From: Bacteroidaceae bacterium
Lineage (GTDB): Bacteria; Bacteroidota; Bacteroidia; Bacteroidales; Bacteroidaceae
DNA length: 64,000 nt
Assembly (NCBI GenBank): GCA_017560125.1
Contig: JAFYOS010000004.1
Coordinates: 1 to 64,000 of the forward strand
Direction of reading: 5' to 3'
Shown here: positions 1-64,000 of the stretch, one piece after another
Position numbering within the stretch: the stretch's first letter is position 1
How the letters are laid out: each line of letters opens with the position of its first letter
Position numbers and translations under genes: made by a program
The notes under the pieces: model-generated
Told to the model about the DNA's origin: nothing
The model's database searches: none
What the model saw: only the letters and a program-made list of their open reading frames with translations

Positions 1-161
1 AGCAGCAACAGCAGCAACAACAGCAAGAGCAGCAGCAAGAAATGTCCAAAGAGAATGCCGATCAAATTTTGCAGGCTGCAATGCAGGATGAAAAGGATGT
101 TCAGGAGAAGGTGAAAAAAATGATGCAGCTCCGTGGACGCAAACTTGAAAAAGATTGGTAA
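1..161 (+). CDS. batC: BatC, C-terminal fragment (aerotolerance operon TPR protein)
   Basis: Only the last 52 codons are in the window; the gene runs off the left edge and stops with TAA at 159-161. What is visible is a glutamine-rich stretch followed by a charged helix that begins EMSKENADQIL and ends KLEKDW. A Gln-rich linker and a NADQxL...QDEKDxQEKV tail are what I recall for the C-terminus of Bacteroides BatC, a periplasmic TPR protein of the Bat operon. The BatD and BatE genes that follow in the same direction support the name. The TPR part cannot be checked here. Confidence 0.72.
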   Translation, partial: QQQQQQQQEQQQEMSKENADQILQAAMQDEKDVQEKVKKMMQLRGRKLEKDW

Positions 162-202
162 TTTTGTAAATGCAATATATAGTTGCTTTTAACGATATAC
201 AG

Positions 203-2023
203 ATGAAAAGAATATTTTTTTCCGTAATATTATTCCTATTTGCAATAGGGGTGGCCTTTGCCGACGAGATAACATTCGTAGCCTCTGCGCCCAATGCAGT
301 GGTGGTGGGCCAGCAGTTCAAATTGAGTTATAAAATAAACCGAGGTAACGCAAAGGAGCCTCGTATTCCCGCTATAGATGGTTTTACCATTCTTATGGGG
401 CCTACACGCTCGTCCGAAATGAGCTACATGAATAATAACGGACAGGTAACACAAACAAAATCGCTAACTTATACCTATATACTTAAAGCGGATAAGGAGG
501 GTTCTTTCGTGTTGCCGGCCGCAACGGTGGCTGTCGATGGCGAGAATATAACATCGAACAAGGTAGATATAAAGGTGCTTCCTCAGGACAAGCAGCCCGC
601 CGCACAGTCGGGCTCGGCTTCAAGAAATCAGGCATCATCGACCAATGTGGGTAGCGACGAGCTGTTCATGACCGCCACACTGAATAAAACCACTGTATTT
701 GAGCAACAGGCAGTCCTGCTGACATATAAAGTGTATTCGGCTGTAAATCTAACTTCGTTGAATGGTAAGATGCCCGATTTGAAGGACTTCCATACACAGG
801 AAATAGACCTTCCGCAGCAAAAGGAGTGGCAGCTCGAGCATTATAACGGCCGCAACTATCGCGCATTGACATGGAAACAATATCTGCTTTTTCCGCAAAA
901 GAGTGGCGAGATAGAGATACCCTCGGTCGCTTTCGAAGGTATTGTGGCTATGCAGGTGCGTAGCAATATGGATCCCTTCGACCTTTTCTTTAATGGTGGA
1001 AGCCAGTATGTCGAGGTGAAGAAGGCGCTCAATACCCCCAAACTGAAACTGAAGGTCGAGAATCTTCCTGCCGGAAAGCCCGCAGGCTTCTCTGGCGGTG
1101 TAGGCGAATTTGGTATAAAATCGTCGATAAGCGCTACCGAAGTAAATGCTAACGAGGCTGTTACCTTGCGTGTGATGATTTCGGGCGTTGGTAATATGAA
1201 GCTGCTGAAAACCCCCGAAATAGAGTTCCCCGCCGATTTCGAAGTGTATGATCCGAAGGTGGATAACAATTTCAGCGTCAAGAGCAACGGTCTCTCGGGA
1301 AATAAAATTATCGAGTATCTTGTAATCCCCCGTCACTCGGGCACATTTACAATACCCCCCATTAAGTTCTCGTATTTCGATGTTAAGCTCAAGGAGTACA
1401 GAACCGTCGAGGCCGATAGCTACACATTGAACGTGGCCAAGGGCAAAAACGAAGGCTCGCAGGTATCTACATCGTATGTGAGCAAGGAGGATCTCAAGCT
1501 ACTGGGCAAGGATGTACGCTTCATAAAAACAGGTAAGGCGTCGTTCAGCCGCAAGGGTGAATATTTCTTCGCTTCGTCGCTCTATTGGTTGTGCTACATA
1601 GTACCCTTCATGTTCTTTGTGGTATATATAATCGTCTATCGCAAGAAGATGGCCGAGAATGCAAATATAACAAAACTGCGTACCAAAAAGGCCAACAAGG
1701 TTGCTGTGAAACGATTGAAGATAGCCAAACGACTGTTGGCCGAGAACAAGAGCAGCGAGTTCTACGACGAAATACTGAAAACCTTGTGGGGATATGTGAG
1801 CGACAAGCTGAGCATTTCGCTTTCGCAGCTTTCAAAGGACAATATTTCTGCTTGCTTGGCAAACAGGGGAGTGGATGAGCCTTTGATCAAGGAATTCGAA
1901 GCGGTGCTTAGCGAGAGCGAATTTGCACGTTATGCACCCGGCAACCCCGGCGAGACTATGGACAAGATATATTCAATGGCCATAGATGTAATTAGTAAAT
2001 TGGAAAATACCATAAAAAGATAG
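203..2023 (+). CDS. batD: BatD, membrane-anchored aerotolerance operon protein
   Basis: This 606-residue protein begins with a typical signal peptide (MKRIFFSVILFLFAIGVAFA), which is why I start it at 203 rather than at the in-frame ATG at 170 that would add 11 residues. A long beta-rich periplasmic part follows, then one membrane segment at about residues 458-482, and a basic, helical cytoplasmic tail of about 125 residues. Length, topology and position between batC and batE match BatD (oxygen tolerance family). Bat proteins are thought to help Bacteroides survive oxygen exposure, with VWA-type partners BatA and BatB usually encoded just upstream; those would lie outside this window. The molecular function is unproven. 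Confidence 0.9.
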   Translation: MKRIFFSVILFLFAIGVAFADEITFVASAPNAVVVGQQFKLSYKINRGNAKEPRIPAIDGFTILMGPTRSSEMSYMNNNGQVTQTKSLTYTYILKADKEGSFVLPAATVAVDGENITSNKVDIKVLPQDKQPAAQSGSASRNQASSTNVGSDELFMTATLNKTTVFEQQAVLLTYKVYSAVNLTSLNGKMPDLKDFHTQEIDLPQQKEWQLEHYNGRNYRALTWKQYLLFPQKSGEIEIPSVAFEGIVAMQVRSNMDPFDLFFNGGSQYVEVKKALNTPKLKLKVENLPAGKPAGFSGGVGEFGIKSSISATEVNANEAVTLRVMISGVGNMKLLKTPEIEFPADFEVYDPKVDNNFSVKSNGLSGNKIIEYLVIPRHSGTFTIPPIKFSYFDVKLKEYRTVEADSYTLNVAKGKNEGSQVSTSYVSKEDLKLLGKDVRFIKTGKASFSRKGEYFFASSLYWLCYIVPFMFFVVYIIVYRKKMAENANITKLRTKKANKVAVKRLKIAKRLLAENKSSEFYDEILKTLWGYVSDKLSISLSQLSKDNISACLANRGVDEPLIKEFEAVLSESEFARYAPGNPGETMDKIYSMAIDVISKLENTIKR

Positions 2024-2031
2024 TTCATATT

Positions 2032-2799
2032 ATGAATAAGATAATATATATATTTCTGCTGTGTGCAGCGCCTATGTTCCTACATGCCGGTGAGGCATCA
2101 GCGTTGGGCGAAGCCAAGATTGCTGCCGACAGTGCATATGTAAATGGAAACTATTCCGAGGCTATAGAAATATATGAGCAGATTATTGCCGACGAGAACG
2201 AATCGGCCGACCTCTATTACAATTTGGGTAACGCCTATTACAAGGCGGATAATATAGCCAAGGCCATACTGAATTTCGAAAGGGCATTGCTTCTGTCGCC
2301 CTCGGACGACGACATCAAGTTCAATCTGGAGCTTGCGCGTAGCAAAACCGTCGATAAGGTAGCTCCCACACATAAATTTTTCCTTGTGTCGTGGATTGAA
2401 AGCATTGTAAATCTGCTTGGTATGCACACTTGGGCTGTAGCAGCGGTGGTAGCTTTTATTATCTTCCTTGCAACAGCGCTGCTTTTTCTTTTTGGCAAGA
2501 ATATTGTCATGCGTAAGGCCTGCTTTGCTGTTGCATTGGTGTCGCTCTTTGCCACCTTCTTTGCCCACATGTCGGCATTGCATCTATATCACTATCTGAC
2601 CGTGCGAAACGATGCAATCATTGTGCAGCCATCGGTAACGGCCAAGAGCACTCCCAGCAATTCGGGTACAGACCTTTTTGTGATACACGAAGGACGCAAG
2701 GTGAAGATTTCCGATGATTCAATGCGCGAGTGGAAGGAAATTGAACTCGAGGATGGAAATGTCGGTTGGGTTCCTACCGCGTCGCTCGAGAATATTTAA
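2032..2799 (+). CDS. batE: BatE, TPR and SH3-domain protein of the Bat operon
   Basis: The 255-residue product has a signal peptide, two TPR units at about residues 31-106 (ADSAYVNGNYSEAIEIYEQI and YYNLGNAYYKADNIAKAI), two membrane segments at about 131-155 and 161-184, and a bacterial SH3-like domain from about 195 to the end, finishing near NVGWVPTASLENI. This order is the usual BatE architecture. It begins 8 bases after batD and is surely cotranscribed. TPR and SH3 domains point to a scaffold role in the periplasm. The next gene, a PAP2 phosphatase, follows after 23 bases, so the operon probably continues. Confidence 0.87.
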   Translation: MNKIIYIFLLCAAPMFLHAGEASALGEAKIAADSAYVNGNYSEAIEIYEQIIADENESADLYYNLGNAYYKADNIAKAILNFERALLLSPSDDDIKFNLELARSKTVDKVAPTHKFFLVSWIESIVNLLGMHTWAVAAVVAFIIFLATALLFLFGKNIVMRKACFAVALVSLFATFFAHMSALHLYHYLTVRNDAIIVQPSVTAKSTPSNSGTDLFVIHEGRKVKISDDSMREWKEIELEDGNVGWVPTASLENI

Positions 2800-2822
2800 T
2801 GAATTTTTAATGCAAGGGGAAT

Positions 2823-3536
2823 ATGTTTGATTTAGGACAGATAATAGATTTCGACAAACAGTTGCTGCTCTGCTTGAATGGTAGCGACTCGTTGTTCTGG
2901 GATGGTATAATGAGTGTATATACCACCACGTTGGTATGGATTCCTTTTGCATTGGCCCTTGTATATCTGTTGATAAAGAACAACAGCCTGATGAACTTCT
3001 TTCTTCTGTTGCTGTTGATTGCTATTCTGATTGCATTGACCGATGGAATAACCTCGACAATATGTAAACCGCTGTTTGCCCGTTTAAGGCCCACGCACGA
3101 CCCCGAAATAATGTACATGGTGGATGTGGTGAACGGTTATAGGGCCTATAAATATGGATTTATGTCGAGCCATGCTGCCAATTCGTTTGGCGTGGCTGTC
3201 TTCGTGTTGCTGCTTGTGAAGAATAGATTGCTGAGCATTTCAGTCATTCTGTGGGCTGCAATAAACTGCTATTCACGCATATATCTAGGTGTTCACTATC
3301 CGGGCGATATATTGTGCGGTGCTTTGGTTGGCATATTGTGCGGCGTGTTGATGTATCGCCTCTATTCATACATTAGCAATCACACTCGTACAAACAACAG
3401 GGGATGGATTTCGGACAATTATACCAAAAGCGGATATTCGGTTTCGGATATTCATTTCATGCTCATGGTATTGTATGGAACGTTTGCACTCATTCCGGCT
3501 ATCGCATTCATCATATTGCAACACAAACTAATATAA
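2823..3536 (+). CDS. PAP2-family membrane phosphatase
   Basis: The 237-residue membrane protein carries the three-part PAP2 signature: KPLFARLRP (KX6RP), SSHAANSFG (usual PSGH replaced by SSHA) and SRIYLGVHYPGD (SRX5HX3D). These residues form the phosphatase active site. About six hydrophobic segments fit the family. Substrates in such proteins are lipid phosphates, for example undecaprenyl pyrophosphate, phosphatidic acid, or the phosphate groups of lipid A. Which one applies here cannot be told, but the lipid A-type acyltransferase encoded 11 bases downstream suggests lipid A or phospholipid metabolism. It sits in the same transcription direction as the Bat genes. Confidence 0.85.
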   Translation: MFDLGQIIDFDKQLLLCLNGSDSLFWDGIMSVYTTTLVWIPFALALVYLLIKNNSLMNFFLLLLLIAILIALTDGITSTICKPLFARLRPTHDPEIMYMVDVVNGYRAYKYGFMSSHAANSFGVAVFVLLLVKNRLLSISVILWAAINCYSRIYLGVHYPGDILCGALVGILCGVLMYRLYSYISNHTRTNNRGWISDNYTKSGYSVSDIHFMLMVLYGTFALIPAIAFIILQHKLI

Positions 3537-3547
3537 AATAAGCGACA

Positions 3548-4510
3548 ATGAAGCAGTTATTATATAGAATCGTTTGGGGGGCATGCTATCTGTTGGCATT
3601 ACTCCCATTCTGTGTCATATATCTTATTTCGGATATTATCTATTTCGTGATTTTCTATTTGGTGCGCTACAGAAGGCGTGTCGTTCGCAAAAATCTGCGA
3701 AATTCTTTTCCCGACAAGAGCGAAAAGGATATTTTGGATATAGAGAAGAAATTTTACAAGACCTTGTGCGACTATTTCCTTGAGTGCATGAAGATGCGCA
3801 CAATAAGCGAGAAGGAGATGTGTCGTCGCATGCGTTTCAATGGTACTCAGGATGTGGTTGATGCCTCTAATGCCGGCAAATCGGTGGTTGTGTACATAGC
3901 CCATAGTATGAACTGGGAGTATATTACTTCGTTGCCGTTGCATATGAATAACATCGACGCCCAGATTGCTCAGATATACCATCCTTTGGAGAATAAATAT
4001 TTCGATAATGCCTTCATTAAGCTGCGCGAGCGTTTCGGTTCGATGTCGATACCTATGGCTCATACGTTGCGTCGCGTCGTTGATTTCGGCAGGGAGAACC
4101 GTCGTTTCATCATTGGTTTTGTAGCCGATCAGGTTCCTACATGGGAGGCTATAAACCATTGGGTTACATTCATGCATCAGGATACTCCTGTATTTACCGG
4201 TACCGAAAAAATTGCACGTCGCGTGGGTGCTTCGGTCTATTATCTTTCGATGACACGTCCCAAACGAGGCTATTTCGAGGCTTCGTTTGTGAAAATATGT
4301 GACGACGCATCGTTGACTGAGGAGTTCTCGGTGACTAACGAGTATTTCAAGCTGATTGAGAAAGACCTTGCACGCGAACCGTGGTTGTGGCTGTGGACGC
4401 ACAAGCGATGGAAACGTACACGCGAGGGCTTTAAGAAACGCCAGCAGAAACGTGCCGAGGATCAGCGCCGACTAATGGAGCGCGCTTCGCAAAAGAGTGG
4501 CGATAAGTAG
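3548..4510 (+). CDS. LpxL/HtrB-family lipid A acyltransferase
   Basis: A 320-residue protein with one N-terminal membrane segment (about residues 8-35) and the acyltransferase motif HX4E at His119-Glu124 (HSMNWE). The later stretch FVADQVPTWEAINHWVTFMH and a basic C-terminus (KRWKRTREGFKKRQQKR) also match the LpxL/HtrB/MsbB family, which transfers secondary acyl chains to Kdo2-lipid IVA at the inner membrane. Bacteroides usually makes penta-acylated lipid A and carries one such enzyme, so this is probably the main late acyltransferase. It follows the PAP2 gene by 11 bases. The specific acyl donor is not evident. Confidence 0.88.
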   Translation: MKQLLYRIVWGACYLLALLPFCVIYLISDIIYFVIFYLVRYRRRVVRKNLRNSFPDKSEKDILDIEKKFYKTLCDYFLECMKMRTISEKEMCRRMRFNGTQDVVDASNAGKSVVVYIAHSMNWEYITSLPLHMNNIDAQIAQIYHPLENKYFDNAFIKLRERFGSMSIPMAHTLRRVVDFGRENRRFIIGFVADQVPTWEAINHWVTFMHQDTPVFTGTEKIARRVGASVYYLSMTRPKRGYFEASFVKICDDASLTEEFSVTNEYFKLIEKDLAREPWLWLWTHKRWKRTREGFKKRQQKRAEDQRRLMERASQKSGDK

Positions 4511-4562
4511 TAGCTGTTGATATTGTATTGCGAGGTTTTCGATTTTTTTGAAATTTTTGCTC

Positions 4563-4570
4563 TATCTTTG
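4563..4570 (+). promoter_or_regulatory. Bacteroidetes -7 promoter box for the lipid kinase gene
   Basis: TATCTTTG matches TAnnTTTG. It lies 56 bases upstream of the ATG at 4627, in the first gap of more than 25 bases after the Bat operon, so the kinase gene probably has its own transcript. Confidence 0.65.
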
Positions 4571-4626
4571 CATAGCAATGTCCGCCGAGGGCTGTTGCTG
4601 AATATAGTTTCGATAATAGCATATAA

Positions 4627-5646
4627 ATGAAAAAAAGAAGTCTTTTATTTCTTATAAATCCTAAGTCGGGGGTACATGGCAAGCGCTCTGTACCCAAGCT
4701 TATCGAAACCTATATCGATAAGACTAAGTTCGACTATGCTATTGCCGAAACACAATACAAGGCTCATGCTTGCGAGCTTACCAATAGCGCCGTAGAGCAG
4801 GGCGTAGATGCCGTGGTGGCTGTCGGTGGCGATGGAACGGTCAACGAGGTGGCCCGTTCACTTGTGGGTACAAACACGGCGTTGGGCATATTGCCTTGTG
4901 GCTCGGGTAACGGATTTGCCCGTCATTTGGGAATTCCCGTCGATTTGAAACGCGCAATAGATTTCATAAATCTCTCCGAAACAATTTCAGTGGATTATGG
5001 CAAGATAAATGGTACTCCCTTCTTCTGCACATGCGGAATGGGCTTCGATGCTATTGTCAGCCGTAGCTTCTCCGAGAGCAAACGTCGCGGATTTATAGGA
5101 TATATCAACAAGGTGTTGCACGATCTTGTAATGTACAAGCCCGAGGTTTACGAGATTGAAGCAGAGGAGGGTGCTCTGAAAAACAAAGCTTTTCTTATTG
5201 CCTGTGGAAATGCAGCGCAGTATGGAAACAACGTCTATATAGCACCTCAGGCGTCCATGAAGGACGGCTTGCTGAACGTAACAATCCTCGAGCCATTCTC
5301 GGTTGTCGATATTCCTATACTCATCGGTCAGGTGCTGAGCAACACTATTGACCAGAATAGCCATATTAAGACATTGAATACCAAATGGCTCAAGGTGCGC
5401 CGTAAATCTCCGGGTGTGGTGCATTTCGACGGCGAGCCCGTGGAGATGGATTCGGAATTGTTCGTGGAGATTGTACCTAACGGCATGAAAGTGCTTGCTG
5501 TGCCCGATTGGGATGGAATGTATCAGCCGGTTCCGGTCTATAAACAGTTCTTGGGTCTTTTCAATGGTTCGTTCCCCGGAATGGATATATCCGATAAATT
5601 CATATCGTTGCCGTGGCAGAATATCGATAAGAAGAACCGTAAATAA
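4627..5646 (+). CDS. YegS/DgkB-type diacylglycerol or lipid kinase
   Basis: The 339-residue protein has the N-terminal INPKSG motif, the nucleotide-binding glycine motif GGDGTVNEVA at about residues 67-76 and GSGNGFARHLG at about 97-107, all hallmarks of the DAGK catalytic family (YegS, DgkB, LCB5). The C-terminal beta-rich part with HFDGEPVEMD is also typical. These enzymes phosphorylate diacylglycerol or sphingoid bases; in Bacteroidales, which make sphingolipids, a sphingoid or ceramide substrate is a real alternative. It is preceded by its own promoter box and followed by a convergent methyltransferase gene. Confidence 0.87.
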   Translation: MKKRSLLFLINPKSGVHGKRSVPKLIETYIDKTKFDYAIAETQYKAHACELTNSAVEQGVDAVVAVGGDGTVNEVARSLVGTNTALGILPCGSGNGFARHLGIPVDLKRAIDFINLSETISVDYGKINGTPFFCTCGMGFDAIVSRSFSESKRRGFIGYINKVLHDLVMYKPEVYEIEAEEGALKNKAFLIACGNAAQYGNNVYIAPQASMKDGLLNVTILEPFSVVDIPILIGQVLSNTIDQNSHIKTLNTKWLKVRRKSPGVVHFDGEPVEMDSELFVEIVPNGMKVLAVPDWDGMYQPVPVYKQFLGLFNGSFPGMDISDKFISLPWQNIDKKNRK

Positions 5647-5722
5647 TTCATACATATACAGGCCTAGGGTAGCGGTGTATCTGTTCGCTGCCGGTCGTGG
5701 GAAAGGGGAGTGATAGCTCCTT

Positions 5723-6430
5723 TTATAGTTTCAGATAGAAATCCTTTAATAATGCTGTGGCTTCGGCACTGAAGATACCGGGCGCCTCCTCGAGGGTGAA
5801 ATGAGTAGTGACGCACTCCGTTTCGGTCTTGCTGAACTCCACCAGGACGCGTTTGGGCGTGGCTCCTGCACGGGTGTGGACATATGTGGTGCGCGATAGA
5901 TAAAGGCCGCTCTCTTTAGCCTCGGTGCACCATTTGTCGTATATGTCTGTGGGGATAACCACCGAAAGACGTCCATCGTCGGTGAGCAGATTGCGTGCAT
6001 GGGATAGCAGTTGGTCGCTAGCGAGCGAATCGTCGTGACGGGCTTTGCTGCGCACGCTGTCGGGGCATTTCAGGCTGTTTACGAAATAGGGCGGGTTGCT
6101 CACTATCGTATCGAATTTCTCATTTGGGAAATAGCTCAAAAAATCGCTGTTTATAATTTCTATGCGATTGCTCCATGGCGATGCTTCGGCATTTTCGCGC
6201 GCCTGCTGCGATGCTCCCTCTTCAATCTCGACGCCGGTGATGGTGGCGCTTGGGCATCGTTGAGCCGCCATGATGGCAATAAGGCCGCTTCCGCATCCGA
6301 TATCAAGAATCATGTGGCTCGCTTCGAGGTTGGCCCATGCACCCAGTAGGCAGCCGTCGGTGCCTACCTTCATTGCGCAATTTTCTTGATTTATAACAAA
6401 TTGCTTGAAACGGAAGAAGTTGTTTGCCAT
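5723..6430 (-). CDS. trmN6: TrmN6-type tRNA1(Val) A37 N6-methyltransferase
   Basis: The 235-residue protein begins MANNFFRFKQFVI and carries KVGTDGCLLGAW at residues 21-32, a SAM-binding motif ILDIGCGSGLIAI at 41-53, and the N6-adenine methyltransferase motif NPPY at 112-115. This combination is that of YfiC/TrmN6, which methylates A37 of tRNA-Val. In Bacteroidales this group is annotated as the same enzyme, though activity has been shown mainly in E. coli. It is encoded convergently with the lipid kinase gene and divergently from the lipoprotein gene at 6641, with a back-to-back promoter region in between. Confidence 0.86.
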   Translation of the reverse strand: MANNFFRFKQFVINQENCAMKVGTDGCLLGAWANLEASHMILDIGCGSGLIAIMAAQRCPSATITGVEIEEGASQQARENAEASPWSNRIEIINSDFLSYFPNEKFDTIVSNPPYFVNSLKCPDSVRSKARHDDSLASDQLLSHARNLLTDDGRLSVVIPTDIYDKWCTEAKESGLYLSRTTYVHTRAGATPKRVLVEFSKTETECVTTHFTLEEAPGIFSAEATALLKDFYLKL

Positions 6431-6457
6431 ATTGTGTCTGCTTTTCTCTTTCTAACG

Positions 6458-6465
6458 CGAAGTTA
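6458..6465 (-). promoter_or_regulatory. -7 box for trmN6 (minus strand)
   Basis: Read on the minus strand this is TAACTTCG, a TAnnTTCG variant of the Bacteroidetes box, 27 bases upstream of the trmN6 start. The plus-strand box for the divergent lipoprotein gene is 33 bases away. Confidence 0.55.
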
Positions 6466-6498
6466 GTAAATATTATTTCAGAAATGACATTTTTTCCG

Positions 6499-6506
6499 TA
6501 ACTTTG
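6499..6506 (+). promoter_or_regulatory. -7 box for the HELGH lipoprotein gene
   Basis: TAACTTTG matches TAnnTTTG. The ATG at 6641 lies 134 bases downstream, so the transcript would have an unusually long 5' leader; I see no known riboswitch in it. Confidence 0.55.
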
Positions 6507-6640
6507 TGGAACTATTTTTAGGAGCCATATTTCGAGGTTCCGCGGTCGGTTATAATCTGTTGCAATATTTCTCGGGCAATACCAATGCTCGGGAATTTAT
6601 TTGAATAGAAATAAATGTAAAGATAACAAAATAAATATCT

Positions 6641-7975
6641 ATGAACAAAACTATTTACTCTCTGATTACTCTGTTTTTATCAGCAGGTTATCTGCTCGTG
6701 AGTTCATGCACGGGTGGCGGTCGCAGTGAGCAATTTTCGGGAAAGGAGATATACATTCCCAACGAATTTGCCGATATGGATTTCAACGACACGCTCAGCC
6801 GATATTGTTTCCAGCGTATGGATACTACCCCTAATATTGTATTTTTCTGGGAGAAGGGCTTCGGTAACGACATTTCGAAAGCGCCTATGATTGATAGTAC
6901 GGATATGACATTCGATTTCGAGGGGCTGAAGGCGGCTGCCGAGCGTTTCTATGTATATTATCGCGACACGCTCAAGTTTATCTATCCCGGTTCTCTTGCC
7001 GATAAGTATAGAATGATGGTGATGATAAACTACTCGAAAGAGAGCACCGCTTATGGCGGTTCGTATGATAACACCATCGGTGCTATATGGGTTACTCCCT
7101 TGCGCTTGCACGAGAAGCGTTTCAACTGCATAGCGCATGAGCTTGGTCATGCTTTCCAGGCACAGATTGCTGCCGATGGATTGACCAGCGCAAGCGGTTC
7201 GCTGTGGGAGGTCACTTCGCAGTGGATGCTTTTCCATGTGAACCCCTACTGGATGGAAGAGGAGAATTACCATTGGGTTAACTACATGAACAAGACACAC
7301 ATATATCCGTTCTGCGAGGATATCATGTATTGCAATGCCTATCTTGCCGAGTGGTGGTCCGAGAAGCATGGCTTGGAGATAATGAGCCGCATATGGCGCA
7401 ACAACAGCGACGAACACGATCCCATGCTCCTTTACCAGTTGCAGACCGGCATAGACCAAAAGGCCTTCAATGCCGAGTGCTTCGATGCGGCGTTGCACTT
7501 CATCACCTACGACCTCGACAGAATACGTCCCTATACAAAGCCCTATCGCAATGCTCACAGAAGCAAGCTTGTGGCAATAGAGGGCAAGGCCGGCGAGTAT
7601 GCCGTTTCCGATAAATGCATCCCGCAGTGCTATGGCTACAATGGTATTGCTCTCGAAGTGGCCGAGCCCGGTAGCGAGGTTACCGTGTCGCTCAACGGCG
7701 TAATGCCCGAGAACATGAAGGGTGAATGGAACTATGCTCTCCTTCCCGTGAAGAGCGATTCTATCGCCGACTACAGCGAGGCTTTGCGTGCTACTACGGT
7801 TGATGGCGTCGGCAAGGAGATACGCTATAGCGTGCCCGCCGATGGTATATCGCATTTGTGGTTGGTGGTAAATGCCGTTCCCGACACCCACGATGCAGCC
7901 AAGGCCGATACACAGTGGAAGTACAATATCACCATCAACGGTACTACACCAAAAAAGGCGGAAGAGAAGAAATAG
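6641..7975 (+). CDS. HExxH-motif lipoprotein, putative zinc metallopeptidase
   Basis: The 444-residue product has a lipoprotein signal peptide with lipobox LVSSC (Cys23). A zincin motif HELGH is at residues 166-170, followed by FQAQI. Downstream aromatic-rich segments (WEVTSQWML, YNAYLAEWW) and a C-terminal beta-rich part (from about residue 315) resemble the DUF6055-type putative gluzincins seen in Bacteroidetes, from memory. Secretion and lipidation place it at the outer membrane or periplasm. Protease activity and substrate are unknown, and the third zinc ligand cannot be assigned with confidence. It is monocistronic by spacing. Confidence 0.6.
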   Translation: MNKTIYSLITLFLSAGYLLVSSCTGGGRSEQFSGKEIYIPNEFADMDFNDTLSRYCFQRMDTTPNIVFFWEKGFGNDISKAPMIDSTDMTFDFEGLKAAAERFYVYYRDTLKFIYPGSLADKYRMMVMINYSKESTAYGGSYDNTIGAIWVTPLRLHEKRFNCIAHELGHAFQAQIAADGLTSASGSLWEVTSQWMLFHVNPYWMEEENYHWVNYMNKTHIYPFCEDIMYCNAYLAEWWSEKHGLEIMSRIWRNNSDEHDPMLLYQLQTGIDQKAFNAECFDAALHFITYDLDRIRPYTKPYRNAHRSKLVAIEGKAGEYAVSDKCIPQCYGYNGIALEVAEPGSEVTVSLNGVMPENMKGEWNYALLPVKSDSIADYSEALRATTVDGVGKEIRYSVPADGISHLWLVVNAVPDTHDAAKADTQWKYNITINGTTPKKAEEKK

Positions 7976-8099
7976 CAACGAGGCTTCTTTCTCATGCTGA
8001 GAGGGCTTTTGTATAGCTTTTCCCGAAGAAAATACGACAAATACACACGTTTGCTGCATCTTCTTCGGGGTTTATTGGTACTGTGTCGCGTAAAATGAG

Positions 8100-8107
8100 T
8101 AACTTCG
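8100..8107 (+). promoter_or_regulatory. -7 box for the symporter operon
   Basis: TAACTTCG, a TAnnTTCG variant, 38 bases upstream of the small accessory gene. A TTG about 20 bases further upstream could be the -33 element. Confidence 0.5.
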
Positions 8108-8145
8108 CGCCCGATATTAATGTATATAAATAAATTGAAAGAGAT

Positions 8146-8304
8146 ATGTTTGGAATTGAAGACCCGGGTATTTGGTTGCCCTACCTGTTGGCAGTTGTCT
8201 GCCTGCTGTTTTCGGCATGGTGGGGATTGTCGCGTTGGAACAAGGATGACAAATCCGACGCATTCGTAAAAACGGAAAAGGAATTCGAGAATGATAATGA
8301 GTAA
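8146..8304 (+). CDS. Symporter small accessory protein (52 aa)
   Basis: This short gene encodes 52 residues: MFGIEDPGIWLPYLL, one membrane helix to about residue 26, then a charged tail KWNKDD-like (actual SRWNKDDKSDAF) ending FENDNE. It begins after a promoter box and ends 22 bases before the symporter ATG. A family of small proteins starting MFGIxDPxIWxxYLL and always encoded just upstream of a sodium:solute symporter is known as the symporter small accessory protein; the match in sequence start, size and position is good. It probably binds or stabilises the symporter in the inner membrane. Confidence 0.83.
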   Translation: MFGIEDPGIWLPYLLAVVCLLFSAWWGLSRWNKDDKSDAFVKTEKEFENDNE

Positions 8305-8326
8305 TTAGTGGAGGAGGATTAAGAAA

Positions 8327-9871
8327 ATGGATACATTCGCATTAGGATTGATTGTAATTTTATACTTGTTGTCAATCTCATTTTTGGGATATTTGGGATA
8401 TAGAAAGACTACCAGCGCCAAGGACTATTTGGTTGGTGGCCGAAAAATGAACCCCATTGTAATGGCTCTCTCTTACGGTGCCACATTTATTTCGGCATCG
8501 GCTATCGTGGGCTTTGGAGGCGCAGCGGCTGCCTATGGAATGGGATTGCAGTGGCTCTGCCTGCTGAATATGTTCATGGGTGTCATTGTGGCGTTCATCA
8601 TATTCGGTCGTCCTACCCGCCGTTTGGGCGTGCAGTACAATGCCGTGACATTTCCGCAGTTATTGGGACGACGATTCCATTCAAAGAGCATTCAGGTGCT
8701 CTCGGGATTAGTCATATTCCTCTGCATGCCTCTCTATGCAGCAGTGGTGCTGAAGGGTGGAGCGGTGTTTATCGAGCAGATGTTCAACATCGATTTCAAC
8801 GTTGCTCTGCTTGTGTTTACACTTGTGATTGCCGCTTACGTGATTGCCGGCGGTATGAAGGGCGTTATGTACACCGATGCAATGCAGGCGACTATCATGT
8901 TCCTGTGTATGCTTTTCTTGCTGTTCAGCCTCTATTCTACGCTGAACATGGGATTCACCGAGGCCAACATTGCGCTTGGACAGATGGGCGACCTTGTCCC
9001 CGAAAGGTTCAGGGAGCTTGGCCACGAGGGCTGGACATCGATGCCCCGCACCGGTTCGTCGCAGTGGTACTCGCTGGTAACATCGCTCATTCTGGGAGTG
9101 GGTATCGGTTGCTTGGCACAGCCACAGCTTGCCGTACGCTTTATGACCGTTGAGAGCACACGTCAGCTGAACCGCGGTGTCTTCATCGGATGTCTTTTCC
9201 TTATTGTAACCGTTGGTGCCATATATCATGCAGGTGCTCTTTCCAATATTTTCTTCTATCAGACAGAGGGAGTGGTTGCTACCGAGGTGGTTCAGGATAT
9301 CGACAAAATCATTCCCTATTTCATCGACAAGTCGATGCCTTCGTGGTTCTCGGCACTCTTCATGCTGTGCATACTTTCGGCAAGTATGTCCACAATGAGT
9401 GCGCTGTTCCACACTATGGGTGCATCGATGGGTGCTGATGTATATGTACCGTTGAAAAACAAGAAGCGCAGCAATACCAAGGTAATCAGATTGTGTGTGT
9501 TCATTGCTATTATCATCAGCTACATTGTGTGCTACGCATTGCCCATGAATATCATTGCCCGCGGTACATCTATCTTCATGGGTGTATGTGCCTCTACCTT
9601 CCTGCCAACATATTTCTGTGCGCTCTATTGGAAGAAGGCTACCCGTCGTGCAGCCCTGTCGAGCATGTGGACCGGATTGCTCGTTTCGCTCTTTGTGCTG
9701 GCATTCATGCACAAGGCCGAGGCGGCTCCTTTGGGCATCTGTAATGCCCTTTTCGGACGCGAGGTTCTCATCGATGTATATCCCTACTACGTGATTGACC
9801 CTATACTCTATGCTTTGCCAATTTCGATAATAGTGATTATAGTGGTTTCTCTCTGCTCACGAAAAAAGTAA
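8327..9871 (+). CDS. Sodium:solute symporter family protein
   Basis: The 514-residue protein has about 13 hydrophobic helices and the SSS-family opening, with a long first helix followed by YLVGGRKMNPIVMALSYGAT (the conserved GGR/GxxS region) and FISASAIVGFGGAAAAYGMG. SSS proteins use the sodium gradient to import sugars, amino acids, vitamins or short carboxylates. The substrate cannot be read from the sequence, and no catabolic gene lies beside it. The gene follows the 52-aa accessory gene by 22 bases and ends before a strong hairpin terminator. Confidence 0.87.
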   Translation: MDTFALGLIVILYLLSISFLGYLGYRKTTSAKDYLVGGRKMNPIVMALSYGATFISASAIVGFGGAAAAYGMGLQWLCLLNMFMGVIVAFIIFGRPTRRLGVQYNAVTFPQLLGRRFHSKSIQVLSGLVIFLCMPLYAAVVLKGGAVFIEQMFNIDFNVALLVFTLVIAAYVIAGGMKGVMYTDAMQATIMFLCMLFLLFSLYSTLNMGFTEANIALGQMGDLVPERFRELGHEGWTSMPRTGSSQWYSLVTSLILGVGIGCLAQPQLAVRFMTVESTRQLNRGVFIGCLFLIVTVGAIYHAGALSNIFFYQTEGVVATEVVQDIDKIIPYFIDKSMPSWFSALFMLCILSASMSTMSALFHTMGASMGADVYVPLKNKKRSNTKVIRLCVFIAIIISYIVCYALPMNIIARGTSIFMGVCASTFLPTYFCALYWKKATRRAALSSMWTGLLVSLFVLAFMHKAEAAPLGICNALFGREVLIDVYPYYVIDPILYALPISIIVIIVVSLCSRKK

Positions 9872-9886
9872 TTGAAATATCCATAT

Positions 9887-9935
9887 AACAACAATGAGCA
9901 AGTTCATCAAGAACTTGCTCATTGTTGTTTTTTAT
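9887..9935. terminator. Bidirectional terminator, symporter / carbonic anhydrase
   Basis: A perfect 19-bp stem (9887-9905 with 9911-9929), loop ATCAA, then a T-rich run on the plus strand. It separates the convergent symporter and carbonic anhydrase genes; an A-rich flank on the left gives a weaker T-run for the minus strand. Confidence 0.85.
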
Positions 9936-9943
9936 CGTTGCTT

Positions 9944-10456
9944 TTATTTGTACCACGATGCGTACATAACGTAGTCGTCGGCAATGCGCTTTATTATTTC
10001 GTCGCGCTGTTTTTCATCGACAGCCTTTATCTTTTTTGCGGGGACTCCTGCGTATATGTGTCCGCCTTCGACGCGCATGCCTGATGTAACGAGTGCTCCG
10101 GCTGCCACTATGGCGCCGCTCTCAACCACTGCGTTGTCCAGCACTATTGCTCCCATTCCTATCAGGCAGTTGTCCTCAATGGTGGCTCCGTGTACCACAG
10201 CATTGTGACCTATCGACACATTGTCGCCTATGATGGTCTGCGAACGCTGGTAAAGGGTGTGTATCACCGCACCATCCTGTATGTTCACCTTGTTGCCTAT
10301 TCTGATGCTGTTTACATCGCCGCGAAGCACTGTGCCGTACCATATTGAGCAGTCGTCGCCCATTACCACATCGCCTATCACCACTGCCGTTTCGGCCAAA
10401 AAACAGTTGTCACCCATTTGTGGTGCTGTTCCGTTGAGTTCCTTTATTATTGCCAT
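9944..10456 (-). CDS. Gamma-class carbonic anhydrase family protein
   Basis: The 170-residue protein is a left-handed beta-helix of hexapeptide repeats (IGDVVMGDDCSIW, IRIGNKVNIQ, IIGDNVSIG). His66, His84 and His89 (in AVIHT and SIGHNAVVHG) sit where the zinc ligands of the YrdA/CaiE-like gamma carbonic anhydrases are found. It would form a trimer with metals between subunits. Many members have weak or no carbonic anhydrase activity, so the family name is safer than the reaction. A minus-strand promoter box lies 37 bases upstream, and the shared terminator follows. Confidence 0.88.
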   Translation of the reverse strand: MAIIKELNGTAPQMGDNCFLAETAVVIGDVVMGDDCSIWYGTVLRGDVNSIRIGNKVNIQDGAVIHTLYQRSQTIIGDNVSIGHNAVVHGATIEDNCLIGMGAIVLDNAVVESGAIVAAGALVTSGMRVEGGHIYAGVPAKKIKAVDEKQRDEIIKRIADDYVMYASWYK

Positions 10457-10492
10457 ATTCTTATTCTTCTGTTATATGTGGAATCTGTTTTG

Positions 10493-10500
10493 CAAATGTA
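10493..10500 (-). promoter_or_regulatory. -7 box for the gamma carbonic anhydrase gene
   Basis: On the minus strand the box is TACATTTG, matching TAnnTTTG, 36 bases before the ATG at 10456. Confidence 0.55.
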
Positions 10501-10558
10501 GTAAAAATGTGCCATTGACCTACATGGTGCATCCTCTTTTTTGCCGGTGCGGCTGCTC

Positions 10559-10807
10559 TTAGTTCCCTTCAATGCCTTTGAGCGTCTGTCGCAACATGGC
10601 GTCGAACGATTCGTCGTCGGTGTCACGCTCTTTATTAAGCTTCACAAGGAAATCGGTCATCGTCTTTATTGCTTGGTTTATTGTCGAGGGATCTTCGCAG
10701 TCGTTTGTAAGTTTTTCGAGCCTTTTAATCAGTCTGTGAAAAAGATTCAACATCTCGTTGCGGACATCATCTATGGTTATCTCTTCGTTTCTTGTTTTCT
10801 TGGCCAT
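10559..10807 (-). CDS. Uncharacterised 82-aa helical protein, divergent from the phage-like block
   Basis: I do not recognise a family. The 82 residues begin MAKKTRNEEITIDDVRNEML and are charged and predicted helical throughout, with a hydrophobic heptad-like stretch LFHRLIKRLEKL. There is no signal peptide or membrane segment. I start it at the ATG at 10807; a GTG one codon earlier is possible. A good -7 box lies 40 bases upstream and overlaps a short inverted repeat. It is transcribed away from the portal/polyvalent block, as a regulator or small packaging-type protein might be, but this is only positional inference. Composition is like that of its neighbours. Confidence 0.6.
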   Translation of the reverse strand: MAKKTRNEEITIDDVRNEMLNLFHRLIKRLEKLTNDCEDPSTINQAIKTMTDFLVKLNKERDTDDESFDAMLRQTLKGIEGN

Positions 10808-10838
10808 CACTTATTGCTGTTTCGGTTCAACTTGTTTG

Positions 10839-10856
10839 CTATCTATACAAAGATAG
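10839..10856. promoter_or_regulatory. Inverted repeat overlapping the -7 box of the 82-aa gene
   Basis: CTATCT, six bases, AGATAG: a perfect 6-bp palindromic pair at 10839-10844 and 10851-10856. The minus-strand promoter box TATCTTTG (10848-10855) lies inside it. This is the layout of a repressor operator, but a 6-bp pair can arise by chance. Confidence 0.35.
10848..10855 (-). promoter_or_regulatory. -7 box for the 82-aa gene
   Basis: On the minus strand it reads TATCTTTG, a full TAnnTTTG match, 40 bases upstream of the ATG at 10807. Confidence 0.6.
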
Positions 10857-10950
10857 TGTCCACGCTTCCCGTGCCGGTTGCTGTAATAACATTATTCGTC
10901 CGATTTTCTCTAAATGTTATTTCCGCTACCTTGTTGGGGCTGTTTGGGGT

Positions 10951-10958
10951 TTCTTTTG
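10951..10958 (+). promoter_or_regulatory. Weak candidate -7 box for the phage-like block
   Basis: TTCTTTTG differs from TAnnTTTG at one conserved base and lies 14 bases before the ATG at 10973. It is the best plus-strand candidate I can find in the gap between the two divergent genes. Confidence 0.25.
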
Positions 10959-10972
10959 CACCAAAAAAAGTT

Positions 10973-11521
10973 ATGGAACCAATTAGTGCATTGTTGACCG
11001 GCATAGCCGGTGGATTGAAACTGTATTCCGGTGTGAAGGGGATGTTTGGCGATAATAGCGCGAAGCGTTTGCTCGACAAATCGCGCGCATCCGAAGAGGC
11101 CTGGTACAAACGGAACTACTACAACGATTATTTGAACAATAGTATGTCGCGTGCTGCAATAAAAAGGGTAGAGGATACCCTGAGCCGCAACAGCCGACAG
11201 AACAGGGCCTATGCTGCCATCAATGGCGTCACCCCCGAATATACGTTGGCGGCTAACGGGCAGGGGCTCACTTCTATGGAGAATGTATTGAACAATCTTG
11301 CTGCCCGCGAAAGTGAACGCCGCATGTCGGTGGATGCCCAACACCAGCAGAATGTGAATAATTTGAACAGCCAGCAGCTTACATGGCAGAACAACATTGC
11401 CCGACAGGCCGACTCGGATTTGATGGGTGGCCTCTCGTTGATTGCTTCTGCTGTGGATGGTGTAAACTGGGGCAAGGAGGGTAGCGCCGTTCCCAATAAC
11501 AATCTGCAACAGAAAAAATAA
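10973..11521 (+). CDS. Pilot-like small protein of the phage-derived block (182 aa)
   Basis: The frame is open from 10541, but I start at the ATG at 10973 because the upstream part lies antisense to the 82-aa gene. The 182 residues begin MEPISALLTGIAGGLKLYSG, a short Gly/Ala-rich hydrophobic N-terminus, followed by long polar helices rich in Asn, Gln and Arg (RSRQN-type and QHQQNVNNLNSQQLTWQNN). This pattern, hydrophobic glycine-rich start plus coiled-coil body, is common in phage DNA pilot and internal virion proteins. No specific family is recognised. Position ahead of a polyvalent virion-type protein and a portal supports an ejection role, as inference. Confidence 0.5.
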   Translation: MEPISALLTGIAGGLKLYSGVKGMFGDNSAKRLLDKSRASEEAWYKRNYYNDYLNNSMSRAAIKRVEDTLSRNSRQNRAYAAINGVTPEYTLAANGQGLTSMENVLNNLAARESERRMSVDAQHQQNVNNLNSQQLTWQNNIARQADSDLMGGLSLIASAVDGVNWGKEGSAVPNNNLQQKK

Positions 11522-11533
11522 CCACGGAATATT

Positions 11534-11836
11534 ATGATGAAAAAGAGGTACTACAACAGATGGGGAAATATGGGCGACCTGATATCGTTGGCGCTCATTC
11601 TGAATTCCTCTATAGAGAAACGTGGGAAGTTCGTCCCTGCCGACAGGAAGGGCAAGGAGCCCGATGGAGCGAAAAACGACCTTATGCAGCCAATGAAAAA
11701 GAGCCCGAGTAGCGATGCCGCCACCACCAAGGCCATTCTGTTCCGCGGTATATCAGCCGCAGACAAAGACGGTGTCAGTTCCTTCTCGCTGTCGGTGGTT
11801 GTACCGGATGCAGATTATCCCCAAAAAAGAAAATAA
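11534..11836 (+). CDS. Uncharacterised 100-aa protein in the phage-derived block
   Basis: I do not recognise this protein. It begins MMKKRYYNRWGNMGDLISLA (a second ATG at 11537 is equally possible), has one modestly hydrophobic stretch (GDLISLALILN) and then a polar, Lys/Ser-rich tail ending DADYPQKRK. There is no signal peptide. It begins 12 bases after the pilot-like gene and ends 23 bases before the 1460-aa gene, so it belongs to the same transcription unit. It could be a small virion or chaperone protein; nothing in the sequence decides. Confidence 0.55.
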   Translation: MMKKRYYNRWGNMGDLISLALILNSSIEKRGKFVPADRKGKEPDGAKNDLMQPMKKSPSSDAATTKAILFRGISAADKDGVSSFSLSVVVPDADYPQKRK

Positions 11837-11859
11837 ATGTAAATTATAAACAAAGTAAT

Positions 11860-14800
11860 ATGTTGAACAACAATTTAGAGAACAGAGGAATTCTAGGATA
11901 TTCGAATTCCAAGGAAAAAAAGAGAATGGATACCATTCTCGACAGTGCAAAAATAGGAAACGCCACACCAGTGGAGTTTTTCGAGCCTTCGCAGGAGCTG
12001 TCACAGGTGGGCGCTACAGTAGATAGAATCGCTCGCTTGGATAATGTGCTTGCCGATACTAATCAGCGAAGCGACTACTATCGTCGTGCGGCACGCGAGG
12101 AGATAGTGCCGACCGATACTCCCGAACGACGTCGTCGCAATTTTGTGCTCTCGAGCAATGTGGTTGCCGACGCCATGGACGATTACTATAAGGGCAATGT
12201 GAAGCCCGAACTGGAGAAGCAGCGCATGAGCGCCGAGGCCGAGGCGTCGGATATCTATCGCAGCAATGCCGCTGTGCCCGGAAGCGAGCCATTTGCAGCC
12301 ATGGGTGCTGCTCGCAAGGCAACCGACCCCGCCGTGGTCATGGGGCGCACCATGGATAGAGTGGATGGTGCCGAGCTCGACAGAATAGCCGGAGCCTATG
12401 CGCGTTACGGTGGCCTCGACTCCGATGCCTATCGCGAATCGGTGCTTAAACCCTCGCTGCAGCAACGCATGCACGACGACTATGTGAAATCCTATGTGCC
12501 CAAAAGCAGTGCCGAGTATATGGCGCGCAATGCGTGGGACGGTTCGCTGTCGGGCAAGCTCACCAACATGGCGCTCGATGGTTTTTCGCAAACCAATTCG
12601 CACACCCTCATGAGCGAAGAGGGCAAGCAGCAGTACAATGCCAACCGTGCCGAGAATTTCGCATCGGGCGTGGGCTCGTTGCTTATCGACTCGGGCATTT
12701 TCTCGGGCTTAGGTGCTATCTCGTCGGGCATCACGGGTAAGGCCACATCGGCAATAGCCAATAATTTGGCCTCGCGTGTCTATAGCAAGGGCTTGTCGAA
12801 GGGCATCAGCGGTGCGACGGCCAAAAATATTGTTGACCGTGTGTTCATGAACAACATAGGTGCGCGCATAGCCCAGAGCGGTTCTGCACAGGGTCTCACT
12901 CTTGGTACATACGATGCAACGAACAGCGTGGTCGATGACCTGCTCTATGGCGAGGGTGTTGATGCCGGCAAGGCAGCGGGTGCCTTTGGTAAGGGCTTCG
13001 GCACGGGAATGATGCTCGGCGCCGTTGGTACTCCTTTGCGAAGTGCTTCGCGTGGGCTTACCGGTGGCAAGAAGATTGCTGCATCGGCCGGTGTCCTTAG
13101 TGCCGAATCGGCGGTCTTTACGCTGGGCACCGAGGTTGATAAAATGGCCAACGATATCGAGGTTGAGCCCATCGACCTGTTGAGCGATTTTGGTGAGAGT
13201 GCCGCTACCTTGCTTGCAATGCGCATGGCCCATTGGATGCCTCGCGGTGTGCGCGAGAAGCTCGGAGCCGATGGCCGCCTGAAGAAAGGGCTCACATTCA
13301 CCGCTTCGGAGCGTGGCGAAATGAGAAACGCCGGCGTCGATGCCGATGGCTTCATCTCGACCGCCGAGCATGCTTTGCGCTCGGGCTACGAAGGGCTCAG
13401 GGGTAACCTGCGCAACGATTTCATTCGCAGTTACGAGCAGTTGATGTCCAACGACATGCTTTCGGCATCTACCCGTGCCAAACTGCTCTATATAGTGGAG
13501 AACAAGCTCACAAGTACGCCTCCTGTTGCGGTCGATTGCAGTGTGGCCGAGAGGAGCGATGGCTTCGTGGTCGATGTAAAGGACAATGTAGGTCGCAGGG
13601 TGGAGCGTCGTACTTTCGATAGCCGCACCGATGCCGAGGCTTTTGTGGAGCGCAACAGCGGATTCCTGCGCAGTAACCGCATTGCAAGCATAGAGGACGC
13701 TTTTCGTCGCAGCATAGATTCCCGTAATTTCTTCAGACAGGCCGGAGCATATGCACGCGAAACGGGTGCCGATGTAAACGAAATTTCTGCGGCAATGTAC
13801 AAGAGAGCGCAGGGCAAGGGGCTCAACGCCCGCGAGGCTGCAATGATTGACGAAATCATGTCGCGTGCGAGCTACACAGACGCTGAGCACGGAAATGTGA
13901 TGCACGATATTCGTCGCAACGTGGAGCTGCGCAATGGCCTTGAAAAGGGTGCTCTCATCATGGCAGTAGATAAGAAGACCTCGGAATGTAGCGATGCCGA
14001 ACTACGAGCGCTCGATGAATACGAGGCGCTCATCAAGGAGCAGAACGAGATTATGCGTTCCGGTGTTTCATCGGATATGCATGCCAATGCACAGCAGTTG
14101 ATGGCCAAGCATGGCTTCGAAGGCTATGGCAACGATCAGATAAAAGAGTATGAGCGACAATATAACAGCTCGCTGCGTGCGCGTCCGCAGCATGGCGATG
14201 CGGATATGATACCGAGCTATAAGATTTTCCACCCCAAGGAGTATGCCCAAGCCAAACAGTACGGTTTTCCCTATCCCGAGGATGGTGCGCCCATGCTCAA
14301 GCGAGGCGATGCACGTAACCCCTCTCCCACCAATCTGTTCAGCCACGACCAATTGGCACGCATGGCTGTCAAGGTGCGCGACATAGCCGATAAACTGCAT
14401 ACCGATGTGGAGCTCATATACGACCCGCACCAGTTCACCCCCAACGAGGAGCTGCTTGGGTACAAAATGGCTGCCAAGGGATGGCACGATGCTGGCAACG
14501 ACAAGGTAACCATCAATCTGGCAGCAAACGAGAGCGTCGAGGATGCAGGATTTACAGCACTGCACGAGATTGTAGGTCACAAGAGCTTCGACAATCTGTT
14601 TGGTCGCGAGTATGCGAATTTCCTCTACGAAATGCTATCGCGTGCTACTCCCGAGGTGGTGAAAAAGGTGAACATGTACAAAAAACGCGGATACGATAAT
14701 GAACTGCAGGCATTGGACGAGTATCTTGCCGACCTTGCCCAGTCGTTGGATAACACCCCTACCGAGCGACGTATGTTGCAGCGTACCATCGATTTCTTGG

Positions 14801-16242
14801 GCGACGCTCTGAACAGACTACGCATTCCCTATGTGCGCGACCTCAGCGAGGGTAAGATAAGAATGTTGTTGCAGCAGCATCGTCGCGCCTTGGAGAACCG
14901 AGTGAGCGCCGATAAGAGAAGACGCGACATTTTCGGCTCGTTCAGGACATCGCACAAGGACGAGAATGCATACGAAAGCGAATTCTATGGCCAAAGCAAC
15001 GGCGAGGCACCCGTGCGTGGCAGAATATCGCCGCTTGCACAGAACCGTTTTCGTTTTTTGGGTACCAAGGGCGTAGGTAACCTCGAGAAGGCCGGCATAC
15101 TGAAAAGCGGTCTTTCCAACCTAAGGATGGCAAAAATGCTTACCGAAGAGGGCGCGAAAAATCAGGTTGGTAACTATAAAGACGATGTCGCGTCGGACTG
15201 GAATTTTGCCGGTGATGGTGTGTGGTATAAACGAGGCGAGGCTGCCAAAGAGCCCGTAGAGGATATAAAAATCAGTCCTGACAAGGTGAAGACACTCACG
15301 GGTTGGGAGGTTGGCGCCGATGGTCAGTGGCGTTACGAGATTGACGACTCGGATATCAACGTGCAGTACTATCCGTTGGTGCAGTTGCGCCGCGAACGCC
15401 CCCGATTGTATAATTTTTACATGGATGTAACCAAAGGCTTCATCGATGGCAGGGAACTCGAAAGCAGCAAGCACAAAAGAAAACTGGACGAGCTGAGCAA
15501 ATTTTTCCAACGCCATAGCGATAAGGATGTAAAGCTCTCCGACGCTGTGCCCGATAAATATTTCTACGAGGCCTATCCGGAATACAAGGATGTGAAGGTT
15601 AAATACATTGCCGAAACAAACACGATGTGTGCATACGACCCGGCACAGAAGGTTTTTTATATAAACCAGGAGGCGATTGGAACAACTGAACTGAACAAGA
15701 GCGTTGCTGCCGAGATGCAGAGGATGATTCAGCGCTCCGAAGGCTTTTCGACCTTCATTCCTGCCGATGAATATGTGCCCGCCGATGTCCTGCAAAGATT
15801 GAGAAAACCTATTGACACCTACATCGAATATAGAAATAAGTATTCCGCCGATCCCAATGTGTGGCCGAAGCTTGAAAACGACCTCAGACAGTATTTTTTA
15901 AGCAATTACGGATTCGATGTGAGAGAAATCCCTGTGGGCGATGAAAGACAAATGGAGCGTTTCCTGTTGTCGTTGCTGAAAGAGAAACCCACTATGATGT
16001 CGGGTGATGTCGAAGAGGAGAATGTGAAGAAGCGCTTCTATCTGCCCGAATTTTTCAGACGAAGAATCCCGGCCGAGAATACCGAATCGTTGCCGCGTTC
16101 TTTCCAGATTACTCCCATGAATGTGTCGGATATGCGCAATCATATTCGAGGCCCCTTGGATATTATACGCTCGTTCGGAATGTGGCCCCGTAGGCAAAAT
16201 CCTATAGAAAAGAGCTACTACGATGGAGATCTTTTGAACTGA
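11860..16242 (+). CDS. 1460-aa phage polyvalent protein with HEIVGH zincin and LPD23-like domain
   Basis: The longest gene of the window is one unbroken frame. Residues 1-250 are charged and helical. Residues about 265-425 hold several Gly/Ala/Ser-rich hydrophobic stretches (for example LLIDSGIFSGLGAISSGI), as in membrane-penetrating ejection proteins. A zincin motif HEIVGH stands at 902-907, within TALHEIVGHKSFDNLFG, which matches the HExxGH(h)..LxG motif of phage polyvalent-protein metallopeptidases. From about 1146, TGWEVGADGQWRYEIDD and the following 180 residues resemble the LPD23 region, but the site where I recall HExxH is here AEMQR (Ala1284, Glu1285, Arg1288). Such proteins are packaged in virions and injected with DNA. 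Family names are from memory; function is inference. Confidence 0.66.
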   Translation: MLNNNLENRGILGYSNSKEKKRMDTILDSAKIGNATPVEFFEPSQELSQVGATVDRIARLDNVLADTNQRSDYYRRAAREEIVPTDTPERRRRNFVLSSNVVADAMDDYYKGNVKPELEKQRMSAEAEASDIYRSNAAVPGSEPFAAMGAARKATDPAVVMGRTMDRVDGAELDRIAGAYARYGGLDSDAYRESVLKPSLQQRMHDDYVKSYVPKSSAEYMARNAWDGSLSGKLTNMALDGFSQTNSHTLMSEEGKQQYNANRAENFASGVGSLLIDSGIFSGLGAISSGITGKATSAIANNLASRVYSKGLSKGISGATAKNIVDRVFMNNIGARIAQSGSAQGLTLGTYDATNSVVDDLLYGEGVDAGKAAGAFGKGFGTGMMLGAVGTPLRSASRGLTGGKKIAASAGVLSAESAVFTLGTEVDKMANDIEVEPIDLLSDFGESAATLLAMRMAHWMPRGVREKLGADGRLKKGLTFTASERGEMRNAGVDADGFISTAEHALRSGYEGLRGNLRNDFIRSYEQLMSNDMLSASTRAKLLYIVENKLTSTPPVAVDCSVAERSDGFVVDVKDNVGRRVERRTFDSRTDAEAFVERNSGFLRSNRIASIEDAFRRSIDSRNFFRQAGAYARETGADVNEISAAMYKRAQGKGLNAREAAMIDEIMSRASYTDAEHGNVMHDIRRNVELRNGLEKGALIMAVDKKTSECSDAELRALDEYEALIKEQNEIMRSGVSSDMHANAQQLMAKHGFEGYGNDQIKEYERQYNSSLRARPQHGDADMIPSYKIFHPKEYAQAKQYGFPYPEDGAPMLKRGDARNPSPTNLFSHDQLARMAVKVRDIADKLHTDVELIYDPHQFTPNEELLGYKMAAKGWHDAGNDKVTINLAANESVEDAGFTALHEIVGHKSFDNLFGREYANFLYEMLSRATPEVVKKVNMYKKRGYDNELQALDEYLADLAQSLDNTPTERRMLQRTIDFLGDALNRLRIPYVRDLSEGKIRMLLQQHRRALENRVSADKRRRDIFGSFRTSHKDENAYESEFYGQSNGEAPVRGRISPLAQNRFRFLGTKGVGNLEKAGILKSGLSNLRMAKMLTEEGAKNQVGNYKDDVASDWNFAGDGVWYKRGEAAKEPVEDIKISPDKVKTLTGWEVGADGQWRYEIDDSDINVQYYPLVQLRRERPRLYNFYMDVTKGFIDGRELESSKHKRKLDELSKFFQRHSDKDVKLSDAVPDKYFYEAYPEYKDVKVKYIAETNTMCAYDPAQKVFYINQEAIGTTELNKSVAAEMQRMIQRSEGFSTFIPADEYVPADVLQRLRKPIDTYIEYRNKYSADPNVWPKLENDLRQYFLSNYGFDVREIPVGDERQMERFLLSLLKEKPTMMSGDVEEENVKKRFYLPEFFRRRIPAENTESLPRSFQITPMNVSDMRNHIRGPLDIIRSFGMWPRRQNPIEKSYYDGDLLN

Positions 16243-16289
16243 TTTGGTAATTGAATGGATATTAAGAATATATATTTATACTGATAGTT

Positions 16290-18248
16290 ATGAATAAATT
16301 CTTGAATCATCGTGTGAAAGCAACCGACTGCGTCGCGCCGAAAATCTCCGATAAGGAGTACAAGAAGGATTTGTCCTTTCTGGAGATGTGTGCGTCGTGC
16401 TGGTATGCTCTTGAAGAGGCTCGCCGCAAAATGCGGCGAAGCCTTATGTATAGCTATGGCGATCAATGGGGCGATTATGTAAGGGATCCCGATACAGGGC
16501 AATGGATTACCGAGGGCAACCTTATAAAGAAGAATGGAAAGGTTCCTTTGAAAAACAACATGATTGCTCCTATCCTCAGCAACATCGATGGACAGCTCAG
16601 GCAGCAGTTGACGCGCCCCGTGTGCGTTGCACGCGACAGCGACGAGGCTGCTGTGGGCGAAATGATGAGTGTGGCCATTGAATATGTTCACGATATAAAC
16701 GAAATAGAGGAGGTCGATTCCGATTCGATGCGTATGCTGTTGAATGGCGGCATGACAGCGCAGCGAATAGAGTATGGACTGAACCCTGCAAAGGACAGAT
16801 GCGATGTGTGGGTCTATGGTGTGAATCCTTCGCGGTTGTTTTTCAATACCAACCTCGAGGATGTGCGTCAGTGGGATGTCACCTGTATAGGTGAGCTGTT
16901 CGACATGCCTTTGGACGATGTCGTTGCCCATTTTGCACGCACGGCCAAGGAGAAGGAGTATATTCGGAATATATATACTCACATCCCGTCGCATTATCAC
17001 AGTGAAAACCGTGGTATGCAGGGCGACGAGAGCAGGGGATTGTCGTTCTACTCGTCGTCGCGCAACGATTTGTGTCGCGTCATTCTTGGTTGGCATCTTG
17101 AATCGCGCGATGCCTATCTGTGGAACGATCCTATGAATGGTACGTGGGGTTATGTGCCCTATGCGCCCAAAGAGAAACGTCGCTTCGACATGGAGAACGA
17201 GCGACGACGCCTGGAGGCTGCCGCCAACGGGCTCGACGAACGCGACCTGTTGCTTGTGGAATATTCCTATGCTACTGAACGCTACTGGTACTATCGCTAC
17301 ATGACACCCTATGGCGATGTGTTGCAGGAGGGACGCAGCCCCTATTGGCATGGCGAACACAACTATGTGCTACATCTCTATCCGTTGGTGCAGGGACGGT
17401 TGGGCAATTTTGTTGAGCAGTTCATAGATCAGCAACGTGCCATAAACCGCACGGCCACCCTCATCGATTTCATTCGCGGTACATCGTCCAAGGGTGTGCT
17501 GGTGGTCGATGACGAGGCTTTCGAAAGCATGAGCCGCGAGGAGGTTATCGATGAATATGTGCGTTACAATGGCGTGCTGTTCGTGAAACTGAAGCCGGGG
17601 CAAAGCATCGATGGTGTGGTGCGCCAATATAACAGCGGCGCATCGGTAGCGGGCGATTTCGAATTGCTCAGTCTGCAATTGCGCCTGATAAACGAAATTT
17701 CGGGCGTCAACAGCGCCATGCAGGGACAGGCACCCAAGGTGGGTACTCCGGCGAGCCTCTATGCTCAGCAAGTGCAGAGCTCTTCGCTCAATCTGAAGGG
17801 GTTGTTCGAAGCCTATCGCACCTTCCGTCGTCGTCGCGACACCAAACTGATGAAGACCATACAGCAGTACTACAACGAGGAGCGTCACATTGAGCTGGCT
17901 GGCAAGGATTATCACGAGGATGCTAAATATTACAATCCCGAAAAGGTGCAGAACGCCGAGATTGACCTGACGGTAGCCGAAGGTTACAATACGCCTGCCT
18001 ACCAATTGGTTGCCAACGATTTCCTGATGGAACTGTTCCGTGCAAAGGCTGTCGATGTGAAGACCGTGCTCGAGAACTGCACCTATCCCTATGCGCGTAA
18101 AATACTAGAGGCGGTCAAACGCAACGAGCAGCAGTTGAAGCAGGGTGAAGCGATGGAGGGCGTGCCTACAGAAATGTTGGAAAATCTGAAAAGCGAAATG
18201 GCGCTTGGCGGCGATGATGCCGAGCAACCGCAAGCGGTAGCCGAGTAA
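16290..18248 (+). CDS. P22-like phage portal protein
   Basis: The 652-residue product is Trp/Tyr-rich and has the features of P22-type portals: an early segment with QWGD and APILSNIDGQLRQQ, the middle part LYPLVQGRLGNFVEQFIDQQ, then QRAINRTATLIDFIRGTSSK with a helix leading into SGVNSAMQGQAPKVGTPASL, and a long C-terminal helical part. Portals form the dodecameric ring at one capsid vertex through which DNA enters and leaves. Length is near the family norm (P22 gp1 is 725). It is the last gene of the block and is followed by a strong terminator. No terminase or capsid gene lies next to it, which is unusual. Confidence 0.78.
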   Translation: MNKFLNHRVKATDCVAPKISDKEYKKDLSFLEMCASCWYALEEARRKMRRSLMYSYGDQWGDYVRDPDTGQWITEGNLIKKNGKVPLKNNMIAPILSNIDGQLRQQLTRPVCVARDSDEAAVGEMMSVAIEYVHDINEIEEVDSDSMRMLLNGGMTAQRIEYGLNPAKDRCDVWVYGVNPSRLFFNTNLEDVRQWDVTCIGELFDMPLDDVVAHFARTAKEKEYIRNIYTHIPSHYHSENRGMQGDESRGLSFYSSSRNDLCRVILGWHLESRDAYLWNDPMNGTWGYVPYAPKEKRRFDMENERRRLEAAANGLDERDLLLVEYSYATERYWYYRYMTPYGDVLQEGRSPYWHGEHNYVLHLYPLVQGRLGNFVEQFIDQQRAINRTATLIDFIRGTSSKGVLVVDDEAFESMSREEVIDEYVRYNGVLFVKLKPGQSIDGVVRQYNSGASVAGDFELLSLQLRLINEISGVNSAMQGQAPKVGTPASLYAQQVQSSSLNLKGLFEAYRTFRRRRDTKLMKTIQQYYNEERHIELAGKDYHEDAKYYNPEKVQNAEIDLTVAEGYNTPAYQLVANDFLMELFRAKAVDVKTVLENCTYPYARKILEAVKRNEQQLKQGEAMEGVPTEMLENLKSEMALGGDDAEQPQAVAE

Positions 18249-18302
18249 TGCGTAGCGCGGTTATTTAGCCTTGGACGCTTCCAAGGGCTTCGCAGCCTGT
18301 TT

Positions 18303-18346
18303 AATCCCCCGGGGCAATAATGGAATATTGGCCCGGGGGATTTTTG
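18303..18346 (+). terminator. Strong terminator ending the phage-derived block
   Basis: An 11-bp GC-rich stem (AATCCCCCGGG, 18303-18313, with 18332-18342), extended by a CAATA/TATTG pair inside the loop, then TTTTT. It separates the portal gene from the Smr gene. Confidence 0.85.
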
Positions 18347-18394
18347 TGGCATAAAAAATGAGTGGTTGATTTGTTTTGTGAGCTATTTTAGTTG

Positions 18395-18402
18395 TATCTT
18401 CG
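18395..18402 (+). promoter_or_regulatory. -7 box for the Smr-domain gene
   Basis: TATCTTCG (TAnnTTCG) 21 bases before the ATG at 18424. Confidence 0.55.
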
Positions 18403-18423
18403 CATATATTATAATTGAAGAAT

Positions 18424-19509
18424 ATGAAAATAGGAGATAAAGTACGTTTCATTCACGAAACGGGTGGTGGCGTTGTTACTGCTTTTCGTGGAAAGGATAT
18501 GGTGATGGTTGAGGGTGCAGATGGATTCGAAATACCAATGCCCATCAGCGAGTGTGTGTCGATAGATACCAACGAGTACAATTTCGAGAAGAAAACGGTT
18601 GCTCCCAAGCCCGCCGAGGCGCCTAAACAGCAACGCAACGACAGCCGAGGAGCAAAATCGGTGAGAATAGACGACGAACCCGTAGTAACATATCGTCCCA
18701 AGGAGCGTCCCGAGGGCGAGCGACTCAATGTGCATTTAGCCTATCTGCCTATGGACGAGAAGGCCTTGTCGAATACCCGTTTCGAAGCCTATCTGATAAA
18801 CGACAGTAACTATTCGCTCTATTATGCCTATTCGGCTGCCGAGGGCAAATGCTGGCGAGTGCGTGGCTGTGGCTTGTTGGAGCCCAATTCCAAATGCTTC
18901 ATCGAGGAATTTGGTCGCGACGACCTGAACAGCATGGAGCATGTGTGCGTGCAGTTGTTGCCGTTCAAAGAGGATAAAAGCTTTGGTATGAAGGCGGCTA
19001 TGAATGTAGAGCGCCGCATAGATGTAGTGAAATTCTATAAATTGCACCTGTTCAAGGAGAACCCCTTCTTCGACGAAAATGCGTTGATGTATGAAATCGT
19101 TGTCGATGACAAGCCTGTGAAGGAGATTTTTGCCGATGCTCAGGAGATGCAGCGCATGATAATGGAAAAGAAGAGCGGTGACACGGCTCCTCGTCAGTCG
19201 GCTGCGCCCAAATTGCAGAAGGGCAGCGATATCGTCGAGGTGGATTTGCATGCCGACTCGTTGCTCGAAACGACTGCGGGAATGAACAGCTTCGATATAT
19301 TGAATTATCAGCTTGATGTGGTGCGTCGCACGCTTGACCTGTATCTGAAGGACAAGGGACGTAAAATTGTCTTCATTCACGGTAAGGGCGAGGGTGTTCT
19401 GCGTAACGCTATTTCGCAGGAGCTTCGCCGAAAATACCCCCGTTGCATATCACAGGATGCCTCTTTCCAGAAATATGGCTTTGGTGCCACAATGGTTATC
19501 ATAAAATAG
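18424..19509 (+). CDS. DUF2027 and Smr-domain protein
   Basis: The 361-residue protein begins MKIGDKVRFIHETGGGVVTA, an SH3-like start seen in Bacteroidetes DUF2027 proteins; I choose the ATG at 18424 over a TTG nine bases earlier. A linker of about residues 55-100 is followed by a beta-rich middle domain, and the last 90 residues form a Smr domain, with VDLHADSL at about 272-280 and the conserved IHGKGEGVLR loop near 318-328. Smr domains bind branched nucleic acids or cut RNA/DNA, and stand-alone Smr proteins have recently been linked to rescue of collided ribosomes. The role of this fusion is not known. It has its own promoter and terminator. Confidence 0.85.
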   Translation: MKIGDKVRFIHETGGGVVTAFRGKDMVMVEGADGFEIPMPISECVSIDTNEYNFEKKTVAPKPAEAPKQQRNDSRGAKSVRIDDEPVVTYRPKERPEGERLNVHLAYLPMDEKALSNTRFEAYLINDSNYSLYYAYSAAEGKCWRVRGCGLLEPNSKCFIEEFGRDDLNSMEHVCVQLLPFKEDKSFGMKAAMNVERRIDVVKFYKLHLFKENPFFDENALMYEIVVDDKPVKEIFADAQEMQRMIMEKKSGDTAPRQSAAPKLQKGSDIVEVDLHADSLLETTAGMNSFDILNYQLDVVRRTLDLYLKDKGRKIVFIHGKGEGVLRNAISQELRRKYPRCISQDASFQKYGFGATMVIIK

Positions 19510-19531
19510 TGTAGGTGCTATGAAACGAAAT

Positions 19532-19574
19532 AGGGCTGCAACATATTGTTGCAGCCCTATTTGGATTTTTTTGT
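19532..19574. terminator. Terminator between Smr gene and small lipoprotein gene
   Basis: Perfect 11-bp stem AGGGCTGCAAC (19532-19542) with 19548-19558, loop ATATT, followed by a T-rich stretch. It lies between convergent genes. Confidence 0.8.
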
Positions 19575-19581
19575 TGCATGG

Positions 19582-19938
19582 CTATTTTATCTCTTCTATG
19601 AAGCCTTCGATGACACTGCCAATCTCCTCGGAAATTTTCTTCAGCTCTTTTTTTGTGGATTTGATGGCGCCTTTGGTGAATGCACCATAGTAGCGTCCCT
19701 TGAGCTTGTATAATTCTTTCTTTTCTTTGTCGGCGAGCTCGCGTTGTTCCATTTTTTTCTCCAACGCCGAGAATTTTTCGGTTATTTTTTCGAAATCGTC
19801 TTCGGTGTATTTGTCGAAATTCTTTTCAATATCCCGGCATATGTTATTCATCTCTCTGAGGGTGCTCGAGGTCGAGTCGCACGATGAAAATGCAAATGCA
19901 AACAGTGTTGCAATCAATAGCAGTGTAAGTTTTTTCAT
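19582..19938 (-). CDS. Small coiled-coil lipoprotein (118 aa)
   Basis: The protein starts with a lipoprotein signal peptide (MKKLTLLLIATLFAFAFSSC, lipid Cys20) and continues as a highly charged helix rich in Glu and Lys, with heptad-like spacing in EKFSALEKKMEQRELADKEK and KKELKKISEEIGSVIEGF. I do not recognise a family. Small periplasmic helical lipoproteins of this kind often act in envelope integrity, but there is no direct clue here. It has its own minus-strand promoter box and shares a terminator with the Smr gene. Confidence 0.75.
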   Translation of the reverse strand: MKKLTLLLIATLFAFAFSSCDSTSSTLREMNNICRDIEKNFDKYTEDDFEKITEKFSALEKKMEQRELADKEKKELYKLKGRYYGAFTKGAIKSTKKELKKISEEIGSVIEGFIEEIK

Positions 19939-19969
19939 GGTATTTTCGATTTTTGTTCCAACAATTTTA

Positions 19970-19977
19970 CAAATATA
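19970..19977 (-). promoter_or_regulatory. -7 box for the small coiled-coil lipoprotein gene
   Basis: Minus-strand TATATTTG, 31 bases before the ATG at 19938; back to back with the TRIC gene promoter. Confidence 0.6.
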
Positions 19978-20000
19978 GTATTTTTGAATTTATTTTCGCG

Positions 20001-20008
20001 TAAATTTG
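20001..20008 (+). promoter_or_regulatory. -7 box for the TRIC-family gene
   Basis: TAAATTTG, 39 bases upstream of the ATG at 20048. The divergent lipoprotein box is 23 bases to the left. Confidence 0.6.
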
Positions 20009-20047
20009 CACCCCAAATCTATATGAACAATTTTTTTTGATAAATAA

Positions 20048-20686
20048 ATGCAATTACCTTCGTTTGTTGAGATAATGGAATTCGCCGGAACTTTTGCTTT
20101 TGCCATCAGTGGAATACGATTGGCATCGGCTAAGCGTTTCGACTGGTTTGGTGCTTACGTTGTGGGTGTGGTTACTGCCATCGGCGGTGGTACCATCCGC
20201 GATTTGTTGTTGGATGTTACTCCGTTCTGGATGACCAACTCCATGTATCTGCTTTGCTCGGGATTGGCTCTTTTTTGGGTAATCCTTTTTGGAAAATATC
20301 TTATCCACCTGAACAATACGTTCTTCATTTTCGATACCATAGGTTTGGCGCTTTTCGTTGTGGTAGGTGTCGAGAAGACACTTGCGCTCGACTATCCTAT
20401 ATGGGTGGCGGTTGTCATGGCCACGTTGACCGGTTCGGCTGGTGGTGTCATGCGTGATATATTCATAAACGAGGAACCGCTGTTTTTCCGCAAGGAGATT
20501 TATGCCATGGCGTGCGTCATTGGTGCGCTCACATATTGCTTGTGTGACAGGTTGGGAGCAGATACCCTGGTGTCGCAGATAATGTGCAGTTTGTCGGTAT
20601 TTGTTGTCCGCACATTGGCGGTCAAGTATAATGTGTGTCTTCCTGTGCTGACGGGTCACGATGAACCTGAGGATGATAAAAAATAG
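20048..20686 (+). CDS. TRIC-family cation channel (UPF0126)
   Basis: The 212-residue integral membrane protein has seven hydrophobic segments arranged as two homologous halves, each with the glycine signature: AFAISGIRLASAKRFDWFGA then GGGTIRDLLL in the first, and GSAGGVMRDIF in the second. This is the UPF0126/YadS family, shown structurally to form trimeric intracellular cation (TRIC) type potassium channels. It is a single gene with its own promoter and a strong terminator. The physiological role in bacteria is not settled. Confidence 0.87.
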   Translation: MQLPSFVEIMEFAGTFAFAISGIRLASAKRFDWFGAYVVGVVTAIGGGTIRDLLLDVTPFWMTNSMYLLCSGLALFWVILFGKYLIHLNNTFFIFDTIGLALFVVVGVEKTLALDYPIWVAVVMATLTGSAGGVMRDIFINEEPLFFRKEIYAMACVIGALTYCLCDRLGADTLVSQIMCSLSVFVVRTLAVKYNVCLPVLTGHDEPEDDKK

Positions 20687-20700
20687 GCATGCAATTACAC

Positions 20701-20736
20701 AAAAATAGCCACAAGACATCTTGTGGCTATTTTTTT
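20701..20736. terminator. Bidirectional terminator, TRIC gene / SpoU gene
   Basis: A perfect 15-bp stem AAAAATAGCCACAAG (20701-20715) with 20720-20734, loop ACAT, flanked by A and T runs, so it can work in both directions. Confidence 0.9.
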
Positions 20737-20746
20737 ATGTCTGTTT

Positions 20747-21502
20747 CTACATCCTGCGGCGGAATTCGCTGCACACGATGGCTGTTGCCGTTGATACGTT
20801 GAGCGACTCCGATGTGCTACGTCCGATGGGGTAGTTGGGTATCAGTATTTTTTCTCTGATCAGTTTTTCGCATTCGGCGCCTATGCCGTTGCCTTCGTTG
20901 CCCATGACGATGATGCCGTTGGGCGATAATTTGTGTTCGTATATGTTCTTTCCGCTAAGGAAGGCGCCATACACGGGTACGTTTTTCGCTTGCGAAGCGA
21001 TGAATTCGGGCAGATTGACATAGTGGATATTTACTCGCGCTAGTGCGCCCATTGTCGCCTGAATGGTCTTGGGGTTGTAGATGTCAACCGTGCCTATGGA
21101 GCAGAATATGTGCTCAATGCCGAACCAGTCGGCTATTCTTACTATTGTTCCTAAATTGCCGGGGTCTTGCACATCGTCGAGTGCGAGGCATAGCTCCTTC
21201 TGTGCTATTGTGGGGGCGTATTGCGACTCGCGCTGTTTGAATATTCCTATTATTCCTTGTGGCGCACGCAGGAAGCTTGCCTTTTTCAGCTCTTCGTCGC
21301 TCGCCTCAATAATCTCCTGTATGTTTTTTTTGTCGATAGATGCTATCGTTCGTTCGGTTGCAATGAGCTTGGTGCATTCCATTCCCGAGGCTAACAGGTC
21401 TTTTACTAATTTCTCGCCTTCGGCAACGAAAAGCCCCGTCTCTTTGCGGAACTTTTTTATCTCTAATGAGTGTATGAATTTTACAAGGTTTTTACTTATC
21501 AT
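20747..21502 (-). CDS. SpoU/TrmH-family RNA 2'-O-methyltransferase
   Basis: The 251-residue protein has an N-terminal substrate-binding part (RKETGLFVAEGEKLVKDLL) and a C-terminal SPOUT domain with motif 1 (LDDVQDPGNLGTIVRIADW), motif 2 (IVMGNEGNGIG) and motif 3 (IPNYPIGRSTSESLNVSTA). These make the knotted SAM site. Members methylate ribose in 23S rRNA or tRNA; RlmB-like activity is possible but the target cannot be assigned. It starts divergently from the TamL-like gene and ends at the shared terminator. Confidence 0.88.
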   Translation of the reverse strand: MISKNLVKFIHSLEIKKFRKETGLFVAEGEKLVKDLLASGMECTKLIATERTIASIDKKNIQEIIEASDEELKKASFLRAPQGIIGIFKQRESQYAPTIAQKELCLALDDVQDPGNLGTIVRIADWFGIEHIFCSIGTVDIYNPKTIQATMGALARVNIHYVNLPEFIASQAKNVPVYGAFLSGKNIYEHKLSPNGIIVMGNEGNGIGAECEKLIREKILIPNYPIGRSTSESLNVSTATAIVCSEFRRRM

Positions 21503-21531
21503 GTGATAGGGCTTATGTCCGATATATTATG

Positions 21532-21539
21532 CAAAACTA
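21532..21539 (-). promoter_or_regulatory. -7 box for the SpoU methyltransferase gene
   Basis: Minus-strand TAGTTTTG, matching TAnnTTTG, 29 bases before the ATG at 21502. Confidence 0.5.
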
Positions 21540-21632
21540 CTAATAATTTTGTATATTATTGCTTTGTGGTGCTCTATTTCTTTAATATTCTCGGTATTTG
21601 GGAATGTGTCTGATGCTATCTGCAAAATATTT

Positions 21633-21752
21633 AAGCTTGGTATTATCTTGCTCGTTTGTGTTATCTTTGAGTGAAACCTCTAAAATATCTTGCACTCGCT
21701 GCAAAATAATCAAGCAAGCTTGATATTATCTTGCTCGTTTGTGCTATCTTTG
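21633..21752 (+). repeat. Duplicated promoter segment upstream of the TamL-like gene
   Basis: A 37-bp direct repeat is present at 21633-21669 and 21716-21752, spaced 83 bp apart and differing at two bases. Each copy includes TATTATCTTGCTCGTTTGTG and ends with the -7 box TATCTTTG (21662-21669 and 21745-21752). A less exact GCAAAATA extension precedes both. Two tandem promoters from a local duplication would result. Confidence 0.8.
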
Positions 21753-21797
21753 CATTTTAATGTTATAATAGGCGATTTGTGTACTTATGGTACACGA

Positions 21798-24116
21798 ATG
21801 CCGTTTTTTATTGAAACTGTGTCCAGACTAAGGGGATTATACATATTGATGTGCATTTTGCTTGCTTCGTGTTCGGTATCGAAATTTATACCGGAAGGGG
21901 AGCGTATGCTCAACGATGTGGATATTATCTCGTACAATAAGGACAACTGGGCGTTGCAGGCACGTTCTTACATCAGGCAGAACCCCAATTCGAAGTGGTT
22001 CGGCATAGCAAAGGTGCCTTTGCACATCTATTCGTTGTCGGGACGCGACAGTACCAAATGGATAAATCGTGCTTTGCAGAAAATAGGAGAGGCACCGGTT
22101 ATTTACGATAGCAGGCAGGCCGAGATTACGCGTGCGAACATAGAAACCATGTTGCGCAACGAGGGCTATTTGCATGCGACGGTCGATTTCGAACCCAAGG
22201 CCGTTAAGAAAAACAGGGTAGATGCGGTATATTATCTGCACGAAAGGAACAGGTATAAGATAGTGGGCGTTACCCGCGAATTCGAGGATACGCTCATCGC
22301 ACAGCATGTTCTTGCCGATACCGTCAATTCGTTGATTAAGCCGGGTACTCCCTTCCGCTTGAATGCTTTGAACAGCGAACGCGAGCGCATCACACGAATG
22401 CTCAAGGATATTGGTTACTACCGTTTCCAAAAGGAATTTATTACATTCGTGGCCGACACGGCGCACCATTCAACCGATATAAACATCAAGATGAAGGTGG
22501 CTGCCTTTCGTGTGAATGTGCAGGATGCTCCGTCGCCTCACAAGCAGTACCATTTTGGCGATGTCAGCATCGTTTCCGATGCCGGCTTGCGCTTGGATGA
22601 CAACGAACTGGAATTGTGCGACACAGCCTTTGTGGGCGAGTATAATCTGCTCTACCGCGACGACCTGTTCTTGCGTCCGACGGTGCTCTCCAACCAGACC
22701 TACATATCGCCCGGTGAGCTCTATTCGCAGAGCAAGGTCGATAGAACCTATAACTCCTTCTCGCAGTTGAGCGCGCTCAGATATACCACTCTGCGAATGA
22801 GAGAGAATACCTTAAACGACTCGTTGCTCGATTGTTACATTATGTTCGAGAGACGTAAACGTCGTTCGGTTTCCTTCGAAGTGGAGGGTACCAATACGGC
22901 CGGCGACTTGGGCGCGGCATGTTCGTTCACCTTCTCGGATAGGAACCTTTTCAAGGGCTCCGAGGTGTTGTCGTTGCGCGTTTTTGGTGCCTACGAGGCT
23001 ATTTCGGGCTTGAGTGGATATATCAAGGATAGCTACTTTGAATATGGTTCCGAGCTGAGCCTTAGGATTCCCGGTGGAATTATTTCGTCGATGGTACCCG
23101 CCGACAAGCGCTTGCTTAAATCGGCAACGCAGTTCGCGCTGAAATTCAATTCGCAGGAGCGCCCCGAATTTGAGCGCCAGTTGTTGTCGGCGTCGTGGAG
23201 TTATCTGTGGAGCAAGAAGGAGTCGTCGCAGCACAAACTCGATCTTCTCGATGTGAGCTACATTTATGTTCCCTGGATTTCCGATACATTCAAAAAGGAG
23301 TATTTGGATAGCATTTCGAATAGAAATTCTATTCTTAAATACAACTACGAGAATCTGCTTATCACCAAATTGGGCTATTCATTCTCGTACAATTCGCTTG
23401 CCGGAAAAAGCGGGTTCCAGCGTTCGGCATTCTCCATACGCACAAACATCGAAAGCTCGGGTAACGTGCTTACCGGCATGAATACCCTGTTGGGTATGAA
23501 CAAAAATTCCAATAACCAATATACCTTCATGGATATTGCCTATGCGCAATATGTGAAGGGCGATGTGGATGTCACGGCAAGGGTGAATTTCGATAGCAAA
23601 AACTCGCTGGTGTTGCATACGGCCATCGGCATTGCGTATCCCTATGGCAATTCGACCATCCTGCCTTTCGAAAAACGCTATTTTTCGGGTGGTGCAAACA
23701 GCATGCGCGGATGGACGGTGCGTGGCCTTGGCCCTGGTTCTTTCAAGAATAGAAATAGTAATATTGATTTCATCAACCAATCGGGTGATATGAAGCTGGA
23801 TATGAACATCGAACTTCGTTCGCACCTGTTTTGGCAGATTCATTCGGCGTTGTTTGTCGATGCCGGTAATATATGGACTATCCGCAGCTACAAGGAGCAG
23901 CCCGGCGGACAGTTCAACGTTAAAACATTTTATAAGGATATTGCTTTGTCCTATGGTATGGGATTGCGATTTGAGCTCGATTTCTTCGTGTTCCGCCTCG
24001 ACTGTGGTATGAAGGCAATAGATCCGGCTTACTCGGGAAGGGATAAATATCCCTTGCTGAACCCCAATTTTAGTCGCGATTTCGCATTGCATTTTGCTGT
24101 GGGATATCCCTTCTGA
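21798..24116 (+). CDS. TamL-like lipidated BamA/TamA family outer membrane protein
   Basis: I start at the ATG at 21798, giving 772 residues; the frame is open further upstream through the promoter repeat. The N-terminus has a hydrophobic stretch ending in the lipobox LLASC, so the protein is a lipoprotein, then POTRA-like segments (NPNSKWFGIAKVPLHIYSL, RNEGYLHATVDFE) and a C-terminal beta-barrel ending FALHFAVGYPF with the terminal Phe typical of outer membrane proteins. The barrel contains GGANSMRGWTVRGLGPGSF, the VRGF/Y-type loop of Omp85 proteins. Lipidated TamA relatives (TamL) are characteristic of Bacteroidetes and work in outer membrane protein assembly. The usual tamB partner is not adjacent. 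Confidence 0.84.
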   Translation: MPFFIETVSRLRGLYILMCILLASCSVSKFIPEGERMLNDVDIISYNKDNWALQARSYIRQNPNSKWFGIAKVPLHIYSLSGRDSTKWINRALQKIGEAPVIYDSRQAEITRANIETMLRNEGYLHATVDFEPKAVKKNRVDAVYYLHERNRYKIVGVTREFEDTLIAQHVLADTVNSLIKPGTPFRLNALNSERERITRMLKDIGYYRFQKEFITFVADTAHHSTDINIKMKVAAFRVNVQDAPSPHKQYHFGDVSIVSDAGLRLDDNELELCDTAFVGEYNLLYRDDLFLRPTVLSNQTYISPGELYSQSKVDRTYNSFSQLSALRYTTLRMRENTLNDSLLDCYIMFERRKRRSVSFEVEGTNTAGDLGAACSFTFSDRNLFKGSEVLSLRVFGAYEAISGLSGYIKDSYFEYGSELSLRIPGGIISSMVPADKRLLKSATQFALKFNSQERPEFERQLLSASWSYLWSKKESSQHKLDLLDVSYIYVPWISDTFKKEYLDSISNRNSILKYNYENLLITKLGYSFSYNSLAGKSGFQRSAFSIRTNIESSGNVLTGMNTLLGMNKNSNNQYTFMDIAYAQYVKGDVDVTARVNFDSKNSLVLHTAIGIAYPYGNSTILPFEKRYFSGGANSMRGWTVRGLGPGSFKNRNSNIDFINQSGDMKLDMNIELRSHLFWQIHSALFVDAGNIWTIRSYKEQPGGQFNVKTFYKDIALSYGMGLRFELDFFVFRLDCGMKAIDPAYSGRDKYPLLNPNFSRDFALHFAVGYPF

Positions 24117-24155
24117 TGTTGGATATATATATAGGAGATAAGTAAATAATATAAT

Positions 24156-24986
24156 ATGGAGATTCGTTTTATGAGTATCGGTAGTGGCAGTTGTGGAAAC
24201 TGTTACTACTTGGGGACGGATAAGTACGGCATACTGATAGATGCCGGAATACCCGTTAAGACAATACGGCTTGCTCTTAAAAAGGAGAATATCCCTTTTG
24301 AAAGCATTTGCGCCGTTTTTGTTACGCACGACCATGCCGACCATATTAAGTCGTTGGGCGTTGTTGCCTCCAAGGCAATGATTCCCATCTATGCGACTAA
24401 AGGGGTGCACGAGGGCATTACGCGTAACTACTGTATAACCACACCTATCGACGCGCAGTATGTGAGGTATCTTGAAAAGGAAGTGCCTGTGCTGTTCCGC
24501 GACATGAAGATAACAGCATTCGAGGTGCCTCACGATGGCAGCGACAATGTGGGCTATTGCATCGAGATAGGCGACAAGACATTCTGCTTCCTTACGGATT
24601 TGGGATGCATCACCGATACTGCTGCCAAGTATATCAACCGTGCAAATTTCCTTGTGCTCGAGGCCAACTACGAGGAGGAGATGCTTGCCATGGGTAAATA
24701 TCCGCAGTTCCTGAAGGAGCGCGTGTCGAGCAGCACCGGCCATTTGAGCAACCAGACAACGGCGCGTTTCCTTGCCGAAAATTTCAACGAGCATTTGAAA
24801 TATATCTGGCTGTGTCACCTGAGCGAGGAGAACAACCATCCCGAGCTTGCATACAAGGCAGTGGAGATGCAGATGCGCAGCTATGGCATAATACCGGGTA
24901 AGGATGTTTATCTGAATGTGCTCAAGCGTGCGACGCCGTCACCGTTGTATCATTTGAGCTACAACGCGGTCGAGAGTGAATTTTAA
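24156..24986 (+). CDS. YycJ/WalJ-type MBL-fold hydrolase
   Basis: The 276-residue protein opens MEIRFMSIGSGSCGNCYYLG, as in the YycJ/WalJ branch of metallo-beta-lactamase fold enzymes, and has the metal motif HDHADH at residues 58-63. Further metal ligands are expected at VPHDGSDN and FLTDLG. Bacillus YycJ/WalJ is a 5'-3' exonuclease linked to mismatch repair and cell-wall signalling. Activity of the Bacteroidetes proteins is untested, so the family name is the safe call. It begins 39 bases after the TamL-like gene, with no obvious promoter between, so the two are probably cotranscribed. Confidence 0.83.
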   Translation: MEIRFMSIGSGSCGNCYYLGTDKYGILIDAGIPVKTIRLALKKENIPFESICAVFVTHDHADHIKSLGVVASKAMIPIYATKGVHEGITRNYCITTPIDAQYVRYLEKEVPVLFRDMKITAFEVPHDGSDNVGYCIEIGDKTFCFLTDLGCITDTAAKYINRANFLVLEANYEEEMLAMGKYPQFLKERVSSSTGHLSNQTTARFLAENFNEHLKYIWLCHLSEENNHPELAYKAVEMQMRSYGIIPGKDVYLNVLKRATPSPLYHLSYNAVESEF

Positions 24987-25062
24987 GGTGCATTTACAGG
25001 CAATAATATGGCTGTGTTGATAAATAAACATTAAACAACTTCGTCATAACAAATAAAAAAGC

Positions 25063-25070
25063 TAAATTTG
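25063..25070 (+). promoter_or_regulatory. -7 box for tyrS
   Basis: TAAATTTG, 84 bases upstream of the tyrS ATG, giving a leader of about 78 bases that includes a hairpin at 25095-25119. Confidence 0.6.
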
Positions 25071-25094
25071 CGCCCGAAAACGGAGTGCCGTTTC

Positions 25095-25119
25095 CGCGTA
25101 GCATGTTTCATGCTGCGCG
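25095..25119 (+). promoter_or_regulatory. Leader hairpin upstream of tyrS
   Basis: CGCGTAGCAT, loop GTTTC, ATGCTGCGCG: a 10-bp stem with one mismatch. It lies between the -7 box and the ATG. It has no following T-run, so it is not a simple terminator; a role in leader stability or control is possible. It is not a recognisable T-box. Confidence 0.4.
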
Positions 25120-25154
25120 TTTCATATAAGTAAGTAACAATAAATATTATATCA

Positions 25155-26450
25155 ATGAACTTTGTACAGGAATTGAAATGGCGTGGAATGATTCAGGATA
25201 TGACGCCGGGTACTGAAGAGCAGTTGCAGAAAGAGATGACAACTGCATATTTGGGTATTGACCCTACAGCCGATTCTTTGCATATCGGTCACCTCGTAGG
25301 CGTTATGATGCTTCGCCATTTTCAGCGTTCCGGTCACAGACCCATTGCGCTCATTGGTGGTGCAACTGGTATGATTGGTGACCCCTCGGGTAAATCAAAG
25401 GAGCGCGTACTTATTGACGAGGAGAGATTGCGTCACAATCAGGAGGCTATTAAGAATCAGCTTGCTCGTTTCCTCGATTTCGAGAGCGATGCACCCAATG
25501 CGGCTATTCTTGTGAACAACTACGATTGGATGAAAACATTCTCGTTCCTCGATTTCATTCGTAACATCGGTAAGCTCATTACCGTAAACTACATGATGTC
25601 GAAGGATTCTGTTAAACGTCGTATCACAGGCGAGGCTGGTGCCGACGGTATGTCTTTCACCGAGTTTTCTTACCAGTTGTTGCAGGGCTACGACTATGTA
25701 TATCTGAACGAGAACTACGACTGCAAGCTGCAGCTTGGTGGTGCCGATCAGTGGGGTAACATCACCACAGGTACCGAGATGATTCGTAAAATTTCGGGTA
25801 ACGAGGTGTTTGCTCTTACATGTCCCTTGATTACAAAGGCCGATGGAAAGAAATTCGGTAAGACTGAGCAGGGTAACATATGGCTCGACAAGCGTTATAC
25901 ATCGCCCTATACATTCTACCAGTTCTGGTTGAACGTGAGCGACGAGGATGCCGACCGTTATATCAAGATATTTACATCTATTCCCCAGGACGAGATTGAG
26001 GCTCTTATTGCCGAACAGAAAGAGGCTCCCCATCTTCGTTCATTGCAGAAGCGCCTTGCGCAGGAGCTCACAATCCTTGTACATGGCGAGGAGGAGCTGA
26101 ACAAGGCTATCGCAGCATCGGGCATCCTTTTCGGTAATGCTACATCTGATGCATTGCGTTCGCTCGACGAGGATACACTGCTTGCTGTGTTCGATGGCGT
26201 TCCCACCTTCGAGATTTCGCGAGAGCAGCTCAACGAGGGTGTCAAGGCAGTTGATTTGACCACAGAGGTTGCTGCCGTGTTTGCATCGAAAGGCGAGATG
26301 CGCAAATTGGTGCAGGGTGGTGGAGTATCTATGAACAAGGAGAAGCTTGCTGCCTTCGACCAGATGGTAACAGCTGCCGATTTGTTGAACGATAAATATA
26401 TCCTCATACAGAAAGGTAAGAAGAATTATTTCCTCTTGATAGCGAAGTAA
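25155..26450 (+). CDS. tyrS: Tyrosyl-tRNA synthetase
   Basis: The 431-residue class I synthetase has the HIGH motif exactly as His43-Ile-Gly-His46 ([10 protein letters not shown]) and a KMSKS-equivalent KFGKT at 233-237, the form used by the bacterial TyrRS group. Tyrosine-binding segments [12 protein letters not shown] and [14 protein letters not shown] are conserved, and the C-terminal S4-like RNA-binding domain ([14 protein letters not shown]) is present. It charges tRNA-Tyr in the cytoplasm. The gene is monocistronic, with its own promoter, leader hairpin and terminator. Confidence 0.97.
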
Positions 26451-26476
26451 CGGACAATAATCCGAAAAAAAATATT

Positions 26477-26524
26477 ACGGCGTGCAATTTTTTTTAGTTG
26501 CATGCCGTTTTTTTTTTTTTTTTT
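26477..26524 (+). terminator. tyrS terminator
   Basis: An 11-bp stem (ACGGCGTGCAA at 26477-26487 with 26498-26508, one G-T wobble) followed by a run of about 18 T. Confidence 0.9.
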
Positions 26525-26711
26525 ATGTCGATAGCGCGTATGGCAGGTTTTTGTCTTGTTTCCTTCTATTGCTTTGATTATTAAAATGTAAAGTAATTTT
26601 GTAATCACTTGACGCATACAATGGATATTTCCAATGATGGGGTGCTGAAATTTTTTTAAAGAAAAAGTGTGATTTTTTTGTGATTTTGTTTGCACAGTAA
26701 AAAAAAAGTCG
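26525..26711. other. Intergenic region between tyrS terminator and tRNA-Lys promoter
   Basis: About 190 AT-rich bases with no supported gene. The right end holds the upstream part of the tRNA promoter (TTTGTTTGCACAG near 26684-26697, with a possible -33 TTTG). Confidence 0.5.
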
Positions 26712-26719
26712 TACCTTTG
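26712..26719 (+). promoter_or_regulatory. -7 box for tRNA-Lys
   Basis: TACCTTTG, 21 bases before the first base of the tRNA. Confidence 0.65.
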
Positions 26720-26740
26720 CATCGGTTTTGAGAAACACAC

Positions 26741-26813
26741 GCGCTGTTAGCTCAGTTGGTAGAGCAATTGACTCTTAATCAATGGGTCCAGGGTTCGAGT
26801 CCCTGACGGCGTA
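26741..26813 (+). tRNA. tRNA-Lys (anticodon CTT)
   Basis: A 73-base cloverleaf. The acceptor stem is GCGCTGT with ACGGCGT, the D-arm begins TAGCTCAGTTGG, the anticodon stem-loop is ATTGA CTCTTAA TCAAT with anticodon CTT at 26774-26776, and the T-arm is CAGGGTTCGAGTCCCTG. CCA is not encoded. A -7 box lies upstream and a strong terminator just downstream. tRNA genes are frequent integration sites, and an AT-rich insert-like region follows. Confidence 0.95.
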
Positions 26814-26815
26814 CG

Positions 26816-26852
26816 AAACAGGAGAAAATTGAAATTTTCTCCTGTTTTTTTT
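26816..26852 (+). terminator. tRNA-Lys terminator
   Basis: A perfect 14-bp stem (26816-26829 with 26834-26847) with a TGAA loop, ending in a run of T. Confidence 0.9.
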
Positions 26853-26934
26853 ATATTATATTTTGTGGCAGGTAAGGGTTCACCGGCAAAATTGGGGGCT
26901 ATGCAGAAAATTTACGGGCACTAGTAGTTTATAC

Positions 26935-27092
26935 ACTCATTTTAGCTGTCCCTTTTGCAAAGCAAGGGGGACGAGGAGCGCAGCGGCGGGTGTGGTATGT
27001 AAACACCCGAAAAAAACACTCCAAATGCTTGCGTTCACAACGCCCCCAGCCGAAAGGTCACCTCCTCTTACTCAAGATGGGGAGTTGGGGGA
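26935..27092. repeat. Candidate dispersed intergenic repeat
   Basis: GC-rich, purine/pyrimidine-biased sequence with short inverted pieces (GCCCCCAGCCGAAAGG, GGGGAGTTGGGGG) that reminds me of intergenic repeats scattered in Bacteroidetes genomes. Only one copy lies in this window, so repetition is not shown. Confidence 0.3.
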
Positions 27093-27323
27093 GACAAATA
27101 CACACGAGACGAGATTGGTATTTCGCAAGCGGCACTGAATAACCATTTCAGCAAACTGGGCAAAAATGATGAACCCATATATAAAAACATAGAGTGTACC
27201 ATAAGAAAAGGTACACTCTATGTTAAACCCACCACTAGGGGCGCAAGAAGCAAGGGGATAAGATTGATTAAATTGATAATTTGCTTTATAAAAATTAGCA
27301 ACCTTGCTAACAAATGCGAATAA
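27093..27323 (+). pseudogene. Start-less gene remnant with DNA-binding-like sequence
   Basis: An open frame ending with TAA at 27321-27323 has no usable ATG near its beginning. From GAC at 27093 it reads DKYTRDEIGISQAALNNHFS, then KLGKNDEPIYKN and IRKGTLYVKPTTRG. The mix of residues and helix pattern (EIGISQAALNNHFSKLG) looks like a helix-turn-helix or winged-helix piece rather than noise, but no family is assigned. It may be the tail of a gene whose front was replaced by the repeat-like segment. The strong hairpin at 27186-27224 lies inside it, which argues against ordinary coding. Confidence 0.25.
27186..27224 (-). terminator. Perfect 15-bp hairpin, possible minus-strand terminator
   Basis: AACATAGAGTGTACC (27186-27200) pairs perfectly with 27210-27224 around a nine-base loop. 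On the minus strand it is followed by TTTATATA, on the plus strand by AAACCC, so it would act as a minus-strand terminator. No minus-strand gene is present on its right, so it may be a leftover. Confidence 0.45.
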
Positions 27324-27435
27324 TGTTATAAAATAGACTTATGATACCCAAATACTTTACTAGGGAAAGACCCTTTAGGAATATGGAGGGTATTAGTTCA
27401 ATAGTTAGGGTTAATTTGGGAAATTCATTGAAATA

Positions 27436-28062
27436 ATGAAATACAAGCACATAATATTTGATATTGATGGAACGCTTCTTGATACAGAATATGCAGTCTT
27501 ACATAGTTTACAAGACACAATAATACAATATTCACATAGGAAAATTTCACTAGATGAACTAAATTTTGCATTAGGAATACCAGGTGATGTTGCGCTTAAA
27601 AACATTGGGATTGCAGATGTAATTGGTGCAAATGAATTTTGGAATTATAAAATGCAGGAGTATCGGCAACATACTACTTTATTTCGTGGTATATGCGAAA
27701 TGTTGGATGTCTTACACAATAAAGGAGTTGTTTTAGGCGTTGTAACATCAAAGACAAGAAAAGAATATGAAACAGATTTTGTTCCCTATGGTATTTGTGA
27801 TTACTTTAACACTATAATTTGTGCAGATGATGTTGTTAATCCCAAACCTGCTCCAGACCCATTGTTTGCATATCTAAATATAAATAAAATTTTAGCAAAA
27901 GAAACAATTTACATAGGCGATACGATATACGATAGTTTATGTGCAAATCAAGCAGGAATTGATTTTGGTCTTGCCTTATGGGGTTGCCACAATCAGCAAG
28001 GAATAGAGTGTAAATATAAATTTGAAACCCCCAATGTAATAACTGCTAAATATGGAAAATGA
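27436..28062 (+). CDS. HAD-family hydrolase (phosphatase-like)
   Basis: The 208-residue protein begins MKYKHIIFDIDGTLLDTEYA with the HAD motif I DxDGT, has motif II in VVTSKTRKE, a conserved Lys in NPKPAPDPL and motif III IGDTIYDSL. A helical cap follows motif I, as in phosphoglycolate phosphatase and beta-phosphoglucomutase relatives (subfamily IA). The substrate is a small phosphorylated molecule, not identifiable. Codon use is AT-rich (AAA, ATA, TTA), unlike the window norm, which suggests recent acquisition. Its last 11 bases overlap the NUDIX gene, so the two are translationally coupled. Confidence 0.86.
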   Translation: MKYKHIIFDIDGTLLDTEYAVLHSLQDTIIQYSHRKISLDELNFALGIPGDVALKNIGIADVIGANEFWNYKMQEYRQHTTLFRGICEMLDVLHNKGVVLGVVTSKTRKEYETDFVPYGICDYFNTIICADDVVNPKPAPDPLFAYLNINKILAKETIYIGDTIYDSLCANQAGIDFGLALWGCHNQQGIECKYKFETPNVITAKYGK

Positions 28063-28621
28063 TTGTAAAAAATGGAAAATAATCGACAGTGATTATATTA
28101 TAAAAAGACCTTGGCTGACTGCTCGAAAAGACAAGGTGGAATTATTTGATGGGCGTATTATTGAAGAATATTATGTTTTTGAATATCCCGATTGGGTAAA
28201 TGTAATAGCTATTACCAAAGAGGGTGAATTTGTAATGGAGAAGCAATATCGTCATGGTTTAGGTGTACATAGTATTGAATTACCCTGTGGTGTTGCAGAA
28301 AAAGGTGAAAGCCCTATTGATGCCGCAAAACGAGAACTGCTTGAGGAGACAGGTTATGGTAATGGAGAGTGGAGTAAACTGATGACCATTGCACCCAACC
28401 CTGGTTCAATGAACAATTTAACACATTGTTTTCTTGCTGTAGGTGTTGAGAAAATCTCAAATCAATCATTAGATGATACAGAAGAATTAACAGTACATTT
28501 AATGAGTAAAAAACAGATAAAGCAGTTATTGGATAATGACCAAATATGCCAATCACTAATGGTTGCTCCGCTTTATAAATATTTCAATATTAACAACAAC
28601 GACACAATAGGTGATATTTAA
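28052..28621 (+). CDS. NUDIX hydrolase
   Basis: The 189-residue protein has the Nudix box as CGVAEKGESPIDAAKRELLE followed by ETGYG, matching GX5EX7REUXEEXGU. The N-terminal part (VNVIAITKEGEFVMEKQYRH) resembles ADP-ribose and nucleotide-sugar pyrophosphatases. It would cleave a nucleoside diphosphate linked to another group. It starts inside the end of the HAD gene, and a diphosphate hydrolase followed by a phosphatase makes chemical sense as a two-step pair. Like its partner it is AT-rich. No clear terminator follows until the hairpin at 28778. Confidence 0.88.
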   Translation: MENDCKKWKIIDSDYIIKRPWLTARKDKVELFDGRIIEEYYVFEYPDWVNVIAITKEGEFVMEKQYRHGLGVHSIELPCGVAEKGESPIDAAKRELLEETGYGNGEWSKLMTIAPNPGSMNNLTHCFLAVGVEKISNQSLDDTEELTVHLMSKKQIKQLLDNDQICQSLMVAPLYKYFNINNNDTIGDI

Positions 28622-28777
28622 TATTTTTTATTACACTAAATAAAATTTATCAATAAGATATTTATGATTATAGAATATGGCATACCTATAATAAGGTGGC
28701 GATGTTTATAAATATTCCTAATCTAGTCGTATTGCCTCTTAATGGTGCTTGTGATGGCTTGATATTATAGTATAGAT

Positions 28778-28818
28778 AAAGACGATGGGCTACAGAATTT
28801 CTGTAGCCCATCGTCTTT
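28778..28818. terminator. Bidirectional terminator, NUDIX / AsmA genes
   Basis: A perfect 18-bp stem AAAGACGATGGGCTACAG (28778-28795) with 28801-28818, loop AATTT. It lies between convergent genes. Confidence 0.88.
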
Positions 28819-28838
28819 ATAGCTGTTTCTGTGTGATG

Positions 28839-31361
28839 TTATTTCTTCTTCAGCAGATTGATTGCTTTGTTCAGAAGCTGTTCCTTCACGTCCTTTTTCT
28901 CTTCGGTAGCAGTGCTGTCGGTAGCTTCTGTCTTGGTGGTGCTTCCACCCAAAAGCTTATCGACCAATTTTTCGCCTGCTTTCTCTATGGCGTTGGTTGC
29001 TGCCTTCTTGGCGAGGCTCTCCATGTCGATGCTTACCTTGGGCGATGTAAATGTACCGCCAATGTTCATATCAACTGTACCAAGCTGTGATACCTTGCCC
29101 AATGACTGGGGAATGGCTATCTTACCGGTGTAGTTGATTGACTGGTCGAGGCCTGTAGAGCCCGAGAGGTTCATTGTGTAGTCGCCCAGCTTCAGGTCGA
29201 AGGGTTTGGTGTTGATGCGACCGTCGGCGATGGTGAAATCTATCTTCAGGTCTTTTACCTTAGCCTCTTTGAGCTCGGGTTTCTTTACGATGTCTGCAAC
29301 CATGTCGATGGCTTTTACGCCGCTAAGGCTGATGTCCTTTGTAGAGAGGCTGCCGCTTCCGTTAAGTGAGCTCATGATGGGGCTCATGGTGTTGTCGAGC
29401 AGTGTGTTCACCTTGATATTACCCGAGAAATCGCCCTTGAGGCCGTTGAAGATGGGTGCAAGCTTCTGTACCATGTCGAGGTCGCGGTAGGCTTGTGCAA
29501 ATACGATGTTGTTCAGGCTGAAGCCGGCGTTGAGCTTGGGCTCGCTGTTTTTGGGAGTAGCGTATGAACCGTTTACAACCACTGTACCGCCCATGGTGCC
29601 AAGCGACAGGTTCTGCATATCTACTTTGCTGTCCTTTACAATAAGGAGACCGTTGAGGTCGTTGAACTGCATCTTGTTCATGAGTACCTGCTTCATCTTC
29701 ACCTGCATGCGGAAATCGATGTTGTCGGGTATCTCAATCACGCCCATGGCTGCTGTGTCGCTTGCCGCCTCGGTGGTACTCTCGGCCGCTGTGCTGTCGC
29801 TGCTCATGAAATCGTTGAGGTTGAACTTGTTGCTTGCGATGTTGAGCGTACCTTTAAGGGTGGTGCCTTTAAGCGCGAAGCCCATGTAGTTCTCGAACTG
29901 GCTGTCGAATGTGAGGTCGTTCTCGCCGATGTTTACGGTGGTCTCGCTCAGTTTCAGGTAGCGGGGTGTAAAACTGAAGGTCGATTTCTTGATGAGAACG
30001 TCGGGGATGTCGCTCATCTGCAATTTCATATCGTTGAGGTTGATGCTACCCGATGCCTGCATTTTGTCGTACTGCTCCTTCTGTATGTACGACATGCGGC
30101 CGTTTACGCTCATGTCGGCATTTACCAAACCGTTGAGCTGCATGTCCTCGAGGGGATATACATCCTTTATCTTACCCAGGTCGAGCTTACCCTTGGCTGC
30201 AAGGTTGAATACAAGGTCGCTGATGGGGGTTTTTACATCGGCTGTCATGCTGAAGGGGTTGCCGGCCAATGTGAAATTGAAGGGATTTACGTTTACTGTG
30301 GTTGCATCCAGTGAGCCGCCGGGGTTCTTTACGCTTGCTGCGATGTTGATTTTGTCAACGCCTGCGGGCAACGAGGGGTAGCGGAACATGGCGTCCTTCA
30401 CCTGCAGGTTTACATCGAACTCGGGCATGATGCTGTCGCCTATCATGCTTCCCTTGGCATAGGCTGCGAGTGTAGCCTCGCCAGCGGTCTTCAATCCATC
30501 GAAATCCTTTGCATAGATGGCGGGGACGAGTGAGAGAATCTCTTTGAAGCTAATCTCGTTAGAATTCAGCTTGAGATCCATGTCTATGCCACTCTCGGTC
30601 ATGGCTACCCAGCCGTCTATGGTGGCGCGGATGGCGTTCAGTGAAAGGGTGTTCTCTTTAAGGGTGAACTTGTTTGTTGTGAAATCTGCGTCGATGTTCA
30701 TGTCGGCACCGATTTTTGCGTTGCTCAGGAAGGGTATCTCGCCCATGCGGAATGTGAGAGCGGGTGTTTCGGCCTCCAGTTCGAGCGTGGTGCGCTCGCT
30801 GCCGAAATCGCCGCTACATGCTGCGTCGAGGTTAGCGATGCTTGCATACATGCCGGCCTGGCGGTCGTCGTAAATGAGTGTAAGGTCGTTGATTGAGAGC
30901 TTGCGCAACTGTATGCGGAATGGGGTGCTTGTGCTGTCGGCAACCTCTTCGGTGGCAGTTGTGTCCATTTTCATTACATCCCAGTTGGGGCGTCCGTCCT
31001 CCAATATGATGGCCTGAGCCTTGGTGTCGTCGATGATGATTTTGCTGATCTCGAAGCCGGTGTCGCTGAAGATAGACATGATGTTCACTGCGGCTGTGAG
31101 TTCGCCGGCGCGAAGCAGTGTGTCGTTCTCGAATTCGCCTACGCCCTTCAACCAGAAATTCTCGAGGCTGATAGAGGCCGAGGGGAACTGGCTTAGCAGG
31201 CTGATGTTGAGGCTCTCGAAATCGAACTGTGCATTGAGCATCTTGTTGCCTTCAGTCTTGATGATGGTCTCTATTTTCCCTTTGAAGGCGTAGGGAAGAA
31301 CCATCAACAGCACCAGTATGATGACAAATACCGTGGCTGTTGTCTTTAACAATTTCTTCAT
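28839..31361 (-). CDS. AsmA-family protein
   Basis: The 840-residue protein has an N-terminal membrane anchor (TTATVFVIILVLLMVLPYAF) followed by an AsmA-type start (LNAQFDFESLNISLLSQFPS, ISLENFWLKGVGEFENDTLL) and a long beta-rich periplasmic body. The final part repeats the AsmA C-terminal pattern (DIVKKPELKEAKVKDLKIDF, TMNLSGSTGLDQSINYTGKI) and a Thr/Lys-rich tail. AsmA-like proteins are bridge-like lipid transporters between inner and outer membrane, related to TamB and YhdP. No tamB is adjacent to the TamL-like gene 5 kb away, so this could be part of the same envelope system, as conjecture. Confidence 0.86.
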   Translation of the reverse strand: MKKLLKTTATVFVIILVLLMVLPYAFKGKIETIIKTEGNKMLNAQFDFESLNISLLSQFPSASISLENFWLKGVGEFENDTLLRAGELTAAVNIMSIFSDTGFEISKIIIDDTKAQAIILEDGRPNWDVMKMDTTATEEVADSTSTPFRIQLRKLSINDLTLIYDDRQAGMYASIANLDAACSGDFGSERTTLELEAETPALTFRMGEIPFLSNAKIGADMNIDADFTTNKFTLKENTLSLNAIRATIDGWVAMTESGIDMDLKLNSNEISFKEILSLVPAIYAKDFDGLKTAGEATLAAYAKGSMIGDSIMPEFDVNLQVKDAMFRYPSLPAGVDKINIAASVKNPGGSLDATTVNVNPFNFTLAGNPFSMTADVKTPISDLVFNLAAKGKLDLGKIKDVYPLEDMQLNGLVNADMSVNGRMSYIQKEQYDKMQASGSINLNDMKLQMSDIPDVLIKKSTFSFTPRYLKLSETTVNIGENDLTFDSQFENYMGFALKGTTLKGTLNIASNKFNLNDFMSSDSTAAESTTEAASDTAAMGVIEIPDNIDFRMQVKMKQVLMNKMQFNDLNGLLIVKDSKVDMQNLSLGTMGGTVVVNGSYATPKNSEPKLNAGFSLNNIVFAQAYRDLDMVQKLAPIFNGLKGDFSGNIKVNTLLDNTMSPIMSSLNGSGSLSTKDISLSGVKAIDMVADIVKKPELKEAKVKDLKIDFTIADGRINTKPFDLKLGDYTMNLSGSTGLDQSINYTGKIAIPQSLGKVSQLGTVDMNIGGTFTSPKVSIDMESLAKKAATNAIEKAGEKLVDKLLGGSTTKTEATDSTATEEKKDVKEQLLNKAINLLKKK

Positions 31362-31441
31362 AATTATTTATTTAACATATTTTTTTGAGTGAATTTACTT
31401 GTTGTTGCATGTGGGGCATGATACCCAATATAAATTCTGCG

Positions 31442-31449
31442 CGAAGATA
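31442..31449 (-). promoter_or_regulatory. -7 box for the AsmA-family gene
   Basis: Minus-strand TATCTTCG (TAnnTTCG), 80 bases before the ATG at 31361. Confidence 0.5.
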
Positions 31450-31568
31450 CAACAAAGAAATGAAACAATGTGCAGTGTGCTGCTTGTTTGTGTGGCTTAT
31501 TGGGCGTTGTTACTTGTTGTGGGGTATATAAATAGGAGAAATCGCTCTGTTTTTTCGTAATTTTAGTG

Positions 31569-31576
31569 TATATTTG
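31569..31576 (+). promoter_or_regulatory. -7 box for the POT-like transporter gene
   Basis: TATATTTG, 109 bases upstream of the ATG at 31686. Confidence 0.55.
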
Positions 31577-31685
31577 CAGAAATTATGGAATGCGACGGAG
31601 ATTAAATATTCCCGCCGCTTTTTTACTGTCTTTTTTCGGGTGCTTGGGCGCCTATAAACGATTATATAACTGATTATTAAATACG

Positions 31686-33065
31686 ATGAGCACTACAGCA
31701 AATGGAAAAATGAAGTTCAGCAAGGCTTTCTGGGTAGCCAACACTGTTGAACTATTCGAGAGAGCCGCTTATTATGGCGTTTTTATTGTTATTACACTAT
31801 ACTTGAGCCGCATATTGGGCTTCGACGATATACAGTCGGCTGCTATTGCCGGTGTCTTTTCGGCTTGTCTATATCTGCTTCCCACATTTGCGGGGGCATT
31901 GGCCGATAAAATCGGTTTCCGCAATTCGATGCTCCTTGCATTCACTCTGCTCACATGTGGATATTTGGGCCTTGCCATTTACCCTACATGGCTGCAGTCG
32001 GCGGGCTTGGTGGAGTATAGCGACGTTACAAAATTTACGGGTTTGCTCGATAGCAACCTGCGCTATGGCATTATCCCTATCATGGCGCTCATCGTTTGCG
32101 GTGGTGCTTTCATCAAGAGCGTTATTTCGGGTACTGTGGCCAAGGAAACCACTCCCGAAACACGTGCCAAGGGTTTCTCTATCTTCTATGCAATGGTGAA
32201 CATTGGTGCTTTCTCGGGAAAAACCATTGTGAAGCCCCTGCGCGAGGCGCTTGGTAACGAGGGCCTTATCACGCTGAATTATTTTTCGGCGTCGATGACC
32301 TTCCTTGCGCTGTTGGCTATATGGTTCTTCTATAAAAGCGCTCAGCATTCGGGCGAGGGCAAGAGCTTCGGACAGATATGGAACGCGCTTGTAAAGGTGT
32401 GCTCAAACGGTCGTCTGATTACACTTATTGTAATTGTAACCGGTTTTTGGATGGTGCAGCACCAGTTGTATGCCACCATGCCCAAGTATGTACTTCGCTT
32501 GGCGGGTGAGGGCGCGTCGCCTTCGTGGTATGCCAATGTGAACCCCCTTGTGGTGGTGCTGGCGGTGAATTTTGTAACCATGCTCATGCGCCGCTATTCG
32601 GCCTTGACCTCGATGACTGCCGGTATGTTCATCATGCCTATATCGGCCCTCTGCATGGCATCGGGTAACATGCTCGACCCTTCGCAGACTATTCTTACAA
32701 TGCACCCTGTTGCCTTCATGATGGTGGTGGGTATTGTGTTCCAGGGATTGGCCGAAACCTTCATCTCGCCCCGATTCCTTGAGTATTTCTCGTTGCAGGC
32801 TCCTAAGGGCGAGGAGGGATTGTATCTTGGATTCAGTCATCTGCACTCATTCCTTTCGTCTATTTTCGGATTTGGTATTTCGGGCTTCCTGTTGAGTAAG
32901 TATTGCCCCGAACCTACCTTGTTCGCTACACACGAGGAGTGGTTGGCTGCCAGCGCCAATGCTCATTATATCTGGTACTACTTCGGTGCCATTGCGCTTG
33001 TATCGGCCTTTGCGCTCATCATATATGGTCAGGTGGTCAAGCGCCTCGATGCCAAGAAGGCTTAA
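31686..33065 (+). CDS. POT/PTR2-like MFS transporter
   Basis: The 459-residue protein has about 12 membrane helices and, in helix 1, the motif ELFERAAYYG (Glu22, Glu25, Arg26), which fits ExxERxxYY of proton-coupled oligopeptide transporters. The second conserved part ETRAKGFSIFYAMVNIGAFS also suits the POT family. POT proteins import di- and tripeptides with protons. The match is partial, so a wider MFS assignment is possible. The next gene, a DMT-family transporter, starts 49 bases later in the same direction and is likely cotranscribed. Confidence 0.78.
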   Translation: MSTTANGKMKFSKAFWVANTVELFERAAYYGVFIVITLYLSRILGFDDIQSAAIAGVFSACLYLLPTFAGALADKIGFRNSMLLAFTLLTCGYLGLAIYPTWLQSAGLVEYSDVTKFTGLLDSNLRYGIIPIMALIVCGGAFIKSVISGTVAKETTPETRAKGFSIFYAMVNIGAFSGKTIVKPLREALGNEGLITLNYFSASMTFLALLAIWFFYKSAQHSGEGKSFGQIWNALVKVCSNGRLITLIVIVTGFWMVQHQLYATMPKYVLRLAGEGASPSWYANVNPLVVVLAVNFVTMLMRRYSALTSMTAGMFIMPISALCMASGNMLDPSQTILTMHPVAFMMVVGIVFQGLAETFISPRFLEYFSLQAPKGEEGLYLGFSHLHSFLSSIFGFGISGFLLSKYCPEPTLFATHEEWLAASANAHYIWYYFGAIALVSAFALIIYGQVVKRLDAKKA

Positions 33066-33114
33066 TGCTTGCATGTGATAAATTGCGTTGATAATTGTAT
33101 ATAAATATTTTGAT

Positions 33115-34050
33115 ATGAACGAAAAAGTAAAAGGTTATATTTATGGCATTGTAGCTGCGGCGGCATATGGATTGAATCCTGTTTTCGCCGTGCCTTTATA
33201 TGATGCCGGAATGGATCCTGATTCGGTGCTGTTCTTCCGCTATCTGTTCGCTATCCCCATGGTGGCATTCACCATGATATGGCGTGGACGTGGTTTCAGA
33301 GTGCATAGTCGCGAGGTGTTGCCGCTGATTATCATGGGGATACTGATGGCTACATCGTCGATAACCCTTTTCGAGAGCTACAAATTCATGGATGCGAGCA
33401 TTGCTTCGACCCTGCTTTTTGTATATCCCATCATAGTTACATTCCTGATGGCTATATATTATAAGGAGAAGATTACTATTCACACATTGCTCTGCCTGCT
33501 GATGGCTGTCGGCGGTGTCTTCCTTATGTATGAGCCCGAGAGTGGTGCTGGCCTCAATCTCATTGGTGGAACGCTGGTGCTCGTTTCGGCCCTTTGCTAT
33601 GCCATCTATATTGTGGGTGTAAACACGACACGTCTGAAGGGGCTTGCCACACTGAAGGTGACCTTCTATGTGCTGTTGTTTGGTACGGTATTCTTTGCCG
33701 TGCGCCTCTATGTGAATGGGGCTATTACCATGCCCGCCGAATGGTATCAGTGGGGTAACATATTGGCATTGGCCTTTTTCCCCACGCTTGTGTCGCTGGC
33801 TTGCACTACGCGTGCCATACGCTACATCGGTTCTACATCGACAGCTATTCTTGGTGCTTTCGAGCCTGTGACGGCTGTTGTGTTGTGCGTGATGGTGCTT
33901 GGTGAGGCGTTGTCGACGAGAGAGCTCGGAGGTATCATGCTGGTTGTTATTGCTGTTACGCTTGTGGTCGAAGGTGGTAAATTTACCGGCAAGATTATCG
34001 GATTTAAGAAAATGTTTCCGAAATTGGCGAAAGATAGAAACAAAAAGTAG
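33115..34050 (+). CDS. EamA/DMT-family transporter
   Basis: The 311-residue membrane protein has ten helices arranged as two EamA repeats, as in YdcZ/RhaT-like drug/metabolite transporters; examples are GYIYGIVAAAAYGLNPVFAV at the start of repeat one and GGTLVLVSALCYAIYIVGVN at the start of repeat two. I start at the ATG at 33115 (MNEKVKGYIYG) because the open frame upstream begins with a TTG inside the previous gap. Substrate is unknown. It follows the POT-like gene by 49 bases and precedes the peroxidase gene, which has its own promoter box. Confidence 0.85.
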   Translation: MNEKVKGYIYGIVAAAAYGLNPVFAVPLYDAGMDPDSVLFFRYLFAIPMVAFTMIWRGRGFRVHSREVLPLIIMGILMATSSITLFESYKFMDASIASTLLFVYPIIVTFLMAIYYKEKITIHTLLCLLMAVGGVFLMYEPESGAGLNLIGGTLVLVSALCYAIYIVGVNTTRLKGLATLKVTFYVLLFGTVFFAVRLYVNGAITMPAEWYQWGNILALAFFPTLVSLACTTRAIRYIGSTSTAILGAFEPVTAVVLCVMVLGEALSTRELGGIMLVVIAVTLVVEGGKFTGKIIGFKKMFPKLAKDRNKK

Positions 34051-34071
34051 CATTTTTTCGTGTAAGATTTG

Positions 34072-34079
34072 TATTTTCG
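34072..34079 (+). promoter_or_regulatory. -7 box for the cytochrome c peroxidase gene
   Basis: TATTTTCG (TAnnTTCG), 28 bases before the ATG at 34108. Confidence 0.5.
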
Positions 34080-34107
34080 CAGCAATAGAAAATATTATTG
34101 AATGATT

Positions 34108-35487
34108 ATGAAAAAAGGTTTAATTGTTATTGAAGCCGTTGCTATAGTAGCATTGCTTATAGCAGTGGCTGTTAGCGTTGTGAATGCTCCTTCGTCCGAC
34201 CTGGGCAAGGATGCTCAGATGGCGCAGATTATAGATGGTAGTGGATGCCTCGAATGCCATGTGGCCGAGCCCGAGCTTCCTTTCTATGCCAGCCTGCCTG
34301 TGGCCGGCGACATAGTGAAGAAGGATGTGGTTGCCGGTTATCGCTCGTTCGATGTTGAGCCCATGTACGAGGCTGTCAAGAGTGGTGCCAAGGTGAGCGA
34401 GGTCGATCTTGCCAAGGTAGAGAAGGTTGTTTGCGATGGTGCGATGCCTCCTGCCAAATACTATTTGGCCCACTGGAGCTCGTATATGAACGACAGCAAA
34501 AAGAGTATCGCGATCAATTGGATTAGTGATGCTCGTGCAAATTTCTATCCCAACCCTCTTGCAGCGGCTGAATTTGCAAACGAAACAGTGCGTCCCATCG
34601 AGGATGCGGTGGAGGTTAATCCCTTGAAGGCTGCGCTTGGCGAAATGCTTTATCACGACACACGCTTGTCGGTCGATAATACCGTTTCATGCGCATCGTG
34701 CCACGGAATAAATACTGGTGGTGTGGATAACAAGCAGTATTCCGAGGGTGTTAACGGTCAGAAGGGTGGCGTGAATGCTCCCACCGTATTCAATGCCCAC
34801 TACAATTTCGTGCAGTTCTGGGATGGTCGTGCCGCTACATTGGCTGCACAGGCTGCAGGTCCTCCTCTCAATCCCGTGGAGATGGCTTCTGCTTCGTTCG
34901 ACGAAATATGCGCGAAACTGAAGGCTGATGCCGCTTTCGACAAGGCGTTCACAGCTGTATATCCCGAGGGTTTCACCGAGCAGACCATCACCGATGCTAT
35001 TCAGGAGTATGAGCGCACTTTGCTCACACCAAATTCGCCTTTCGACAAGTATCTCAAGGGTGATAAGAGTGCCATTGGCGCCGATGAGGTTGAGGGTTAT
35101 GCGCTGTTTAAGAAATATGATTGTGCTACCTGCCACGTGGGCGAGAACATGGGTGGACAGTCGTACGAGCTCATGGGTATCATGAATGACTATTTTGCCG
35201 ACCGTGGTACAGAGCTCACCAATGAGGATAATGGTAGAAACAAGGAGACCAAGCTTGAACGCGATATCCACCGTTTCAAGGTACCCGGATTGCGCAATGT
35301 AGCTCTCACTGCTCCCTATTTCCACGATGGCACACAGGCTACGCTCCAGGAGGCTGTGAAGGCTATGGGTAAGTACGAGGTAGGCGTGGAGATTGACGAC
35401 GCCGAGACTGCGAAGGTTGTTGCTTTCCTTAAGAGCCTTACAGGTGAGTACAAGGGCAAGACCTTGACCAACGACAATATGAAATAG
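34108..35487 (+). CDS. Tri-haem cytochrome c peroxidase / MauG-like protein
   Basis: The 459-residue protein has an N-terminal signal anchor and three CXXCH haem sites: CLECH at residues 47-51 in a small N-terminal haem-binding domain, CASCH at 195-199 and CATCH at 339-343 in a classic di-haem peroxidase body. The body contains FNAHYNFVQFWDGRAATLAA and PYFHDGTQATLQEAV, typical of CcpA and MauG families. It would reduce hydrogen peroxide in the periplasm using electrons from the quinol chain. The extra N-terminal haem domain is common in Bacteroidetes. An in-frame ATG two codons upstream (34102) is an alternative start. Confidence 0.9.
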   Translation: MKKGLIVIEAVAIVALLIAVAVSVVNAPSSDLGKDAQMAQIIDGSGCLECHVAEPELPFYASLPVAGDIVKKDVVAGYRSFDVEPMYEAVKSGAKVSEVDLAKVEKVVCDGAMPPAKYYLAHWSSYMNDSKKSIAINWISDARANFYPNPLAAAEFANETVRPIEDAVEVNPLKAALGEMLYHDTRLSVDNTVSCASCHGINTGGVDNKQYSEGVNGQKGGVNAPTVFNAHYNFVQFWDGRAATLAAQAAGPPLNPVEMASASFDEICAKLKADAAFDKAFTAVYPEGFTEQTITDAIQEYERTLLTPNSPFDKYLKGDKSAIGADEVEGYALFKKYDCATCHVGENMGGQSYELMGIMNDYFADRGTELTNEDNGRNKETKLERDIHRFKVPGLRNVALTAPYFHDGTQATLQEAVKAMGKYEVGVEIDDAETAKVVAFLKSLTGEYKGKTLTNDNMK

Positions 35488-35506
35488 GCGTTTGCCGATA
35501 GATAAT

Positions 35507-35540
35507 AAAGAAGGCCATGATTTAATCATGGCCTTCTTTT
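35507..35540. terminator. Bidirectional terminator, peroxidase / FHA genes
   Basis: A perfect 15-bp stem AAAGAAGGCCATGAT (35507-35521) with 35525-35539, loop TTA, with a T-run on the plus side. Confidence 0.88.
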
Positions 35541-35571
35541 TATGTTATGTAGAACCTCGATGGTTCCTTGG

Positions 35572-36066
35572 TTATTCCTCCTCGGGTGCGTGGAGTATGA
35601 GGGTGGTGGCGCCAAGGGTAATGATGGCTCCATCCTCGATGCGCAGACGCTCGCGGTCGCCCAATATGCGGTTCATTACAAATGTACCGGTGACGCTGTG
35701 GTTATCGCGAATGGTGTAGGTTATTTCGCCGAATGCGTCGCGTTTTACATTCAGTATGCAGTGGCGACGATCCATGCTGCGGTCTTTTGTCTCGATGGGC
35801 AGGGTTATTTCGGTGCCCTTGTTGTAGCGTCCTATGATGTTGTCGCCCGGTCTCAGTTGCAATGTTTGCTTGAAACCGAAGCAGTTTTCAATGACAACCA
35901 GATGGCCCAAGTTCTCTTCGACCTCTTCTATTTTGTTGTCGCCTATACGTATTGTGAAGCTTTTGCGGCATCCTTCACATTCGAATACCACGGCTTGTCC
36001 TATGGGATAGCCGCTGTCGTCGAATACCACCGGATGGTCGCATTTTGGACAGATTATCTTTTTCAT
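35572..36066 (-). CDS. Zinc-ribbon FHA-domain protein
   Basis: The 164-residue protein begins with a zinc ribbon of four cysteines (Cys6, Cys9, Cys30, Cys33) in KKIICPKCDHPVVF and FECEGCRKSF, then has a forkhead-associated domain from about residue 65 to the end (GDNIIGRYNKG, SMDRRHCILN, NHSVTGTFVMNRI). FHA domains bind phosphothreonine peptides. There is no membrane segment, so it acts in the cytoplasm. It lies 16 bases downstream of the HU-SPOR gene and is cotranscribed with it. No Ser/Thr kinase gene is in the window, so the partner is unknown. Confidence 0.85.
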   Translation of the reverse strand: MKKIICPKCDHPVVFDDSGYPIGQAVVFECEGCRKSFTIRIGDNKIEEVEENLGHLVVIENCFGFKQTLQLRPGDNIIGRYNKGTEITLPIETKDRSMDRRHCILNVKRDAFGEITYTIRDNHSVTGTFVMNRILGDRERLRIEDGAIITLGATTLILHAPEEE

Positions 36067-36082
36067 TATTATGTCGGGGATT

Positions 36083-37072
36083 TTAGTGCATGTATATCCA
36101 AGCGTCGGCGAACTGCTCCTGTATGGCGGGGAGTGCAGTCTGTGCCTCCTCTTGCGAAGCGAATGCTGCTGCCGATATGCGGAAGCGTTTGCCGCTTTCC
36201 ACTATCTTGTAGTCGTGTGTGGCCTTCGCCGAGAGCTCTTTGATGGCGAGCTGTGCGTTGTCGTTGCTAGGCGAACTTGCGACTATTATGTGGAATTGCT
36301 TCTGTGAAGCGGCGGGAACTGCTGTCACGGGCGCGTCTGCCACGATGGGGGTAGCTTCTGCTGTTTCTTGTACGGCGGGCTGCTCTTTAACGGCTGTAGC
36401 CTTTTCTATGGGGCATATTTCGCAAGTGTTGTTCTTTGAAACGGTTGCTGTCTGTGCACCAACCTGCTGCATCATGGAAATTTGTTCGGGTGACGCGAAG
36501 TCGCCAAACGAAGCCTTGGTGTTGTTCTTGAATGTGTGTTCGCTGAGCGGTGTAACAAAGACGAACATGATGATGATAGCTGCCGCTGCCGCTACGTATT
36601 GTGCTATGCGCTTGCGGCTAATGGGAATTACAATGGCGGGCTCTTCCTTGTGCGAGAGCATGGGGATGGGCAAGGGCATCAATCCGTAATTTGCGGGGTC
36701 GTCAATGCCGTTTTCCGAAGGTTTGAATGTGATGTTGCCTTCGATATTCATGGTGAGCTTGCCTAGCTCGCCGAAATATATTTCGCCTTTTCTCGATAGT
36801 CTGTTGCGCAGTTTTCTGATGTCGTCTTTCATCAGTATAGCCGCCTGATTGAACGAAATGCCGTACTGTCGCATGTATTCAGTTGTGAGCAGTGCGTCGT
36901 CCATTGTTATCTGCTGGTTGAAGCAAAGGGTGCGGCAAGGGGGCATAAATACTCTGTCGGCAGCATTGTAATGCGCAGGAATATGCTGCGAAAGGAATGC
37001 TCCGAAACCGGGTACGATTACACAATCGTGCAATGCTATTAGGTGCGAAATATGTTTGTCTAAGCTTATCAT
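36083..37072 (-). CDS. HU-like DNA-binding / SPOR-domain membrane protein
   Basis: I start at the ATG at 37072 (MISLDKHISHLIALHDCVIV), 13 codons inside the longest open frame, since the promoter box is just upstream. The 329-residue product has an N-terminal domain of the prokaryotic HU-CCDC81 type (IPAHYNAADRVFMPPCRTLC), one membrane helix (VAAAAAIIIMFVFVTP) at about residues 168-186, and a C-terminal SPOR domain (FHIIVASSPSNDNAQLAI) that binds denuded peptidoglycan. It could link the nucleoid to the cell wall at the division site. The FHA gene follows after 16 bases. Confidence 0.83.
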   Translation of the reverse strand: MISLDKHISHLIALHDCVIVPGFGAFLSQHIPAHYNAADRVFMPPCRTLCFNQQITMDDALLTTEYMRQYGISFNQAAILMKDDIRKLRNRLSRKGEIYFGELGKLTMNIEGNITFKPSENGIDDPANYGLMPLPIPMLSHKEEPAIVIPISRKRIAQYVAAAAAIIIMFVFVTPLSEHTFKNNTKASFGDFASPEQISMMQQVGAQTATVSKNNTCEICPIEKATAVKEQPAVQETAEATPIVADAPVTAVPAASQKQFHIIVASSPSNDNAQLAIKELSAKATHDYKIVESGKRFRISAAAFASQEEAQTALPAIQEQFADAWIYMH

Positions 37073-37077
37073 CGAAG

Positions 37078-37085
37078 CAAAAATA
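37078..37085 (-). promoter_or_regulatory. -7 box for the HU-SPOR gene
   Basis: Minus-strand TATTTTTG (TAnnTTTG) ends only 5 bases before the ATG at 37072, so the transcript would be leaderless or nearly so. Confidence 0.5.
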
Positions 37086-37255
37086 GTTATTTTTTTTCGC
37101 TTTTCAAGCATGTGCGAGCCACAATTTTTAATAAAATAAAAATATTAGTCGCAACATATTGATAATCAATGGTGACGGTTTTTATGGCAAAATTTTACTT
37201 TAAGCTTTAATTCTTGCTTTAGGTGTTGAGGTGTTATAGGGTGTAAATGAAAACG

Positions 37256-37298
37256 ATACGCCAATCGACATGCGAATTTGAGGCGTCGATTGGCGTAT
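37256..37298. terminator. Hairpin downstream of the beta-barrel gene
   Basis: A perfect 14-bp stem ATACGCCAATCGAC (37256-37269) with 37285-37298. It lies just past the stop of the minus-strand gene and before the promoter of the HU-SPOR gene, so it probably ends the envelope gene run. Confidence 0.6.
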
Positions 37299-37324
37299 TT
37301 TCTTTGTTGGCTCTGTTTCTTCTT

Positions 37325-37945
37325 TTAGAATGCCAGGCCCAGCCTGAATCCGATGTTGTTCAGGGTGCTCTGCTCGTAGCTCATGATGTTGCACTTGTTG
37401 GTTGCGAAGCTATAGTAGAGCGCCATGTGAAATCCCATTCCGTTGGGCCAGGGGTAGTAGTTGAATCCCACTTCGGGCGACATGTAGAAGCCCCATCGGT
37501 CCTGTCCTTTTTCGAATATATAGTAGTAGTTATTGAATTCCGAATAGCACATGCCCAACTTCATTCCTACGTATGGCTGGAAATCGGATTCGACGAAGCG
37601 ATAGCGTATGAGTGCTCCGAATGGCAGTGTGAACATCTGGTGCTGCTGTCGGCTGTTCATCGAGAGTGTTTCGCTGAGTGCTATTGTGCGACGGGGAAAG
37701 TATTCGTTGTTGGTGTGGAAGTTCATGAATCCTCCGATGGCAATCTCCTGTGTGACGTAGTAGCCGCCTTCGAGGTTCATACCCCAGCCGCTTGCGCCGT
37801 TCGAAAAATCGTTTCCGATGGGTATGTTGAATTGCCAATCGACATTGAAATAGCTGTCAAGCGATATTTGTGCCTTGCCTGTCGATGGGTACAATGAGGC
37901 TGCGAGTAGCAAGGCTCCGAATAATATGTTTTTTATGGTTCTCAT
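37325..37945 (-). CDS. Small outer-membrane beta-barrel protein
   Basis: The 206-residue protein begins MRTIKNILFGALLLAASLYP, a cleavable signal peptide, and then alternates short hydrophobic and polar stretches (WGMNLEGGYYVTQEIAIGGF, GALIRYRF, YVGMKLGMCYSEFN), ending in FRLGLAF with a C-terminal Phe. This is the pattern of an eight-stranded OmpA/OmpW-type barrel. The longest open frame extends 52 codons further upstream, but lacks a signal there. Function is unknown. It is the last gene of a minus-strand run with the DUF4136 gene 47 bases upstream. Confidence 0.75.
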   Translation of the reverse strand: MRTIKNILFGALLLAASLYPSTGKAQISLDSYFNVDWQFNIPIGNDFSNGASGWGMNLEGGYYVTQEIAIGGFMNFHTNNEYFPRRTIALSETLSMNSRQQHQMFTLPFGALIRYRFVESDFQPYVGMKLGMCYSEFNNYYYIFEKGQDRWGFYMSPEVGFNYYPWPNGMGFHMALYYSFATNKCNIMSYEQSTLNNIGFRLGLAF

Positions 37946-37992
37946 ATACTTGTTGTTTAAGGTTAATATTCGATACTTCTGAAACGAGGCTC

Positions 37993-38613
37993 CTACTTTA
38001 GCAGATATTTCGATTGCTCGAATGCCTGGTTTATGCCATTTATGGTTTTGCTCATGCTGAGCGAATTGCCGTTGAGCAGGCCACAGATGTAGGCATTCCA
38101 AATGACGGTGAATTTATCGGTATCTATGCTGCGCGCCTTCATGTCTATCATTTCGCAGATGATTGAGCCGGTGCTGAAGCTGTAGGGGATGTAGAAGGGG
38201 TAGTACCATCCGTAACCGTTCCAGTTCCAATATCCGGGGTAGCTGTTCCACCATGGTGAACCGTTTACGTAGTCGTAGAAATAGTAGGTGCTGTTTACGT
38301 AACTCAGTTGTATGACGGCATCGGCTTCTTCGGGTGTTTCAACCTCTGTGTAGCCTATGCTTGTGAGGTTTTTGCAGAATTCGCCCACTATTCGCTGCGA
38401 CGACTGGTTGTTCCAGTATGTAGGGGTGCTCTGGTCGCTGATGAGCAGTATGCTGTCTATCGCATAAAAAGTATTTATACGTTCGAAATCGGTGCCTTTG
38501 TCGTAATTGGTATATACGAGATAGTCGTTATCGAGCTTGTCGGTGTCGGGCGTTTGCTCGCATGCGGTAAGCGACAATAGCATCAGTGACAGTAATAATA
38601 ACTTGTTTCTCAT
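37993..38613 (-). CDS. DUF4136 family lipoprotein
   Basis: The 206-residue product has a lipoprotein signal (MRNKLLLLSLMLLSLTAC, Cys18) and a DUF4136 domain: FERINTFYAIDS near the start and IICEMIDMKARSI with VIWNAYICGLL near the end. A Trp/Tyr/Gly-rich stretch (NGSPWWNSYPGYWNWNGYGW) lies in the middle, as often in this family. DUF4136 lipoproteins are common in Bacteroidetes and proteobacterial envelopes, but their role is unknown. It is cotranscribed with the beta-barrel gene downstream and perhaps with the NlpE-like gene 43 bases upstream. Confidence 0.84.
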   Translation of the reverse strand: MRNKLLLLSLMLLSLTACEQTPDTDKLDNDYLVYTNYDKGTDFERINTFYAIDSILLISDQSTPTYWNNQSSQRIVGEFCKNLTSIGYTEVETPEEADAVIQLSYVNSTYYFYDYVNGSPWWNSYPGYWNWNGYGWYYPFYIPYSFSTGSIICEMIDMKARSIDTDKFTVIWNAYICGLLNGNSLSMSKTINGINQAFEQSKYLLK

Positions 38614-38656
38614 GATTCTGAATTTTAATGGTTAATGTTGATGGGTTGATTTTTTT

Positions 38657-39148
38657 TTACGGTTTTTTGCGTATAAGCTTATGTTTGCTGTCCTTGGAGG
38701 CCGGCTGCATCTTCTCGTTTACCTTCGTGAGTGCCGAATCACCGTTTGCCATAAGGTTTATGGTCGGGTTGTTGTTGGCCGACACAAGCTGGTAGATTAT
38801 GGCTGTGCTGTCGCCGGGCATACCCATGATGACAATGCTTTCGCCGTTGTCATGCTGTCGTATGGTTGTGGTGTCGATGGTGAAGGTGCTCAGTATGGTG
38901 TATGTGCCGTTTTCGTCCCACCCCAAGCTCTTGATGGTCAGTGTGTAGTCGGCGATGTTACCGTTCTCCATTGGCATCAGTCCTTCGTAAACGAATGTCT
39001 GTAGGTCGGCTACCGTAGAGTCGTTGGGCATGAATATGCTGTCGGTCTCTGTTTCCAAAACGATGCCTTGCTGTCGGTTGTCGCACGAATTGCACGACAT
39101 CATGAATAACGATGCAGACATAGCTGCTAAAAAAACAATTTTTTTCAT
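38657..39148 (-). CDS. NlpE-like lipoprotein
   Basis: The 163-residue lipoprotein (lipobox LFMMSC) contains YEGLMPMENGNIADYTLTIK followed by LGWDENGTYTILSTF and SIVIMGMPGDSTAIIYQL, matching the N-terminal NlpE domain fold. In typical NlpE proteins the first loop carries CADC-type cysteines; here it reads MENGNIA, so the copper/redox motif is missing. A sensor role at the outer membrane is known for E. coli NlpE. Here the role is open. It lies upstream of the DUF4136 gene in the same direction. Confidence 0.7.
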   Translation of the reverse strand: MKKIVFLAAMSASLFMMSCNSCDNRQQGIVLETETDSIFMPNDSTVADLQTFVYEGLMPMENGNIADYTLTIKSLGWDENGTYTILSTFTIDTTTIRQHDNGESIVIMGMPGDSTAIIYQLVSANNNPTINLMANGDSALTKVNEKMQPASKDSKHKLIRKKP

Positions 39149-39259
39149 TCCGCTTATAATTTTAGGTTATATGCAGAATAACATTGCCGCTTGCCTTCGG
39201 GTTTTTATGTTAATGTTAATTATTGTAAATGTGGTGGAAGGTGTCGGGTGGGTATAAAA

Positions 39260-39291
39260 AATCGAGCGCAAATTTTTCTTTGCGCTCGATT
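39260..39291. terminator. Terminator between NlpE-like and S41 genes
   Basis: A perfect 13-bp stem AATCGAGCGCAAA (39260-39272) with 39279-39291 and a T-rich loop. On the minus strand it follows the S41 gene and ends in TTTTTAT. Confidence 0.8.
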
Positions 39292-39314
39292 GTGTCGTTG
39301 TATGTATGTGACTG

Positions 39315-40598
39315 CTATCGCATTATGCCTTTCGCATTGTTTGCCATGCGTATCTCTGCCACCGATGCTTGCTGTGGTTGGTTTTGGGGCATCGAGCCGT
39401 TGGCTATGTGGTATAAAATGTTGTATAGCATATATTCCTGGCGGTTGCCCAAAGCGTAAATAGAGTGGTAGTTGGCGAGCTCGTCCATCTGGTAGTTGGG
39501 GGTGATGCCATATTTCAGATACATGGTACCTTCGTTGTCGCCAATGTATGCCACCGCGGGATTTATGGCGAAATTGTATTTCGATTCAATCTTTTCGGTC
39601 ATCACATATTCGCCGTATGTCTGTTCGCCTATTACTATGGCGTTGTTGTATCCGAGTGTGGTTCGGAGCACGTGGATGAATGTTTCGGCGGCGCCGCGTG
39701 TGCTGTTGCTGCATACGATGTAAAGCTTTTCGGGTGTGAATACATCCGTACCGTTGAGCATGTATGCGGTGTCTTTGTCGCAATTGTAGCTGTTGTATTG
39801 CAAATTGCAGTATGGGGCGTTCTTGACGTCGGTGGGGAGCAACATGCCTGCGATGGCGCCGGCTGTAGCTATGCTGCCACCGCTGTTGTAACGCAGGTCT
39901 ATTATCAGGTCGTTCACCTGCTCGGCTTTGAAGTGCGACAGCTTCTCTTTGAACGCCTCGCTACCGTCGGGGGTGAATCTGTTATATACAATGTAGCCAA
40001 TCTTGCGGTTGCGCTGTGTGTATATGGTGTCGAGGTGTATGGCTGCGGGTGTGGCTTCGCGTGCTGCTTCCATCTTGATGGTGTCGCTACCGGTCCAACG
40101 GTATGTCATGCTCTCCTCGTCGAGCTCCATTTTTTGTGTGTAAACGGTGGTGGCAGCACCCCTGTCGAGTACAGTGGTGCCGGTAGTGATGCTGTTGCTT
40201 CCTATCTTCGAAATCCAGTCGCCACGCTTGATGCCTGCCGCGTGGGCGGGTGAGCCGGGCTCTACGGATAGCACCAGTGCGTAGTTCTTGCTTCTCTGTG
40301 TGCCGGTCGGGTCGCGCATTATTGCGTACCCCATGCCGTATGATGTTGTGGTGGCGCTGTCGGTGAAGAATGAGAAATTATCTCCTCTGTATAGCAGGCT
40401 GCTGAAAAATTTTTCGCTCACGGCGAAGAAATTTTTGCGTGACGGCTTTTTCACCGAGTCGTTCCACAGATAGGTCTCTTTCATGGTGTCGAATATCCAC
40501 TGGTTCTCTTGTGTGAGCTCAAGGTATTCGTATGTTCTGTCCTCGCCGCAGCTGCAAAGCATGGCGATGGTTAGTAGTATGTATGCTGCTTTTTTCAT
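39315..40598 (-). CDS. S41-family (C-terminal processing-like) peptidase lipoprotein
   Basis: The 427-residue lipoprotein (lipobox AMLCSC, lipid Cys17) has an N-terminal helical domain, a PDZ-like part around residues 105-140 (LSVEPGSPAHAAGIKRGDWI) and a C-terminal S41 catalytic domain. The catalytic serine is Ser299 in CSNSTRGAAE. The general base lysine usually stands in a GxxTxGK motif; here the segment reads GEQTYGEYVM, with Glu330 in place of Lys. Activity is therefore doubtful unless another lysine, such as Lys336, takes over. Related Bacteroides lipoproteins degrade or process envelope proteins. It has its own promoter box. Confidence 0.83.
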   Translation of the reverse strand: MKKAAYILLTIAMLCSCGEDRTYEYLELTQENQWIFDTMKETYLWNDSVKKPSRKNFFAVSEKFFSSLLYRGDNFSFFTDSATTTSYGMGYAIMRDPTGTQRSKNYALVLSVEPGSPAHAAGIKRGDWISKIGSNSITTGTTVLDRGAATTVYTQKMELDEESMTYRWTGSDTIKMEAAREATPAAIHLDTIYTQRNRKIGYIVYNRFTPDGSEAFKEKLSHFKAEQVNDLIIDLRYNSGGSIATAGAIAGMLLPTDVKNAPYCNLQYNSYNCDKDTAYMLNGTDVFTPEKLYIVCSNSTRGAAETFIHVLRTTLGYNNAIVIGEQTYGEYVMTEKIESKYNFAINPAVAYIGDNEGTMYLKYGITPNYQMDELANYHSIYALGNRQEYMLYNILYHIANGSMPQNQPQQASVAEIRMANNAKGIMR

Positions 40599-40634
40599 TT
40601 ATCGTATATGTGGTATTTGGATTGTGAGTGAATG

Positions 40635-40642
40635 CAAAAGTA
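40635..40642 (-). promoter_or_regulatory. -7 box for the S41 peptidase gene
   Basis: Minus-strand TACTTTTG, 36 bases before the ATG at 40598. Confidence 0.55.
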
Positions 40643-40782
40643 CGCTTTTTTCGACCTATTGCAAACTGTTTTTGCAAAATATTGGTTTGCTTGTTGTCGG
40701 TGGTCGGTTTTTGGCGGCTGACATTGTGCGTGTTTATGTGTAAAAATAGTGCAATTTTGTTCGTTTTTTGTGTGCTTTTAAT

Positions 40783-40790
40783 TAACTTTG
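40783..40790 (+). promoter_or_regulatory. -7 box for nagA
   Basis: TAACTTTG, 102 bases upstream of the ATG, with TTTG-rich sequence about 20 bases further upstream as a possible -33 element. Confidence 0.55.
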
Positions 40791-40892
40791 TAAACGAACT
40801 TTTGTGAAAATATATCGACGGCGTGGTTTTGCTGTTGATTTACAAATGGTTGTGCGATTTGTTGATTGGATAAAAGTAAATAAAATAATACT

Positions 40893-42056
40893 ATGTTAAC
40901 ACAGATTATTAACGCTAAGATTCTCACCCCGCAGGGATGGTTGAAGGATGGTTCGGTAATTATTCGGGATAACAAGATTCTCGAAGTGACTAATTGCGAT
41001 TTGGCTGTTGTTGGTGCCGAGCTTTTCGATGCCCGCGGAATGTATGTGGTTCCCGGTGGTGTGGAGATTCATGTTCATGGTGGCGGTGGTCGTGACTTCA
41101 TGGAGGGCACCGAGGATGCTTTTCGCAAGGCTGTCGAAACACACATGAAGCATGGTACTACAAGTATTTTCCCTACATTGTCGTCTTCTACCATTCCCAT
41201 GATTGAGGCGGCTGCCGAGACATGTACCAAGTTGATGGCCGAGCCCGATAGTCCCGTTCTTGGATTGCACCTCGAGGGACATTATCTTAACATGAAGATG
41301 GCCGGTGGACAGATTCCCGAAAATATCAAGGATCCCGACCCTATGGAGTATATTCCTTTGGTAGAGAAGTGGGGTTGTATCAAACGATGGGATGCTGCTC
41401 CCGAACTGCCCGGCGCAATGCAGTTTGGTAAATATATCACCGCCAAGGGTATTTTGGCCTCTGTGGCTCATACGCAGGCTGAATTTGATGATATCCACGT
41501 TGCATATGCTAATGGTTATACCCACGCCACACACTTCTACAATGCGATGCCCGGTTTCCACAAGCGTCGCGAGTACAAGTACGAGGGCACAGTAGAGAGC
41601 ATCTATCTGCACGACGACATGACAGTGGAGGTTGTAGCCGACGGTATTCATGTGCCTCCCACAATCCTGCGTCTTATATATAAGATTAAGGGTGTTGAGC
41701 GTGCATGTGTCATCACCGATGCATTGGCGTGCGCTGCCAGCGACAGCAAAGAGGCATTCGACCCCCGCGTTATCATAGAGGACGGCGTATGTAAGCTTGC
41801 CGACCGTTCGGCTTTGGCCGGTAGTGTGGCTACGATGGACCGCCTTATACGCACATTGGTTCAGAAGGCCGATATTCCTTTGGAGGATGCTATTCGTATG
41901 GCTTCTGAAACCCCTGCCAAGATTATGAATGTTTACGACCGCAAGGGTTCTTTGCAGAAGGATAAGGATGCCGATATCCTCATTCTCGACGACGATTTGA
42001 ACATCAGAGCCGTGTGGGCAATGGGTAAACTCGTCGAGGGTACCTATACCTTGTAG
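40893..42056 (+). CDS. nagA: N-acetylglucosamine-6-phosphate deacetylase
   Basis: The 387-residue amidohydrolase has the metal motif HVHGGGGRDFMEG with His60 and His62, the substrate loop LGLHLEGHYLNMKMAGGQIP (Glu metal ligand), a His in VAHTQAEFDD and HATHFYNAM, and the catalytic Asp in ITDALACAA. This is NagA, which removes acetate from GlcNAc-6-phosphate in the cytoplasm and feeds amino sugars into glycolysis and wall synthesis. No nagB lies beside it in the window. A promoter box lies upstream, and an imperfect hairpin with a T-run ends the transcript. Confidence 0.93.
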   Translation: MLTQIINAKILTPQGWLKDGSVIIRDNKILEVTNCDLAVVGAELFDARGMYVVPGGVEIHVHGGGGRDFMEGTEDAFRKAVETHMKHGTTSIFPTLSSSTIPMIEAAAETCTKLMAEPDSPVLGLHLEGHYLNMKMAGGQIPENIKDPDPMEYIPLVEKWGCIKRWDAAPELPGAMQFGKYITAKGILASVAHTQAEFDDIHVAYANGYTHATHFYNAMPGFHKRREYKYEGTVESIYLHDDMTVEVVADGIHVPPTILRLIYKIKGVERACVITDALACAASDSKEAFDPRVIIEDGVCKLADRSALAGSVATMDRLIRTLVQKADIPLEDAIRMASETPAKIMNVYDRKGSLQKDKDADILILDDDLNIRAVWAMGKLVEGTYTL

Positions 42057-42077
42057 TTCGACTAGCGAATTATACCA

Positions 42078-42118
42078 TAGGGGCGTGTCATTTTTATGAT
42101 GCGCCTCTTTTTTTGCAC
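42078..42118 (+). terminator. nagA terminator (imperfect hairpin)
   Basis: An imperfect stem of about 13 pairs with G-T wobbles (42078-42091 with 42096-42108), then a run of T. Confidence 0.6.
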
Positions 42119-42175
42119 TCTTTTCGGAGTGTGAAAATATTTTGGTAAATTAAATAGCTTTTGGCTTACATTTTG

Positions 42176-42183
42176 TACCTTTG
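42176..42183 (+). promoter_or_regulatory. -7 box for the fetAB-type operon
   Basis: TACCTTTG ends 5 bases before the GTG at 42189 and 17 before the ATG at 42201, so translation starts at or very near the transcript start. Confidence 0.6.
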
Positions 42184-42188
42184 CAGAC

Positions 42189-42836
42189 GTGAAAAACGAA
42201 ATGCCTATACTATGCGTTAAGGGGTTGACAATAGGTTATGGTAACCATGTTGTCATAAAGGACTTTTCAATGTGCTTGAAGAGGGGCGAGGTTGTGGCTG
42301 TTACCGGAGCGTCGGGCAGCGGCAAAAGCTCGCTCATCCGTGCTATATTGGGTTTTGTGGAGGTGCAGTCGGGCGAGGTTTGTGTCGATGGAGTGGCTGC
42401 GCGCATGGGGTACATGAACCAGTTGCGTCGTCACACGGCATATTTGCCTCAGGATTTGTCCTTCCCGTGCGAGTGGGTTAGGGAGGCTATCGAAATGCCT
42501 TTCTCGTTTAAGTGCAACAAGGACAAGAGCGTGACTGATGATATGTGGTTCGATGCTTTTGCTTCATTGGGGCTCGAGAAGGGTATCATGGATAAGCGCC
42601 TGAACGAAATTTCGGGTGGTCAGCGACAGCGCATGATGTTGGCTGTTGTTGCAATGCTCGATAAGGATGTGATAATACTCGATGAACCTACATCGGCTCT
42701 CGATGCCGAGTCGGTGAAGCTTGTTATAGGCTTTGTGAAGAACCTGAAGGAGCGTGGCAAGACCATTCTGGCCGTGACGCACGATGCCAATTTTGCAGCG
42801 GTGTGCGACAGGGTGGTGAATATACCAACCTTATAA
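42189..42836 (+). CDS. fetA: FetA-type ABC transporter ATPase
   Basis: The 215-residue ATPase has Walker A GASGSGKSS, signature SGGQRQR and Walker B VIILDEPTSAL, with a D-loop at ALDAES and the switch His in VTHD. Together with the next gene, a UPF0014/FetB membrane protein, it forms the YbbL-YbbM (FetA-FetB) pair, which exports iron and protects against oxidative stress in E. coli. I report the GTG start at 42189; the ATG at 42201 (MPILCVKGLTIGYG) is equally plausible given how close the promoter is. The permease begins 12 bases after this gene. Confidence 0.84.
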   Translation: MKNEMPILCVKGLTIGYGNHVVIKDFSMCLKRGEVVAVTGASGSGKSSLIRAILGFVEVQSGEVCVDGVAARMGYMNQLRRHTAYLPQDLSFPCEWVREAIEMPFSFKCNKDKSVTDDMWFDAFASLGLEKGIMDKRLNEISGGQRQRMMLAVVAMLDKDVIILDEPTSALDAESVKLVIGFVKNLKERGKTILAVTHDANFAAVCDRVVNIPTL

Positions 42837-42848
42837 TTTATTTCGTAC

Positions 42849-43631
42849 ATGGGAACCATAGATATATCCATAGGTAGTCTGTTGCTGGGACTGTTGCTGA
42901 TGGCAATACCTGTATTTTTTCTGTGGAAATACAATACAGGCTTGGTGAGGAGTACCATTACCGGACTCACCCGTATGGTGGTGCAGTTGTTTATGGTGGG
43001 CCTCTATCTGAAGTATCTGTTCCTGTGGGATAATCCTTGGCTCAATGCTGCGTGGGTGGTGATAATGGTGGTTGTTGCCACCGAGACGGCACTCACCAGG
43101 ACCAAGCTTAAACGCTCGGTGATGATGTGCCCCATCATGGTGGGATTCGTTTCGGGCGCCCTGTTGGTGGGATTCTATTTCCTTGGTATAGTACTCAGAC
43201 TGGACAATGTGTTTAGTGTTCAATATTTTATACCCGTCCTCGGAATATTGATGGGAAACATGCTTGGCGTCAATGTGATAGGGCTTAATACGTTCTATTC
43301 CCACCTGCGACGCGAGAGTGCCTATTACTACTATATGCTTGGCAACGGTGCTACGGTGAGCGAGGCGGTTGCCCCCTTTGTGAAGCAGGCCATGGTGCGT
43401 GCCTTCAGTCCGGCGATAGCCAATATGGCGGTCATGGGACTTGTTGCTCTGCCCGGAACCATGATTGGACAGATATTGGGAGGAAGCAGCCCCGATGTAG
43501 CCATAAAATATCAGATGATGATAATTGTCATCACAATGTCGGCATCGATGCTCTCCATTGCAGTGACACTCATTTTGGTGCGCAAGCTTGCATTCGACGC
43601 CGATGGACGCATAAAAGATGTGTCGCGATGA
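42849..43631 (+). CDS. fetB: FetB-type ABC permease (UPF0014)
   Basis: The 260-residue integral membrane protein has seven hydrophobic helices and the UPF0014/FetB landmarks: TGLTRMVVQLFMVGLYLKYL, the pair PVLGILMGNMLGV and LPGTMIGQILGGSSPDVAIK. It is the membrane partner of the ATPase encoded 12 bases upstream. E. coli FetAB exports iron; the same role is inferred here. There is no terminator before the Nif3-type gene, which has its own promoter box 42 bases downstream. Confidence 0.86.
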   Translation: MGTIDISIGSLLLGLLLMAIPVFFLWKYNTGLVRSTITGLTRMVVQLFMVGLYLKYLFLWDNPWLNAAWVVIMVVVATETALTRTKLKRSVMMCPIMVGFVSGALLVGFYFLGIVLRLDNVFSVQYFIPVLGILMGNMLGVNVIGLNTFYSHLRRESAYYYYMLGNGATVSEAVAPFVKQAMVRAFSPAIANMAVMGLVALPGTMIGQILGGSSPDVAIKYQMMIIVITMSASMLSIAVTLILVRKLAFDADGRIKDVSR

Positions 43632-43672
43632 AAAAAGTGGCGGCATATCGCCCGAAATAGAAAAAAAAATAA

Positions 43673-43680
43673 TATATTTG
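43673..43680 (+). promoter_or_regulatory. -7 box for the Nif3-like gene
   Basis: TATATTTG, 19 bases before the TTG start at 43700. Confidence 0.6.
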
Positions 43681-43699
43681 CACAATAATTTTCTGATAG

Positions 43700-44797
43700 T
43701 TGGCGAAAATTAAAGAGATAACGGATGCCCTTGAAATGTTCGCGCCTCTGCCCCTGCAAGAAGGATACGATAATGCCGGATTGCAGATTGGACTTACAGA
43801 AGCGGAAGTTAAAGGGGCTTTATTGTGTTTGGATGTTACCGAAGATATTCTCGACGAGGCAATAGCATCCGAATACAATCTCGTCATATCCCATCATCCC
43901 CTCATTTTTAATCCAGTAAAAAGAGTAACCGGCCGCAACTATGTGGAGCGTTGCATAATGAAGGCTATCCGTAACGATATTGCCATCTATTCGGCACATA
44001 CCAATATGGACAGTGCTCCGGGTGGGGTCAACTACAAGATGGCCGAAAAATTGGGGCTCAAAAATGTGAAAATTCTCGCTCCCAAAGAGAATATGCTCCT
44101 GAAACTGGTTGTCTATGTACCGTCGGACCATGCCGCCGAGCTCAGACAGGCGTTGTTCGATGCGGGATGCGGCGCAATAGGCAATTACGACTGTTGCAGC
44201 TACAATCTGAATGGCGAGGGTACATTCCGTGCCAATGAAGATTGCAACCCGTTTTGCGGCAAGGTGGGCGAGGTTCACACCGAGAACGAAGTGAGGATAG
44301 AAACCGTGCTTCCTGCCTATATAAAAAACCGTGTACTGAAGGCCATGCTGGCCGTGCACCCCTACGAAGAGCCTGCATACGACATTTATGCAATGCAGAA
44401 CGAGTGGGCTACGGTTGGCCTTGGTGTCATAGGAGAGCTGCCCGAAGAGGTCGATGAAAAAGCCTTCCTGTCGCAGGTGAAGGAGATATTCGGTGTCGAG
44501 AAACTTGCACATACAGCCTTGCAGGGCAAAAAAATAAAAAAGGTAGCCTTGTGTGGCGGTTCGGGCTCGTCGTTGGCCAAGCATGCGGTGGCAGCCGGAG
44601 CAGATATATTCATCACCGGTGAGGGACACTACCACGATATGTTCAATTATGGCAAAGGCATGGTGATGGCTGTGGTAGGACACTTCGAGAGCGAGCAGTT
44701 CACTACTGAAATATTTGCCGACATATTGTCGAGGAAGTTCCCCGAACTAAAAGTGAAAATTACAGAGAACAGAACTAATCCAGTATATTATTTATAA
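43700..44797 (+). CDS. Nif3-like dinuclear metal-centre protein
   Basis: The 365-residue protein has the Nif3/YqfO signature: MFAPLPLQEGYDNAGLQIG near the start, VISHHPLIF, and SAHTNMDSAPGGVN, with the metal ligands His/Asp/Glu, then an inserted middle domain and the closing GEGHYHDM segment. I use the TTG at 43700, which gives AKIKEITDALEMFAPLP before the first ATG; relatives share this extra N-terminus. The proteins form a hexamer, and roles in GTP cyclohydrolase-like chemistry or regulation are suggested but unproven. The zinc-ribbon gene follows after 18 bases. Confidence 0.87.
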   Translation: MAKIKEITDALEMFAPLPLQEGYDNAGLQIGLTEAEVKGALLCLDVTEDILDEAIASEYNLVISHHPLIFNPVKRVTGRNYVERCIMKAIRNDIAIYSAHTNMDSAPGGVNYKMAEKLGLKNVKILAPKENMLLKLVVYVPSDHAAELRQALFDAGCGAIGNYDCCSYNLNGEGTFRANEDCNPFCGKVGEVHTENEVRIETVLPAYIKNRVLKAMLAVHPYEEPAYDIYAMQNEWATVGLGVIGELPEEVDEKAFLSQVKEIFGVEKLAHTALQGKKIKKVALCGGSGSSLAKHAVAAGADIFITGEGHYHDMFNYGKGMVMAVVGHFESEQFTTEIFADILSRKFPELKVKITENRTNPVYYL

Positions 44798-44815
44798 CAA
44801 CAAAATATAAAGAAA

Positions 44816-45634
44816 ATGGCAAAGAAAGATCCCGCGGAATACACCGTAGAAGAGAAATTGAAGTCGTTGTATCAGTTGCAGACAATCCTTTCGGAGATTG
44901 ACAAGATAAAGATACTTCGTGGCGAGCTTCCCCTTGAGGTTAAGGACCTTGAGGACGAAATTGTAGGTCTTGGTACACGTATCGAAAATATTGCAAACGA
45001 AATAAAGAACAATAAAGAGGCAGTTGTAGGTTACAAGGCCGAGATTGAGCAGGCTAAGCAGAGCATTGCAAAATATACCGAGGACCAGAACAATATCCAC
45101 AACAGCCGCGAGTTCGACTTGCTCAACAAGGAGATTGAGTACAAGAATCTTGTTATTCAGCACGATGAGAAGAAGATTCGCGAGGCTCAGGCGTTCGACA
45201 AGCAGAAGAGCGAGGAGCTTGCAAAGGCTAAGACTGCTCTCGACGAGCGCAAGAAAGACCTCGAGCTCAAGAAGAGCGAGCTCGACGAGATTGTAACTGA
45301 AACAAAACAGGAGGAGGAGAAATTGCGCGAGCAGGCTCGTAACCTCGAGCTCACCATCGAGCCCCGTCTTCTTGCTTCGTTCAAGCGCATCCGCAAGAGC
45401 TCACGCAACGGTCTTGGTATCGTATATGTACAGCGTGATGCTTGTGCCGGTTGCTTCAGCAAGATACCGCCCCAAAGACAGATGGATATCAGAATGCGTA
45501 AGAAAATTATCGTTTGCGAGAACTGCGGACGCATCATGATTGACCCCGAGCTTGCTGGTATCAAGGAGGAGAAGCCCGTAGAGGCACCCACAACCAAGCG
45601 TCGTGGTATCAGAAGAGCTACTAAGAGCGAGTAA
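44816..45634 (+). CDS. C4 zinc-ribbon coiled-coil protein
   Basis: The 272-residue protein has a long coiled coil from about residue 12 to 180 (LKSLYQLQTILSEIDKIKIL, KIREAQAFDKQKSEELAKAK) and a C-terminal zinc ribbon with CAGCFSKIPPQRQMDIRMRK followed by IVCENCGRIMI (two CXXC pairs), then a basic tail. This is the zf-RING_7/C4-type family, often encoded next to Nif3, as here. A role in RNA or DNA handling is likely but not defined. It shares a transcript with the Nif3-like gene. Confidence 0.86.
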   Translation: MAKKDPAEYTVEEKLKSLYQLQTILSEIDKIKILRGELPLEVKDLEDEIVGLGTRIENIANEIKNNKEAVVGYKAEIEQAKQSIAKYTEDQNNIHNSREFDLLNKEIEYKNLVIQHDEKKIREAQAFDKQKSEELAKAKTALDERKKDLELKKSELDEIVTETKQEEEKLREQARNLELTIEPRLLASFKRIRKSSRNGLGIVYVQRDACAGCFSKIPPQRQMDIRMRKKIIVCENCGRIMIDPELAGIKEEKPVEAPTTKRRGIRRATKSE

Positions 45635-45653
45635 TTTATTGAAATATAGCATG

Positions 45654-45686
45654 CAAGGGTGTGTCATCTGTTTTGACACGCCCTTG
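45654..45686 (+). terminator. Terminator after the zinc-ribbon gene
   Basis: A 13-bp stem with one G-T wobble (CAAGGGTGTGTCA at 45654-45666 with 45674-45686). The T-run is weak. Confidence 0.65.
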
Positions 45687-45709
45687 TCTGCTTCAAAATA
45701 CCTGGTAGT

Positions 45710-46525
45710 ATGAAGATTTGTGTGCTGGTTGATAATAAAACGGGCGGTGATGACAATCTGCAGGCCGAGCATGGTCTTTCTATATGGTTTGCGCTGAATG
45801 GAAAGAATTATCTTGTCGATGTGGGTGCATCGTCGCTGTTCGTAGAGAATGCCGCAAGGCTTGGGATAGATATTGCCGACGTCGATGTGCTTGTTCTCTC
45901 CCATGCTCACGCCGACCACACGGGTGGCTTGGTCGCTTTTATCGATAATAACGACAAGGCTGCGATATATGTGTCGCGACATGTTTGCGGGAATAGCTAT
46001 TATTCCACTCGCCGTGGTGGCAAGCGTTCTATCTCCATCGACGCCGAAGTGCTTTCTTCATGCGGCGACAGGGTGCGGTATGTCGATGGCAATACCGTTG
46101 TGGGCGAGGACGTTGCGATTATTTCCGATATTCTATGTACTGCTCCCGTGCCGAAGGCCAATGGCACACTGTATGTGAACGACCGCCCCGATGATTTTGC
46201 CCACGAAATGGCGGTTGTTGTCGATGAGGGTGTCGAGAGGGTGCTGCTGTCGCCTTGCTCGCATAAAGGTATCATGAATATACTGAATGCGGTAGGTGGT
46301 GCTCCTGTTACACGTTTTGTGGGTGGCTTGCATCTGCTCGATTCCGATGATAATTTTCAGTTCGAGGAGCGCCACGAGATTGTGTCACTGGCCAATGAAA
46401 TAAAGGCTCGTGGTGTGGCCTTGTATACAGGGCATTGTACGGGCGAAACGGCCAAGGGACTCTTCTCAGATATTCTTGGCGATAGGTTTGTGGAGTTCTA
46501 TAGTGGCTTCGCCCTTGATATTTAG
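45710..46525 (+). CDS. MBL-fold metallo-hydrolase
   Basis: The 271-residue protein begins MKICVLVDNKTGGDDNLQAE and has the metal motif HAHADHTGG after LVLS, a second ligand region in LLSPCSHKGI and a third in YTGHCTGE. It belongs to the group annotated as dihydropterin-ribofuranosyl-aminobenzene phosphate synthase-like proteins. The name is poorly supported by biochemistry, so the family call is preferred. It ends only 2 bases from the convergent comF gene, with no terminator between. Confidence 0.83.
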   Translation: MKICVLVDNKTGGDDNLQAEHGLSIWFALNGKNYLVDVGASSLFVENAARLGIDIADVDVLVLSHAHADHTGGLVAFIDNNDKAAIYVSRHVCGNSYYSTRRGGKRSISIDAEVLSSCGDRVRYVDGNTVVGEDVAIISDILCTAPVPKANGTLYVNDRPDDFAHEMAVVVDEGVERVLLSPCSHKGIMNILNAVGGAPVTRFVGGLHLLDSDDNFQFEERHEIVSLANEIKARGVALYTGHCTGETAKGLFSDILGDRFVEFYSGFALDI

Positions 46526-46527
46526 GG

Positions 46528-47223
46528 TTATATGGTCTTGGTGGCGCAGGATAGGGTGAAAATGCTTATCTTGGCATCGGGTACCGCCTTGAGTATCGCA
46601 TTGGCACAGCTCGATAGGGTTGCTCCGGTGGTGAGCACGTCATCGACAAGCAAAATGTGCTTGCCCTTGAGCTTTTCGGGGGTGGTGACACTGAAAATAT
46701 TCTCCACGTTTTTCCATCGTGCTTCTCGCTGTTTGTGGGTTTGCGTGTCGTTGGCTATGTGGCGTATGACGCTTGTGCTGTCTATGGCGATGCCTGTCGC
46801 TGCGGATATTCCCTGCGCTATGTAGTCGCATTGGTTGTAGCCACGTAGGTTTTTCTTTTTTCTCGACAGTGGCAGTGGGACGATTGTGTCTATGCCGTCG
46901 AAAAATGTTCGTTCGGCGAGTTCCAGCGCAGCCGCTTTTGCTATTCGCACAGCCGTTTCGGGCCTGTTGCGATATTTTATATTATAAACGAGATTGTTGT
47001 AGGGCGATTCCTTGCTGTGGTATATGTACGAGGTAGCACGCTCTATTTCGACCGTTCCATAGAATAGTTTTTCTATTTTGTTGCAGGGGGTGTAGGGCTC
47101 TGTGCGTGGCAGTTCTACCATGCATGCTATGCATATGTCTTTTTCGCCACCGGCCAGTGCCTTGCCACAGACCATGCAGCTGCGTGGAAATATTATATCT
47201 ATGAGGTCAGAAATCCACTTCAT
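46528..47223 (-). CDS. comF: ComF-family phosphoribosyltransferase-like protein
   Basis: The 231-residue protein has an N-terminal zinc finger (Cys16, Cys19, Cys31, Cys34) and a C-terminal type I phosphoribosyltransferase domain with the PRPP loop HILLVDDVLTTGATL and a FFDGIDTIVPLPLSRKK segment. ComF proteins take part in DNA uptake during transformation, working with the ComFA helicase and PriA. In Bacteroidales the gene is near recX, as here: its start overlaps the end of recX by 17 bases. Role in natural transformation of this organism is not shown. Confidence 0.87.
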   Translation of the reverse strand: MKWISDLIDIIFPRSCMVCGKALAGGEKDICIACMVELPRTEPYTPCNKIEKLFYGTVEIERATSYIYHSKESPYNNLVYNIKYRNRPETAVRIAKAAALELAERTFFDGIDTIVPLPLSRKKKNLRGYNQCDYIAQGISAATGIAIDSTSVIRHIANDTQTHKQREARWKNVENIFSVTTPEKLKGKHILLVDDVLTTGATLSSCANAILKAVPDAKISIFTLSCATKTI

Positions 47224-47683
47224 CGGGGTTGAATTTTAGTGCCTGCATTATAAGCGATGGCTCGAATCCGCGGCTTGCGGCGAAACGCAGTAATTTGCTG
47301 TTTACCTTGTATTTATCCGTCTCTTTTATCTCTTTGCGCTTGGTGGCGATGATGGTTGTTAGCGTTGTGTAGTATTCCTCTTCGTCTATGGAATCCAGTG
47401 CCTCCTTTACCAATGGCTGTGGCAGATGCTTTTCGCGTAGCGATGCCGCTATTTTTATTCGTCCCCAATGGTTGAAGCGTATCTTGTCGCTAACGAATGC
47501 GTGGCAATAGCGCTGTTCATCGATGAATTGTTCTTCGATGAGCCTTTTTACGATGCGTTGCTGCGGTTCGTATGCCACGCCCCACGCAGTGAGCTTTGTT
47601 ACCACTTCGTGTATGCATCGTTCGCACAGCGTGCAATATGCTGCTGCCTTGTTCAGTGCTTCGCCTTCGCTCAGTTCCTTCAT
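47207..47683 (-). CDS. recX: RecX-family RecA regulator
   Basis: The 158-residue helical protein has three-helix RecX repeats (SEGEALNKAAAYCTLCERCI, KRLIEEQFIDEQRYCHAFVS). I start at the ATG at 47683 (MKELSEGEAL), 15 codons into the longest frame, because this avoids a long overlap with nhaC, whose end is at 47691. RecX binds RecA filaments and lowers recombination activity. The gene lies between nhaC and comF in one minus-strand operon and overlaps comF by 17 bases. Confidence 0.85.
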   Translation of the reverse strand: MKELSEGEALNKAAAYCTLCERCIHEVVTKLTAWGVAYEPQQRIVKRLIEEQFIDEQRYCHAFVSDKIRFNHWGRIKIAASLREKHLPQPLVKEALDSIDEEEYYTTLTTIIATKRKEIKETDKYKVNSKLLRFAASRGFEPSLIMQALKFNPDEVDF

Positions 47684-47690
47684 TGCGTCT

Positions 47691-48980
47691 CTATTTTTTT
47701 GTCGATATTTTGGGCAGGCCTGTGGCAATCGACAGGGCTACCATTATTCCTGTCATCAGAGGGTAGTATAGGTGGGGGATTATTTCTATGGGGCTTATTG
47801 CGGCGAGGCCCGATGCCATCAGCAGTTGTGCACCGTAGGGTATTATTCCCTGTACGAAGCAGGACGATGTATCGAGCAACGACGCGCTTTTGCGTGGCGA
47901 TATTCCATATTTCTGCGACAGCTCGCGTGCTATGTTGCCGGTTGTGAGTATCGCTATGGTGTTGTTTGCCGTGCACAGGTTGGTGAGCATTGTCAGTAGT
48001 GCAATTACCGATTCGGCGCCTCGCTTCGACGAGATATTTTTTGTCAGCACCTTTATCAGATAATCGAAACCGCCGAGCTCCTTGATGGTGTTCATCAGTC
48101 CGCCTGCAAGCAGTGTAACCAATATCAGTTCGCACATGGAATTGAGCCCGCCGCCCGCCGATGTGAAGATGGCGAGCGTGTCGAACGCACCGCTAGCAAT
48201 GCCTATGATGTCGGTGAATATTATTCCGGTCAACAGCACAAGAAGTACATTCATTCCAGTGAGTGCCAATATGATAACAAGCAGATAGGGGAGTGCCTTG
48301 TACCATTCGATGGCTTGCTCGGGCGTTTGGAAATCGCCTGTGTGGTTTCCGAACAAATATATGCACAATGTGATAGCCGCCGCAGGGAGTACTATTATCA
48401 GATTGGTCCTGAATTTGTCGCTCATTTTGCATCGTTGGCTTTGTGTGGCTGCAATTGTGGTGTCGGATATAAACGACAGGTTGTCGCCAAAGAATGCGCC
48501 ACCAACGACTATTGCCACCAACCAGGGGGTGGGGCAACCTATTTGCGGTGCCATGGTTGTGACGACGGGGGTGAGCGCAACGATGGTGCCCACCGATGTT
48601 CCTATTGCCATTGAAATGAAGCAGGCGGCAATGAAGATGCCTGCCGGAAGGAATTCGCCGGGGATGCATCGCAGCGTGAGGGCGACGGTGGCATCGACCG
48701 AGCCCATCGCTTTGGCCGAGCTGGCAAATATTCCGGCCATGCAGAATATCCATATCATGTACATGATGTCGGAATTGGCCGCGCCGTTCGAGAATATGTT
48801 AATGCGCTCCTTCAGGCTTCGTCCGCGCAACAGCAGTGCGCCATAGATGCCTGCTGCGACGAATGCCACGGCAATGGGTACGCGATAAAAATCGCCGGCC
48901 AGCAGCGCTCCGCCCAGATATGTGAGCAGAAGTACAAAAATGGGGCTCAGTGCAATTGTTCCTCTATTTGCAGAATTCAT
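47691..48980 (-). CDS. NhaC-type Na+/H+ antiporter family protein
   Basis: The 429-residue protein has about 11 hydrophobic helices with the family marks IWIFCMAGIFASSAKAMGS, GTSVGTIVALTPVVTTMAPQ, VGGAFFGDNLSFISDTTIAA and NNTIAILTTGNIARELSQKY. The acidic motif GDNLSFISDTT fits the NhaC family. It exchanges sodium for protons, or moves malate/lactate in related proteins. It heads the nhaC-recX-comF operon and has a good promoter box. The link to recX and comF may be no more than local gene order. Confidence 0.87.
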   Translation of the reverse strand: MNSANRGTIALSPIFVLLLTYLGGALLAGDFYRVPIAVAFVAAGIYGALLLRGRSLKERINIFSNGAANSDIMYMIWIFCMAGIFASSAKAMGSVDATVALTLRCIPGEFLPAGIFIAACFISMAIGTSVGTIVALTPVVTTMAPQIGCPTPWLVAIVVGGAFFGDNLSFISDTTIAATQSQRCKMSDKFRTNLIIVLPAAAITLCIYLFGNHTGDFQTPEQAIEWYKALPYLLVIILALTGMNVLLVLLTGIIFTDIIGIASGAFDTLAIFTSAGGGLNSMCELILVTLLAGGLMNTIKELGGFDYLIKVLTKNISSKRGAESVIALLTMLTNLCTANNTIAILTTGNIARELSQKYGISPRKSASLLDTSSCFVQGIIPYGAQLLMASGLAAISPIEIIPHLYYPLMTGIMVALSIATGLPKISTKK

Positions 48981-49013
48981 GGTCTATTTGTGTCGTGTTA
49001 TTGCTATTTATTG

Positions 49014-49021
49014 CAAAGATA
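49014..49021 (-). promoter_or_regulatory. -7 box for the nhaC-recX-comF operon
   Basis: Minus-strand TATCTTTG, 33 bases before the ATG at 48980. Confidence 0.6.
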
Positions 49022-49159
49022 GGTTAAGAGCGGCAATATTCAAAAATATATAAACGCTTGTTCTCGTTTCGTTTGCAGCAATGCTCTGTTACTATGTGAT
49101 TATAAATGTTATATTAAACAAATATTGACAATCTGTTCTGTTATGTTGCGTAATTTTTG

Positions 49160-49167
49160 TACCTTTG
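49160..49167 (+). promoter_or_regulatory. -7 box for the phospholipase D gene
   Basis: TACCTTTG, 63 bases upstream of the ATG at 49231. Confidence 0.6.
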
Positions 49168-49230
49168 CATTTCGTAATCAGGATTGAATGTACCACTGTA
49201 TAAGTGGTTGATAAATAGATTTTTGTAAAA

Positions 49231-50484
49231 ATGTCGATATTTCGTAATATATTTTTTGTGGGCGCTCTGCTCTTTCTTGTCGGCTGCAGTAGTTTCAAGC
49301 CGTTGGAGCGTGCCGATTTTCTTCGTTCCGATACGGCGCTGGTTTCCTATTTGCGTAGCGAGAATATAGAGGTTACCAAGCAGAACGATATTGAATTTTT
49401 GAATGGTGGCGTCGAAAAATTTCCGCGCCTCTTCGAGGATGTTCGCAATGCACAGAAGCATATTCACCTTGAATATTTCAATTTCAGAAACGATTCGCTC
49501 AATTCGATACTTATCTCACTGCTTGCCGAAAAGGCGCAGCAGGGTGTAAAGGTGCGTGCCATGTTCGATTCCTTTGGCAATAAATCGAACAATCGTCCCT
49601 TGAAGAAACGCCACCTTGAGGATATACGTGCGCGTGGCATAGAAATTGTTGAGTTCGACCCATTTACATTTCCTTGGATAGATTATGCTTTTGCTCGCGA
49701 CCACAGAAAAATTGTGGTGATAGATGGTAAAATAGGATACACGGGCGGTATAAATGTTGCCGACTATTATGTCGATGGTCTTGAGGGCATAGGCAAGTGG
49801 CGCGACATGCATTCGCGTGTTCAGGGTGAAAGCGTTGCCGAATTGCAGAAGATTTTCCTTGCCATGTGGAACAAAGAGACTGGGCAGAATGTCGGTGGCG
49901 ATATATATTTCCCCGCTGTAGCCAACGAAGTGGGCAACGTGGATATTGCTGTGGTCGATCGCTGGCCGGGCAAGAACCCCAAGCAGATGCGTCGCATATA
50001 TGCCAATGCCATAAATGCCGCCAAGGACAGCATACAGATTATAAATCCCTATTTTGTGCCTACGCCCATCATTCGCAAGGCGCTGAAGAAGGCTGTTAAG
50101 GATGGTGTGAAGGTCGATATTCTTCTGTCGGACAAATCGGATATTCCCTTTACGCCCGAAGCATCGCACTATGTGGGATACAAGCTTGCCAAGTTGGGAG
50201 CAAACGTGCATCTCTACTATGGTGGCTTCAACCATTCGAAGGTGATGAGCGTTGATGGTAAGTTCTGTACGGTGGGTTCAACGAACTTGAACAGCCGCAG
50301 CCTGTTCTACGACTACGAGGATAATCTGTTTATATTCGATAAGGATGCCACATCGAAGCTCTATAGCTATTACAGCGCCGACAAGAGCGAGAGCTACCAG
50401 CTCACTCGCGAGGTGTGGAAGAAACGCTCGTGGTGGAAGAGATTTACCGGTTGGTTTGCAAATATATTGACCCCGTTCCTTTAG
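49231..50484 (+). CDS. Phospholipase D-family lipoprotein (cardiolipin synthase-like)
   Basis: The 417-residue protein has a lipobox (FLVGC) after a short signal and two HxKx4D motifs, DHRKIVVIDGK near residue 156 and NHSKVMSVDGK near 334, each followed by GG or GS(T)N. This doubled HKD layout is that of the PLD superfamily, and the length and the 'NLNSRS' end fit bacterial cardiolipin synthases (Cls). Unlike most Cls proteins it has a lipoprotein signal and no N-terminal membrane pair. It could make cardiolipin or act as a phosphodiesterase at the envelope. Confidence 0.82.
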   Translation: MSIFRNIFFVGALLFLVGCSSFKPLERADFLRSDTALVSYLRSENIEVTKQNDIEFLNGGVEKFPRLFEDVRNAQKHIHLEYFNFRNDSLNSILISLLAEKAQQGVKVRAMFDSFGNKSNNRPLKKRHLEDIRARGIEIVEFDPFTFPWIDYAFARDHRKIVVIDGKIGYTGGINVADYYVDGLEGIGKWRDMHSRVQGESVAELQKIFLAMWNKETGQNVGGDIYFPAVANEVGNVDIAVVDRWPGKNPKQMRRIYANAINAAKDSIQIINPYFVPTPIIRKALKKAVKDGVKVDILLSDKSDIPFTPEASHYVGYKLAKLGANVHLYYGGFNHSKVMSVDGKFCTVGSTNLNSRSLFYDYEDNLFIFDKDATSKLYSYYSADKSESYQLTREVWKKRSWWKRFTGWFANILTPFL

Positions 50485-50499
50485 TATAAGGGTAAATGA

Positions 50500-50540
50500 C
50501 AAGCGGGCATGTAAACATTTGATGTTTACATGCCCGCTTG
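50500..50540. terminator. Terminator between PLD and sugar kinase genes
   Basis: A perfect 19-bp stem CAAGCGGGCATGTAAACAT (50500-50518) with 50522-50540, loop TTG, between convergent genes; no long T-run. Confidence 0.75.
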
Positions 50541-50554
50541 CTGTGTGTTATCTG

Positions 50555-51391
50555 TTACCGGGTGTGGAATTCTATGAGTCCGTCCATGGGGCTTTGAACA
50601 ATGTTGCCTATAGACAGGGCCAACGTGTCGGCGGCCTCCTTTATCTCTTCGTGGAAATAGATACCTATGCTGCCTATGATGTGTATGGGCAGCCACGAAC
50701 GACGATAGGCCATGGTGTTGTTCTGAAAGAACTGTCTGAAACAGGTGACAAGCATGTTGTGGATGGCGGGATGCTTGCGGTTTTCGTGAAGGAAGGGGGT
50801 GAGGCTTGCCAGAAAGCGTCCGGGCATGGGTTCGTGATATACCTTCTCGAGTATTATTGCTTTGTCGAGCTTGTACTGTTGCTGGAATTTTTCGCAAATA
50901 TCCTGTGGCAACAATCTTTTAAGGCAGTTGTTTATCAATACGCGTCCAAGTGTGGCGCCGCTGCCTTCGTCGCCCAGAATGAATCCCAATGGCGGTATGT
51001 TGTCCTCTATCGATTTGCCGTTGTAGAAGCACGAATTCGAGCCTGTGCCCATGATGCATGCAATGCCCTCCTCGTGTCCGCAGAGGGCGCGTGCTGCTGC
51101 CAGCAGGTCGCTGTTGATGTTTATTTCCTTAGCGTTGAAGACCGATTCCAGAGCCTTCTGCATGCGGTTGTTGGCTTCGGGATAGGCGCATCCGGCGCCG
51201 TAGAAATGTATCACGTGGGGCTCTTTGCCGTTCAATTGCGGCAGCAATTCGTCGGTGAGTATTTTGCTGATGGTTTCTGTTGTCTGCTGTGTGGGGTTCA
51301 GTCCTTGGGTATTGGCACGTGCTACTATTTCCTTGTCGTGCAGAAGCACCCAGTCTGTTTTTGTGGAACCGCTATCGGATATAAGTATCAT
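50555..51391 (-). CDS. BadF/BadG-type ATPase, probable amino sugar kinase
   Basis: The 278-residue protein opens MILISDSGSTKTDWVLLHDK, the phosphate-1 motif of the ASKHA fold, and has GTGSNSCFYNGKSIEDN and GDEGSGATLGRVLINN of the BadF/BadG/BcrA/BcrD group. This group includes N-acetylglucosamine kinases and MurK of cell-wall recycling. The gene ends an operon with an AmpG-like permease 8 bases upstream, which strongly suggests that the sugar kinase acts on recycled GlcNAc or MurNAc. Substrate is inferred from neighbours, not shown. Confidence 0.8.
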   Translation of the reverse strand: MILISDSGSTKTDWVLLHDKEIVARANTQGLNPTQQTTETISKILTDELLPQLNGKEPHVIHFYGAGCAYPEANNRMQKALESVFNAKEININSDLLAAARALCGHEEGIACIMGTGSNSCFYNGKSIEDNIPPLGFILGDEGSGATLGRVLINNCLKRLLPQDICEKFQQQYKLDKAIILEKVYHEPMPGRFLASLTPFLHENRKHPAIHNMLVTCFRQFFQNNTMAYRRSWLPIHIIGSIGIYFHEEIKEAADTLALSIGNIVQSPMDGLIEFHTR

Positions 51392-51399
51392 ATTTTTGT

Positions 51400-52680
51400 T
51401 TAGTTTGTCTGTTTATGTTTTTTGCCGAAGTTTTCATCTATTTTCAATTGCGCCGAAACGATGAAGGTTACAATGCAGCATATAATCACCCATAGGAAGA
51501 AGTAGAAGTATCCCAAGCTCTCTTGTATGTAGCCCGAAATCATTCCGGGCAGCATCATGCTAAGCGCCATGAAGGCGGTGGATATGGCATAGTGGGCTGT
51601 GGGGTATTCGCCCTGTGCGAAATATATGAGATAGAGCATGTAGGCGGTAAATCCGAATCCGTATCCCAGTTGCTCTATGAATACGCAACTGTTTATGAGC
51701 CATAGGCTGTCGGGCTGTGCGTAGCTGAGATATACATACACAAGGTCGGGGATGGATATTGCCATAACCATGGGCCACAGCCATCGTTTCAGTCCGCCGC
51801 GCGAGATGCATATGCCGCCCAATATACCACCTATTATGAGGCCTATCACGCCTATCGTTCCATAGGTTATTCCTATCTGCTCGACACTCATGGCAAGGCC
51901 GCCGTCGGCTTTTGTGTCCATGAGGAAGGGGTTTATGAGCTTAACCAATTGTGCTTCGGGCAGGCGGAACAGGAGCATGAAAAGCAGTGCGGGGACTATT
52001 CCCTGCTTCTTGAAGAAGGTGGCGATGATGTTCTTGAATCCACTGAATACCTCCTTGATGCTTGTGATGCTGCGCGCTGTGTCGCATGCGGGGGTGGGTA
52101 GTGTGCGGCTGTGGTATATGCCCAGCAGTGTGAGCATTACGCACAGTATGCCGAATGTGATGCTCCACGAGAGTGCCACGTTGCCGGTGAATATCTCTAG
52201 CTTGCCAGCTATGTAGATGAGTACGCCTTGGCCGAAGATTGTCGCTATGCGGTAGAATGTGCTGCGAATGCCGGCGAAGAACGATTGTCCCTCCTCGCTC
52301 ATTCCGAGCATATAGAAACCGTCGGCGGCAATGTCGTGTGTGGCCGAACTGAATGCCATCAACCAAAATAGGCATATGGTCCATTGGAGATACGATGCAA
52401 GTGGAATGGTGAAGGCTATTGATGCAAGGGTGGCGCCCATCAGCAACTGTGTGGCTACTATCCATTTCCTTCGTGTGGAGAGCATATCTACTATAGGACT
52501 CCAAAAGGGCTTGATTACCCACGGCAGATAGAACCAACTGGTGTAGAGCGCTATGTCGCTGTTGCTCAGCCCCATGCTCTTGTATAGTATGACTGATATT
52601 GCGGTTACTGCAAAGTAGGGCAGGCCTTCGGCAAAATATAAGGTTGGTATCCATTTCCAACCCTTTTTTATGTTTTCCAT
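51400..52680 (-). CDS. AmpG-like muropeptide permease (MFS)
   Basis: The 426-residue protein has about 12 membrane helices and AmpG/PAT-type marks: YFAEGLPYFAVTAISVILYK near the start, PWVIKPFWSPIVDMLSTRRK after helix 2, and FSSATHDIAADGFYMLGMSE. AmpG imports GlcNAc-anhydroMurNAc peptides released from peptidoglycan. Here it is the first gene of a two-gene operon with a BadF-type sugar kinase. It is shorter than E. coli AmpG (491). The partner for anhydromuropeptide cleavage is not in the window. Confidence 0.83.
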   Translation of the reverse strand: MENIKKGWKWIPTLYFAEGLPYFAVTAISVILYKSMGLSNSDIALYTSWFYLPWVIKPFWSPIVDMLSTRRKWIVATQLLMGATLASIAFTIPLASYLQWTICLFWLMAFSSATHDIAADGFYMLGMSEEGQSFFAGIRSTFYRIATIFGQGVLIYIAGKLEIFTGNVALSWSITFGILCVMLTLLGIYHSRTLPTPACDTARSITSIKEVFSGFKNIIATFFKKQGIVPALLFMLLFRLPEAQLVKLINPFLMDTKADGGLAMSVEQIGITYGTIGVIGLIIGGILGGICISRGGLKRWLWPMVMAISIPDLVYVYLSYAQPDSLWLINSCVFIEQLGYGFGFTAYMLYLIYFAQGEYPTAHYAISTAFMALSMMLPGMISGYIQESLGYFYFFLWVIICCIVTFIVSAQLKIDENFGKKHKQTN

Positions 52681-52767
52681 TTCTGTTGTATGGTTTTGCT
52701 TGTGTTATGTTTATTATGCAATATTCGTCAATTTTTCTCAAATATGCAAGTGCTGAAGGGGCATAAA

Positions 52768-52799
52768 AATATTTGCCCGACGTTTGCCGGGCAAATATT
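52768..52799. terminator. gdhA terminator
   Basis: A perfect 12-bp stem AATATTTGCCCG (52768-52779) with 52788-52799. On the minus strand it is followed by TTTTTATGC. Confidence 0.8.
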
Positions 52800-52825
52800 C
52801 ACTATGTGGGATTGTTTTGTGTCGA

Positions 52826-54160
52826 TTATACGATACCCTGTGCCATCATGGCGCGTGCAACCTTCAGGAAGCCTGCCACGTTTGCACCCTTCACGTAGTC
52901 GATGTAGCCATCCTCGCGTGTACCATATTTTACACATGATGCGTGGATGTTCTTCATGATCTCCTTGAGCTTCTCGTCAACCTTCTCGGCGCTCCAGTTG
53001 ATGTGAGCGGCGTTCTGTGACATCTCGAGACCTGATACCGATACACCACCTGCGTTTGATGCCTTACCGGGTGCATAGAGCAAGCCGGCTGCCTGGAATG
53101 CTTCAACGGCCTCGGGAGTAGAGGGCATGTTTGCACCCTCAGATACTGCGATTACGCCGTTGGCGATGAGCATCTTAGCGTGCTCGCCGTTAATCTCGTT
53201 CTGTGTAGCAGAGGGGAGTGCGATGTCGCCTTTCTCGCCCCAGGGCTTAGCGTCTGCAACGTATTTGCAACCATATTTATCGGCATACTCCTTGATGCGA
53301 CCGCGACGTACGTTCTTGAGCTCCATGATGAAGTCGAGCTTCTCGCGTGTGATACCATCCTCGTCGTAGATGTAACCGTTTGAGTCGCTCATGGTAACTA
53401 CCTTGCCGCCAAGCTCGATTACCTTCTCTACTGTATATTGTGCTACGTTACCTGAACCTGATACGATACATACCTTGCCCTTGATGTCGAGACCTCTGGT
53501 CTTGAGCATCTCCTGGAGGAAGTAGATGTTACCGTAACCTGTTGCTTCGGGACGGATGAGTGAACCACCGAAATCGAGTCCTTTACCTGTGAATACACCG
53601 CCGAATTCGCGTGTGAGCTTCTTGTACATACCGAACATGTAGCCTACCTCGCGACCACCTACGCCGATGTCACCTGCGGGTACATCCATGTCGGGGCCGA
53701 TGTTACGCCACAATTCTGTAACGAACGCCTGGCAGAAGCGCATTACCTCGCCCTCGCTCTTGCCTTTGGGGTCGAAGTCCGAACCACCCTTAGCACCACC
53801 CATGGGGAGGGTTGTGAGTGAGTTCTTGAATGTCTGCTCAAATGCAAGGTATTTAAGGATGTTGGTGTTTACCGAAGGATGGAAACGGATACCGCCTTTG
53901 TAAGGACCGATAGCGTTGTTGTGCTGTACGCGGTAGCCTAAGTTGGTCTGAACATTACCCTTGTCGTCAACCCATGTTACACGGAACTGAAGAATTCTAT
54001 CGGGAATGCAAAGACGTTCAATCAGATTGCAAGCCTCGAATTCAGGGTGTTTGTTATACTCATCTTCAATTGTACGCAATACTTCTTCTACTGCCTGAAA
54101 ATATTCGGGCTCGTTTGGATAGCGCTGTTTCAGCTTCTCCAATGTTGTTTCAACTTTCAT
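52826..54160 (-). CDS. gdhA: NADP-type glutamate dehydrogenase
   Basis: The 444-residue protein has the N-terminal GDH fold with the catalytic segment PMGGAKGGSDFDPKGKSEGE, KGGIRFHPSVN, and the nucleotide-binding part KVCIVSGSGNVAQYTVEKVI; the end of that beta-alpha-beta unit carries Ser rather than an acidic residue, which suits NADPH. Length fits the hexameric bacterial enzyme and the known Bacteroides GdhA. It assimilates ammonia by making glutamate from 2-oxoglutarate. It is monocistronic with a good promoter and terminator. Confidence 0.95.
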   Translation of the reverse strand: MKVETTLEKLKQRYPNEPEYFQAVEEVLRTIEDEYNKHPEFEACNLIERLCIPDRILQFRVTWVDDKGNVQTNLGYRVQHNNAIGPYKGGIRFHPSVNTNILKYLAFEQTFKNSLTTLPMGGAKGGSDFDPKGKSEGEVMRFCQAFVTELWRNIGPDMDVPAGDIGVGGREVGYMFGMYKKLTREFGGVFTGKGLDFGGSLIRPEATGYGNIYFLQEMLKTRGLDIKGKVCIVSGSGNVAQYTVEKVIELGGKVVTMSDSNGYIYDEDGITREKLDFIMELKNVRRGRIKEYADKYGCKYVADAKPWGEKGDIALPSATQNEINGEHAKMLIANGVIAVSEGANMPSTPEAVEAFQAAGLLYAPGKASNAGGVSVSGLEMSQNAAHINWSAEKVDEKLKEIMKNIHASCVKYGTREDGYIDYVKGANVAGFLKVARAMMAQGIV

Positions 54161-54201
54161 ACTTCTTTAAGTTTAACTTTTGTTCTTCTTATTGTTCGTT
54201 G

Positions 54202-54209
54202 CAAAGGTA
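54202..54209 (-). promoter_or_regulatory. -7 box for gdhA
   Basis: Minus-strand TACCTTTG, 41 bases before the ATG at 54160. Confidence 0.6.
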
Positions 54210-54455
54210 ATAATTCTAATTTGATTACATGCAAATTTATGTGATATATTTATATAAATAGTCGTAAAAAAATACTTTTATGTATAAATATACTTAAATA
54301 ATGTGTAATTTGCACTTTGTATAAGCGTGGTCACGTGGATTTGCGTGCTGTGACATATGGTAAACGCTTTTTGTGTAACGTTGACAAAATGTAAATGGTT
54401 TTATTGTGATAGTGTAAAAATGATAAAATGAAAGTGCTCGGAAGGTGGTGCTGCT

Positions 54456-54506
54456 ATATACAAAATGACTCCTTCGCGGTTTCGTTGCGGGAGTCATTTT
54501 GTATAT
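54456..54506. terminator. Terminator downstream of the ProX-type gene
   Basis: A perfect 17-bp stem (ATATACAAAATGACTCC at 54456-54472 with 54490-54506) around a 17-base loop. It ends the minus-strand operon whose last gene stops at 54528. Confidence 0.75.
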
Positions 54507-54527
54507 TTATGGAAAAAGTGAGTTTTT

Positions 54528-55025
54528 TCAATACATTTCTATGTACTCGTATGTGTTGCCTATTTCTTGCAGATAGCGGGTGAATTCCTCTTTTGATATC
54601 ACGACGGTGGCATGGTTGTCGTTGGGATGGAAGCTCAGCAGGTCGTATTTCTGCAAATTGCTGTCGAGGAACAGGTGTACGTGGTTTTCGGTGTCGTTGA
54701 TGAGCCCGAATGGCGACACGGAGCCCGGTGTTATTCCAAGATATTTATCCATGCGCTGCGGCGATGCAAAGGATAGCTTTCCTTGATGCAGACGCTTTTC
54801 GAGGTCGTGTATATCGAGGTCTTGTTCGCAGTCGAGCACTACAAGGTAGTGCCTGTTGCCCTTGTGGTTTCTGAAAAAAAGATTTTTGCAATGTTTTGAG
54901 CCGTCGTTTCTCCAGTGCTCTTTTGCTATTGCTATTGTCGGCGCCTCGGGGTGTTCGTAGTAGTCGTATTTGTGCCCCTTGTCGTTGAGGTATTCAAGTA
55001 CTTTTGATATGCGTTCCGATTCCAT
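54528..55025 (-). CDS. YbaK/ProX-type aminoacyl-tRNA deacylase
   Basis: The 165-residue protein is a single YbaK/ProRS-associated domain: YYEHPEAPTIAIAKEH near the start, KHCKNLFFRNHKGNRHYLVV, LSFASPQRMDKYLGITPGSV and VHLFLDSNL. The Lys in KNLFFRN is the expected catalytic residue. Free-standing members (ProX, PrdX) remove wrongly attached alanine from tRNA-Pro, a proofreading task. It lies 9 bases downstream of the threonine aldolase-like gene, so the two are cotranscribed. Confidence 0.86.
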   Translation of the reverse strand: MESERISKVLEYLNDKGHKYDYYEHPEAPTIAIAKEHWRNDGSKHCKNLFFRNHKGNRHYLVVLDCEQDLDIHDLEKRLHQGKLSFASPQRMDKYLGITPGSVSPFGLINDTENHVHLFLDSNLQKYDLLSFHPNDNHATVVISKEEFTRYLQEIGNTYEYIEMY

Positions 55026-55034
55026 TTTTTATAG

Positions 55035-56084
55035 TTATTGTGGTAGTTTTCTGATGTCGTTGCACAGTTCATCGACCGCATCGCTGCGTGTGGCCCAGCT
55101 TGTGCAGAAGCGTACGATGTCGCGGTTTTCGTCATATTTTCCCCACACTTCGAAAAGGTATTTTTCGGCCAATATTTTCTGTTGCTCTTTGGTTAGGGCG
55201 GGGAATTGCATGTTGGTTACGGATGGTATCCACATGGTGATGTTTTTTTCTTCGAATGCGCGGCGTATGCGCATGGCTTCGCTGTTGGCGTGCTTTGCCA
55301 GCTTGAAATAGAGACAGTCTGTTCCGCCGCGCAGGAGCTCGGCAAACTGAATGCCCAGCAGACGACCTTTGGCAAGCATGCCACCGTGCTGTTTTATGGC
55401 GTATCTGAAGCTGCGATGCATCTCCTTGTCCGAGAACACGACAGCCTCGCCGAATAGGGCGCCTACTTTGGTTCCGCCTATATAGAATGCATCGCACAGC
55501 TGTGCAAGGTCGGCAAGGGTGATGTCGCATCCTTCGGCCTGAAGCCCATAGCCCAGGCGTGCGCCATCGACAAATAGGTAGAGCCCATTGCTGCGACAAT
55601 ATTGCGATATTTCCGTGAGTTCCGCTTTTGTGTATATAAGACCGTTTTCGGCGGGGCACGACAGATAGACCATGCCGGGTTGTACGGTGTGTTCGTGTGC
55701 GGGGTCGCTCCAATGGCTTTCGTAGCACTGCTTTATCTGTTGCAACGACAAACGACCGTCTGCCGAGGGTAGTGCTATTATCTTGTGTCCGGTGGCTTCG
55801 GGAGCGCCTGTTTCGTGTACGTTTATGTGCCCGCTATCGGCCGATATTACGCCTTGATAGCTACGGAGCAATGCGTCTATTACTGTTACGTTGGCCTGTG
55901 TGCCGCCCACAAGGAATTGCACGCCCAAGGCCTTGTTGCCACAATGCTCGCGTATTATTTCGCGTGCCTCTTCGCAATATTTGTCTTCGCCATAGCCGGG
56001 TGTCTGAACAAAATTTGTTCGTGACAGGGCGTCAAGTATGGCAGGGTGGGCGCCCTCTATGTAGTCCGAATTAAATAGTATCAT
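55035..56084 (-). CDS. Threonine aldolase-like PLP enzyme
   Basis: The 349-residue protein is a fold-type I PLP enzyme of the beta-eliminating lyase/threonine aldolase group: SADSGHINVHETGAPEATGH, YLFVDGARLGYGL and the PLP-lysine region YIGGTKVGALFGEAVVF. Low-specificity L-threonine aldolases split threonine to glycine and acetaldehyde. Related enzymes have other amino acid substrates, so the reaction is a family-level guess. Its start overlaps the end of the upstream 59-aa membrane protein gene by 14 bases, and ProX follows after 9 bases. Confidence 0.85.
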   Translation of the reverse strand: MILFNSDYIEGAHPAILDALSRTNFVQTPGYGEDKYCEEAREIIREHCGNKALGVQFLVGGTQANVTVIDALLRSYQGVISADSGHINVHETGAPEATGHKIIALPSADGRLSLQQIKQCYESHWSDPAHEHTVQPGMVYLSCPAENGLIYTKAELTEISQYCRSNGLYLFVDGARLGYGLQAEGCDITLADLAQLCDAFYIGGTKVGALFGEAVVFSDKEMHRSFRYAIKQHGGMLAKGRLLGIQFAELLRGGTDCLYFKLAKHANSEAMRIRRAFEEKNITMWIPSVTNMQFPALTKEQQKILAEKYLFEVWGKYDENRDIVRFCTSWATRSDAVDELCNDIRKLPQ

Positions 56085-56250
56085 TTCTTTTGTCGTTTGT
56101 ATCTTCGTGCGACCTGTTTATCTCCTTTTCTATCCGGTTCATTATTCCGGGCGCCCGTCGTAGGGCGAATATGAGTAGCACAACGAGTGCTATCAACAGA
56201 AATTCGGAGAGGCTTATGGGTAATGGAATTATTATGAATGAGCTTGTCAT
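56071..56250 (-). CDS. Small single-pass membrane protein (59 aa)
   Basis: This short gene encodes 59 residues: MTSSFIIIPLPISLSEFLLI, a hydrophobic helix of about 20 residues ending in VVLLIFALRR, then a basic amphipathic stretch (APGIMNRIEKEINRS) and a polar tail. The layout resembles TatA/MttA proteins, but the conserved Phe-Gly hinge is missing, so that identity is not claimed. It begins at 56250 after a -7 box variant, and its last 14 bases overlap the start of the threonine aldolase-like gene in another frame. Coding is supported by a full open frame and tight coupling; no homology check was possible. Confidence 0.55.
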   Translation of the reverse strand: MTSSFIIIPLPISLSEFLLIALVVLLIFALRRAPGIMNRIEKEINRSHEDTNDKRNDTI

Positions 56251-56268
56251 ATATCCTGTTTTGTTTTG

Positions 56269-56276
56269 CGAATTTA
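56269..56276 (-). promoter_or_regulatory. -7 box variant for the small membrane protein / aldolase / ProX operon
   Basis: Minus-strand TAAATTCG (TAnnTTCG), 18 bases before the ATG at 56250. Confidence 0.45.
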
Positions 56277-56363
56277 GCTTAAACAGATTTTACGGCAAAG
56301 TGTTTGTGCTCTTTTTTGGCTGGTTGCACACTTCTTTTTCTGCAGTATTATTAAAAAATGTTA

Positions 56364-56387
56364 AAGGGGTGAACCATTTCACCCCTT
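56364..56387. terminator. Short hairpin in the 56.3-56.5 kb gap
   Basis: A perfect 10-bp stem AAGGGGTGAA (56364-56373) with 56378-56387, loop CCAT. No strong T-run. Confidence 0.5.
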
Positions 56388-56494
56388 GCAGTGTTATCTA
56401 TACGTGTTTTTCATAGTAATAGATATAAAAGTACGGTAACATCCGCTTGTGATAAGTCGATGTCCGAACGGGCAAAAGCGTTTGCTCGGAAAAG

Positions 56495-56530
56495 AAAACT
56501 GCACCCTCTCCCCTGGGGTGCAGTTTTTTC
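56495..56530. terminator. Terminator downstream of the first C10 protease gene
   Basis: A perfect 12-bp stem AAAACTGCACCC (56495-56506) with 56516-56527. The flanking A and T runs allow use from the minus strand (C10 gene). Confidence 0.75.
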
Positions 56531-56578
56531 ATATATAAATAAGGTATTTGCTATTTTGTTCGGCAGGTGCTTTATTTT

Positions 56579-59500
56579 TTAGAGCTTTACCTTGATAGCC
56601 TTGTTACCTACCTTGACGATGTAGTTGCCTGTGGGCAGAGCATATTCGCCTGCTTTGCCGGCTGCTACCTGCTTGCCTGTGAAGGTGTAGATTGCTACAT
56701 CGGCGTCATCCGATACGATAATCTTGCCGCCCTTAACCGCTACCTGAGCATCCTCGGTTACGGGAGTAATGGCGGTGAGATACTGGTCGTATGTGATGAT
56801 TGTGCCGAAATCCTTCCACTGCTTTTCTGCCTTGTATGCTTCGATGGCTGCCTCGTTGGGGACTACGAGGGTTGCTGCCGACAGGTCGGCGCCGTCGAAT
56901 ACCTTAGTACCGAGCTTGGCAGGTGTCTCGCTCTCGCAGATTACGCATACAATGGGACAACCCTTGAATGCGTTGCGTCCAAGCTCCTTCACGCTTGCGG
57001 GGATGGTTACTCTTTCGAGTGCGGTACATCCGTTGAATGCATAGCTGCCGATGTAGCTTGTGTTCTGTCCCATGACTACGTTTGTGAGCTTCTCGTTCTG
57101 GTAGAATGCGTAGTTATCGATTTTTGTAACGCTCTCGGGCAGATAGATATTGCTTATCTCTGTTTCGTAGAACATTCTTACGCCAATAACATTATCTTCG
57201 GTTGTGTAGCTTCCGTAGTATGCTCCGGGGCCTTTTACAATCTCCGATTTTCTCATGTCGAGTACGTTCAGATTCAGGTTGTCGCGTATGAACAAAATGT
57301 CGGGACCGCTGAGACGACCTCCCAATGTTATTACAGACATTGTGTCGATAGCCTCCGAGGGAACGATGTTGGCAAGTGTACCCTTGATGCGAACGGTGTA
57401 GGGGTTCACGCCATCAACCGATTTGATGAAACCGAAATTAACGGTCTGCTTTGCAATTACATTGCCGTTGTATTTCATGGTCAGTCGGGCTGATGATTCC
57501 GAATCCTCGTACTTGTCGGTGATGATAAGGTAGAGCATCAGTGTGCTGTCGACGCCGGCATTTGCATAGTGTGTTGTTTCAATAACATCCTCCTCTTCGC
57601 CGAGCTGTGTGTATGCGTTGTCGGCGATGTTGATGTCGTCGAGGATGATCTCGACAGGCATTCTCTCGTACAAGGGGTTGTTTATTCTTATGGGAACTGC
57701 CATGCGGCTGTTCTCCTCATCGAAATCGTATGAGTAGATTGTCGATTCGCCGGTAAGCAACTTGCCTTCGTTGTAGAACGAGGGCTTCTGGGCAGCACGC
57801 CATGTGTTAACCTGCTTCAGGTCGAGGGTGTTGGCATTTACAATTGCGCCGCTGTTGCCATCGACCATCATGACGATGAGCTTGGTGTTGTTGATGTTGT
57901 TTACAGAAGCGGGGAAGGGGATTTCCTGCTCGAAAATGTACTCTTTTTCCTTTTCGATGCTTGCGGGAACGGAGTTCTCGTAACCCTGGTTGTCGGGATA
58001 TCTTCCTCGTGCAATGTAGTTGTATGTTGTGCCGTCTATTTTCACGTTGTTCTCGGTGTATGCAAATATGTAGCGGTAGTTTGCGTTCTCCATGTTGTTG
58101 GCAAACTGGCTCGATACAGATACAATCATGCTGCTGTCCGACGAGAACATTGCATCGATGTCGATGTTTGCGGGTGCATCGGTGTTGTAGCGCTCGTTAT
58201 AGACGGGCTGTATGGCCGAAGCGGATATTCTGCCGGTTACGGTGTCGCAACGGTCGATGAGCACACCCTGAATGGTGCTGAGGCCGGCGAGGTGGTTCTC
58301 GGCATCCTCTTCGGTGTCTGTTGTGACGATGCAGATGAGGCTCTCGGCAAATTTATCGTTGCCGTTGAGGGTTTTCAGTGCGGTGGTGATGTTAGAGCTC
58401 TGTTCGTTGAAGTCGCCAAGGCCTGCCTCGATGACGATATTGCGCTCGGGGCTTGTGGGGGTAAGGCGTCCGTCGGGGTGGATGTGTCGGCACACGTACA
58501 TGTTGTATCCGTAGGGTACCTGGGGTGTGGGAACAACTTCGTAGTATCCGTTGCTGCTGCCATTCCAACCGAGGTTGAAGTGCAACATGCTGTTAAGGTC
58601 GTAACCGTCGATTACGTAGTAGTGTCCGCCTGTGTATTCGGCGTTCCAGCCACCGGCCAGAATGGGACGTCGTTGGTTGATTTCGTTGATGAGCGATTCG
58701 CGGAAATTGTGGTCGCCATTGTCTTTGTCCTTGTAATAGGTGTAGCTGTCGATGACGATGTCGCTCGAGTAACCGAAGAATTCAACCATTCCATTGTGGT
58801 TGAGTGCTGCGTTGGTGAGTCCGAGGCCATATTCAGCTTCGTTACACAAGCCGCAGTGGTACATGAGGGCTGCCACGGCGTCTGCCTGCTCCGAGGTGTA
58901 TGAGTGGCCTTCGTAGCGGGGGAGCATCTTGTCCCAGTTGTAGGGCGCCTCCGAATCGAAATTCAATGAGAGTGTCATCTGCTGGGTGGTGTTGCCCGAG
59001 TAGTAGTTGAATGTATAGGATTTGCTTCCAGTGGGGCGCTCGGGGTATTTCCAGTAGCGCATAACCATTGCCATGGCTGTCTGTGTACAACCGGTGATGG
59101 CCTTTCCGGTCTTGGTGGTACCGTTTTCGGTAACCTTCATTGTGGGGCACTTTTTGTTATAGGGCTCGCTCTGGTTGTACTTTATTTCGCCGAGCAGGGG
59201 TTCTATGTTTTGACGTTTCGAGTAGTTGGTCTTGAGATACTGCTTGGCTGCTCTTTTTTCGGCCTTGGATTTCTCGGGGTAGTCGGCTGCTATTATGGCC
59301 GACTGTGTGTAGTAGTTGAGCCATGCTGCTGCTACGGGGGGCACGTCGTTGGTGTCGAAGCACTCCTCGTTGGAGTATGCGAGGATGTCGCTCATGGCCT
59401 CCTGGCCACCTACAATTACGAAGCCGCCCTTCTGTGTGTCGTTGAAAATGTAGTAGGGTACAATCTCACCGGCTTTCTGTGCGCGCACCTTGGCGGGTGC

Positions 59501-59644
59501 TGTCGATTTGGTTATGCTGAAGTCGTAACCATTGCTCTGCATGAATGCCTTGGCTATTGCCGCTGCATCTGCTTCGGTTCGCTGTTGCGCCATGCCGAAG
59601 ATTGCCATGGACGACAAGGCGATAGATAGTAAAATATTTCTCAT
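56579..59644 (-). CDS. Secreted C10-family (streptopain-like) protease with LRR and Por-like tail, copy A
   Basis: The 1021-residue protein has a signal peptide (1-20), an inhibitory prodomain (QRTEADAAAIAKAFMQSNGY, GFVIVGGQEAMSDILAYSN), and a C10 peptidase core: Cys186 in GCTQTAMA, His341 in GGHYYVIDGYD and Trp360 in FNLGWNG. A beta-rich middle follows, then BspA-type leucine-rich units near 850-925 (NIYLPESVTKIDNYAF, GCTALERVTIPASV) and a C-terminal 60-residue domain ending VGNKAIKVKL, like Por-secretion (type IX) tails. Family members are SpeB and interpain A, secreted cysteine proteases. Its close paralogue lies just upstream in the same direction, and no promoter box is found between them. 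Confidence 0.88.
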   Translation of the reverse strand: MRNILLSIALSSMAIFGMAQQRTEADAAAIAKAFMQSNGYDFSITKSTAPAKVRAQKAGEIVPYYIFNDTQKGGFVIVGGQEAMSDILAYSNEECFDTNDVPPVAAAWLNYYTQSAIIAADYPEKSKAEKRAAKQYLKTNYSKRQNIEPLLGEIKYNQSEPYNKKCPTMKVTENGTTKTGKAITGCTQTAMAMVMRYWKYPERPTGSKSYTFNYYSGNTTQQMTLSLNFDSEAPYNWDKMLPRYEGHSYTSEQADAVAALMYHCGLCNEAEYGLGLTNAALNHNGMVEFFGYSSDIVIDSYTYYKDKDNGDHNFRESLINEINQRRPILAGGWNAEYTGGHYYVIDGYDLNSMLHFNLGWNGSSNGYYEVVPTPQVPYGYNMYVCRHIHPDGRLTPTSPERNIVIEAGLGDFNEQSSNITTALKTLNGNDKFAESLICIVTTDTEEDAENHLAGLSTIQGVLIDRCDTVTGRISASAIQPVYNERYNTDAPANIDIDAMFSSDSSMIVSVSSQFANNMENANYRYIFAYTENNVKIDGTTYNYIARGRYPDNQGYENSVPASIEKEKEYIFEQEIPFPASVNNINNTKLIVMMVDGNSGAIVNANTLDLKQVNTWRAAQKPSFYNEGKLLTGESTIYSYDFDEENSRMAVPIRINNPLYERMPVEIILDDINIADNAYTQLGEEEDVIETTHYANAGVDSTLMLYLIITDKYEDSESSARLTMKYNGNVIAKQTVNFGFIKSVDGVNPYTVRIKGTLANIVPSEAIDTMSVITLGGRLSGPDILFIRDNLNLNVLDMRKSEIVKGPGAYYGSYTTEDNVIGVRMFYETEISNIYLPESVTKIDNYAFYQNEKLTNVVMGQNTSYIGSYAFNGCTALERVTIPASVKELGRNAFKGCPIVCVICESETPAKLGTKVFDGADLSAATLVVPNEAAIEAYKAEKQWKDFGTIITYDQYLTAITPVTEDAQVAVKGGKIIVSDDADVAIYTFTGKQVAAGKAGEYALPTGNYIVKVGNKAIKVKL

Positions 59645-59734
59645 ATGCGGGTTGTTGGGTTTTTCTGATGTCAGTATATTAAATAAGGTACCTGCAAAAT
59701 GAATTGCAGGTACCTTATTAATTATTTCAAAGCG
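59645..59734. other. Gap between the two C10 protease genes
   Basis: 90 bases holding only the hairpin of the second gene. No TAnnTTTG box is found for the first gene, so read-through from the upstream copy may drive it. Confidence 0.5.
59682..59719. terminator. Terminator of the second C10 protease gene
   Basis: A perfect 16-bp stem AATAAGGTACCTGCAA (59682-59697) with 59704-59719, loop AATGAA. On the minus strand it follows the stop at 59735. Confidence 0.8.
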
Positions 59735-62700
59735 TTAGAGTCTTACCTTGATTGCTTTGTTGCCGGCTTTTACAATGTAGTTACCTGCGGGCAGTGCATA
59801 TTCGCCTGCTTTGCCTGTAGCTACCTGCTTGCCTGTGAATGTGTAGATTGCGATCTCTACATCCGAAGCAACAACGATCTTGCCATCAACGATTGAAATC
59901 TCAGCCTCCTCTGTCACGGGTGCGATAGATGTGAGGTACTGGTCGTATGTGATGATGTTACCGAAGTCCTTCCACTGCTTCTGTGCTTTGTAAGCCTCGA
60001 TAGCAGCCTCGTTGGGCACTACGAGTGTAGCGTTTGCAAGGTCGGCGCCGTCGAATACCTTAGAACCGAGCTTAGCGGGTGTTTCGCCTTCGCAGATTAC
60101 GCATACGATGGGACAACCCTTGAATGCGTTACGGCCGAGCTCATCCACGCTTGCGGGGATTGTTATTCTCTCGAGTGCTGTACAGCCGCTGAATGCGTAG
60201 CTACCTACGAGATCGATGTTGTTACCGATAACCACTCTTGTGAGCTGTGAGTTCTGGTAGAATGCATAGTTACCGATTTCGATAGCGCTGTTGGGAAGTA
60301 TGATTGTGCTTGCATCCACGTTGTAGAACATTCTCACACCGACAATGTTTTTCTCGGTTGTGTAGTCGCCGTAGTATACGCCGGGGCCAACAACGATGTT
60401 TGCTTTCGAAAGGTCGATAACCTTTACATTGAGGCTGTCGCGGATGAATGAGATATCCTTACCTGAAAGACGACCTGAGATAGTGATTGTGGTCATTGTA
60501 TCGATGGCTGCCTTGGGAACAAGGTCCTCAAGTGTACCTTTCACGCGAACGGTGAAGGGGTTAACGCCGTTAGCTGTCTCGATGAAATCGAAGTTGATGG
60601 TCTGCTCTGTGATGACGTTGCCCTTGTATTTTACAGCAAGCTTAACCTTTGACATTGAGCTCTTGAACTCGTCGTTGATGTTCAAGTAGAGCATCATTGT
60701 GCTGTCGATGCTGCTGGGAGCAAGGCTGTATGTAGCAACTGTTCCGGCGGTTTCGCCAAGCTGTACTTCGGCATTTTCGCCAAGCTCGAGAACCTCGGCT
60801 GTTACCTCTACCTCCATAGGCTCGTACAAGGGGTTGTTGAGGCGTACGGGGATAGGCATGCGCTTAGCCTCTTCGTCGAAGAAGTATGTATCGATGACTG
60901 AACCTGACTCCACGAGCTTGCCTTCTCTGAAGAATGAGGGCTTCTGGTTTTCGCGCCATGTGTTCACCTGCTTGAGCTCAAGAAGGTTTGCGTTTACAAT
61001 TGCACCGCTGTTGCCGTCAACCATCATGACAATAAGTCTTGCGTTGTTGATGTCGCTGATTGAAGTGGGGAAGGGAATCTCCTTCTCGAAGATGTACTCT
61101 TTATCCTTCTCGATGGTTGTGGGGAGTGAGTTCTCATAACCCTGGTTGTTGGGATATGTTCCTCTTGCATAGTAGTTGTATGTTGTACCGTCGATCTTAA
61201 CGTTGTTCTCGGTATATACAAATACATAGCGGTAGTTAGCGTTCTCGATGTTGTTTGCGAAGTAGCTTGCAACCGATACCTTCATGCTACTTGTTGATGA
61301 GAACATTGCGTCGATATCGATGTTCGCAGGTGCACAAGCGTTGTAGTGCTCGTTGTAAGTGGTTGTTACGGCTGAAGTAGAGATTCTACCAGTGATGGTG
61401 TCGCAACGGTCAACGAGTACACCGGGAATGTTGCAGAGTCCTGTAAGATGCTCCTCAGCCTCGTCCTCGGTGTCTGCTGTCAAAATGCAAATCAAGCTCT
61501 CGCCATATTTGCTGTCTGAATCGAGTGATTTGAAGCTGCTGATGATGTTTGATGTCTGCTCGTTGAACTCGCCAAGAGCGGCCTCAACAACAACGTTGCG
61601 CATGGGCTGTGTGGGAGTCTCGCGACCTTCGGGGTGGATGTGTCTGTAGAAGTACATGCCACAAGCATAGGGAGCCTGGGGTGTGGGAGCTACCTCGTAC
61701 CATCCGTTGCTACCACCATTCCAACCGAGGTTGAAGTGGAAAAGACCGTTAAGGTCGTAACCGTCAACGATGTATGAGTGAGCACCTGTGTTCTCTACGT
61801 TTGAACCTGCTGCCCAGATGGGACGACCCTGGCTGAGCTCGTCGGCGAGCATAGCGCGGTATTCTGTGAAACCGTCTGTCTTGTCTTTGTAGTTGCCGAA
61901 GTTGTCGCCAATCCAGTCGTTAGCGTAGTAGAAGTAGTCAACCAATCCCTGGGGACGGAGAGCTGCACCTGTACCTCCAAGACCGTAACCTGCACCGTTA
62001 GAGATACCGCAGTGCAACATCAGAGTAGCGATAGCGTCTGCCTGCTCGTCGGTGTATGTGTGGCCTTCGTAGCGGGGGAGCATCAAATCCCACTGGTAGG
62101 GTGCTACCGAGTCGAAGTTAACCGAGAGGGTCATCTGCTTCTTGATTGTTTCAGAGTACTTGTAGTCGAATGTGTACTCCTTGCTGCCTCTGGGGCGCTC
62201 GGGCCACTTCCAGTAACGCATGAGCATTGCCATAGCGGTCTGGGTACAACCTGTAACGGCTTTACCGGTTTTTACCTTGTTACCCTCCAATACCTTCAAT
62301 GTAGGACACTTTCTGTTGTAGGGGGTTCCCTGGTTGTACTTGATTTCGCCGAGCAAGGGTTCTACATTCTGACGAAGAGAGAATTTGCTGTCGTTAAAAG
62401 CCTTGGCAGCGGCTTTTTTCTCGGCCTTAGATTTCTCGGGCTCGTCGGCTGCGATGATAGCAGACTGTGTGTAAGCCTCGAGCCACTCTGCTGCCGAGGG
62501 GGGCATGTCGTCCACGTCGAAGCAGTCCTCGTTTGAATAAGCGAGGATGTCGCTCATAGCCTCCTGACCACCTACGATTACGAAACCGCCCTTCTGTGTG
62601 TCGTTGAAAATGTAGTAGGGTACAATCTCACCGGCTTTCTTGGCGCGCACCTTGGCGGGGGTTGTTGACTTGGTTATGCTGAAATCATAACCGTTACTTT

Positions 62701-62806
62701 GCATGAATGCTTTGGCTATTGCCGCTGCATCTGCTTGCGAGCGCTGTTGCGCCATGGCAAATATCGCCACGGACAATAGCATGATTGAAAGTAAAAGTTT
62801 TCTCAT
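59735..62806 (-). CDS. Secreted C10-family protease with LRR and Por-like tail, copy B
   Basis: I start at the ATG at 62806 (MRKLLLSIMLLSVAIFAMAQ), a signal peptide, giving 1023 residues; the longer open frame upstream lacks one. The layout is that of copy A: prodomain (QRSQADAAAIAKAFMQSNGY), C10 core with Cys187 in GCTQTAMA, His343 in GAHSYIVDGYD and the FNLGWNG tryptophan, beta-rich middle, leucine-rich units (TIILPNSAIEIGNYAF) and a tail ending AGNKAIKVRL. All catalytic parts are present. It is the first gene of the pair and has a good promoter. The two copies differ at many sites but share patches of near identity at DNA level. Confidence 0.88.
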   Translation of the reverse strand: MRKLLLSIMLLSVAIFAMAQQRSQADAAAIAKAFMQSNGYDFSITKSTTPAKVRAKKAGEIVPYYIFNDTQKGGFVIVGGQEAMSDILAYSNEDCFDVDDMPPSAAEWLEAYTQSAIIAADEPEKSKAEKKAAAKAFNDSKFSLRQNVEPLLGEIKYNQGTPYNRKCPTLKVLEGNKVKTGKAVTGCTQTAMAMLMRYWKWPERPRGSKEYTFDYKYSETIKKQMTLSVNFDSVAPYQWDLMLPRYEGHTYTDEQADAIATLMLHCGISNGAGYGLGGTGAALRPQGLVDYFYYANDWIGDNFGNYKDKTDGFTEYRAMLADELSQGRPIWAAGSNVENTGAHSYIVDGYDLNGLFHFNLGWNGGSNGWYEVAPTPQAPYACGMYFYRHIHPEGRETPTQPMRNVVVEAALGEFNEQTSNIISSFKSLDSDSKYGESLICILTADTEDEAEEHLTGLCNIPGVLVDRCDTITGRISTSAVTTTYNEHYNACAPANIDIDAMFSSTSSMKVSVASYFANNIENANYRYVFVYTENNVKIDGTTYNYYARGTYPNNQGYENSLPTTIEKDKEYIFEKEIPFPTSISDINNARLIVMMVDGNSGAIVNANLLELKQVNTWRENQKPSFFREGKLVESGSVIDTYFFDEEAKRMPIPVRLNNPLYEPMEVEVTAEVLELGENAEVQLGETAGTVATYSLAPSSIDSTMMLYLNINDEFKSSMSKVKLAVKYKGNVITEQTINFDFIETANGVNPFTVRVKGTLEDLVPKAAIDTMTTITISGRLSGKDISFIRDSLNVKVIDLSKANIVVGPGVYYGDYTTEKNIVGVRMFYNVDASTIILPNSAIEIGNYAFYQNSQLTRVVIGNNIDLVGSYAFSGCTALERITIPASVDELGRNAFKGCPIVCVICEGETPAKLGSKVFDGADLANATLVVPNEAAIEAYKAQKQWKDFGNIITYDQYLTSIAPVTEEAEISIVDGKIVVASDVEIAIYTFTGKQVATGKAGEYALPAGNYIVKAGNKAIKVRL

Positions 62807-62847
62807 AAAATATAAAATAAAAATTTTAGATTTTTCATAGAACCTTG

Positions 62848-62855
62848 CAAATATA
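62848..62855 (-). promoter_or_regulatory. -7 box for the C10 protease pair
   Basis: Minus-strand TATATTTG, 41 bases before the ATG at 62806. Confidence 0.6.
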
Positions 62856-62907
62856 ATAAATTTATTATTTATTATAACCTGTTTTGATATATTTTTACAT
62901 TGTAAAA

Positions 62908-63372
62908 TTATTTTTCTGTTGCTGCGATTGTTTGGTAGTGTGGAATTTCGTTCACGAATTTGTAGCACGAATTTTCGTAGTCCATTTTGCAGCAGTAGTG
63001 CTTAATGCCGTTACTGACAATGAGATAATCTACCTTCAGCACCAGATTGTAGCGCGCTATTTGTGCGAAGACCTCCTGCTTGAGCTCTACCGTCGGGGCT
63101 TTGTATTCTACTATGGCTCGGGGTTTAAGTTGCTTGTCATAGACAACGGTGTCGCATCGCAGCTTTATGTTGTTGAGCTGTATGGCTGTTTCGTTTGCCA
63201 TGAGCGATTGGGGATAGCCCTTTTCGTTTATCAAGTAGTGGACGAAGTGCTGTCTTACCCATTCTTCGGGGGTTAGAGCGACGTATGAGCGACGCAAAAT
63301 ATCAAAAATTTGTCTTTTTCCGTCTTTGATTGTAATTTTTGCTTCGTATTGGGGTAGATTTAATGCTAACAT
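62908..63372 (-). CDS. Solo HsdR_N domain protein
   Basis: The 154-residue protein (start MLALNLPQYEAKI at 63372, five codons into the longest frame) has the N-terminal nuclease-type domain of type I restriction R subunits: LTPEEWVRQHFVHYLINEKG, then LRCDTVVYD and AIVEYKAPTVEL, the D...ExK core of a PD-(D/E)xK fold. No HsdM, HsdS or helicase genes are beside it, so it is not an R-M system. This short protein is common next to holA in Bacteroidetes. Whether it cuts DNA is unknown. Confidence 0.84.
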   Translation of the reverse strand: MLALNLPQYEAKITIKDGKRQIFDILRRSYVALTPEEWVRQHFVHYLINEKGYPQSLMANETAIQLNNIKLRCDTVVYDKQLKPRAIVEYKAPTVELKQEVFAQIARYNLVLKVDYLIVSNGIKHYCCKMDYENSCYKFVNEIPHYQTIAATEK

Positions 63373-63376
63373 TTTA

Positions 63377-63384
63377 TATCTTTG
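63377..63384 (+). promoter_or_regulatory. -7 box for holA
   Basis: TATCTTTG, 77 bases before the holA ATG at 63462 and only 4 bases from the divergent HsdR_N start codon. Confidence 0.5.
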
Positions 63385-63413
63385 CAATTATGTTCTGCGA
63401 TTGGTGCTTTTCG

Positions 63414-63421
63414 CAAAGGTA
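63414..63421 (-). promoter_or_regulatory. -7 box for the HsdR_N gene
   Basis: Minus-strand TACCTTTG, 41 bases before the ATG at 63372. Its transcript passes over the plus-strand holA box. Confidence 0.55.
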
Positions 63422-63461
63422 CTTCTATTTTGCGGAACAATAAAGTCTATGACCGAGAATT

Positions 63462-64000
63462 ATGGCTAAGCATACGTTTGAATCCGTTTTTGCCGAATTG
63501 AAAAAAGGCGTGTATCGTCCCGTATATTATTTTATGGGCGAGGAGTCGTATTATATTGATCGATTGACGGATTATATAGCCGAGCATGCTCTTCCCGAGG
63601 AGGAGCGCGGGTTCAATCAAGTGGTGTTTTATGGTTTGGATGTAAACATGGACACGGTGGTGAACACGGCGCGCAGCTATCCCATGATGTCGGAGCGTCA
63701 GGTGGTTATCGTCAAGGAGGCGCAGCACATTAAGAATATGGACTCGCTTTCGAGCTACTTGAAAAATCCCCAACCGACGACTGTGCTTGTTTTTGCTCAC
63801 AAGAACGGCTCAATAGATAAGAGAAAGAAGGTTGCCGGTGAGCTAGAGCGCGAAGGGGTAGTCCTTGAATTCAAAAAGCTCAAAGACGACCAGTTGCCTC
63901 TTTTTGTGAATAATTATTTGCGTGGGAAAAGCCTGGTTGCCGATGCCAAGACTGTGCAGATGCTGTGCGAGTCGGTGGGTGCCGACCTGAGCCGCATGGC
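63462..64000 (+). CDS. holA: DNA polymerase III delta subunit, N-terminal part
   Basis: The gene begins at the ATG at 63462 and runs off the right edge after 179 codons. The product begins MAKHTFESVFAELKKGVYRP, then VYYFMGEESYYIDRLTDYIA and, later, PMMSERQVVIVKEAQHIKNM. These are the start of the delta subunit of the clamp loader: the P-loop-like fold without a true Walker A, and the (S)xR-type segment. HolA opens the beta clamp during loading at replication forks. The rest of the protein is outside the window. Confidence 0.85.
   Translation, partial: MAKHTFESVFAELKKGVYRPVYYFMGEESYYIDRLTDYIAEHALPEEERGFNQVVFYGLDVNMDTVVNTARSYPMMSERQVVIVKEAQHIKNMDSLSSYLKNPQPTTVLVFAHKNGSIDKRKKVAGELEREGVVLEFKKLKDDQLPLFVNNYLRGKSLVADAKTVQMLCESVGADLSRM

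Follow-up and report, generated by a model that had tools for sequence, protein, structure and literature searches.

A dispersed set of phage-derived particle genes in a Bacteroidaceae genus, a candidate podovirus-like gene transfer agent

The window analysed here, a 64,000-nucleotide stretch of a Bacteroidaceae genome, carries a module of phage-type genes. Its operon is comprised of genes for a pilot-like or internal virion protein of 182 aa (10973-11521, + strand), a small protein of 100 aa (11534-11836, +), a large polyvalent protein of 1460 aa (11860-16242, +) and a P22-type portal protein of 652 aa (16290-18248, +). The four frames, ending at 11521, 11836, 16242 and 18248, are all open, and the module ends in an intrinsic terminator (18303-18345, +) with an RNA fold of -35.4 kcal/mol (z -3.3) and a T run behind it, a structure absent from a simple terminator scan. 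The intact run and its strong terminator agree with the original prediction, while the proposed four-gene unit is real but incomplete, since a divergent gene for an 83-aa protein (10559-10810, -) also belongs to it as the first gene of the module. This gene lies beside the module in all 18 genus loci examined and in 36 of the 39 loci of the named-genome set; its conserved product has no assigned function and no convincing match among Pfam and PHROG profiles. The 100-aa protein is variable in sequence; at the threshold applied, only one of 18 genus loci gave a tblastn match (29%). Third-position GC in the module is host-like (0.622 for the portal vs 0.577, sd 0.055, for the host).

Identification of the portal as P22-like is borne out by Pfam P22_portal (PF16510, 8.9e-35) and by the portal family phrog_156 (3.1e-56); a solved-structure search with the portal profile gave no match at E 0.01. 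For the 182-aa product, the open frame and weak similarity to pilot-type proteins were recovered as predicted, but by sequence the assignment is only suggestive: matches to T7_gp14 in Pfam (E 0.38) and to the internal virion protein family phrog_805 (E 0.087) were both obtained with a TTG-extended frame, and the pilot profile found a single chance-level match (E 0.6) among solved structures. The gene precedes the polyvalent gene, the same place as in related phages, and its dN/dS in the closest pair is 0.045. The 1460-aa protein contains an LPD23 domain (Pfam, 1.1e-7), matches phrog_14770, a family of unknown function (2.3e-11), and is best conserved at about residues 81-710. The zincin motif reported for it is present as a metalloprotease-like motif, although in the form HExxxH (HEIVGH, residue 902) and not as canonical HExxH; H, E and H are invariant across 26 aligned sequences. 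It is probably an ejected internal protein.

The module was initially described as isolated, with capsid, terminase, tail, lysis and repressor genes all lacking. This is correct locally but not genome-wide, as the proposed search for capsid and terminase elsewhere in the genome disclosed. Genes for terminase, major capsid, scaffold and adaptor lie at 119-127 kb of the module's own contig (contig 31) and, with a LexA/CI-like repressor gene, are 99-109 kb off the module; portal and capsid are ~103 kb apart. A lysis cassette with holin-type and spanin-like genes occupies 97.7-99.1 kb of this contig, ~80 kb from the module, and a tail-type protein of 1039 aa is encoded on another contig (contig 1, 147-151 kb). 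The element genes of the source genome are thus found at four loci on two contigs, flanked by host-type genes (by Pfam for those scanned, by eye for others). All genomes used are drafts, the source genome with an estimated contamination of 6.41%. The absence of an integrase, also predicted, was confirmed in that none was seen at the element loci of the source genome, although distant tyrosine recombinases (best E 6e-28, 31%) exist elsewhere in it. An ATPase-like motif and three acidic motifs of the terminase are kept in 25 of 25 sequences. No endolysin was recognised in the source genome. GH24 lysozyme was rejected as a general endolysin of the system because it has no match in the source genome and occurs in 7 of 44 genus genomes, inside the lysis cassette in three sisters.

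Among the 44 genomes of the genus, a group of uncultured gut bacteria, the portal was found in 41 (11 of 11 high-quality ones), the tail protein in 42, the holin in 38 and a terminase-type frame in 41 (read from the search table). Capsid matches were present in 43 genomes, of which 42 are counted, one (G227) having only a prophage-like copy; terminase and capsid matches in this genome are prophage-type and were left out of the gene transfer agent (GTA)-type counts. Genomes G202 and G209 have no terminase-type frame in the phrog_2 search. A second short frame of ~320 aa, matched by phrog_2 in most genomes at E ~1e-5, was dropped as a probable unrelated ATPase, which is a guess. In 22 of 39 loci the gene after the portal is ligA (21 by pattern, L183 by eye). 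Nearly the whole set is contiguous in 20.2 kb of genome G207, between host-type genes; one edge carries a tyrosine recombinase, and reading this compact locus by eye brought up no recognisable replication genes. A small frame of ~74 aa was also observed in G207, near the 117-aa gene.

Two of the three options originally offered for the module, a domesticated ejection system and a part of a dispersed gene transfer agent, can be compared on this ground. An isolated ejection device was dropped once terminase and capsid had turned up elsewhere on the contig, and it is unsupported given that these genomes also conserve head, packaging, tail and lysis-type genes; the evidence supports the option of a dispersed agent.

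The dispersed loci have in common a promoter element, approximately TGTYAWTNCNGCAACC, roughly 60 bp 5' of start codons. In the window, the copy of the pilot operon (ATGTTATTTCCGCTACCTTG, 10914-10933, +; 59 bp 5' of the start) has a PWM score of 20.0, the highest of any site over 164 kb of the contig, and that of the 83-aa gene (ATGTTATTACAGCAACCGGC, 10873-10892, -; 85 bp 5' of the start) scores 19.1. Held-out scores, from a PWM trained without the subclade of the source genome, are 17.1 and 16.8, respectively. Displaced tail-gene promoters in four genomes reach held-out scores of 7.6-19.3 at positions -57 to -60, two of them (G000 and G201) being low with 7.6 and 7.7, and 0-3 of 165 background upstreams attain such scores; in 19 other genomes that were read, tail-gene upstreams score <=2.0. 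The lysis locus was first indicated by the motif scan and confirmed by homology afterwards, and the element stands at nearly the same distance from each of the split-off tail and lysis genes. High-scoring sites are not confined to element genes: the third-best site of the contig (18.1, at 139373) is away from them, one background upstream has a PWM score of 14.6, and a site scoring 9.0 lies 5' of a host-type gene on contig 13. A pattern scan of the whole genome with <=2 mismatches yielded 36 matches, against 15 with the pattern reversed as a control. The known element promoters A, B and D account for three; of the other 33, seven were examined, and six are inside open frames while one is promoter-like and lies 5' of a tail-fibre-like gene. 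This gene is frame-shifted in the source assembly, and just three of 44 genomes, counting the source genome, have a match to it. The site TAGCC-N6-GGCTA has its sole exact copy in 164 kb in front of the LexA-like gene.

We consider it likely that a domesticated podovirus-like gene transfer agent is spread over at least four chromosomal loci, the one in the window among them, and that nearly every sampled member of one Bacteroidaceae genus carries it. With somewhat more reserve, we favour a new, independently evolved GTA family, the first in Bacteroidota, in which drifting genes form one regulon under a damage-sensing LexA/CI-like repressor. The following scheme is proposed on the basis of the genes. 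Portal, pilot and polyvalent proteins would join terminase, capsid, scaffold, adaptor and the large tail-type protein into a particle, and the lysis cassette would free the particles. Binding of a putative dedicated activator to the shared element would turn the loci on together; genes could drift apart without leaving the regulon, since every one that splits off would carry a copy of the dedicated element with it. The LexA/CI-like S24 repressor may control itself through TAGCC-N6-GGCTA and, outside the source subclade, the terminase operon as well. After induction, chromosomal DNA would be packed into heads in a few cells, whose lysis would pass it on to neighbours.

Several features of GTAs can be recognised in the set. 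Head, packaging and tail genes are phage-derived, particle genes are inherited mainly vertically under purifying selection, and no replication or integration module accompanies them at the source loci (Pfam and reading by eye). In the source genome the set is too dispersed to fit on one DNA fragment, whereas it is contiguous in G207. Integrase, replication and regulation genes together with head genes at one site, as in a temperate prophage, are not found in the source genome. A tailocin, a tail without capsid, portal and terminase, is ruled out because all three are present; a PICI-like phage satellite does not agree with a set spread over two contigs with no integrase seen at the source loci.

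The strongest alternative, which we nevertheless regard as unlikely, is a domesticated phage particle with a job other than host-DNA transfer, such as killing or inhibiting competitors, delivery of the polyvalent protein or interference with related phages. The metalloprotease-like motif would suit this role, as would the polyvalent gene being the least constrained one in the closest pair having it (dN/dS 0.187), and a related temperate-type phage in the genus provides a target for interference. However, the polyvalent protein in genus loci is shorter (1106-1887 aa) than in the three phage relatives with a complete frame (3633, 4176 and 5407 aa). In addition, the terminase, needless for a cargo-free particle, has intact ATPase-like and nuclease-type motifs and is under strong selection, and the holin is co-conserved with the particle genes.

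A gene transfer agent also explains the data better than a prophage split by rearrangement and now in slow decay, the remaining option of the original prediction, which we consider very improbable. Several loci, the frame-shifted tail-fibre-like gene and no integrase at the source loci would be in line with decay. Against this, strong purifying selection acts on portal, capsid and terminase. For the two closest pairs (G200-G229 and G211-G116), dN/dS is 0.020 and 0.058 for the portal, 0.012 and 0.025 for the capsid, and 0.061 and 0.030 for the terminase, next to 0.023 and 0.020 for IleRS, with dS similar to that of particle genes; values near 1, suggested earlier as a sign of decay, were not obtained. 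Internal stops are absent from all 45 rows of portal matches; those from G220, G222 and G223 are split or partial. Decay is unsupported because of the lack of internal stops, dN/dS far below 1 and mainly vertical descent, and the retention of the promoter element by split-off tail and lysis genes also speaks against it. Head genes next to the module in a relative, likewise put forward as a sign of decay, do occur in G207, but they point to domestication, because the set is located between host-type genes and no replication genes were recognised in it.

There is similarly little to recommend a temperate phage lineage with frequent infection and integration near fixed sites, vertical in appearance only. 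Near relatives of the set do exist among Bacteroidales phages and prophages with P22-type portals (phG130b in G130; the Bacteroides phages BF1-TP2, BS-TP4 and BKO1-TP3; loci in G064 and G080), all with portals homologous to the GTA portal; for BS-TP4 and BKO1-TP3 the comparison covers the portal. In phG130b, terminase, capsid, scaffold and adaptor are homologous as well (capsid 71%, portal 57%), and a Bacteroides timonensis locus is another close phage-type relative (portal 61%). The gene order pilot-type, polyvalent, portal is the same as in the module in phG130b and G080. Unlike the source loci, phG130b carries a gene of integrase type; in BF1-TP2 a tyrosine recombinase and an antirepressor are present. 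In phylogeny, 33 GTA portals form one clade separate from 11 phage portals (SH-aLRT 99.7). Of 40 loci of relatives, 7 have a tyrosine recombinase (PF13102) close to the module, in G207 beside the portal, but adjacency is no proof of membership because 42 of 44 genomes have members of this family, commonly at more than one site; the G207 recombinase is accordingly not favoured as an ancestral integrase. Further points against recurrent infection are the two-contig layout of the source set, ligA after the portal, the compact G207 locus as read, and gene trees that largely match the IleRS tree, with dS near IleRS dS for the same pairs. For 18 genomes, particle gene trees share 9 of 15 splits with the host (IleRS) tree, and Mantel r is 0.78-0.89, with 0 of 999 permutations as high; among splits with support >=95, IleRS and capsid conflict in one pair, as do terminase and capsid. 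Descent of the particle genes is mainly vertical. Least probable of all are phage pieces (portal module, head module and others) kept independently for separate host functions, for although long distances separate the loci in the source genome, portal and capsid are only ~12-35 kb apart in 10 other genomes with both on one contig (counted by hand), promoter elements are shared and trees are similar.

No GTA from Bacteroidota was found in searches of open-access full texts. RcGTA of Rhodobacter capsulatus is alphaproteobacterial, of a different ancestor, siphovirus-like and GafA-activated. The particle genes of this agent (Rhodogtaviriformidae) are likewise vertically inherited and scattered, in five loci of ~20 kb in total (PMC9662315). 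FpGTA of Faecalibacterium (Bacillota; 10.5 + 5.5 kb) is likewise a podovirus-like GTA candidate of gut bacteria, and particles with ~9 kb of DNA have been demonstrated; portal, scaffold, capsid and terminase are in one operon, and a second one ~125 kb off has the lysis genes and more of the structural ones (PMC12946183). The Bacteroidaceae set, likened to FpGTA by description, has ~20 kb in at least four loci in the source genome, and is set apart from FpGTA as described by the shared promoter element, the S24 repressor and the large polyvalent protein.

Bacteroidales are reported to be among the gut taxa with the highest rates of inter-species gene exchange (PMC12946183), and a genus-wide particle system in gut Bacteroidaceae, if true, would be a vehicle for it. 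Prophage finders could miss such a system because its genes are scattered; the shared element would make scattered GTA genes findable by regulation instead of neighbourhood. The span from compact G207 to the four source loci would make the break-up of a domesticated phage traceable along one host tree. Finally, cheaper amino acids than in phage homologues are described as a trait of RcGTA-like GTAs (PMC9662315). In the present set the result is mixed: portal and terminase are below most phage homologues in amino-acid cost, but the capsid is not.

Translation of the window confirmed that all frames listed in the original prediction for the module at 10559-18345 are present and open. The last of them, of 652 aa, is the P22-type portal that had been proposed (PF16510, E 8.9e-35; phrog_156, E 3.1e-56), and the 1460-aa frame encodes a large polyvalent protein (LPD23, E 1.1e-7; phrog_14770, E 2.3e-11). 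The zincin-like motif of the latter reads HExxxH, not HExxH; its three residues are invariant across 26 aligned polyvalent sequences. Likeness of the 182-aa product to T7-type internal virion proteins is weak (T7_gp14, E 0.38; phrog_805, E 0.087), and its name “pilot” is supported by gene order: it comes ahead of the polyvalent gene, and related phages show this arrangement too. The unit closes with the strong terminator described before (18303-18345; -35.4 kcal/mol, z -3.3 in RNA folding). The divergent 83-aa gene (10559-10810) is also part of the unit, since all 18 genus loci examined have it along with the pilot, polyvalent and portal genes.

The claim that this module is isolated from head and terminase genes does not hold genome-wide, as a head module is located at 119-127 kb of the same contig (contig 31 of G000, the genome under study). 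A terminase profile search revealed there, at 125 kb, a terminase-type frame of ~670 aa (phrog_2, E 4e-21). The ATPase-like motif and three acidic motifs of terminases are kept in 25/25 sequences, one of which is from a phage. The neighbouring capsid gene matches a family of unknown function (phrog_26635, E 5.4e-22; SU10_MCP only at E 0.092), as does the scaffold-like gene, named from its position (phrog_22323, E 3.9e-11). An SU10-type adaptor (PF24175, E 1e-4, under its cut-off; phrog_22135, E 1.2e-10) is accompanied by a terminase-small-like gene named by position only, which matches the gene of G217 at 83% and whose homologue in G207 falls into phrog_27246, of unknown function. Adjoining the module is a repressor gene whose product has an S24 peptidase domain (PF00717, E 9.8e-7; phrog_4, E 5.3e-14).

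Tail-type and lysis genes of G000 are found away from the head genes. The 1039-aa tail-type protein (contig 1, 147522-150641; phrog_32516, function unknown, E 3.9e-41; more weakly phrog_3287, virion structural protein, E 5.4e-7), a putative tail hub or nozzle, has an LRR_5 repeat protein gene on one side and an ADP-ribosylglycohydrolase-family gene on the other. In 35 genomes the corresponding protein (~940-1000 aa) is encoded on the same contig as the capsid (hand count of coordinates), and several of the head operons read from these genomes further contain holin-type and spanin-like genes. The G000 holin-type gene (PF05105, E 0.0015, under cut-off; 32% to the G207 gene, E 1.7e-25) and a spanin-like gene lie within 98245-99113 of contig 31, downstream of a 165-aa gene and between HSP90 and glucosamine-phosphate isomerase-family genes. 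No match to a GH24 endolysin was detected in the G000 genome. A phage-type GH24 lysozyme is joined to the holin cassette in only three sister genomes as far as read (L227, L229, L228), as if gained by or lost from the cassette. G186 holds, besides an open pair elsewhere, a second holin and lysozyme pair (C17:2260-3193) whose lysozyme match has an internal stop.

Nearly the whole particle set is gathered within 20.2 kb in the genome G207 (C16:4966-25198), comprising genes for portal, polyvalent, pilot, 79-aa, S24 repressor, 117-aa, tail, spanin-like, holin, adaptor, capsid, scaffold, terminase-small-like and terminase proteins. Genes for a tyrosine recombinase (PF13102), an SNF2-type helicase and an LRR_5 protein lie at its edges. 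No gene in this compact locus was recognised as serving replication. Counterparts of its holin, spanin-like, 117-aa, repressor and 154-aa genes are present in the G000 stretches searched; the 87-aa gene has none there by sequence, and the G000 100-aa gene occupies its place.

Dispersed loci are connected by a common element, approximately TGTYAWTNCNGCAACC, upstream of the pilot, 83-aa, scaffold and terminase-small-like genes, with a Bacteroidota-type TTTG box (TAnnTTTG) 20-25 bp downstream of it. A full matrix was built with sites from 78 of 81 upstream regions, and a held-out matrix drew on 66 regions of genomes that do not belong to the G000 subclade, with 165 upstreams, element loci removed, as background. 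Promoters of the displaced tail gene, with sites at -57 to -60 from the start, had held-out scores of 7.6 (G000), 19.3 (G186), 7.7 (G201) and 16.6 (G217), reached by 3, 0, 3 and 0 of the 165 background upstreams, respectively. The best score among tail-gene upstreams read in 19 other genomes, 18 of which have tail and capsid genes on one contig, was 2.0. Scanning with the full matrix flagged position 97694 of contig 31, and the genes downstream turned out to be the lysis cassette (held-out score 12.3; 1/165 background as high). Sister holin genes carry the element as well (14.9 in G186, 10.9 in G217), while in G201 it precedes a 504-aa gene lying upstream of the holin (21.3, full matrix). A tail-fibre-like GDSL gene (G000 contig 1, 37386-38734; phrog_5240, E 6.8e-14) has a site scoring 9.4 (1/165); a frame shift splits the gene in this assembly. 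In G201 the homologue is open over 888 aa and has a site scoring 8.6 (2/165). By eye, the homologues in G201 and G218 adjoin a glycosyltransferase-like gene. The element is not exclusive to the set: a strong site (18.1) occurs at 139373 of contig 31, where no known gene of the set is located.

A second motif, TAGCC-N6-GGCTA, is exact ahead of the S24 repressor gene in six of 13 readable genomes, and differs at one position in four more. G000 is among the six, and 164 kb of its sequence hold no other exact copy. Ahead of the terminase-small-like gene it is exact in 9/22 genomes and within one mismatch in a further six; it is lost there in all four genomes of the G000 subclade. As a control, 82 upstreams of the pilot, 83-aa, scaffold and tail genes included no exact copy and one with a single mismatch. 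Judged by sequence and position, the motif is a putative operator at which the S24 repressor would act.

A portal search through 201 family genomes gave matches in 22, of which 13, including G000, belong to its genus (identity at least 74%); G130 carries a second copy at 58%, and matches in other genera show 25-37%. Among 44 genus genomes, all drafts and eight less than 80% complete, the portal was found in 41, including 11/11 high-quality ones; none of 45 match rows had an internal stop, though in G220, G222 and G223 the portal is matched in pieces or incompletely. The capsid was found in 43 genomes (one of them, G227, with only a prophage-like copy), the tail protein in 42 and the holin in 38. 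By reading of the search table, a terminase-type frame occurs in 41, with only prophage copies in G227 and none in G202 and G209. A named collection yielded 42 loci. The 40 of genus type all derive from Bacteroidaceae or Bacteroidales MAGs without a genus name, and every host named in a title is a ruminant (sheep, goat, cattle, yak, buffalo, deer). Both remaining loci, the second copy of G130 and that of Bacteroides timonensis, are phage-like. The portal is followed by ligA in 22 of 39 loci (21 by pattern, L183 by eye; one Pfam-checked); in two, the next gene is the Smr-domain gene also seen after the portal of the window.

In the two closest pairs, G200-G229 and G211-G116, dN/dS of the portal was 0.020 and 0.058, that of the capsid 0.012 and 0.025, and that of the terminase 0.061 and 0.030, compared with 0.023 and 0.020 for IleRS; dS was alike (portal 0.22 and 0.46, IleRS 0.24 and 0.42). 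Because dS is high in most other pairs, these ratios rest mainly on close pairs. The polyvalent protein is less constrained (0.187, G211-G116). Portal, terminase and capsid trees of 18 genomes each have 9/15 splits in common with the IleRS tree, and recover 8, 8 and 7, respectively, of its nine splits with support of at least 95. Mantel correlations with IleRS are 0.887, 0.778 and 0.891 in the same order (0/999 permutations as high), and the capsid tree has one well-supported pair of conflicting splits with the IleRS tree and another with the terminase tree. In the portal tree, 33 portals of the set lie on one side of a branch and 11 phage portals opposite (SH-aLRT 99.7, quick method), the phage part, with its long branches, being unsure. 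A selected, mainly vertically inherited and co-regulated particle gene set is very strongly favoured.

That this set, known here from genes, is a gene transfer agent (GTA) in the functional sense is considered probable. Damage or starvation would relieve the S24 repressor, and a putative activator at the shared element would switch on all loci. Heads would assemble on the portal, chromosomal DNA would be packed into them by the terminase, the pilot and polyvalent proteins would enter the head for ejection, the tail protein would seal it, and the holin with a postulated muralytic enzyme would free the particles. Counted against the GTA reading are the lack of a GH24 endolysin in G000, the mixed result of an amino-acid cost test, the draft state of the genomes, and the presence, whole or as a fragment, of a gene from one tyrosine recombinase family near the module in 7/40 loci (L164, L166, L170, L174, L177, L182, L185), although this family is represented in 42/44 genomes, at many other sites.

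RcGTA is likewise scattered, over five loci totalling ~20 kb (PMC9662315). The paper on the podovirus-like FpGTA of Faecalibacterium reports two operons ~125 kb apart and particles holding ~9 kb of DNA, presents it as the first GTA-like element from the human gut microbiome and also the first with podovirus-like morphology, and mentions lateral transduction in Bacteroides (PMC12946183). The set studied here resembles it by description. In the literature searched, no report of a Bacteroidota GTA was found. Of the homologues found, those of Bacteroidales phages and prophages are nearest, suggesting that the set arose independently of the alphaproteobacterial GTAs.

A temperate-type phage lies in G130 (C6, ~16-69 kb; L112, L094, L064, L113), with capsid, terminase and portal at 71%, 59% and 57% to those of the set; this genome also holds the domesticated set, offering a ready comparison of phage and GTA. 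The phage-like locus of B. timonensis (L195, NZ_CBVI010000075.1), with a 61% identical portal and adjacent terminase and capsid genes, may be a prophage or a second domesticated set.
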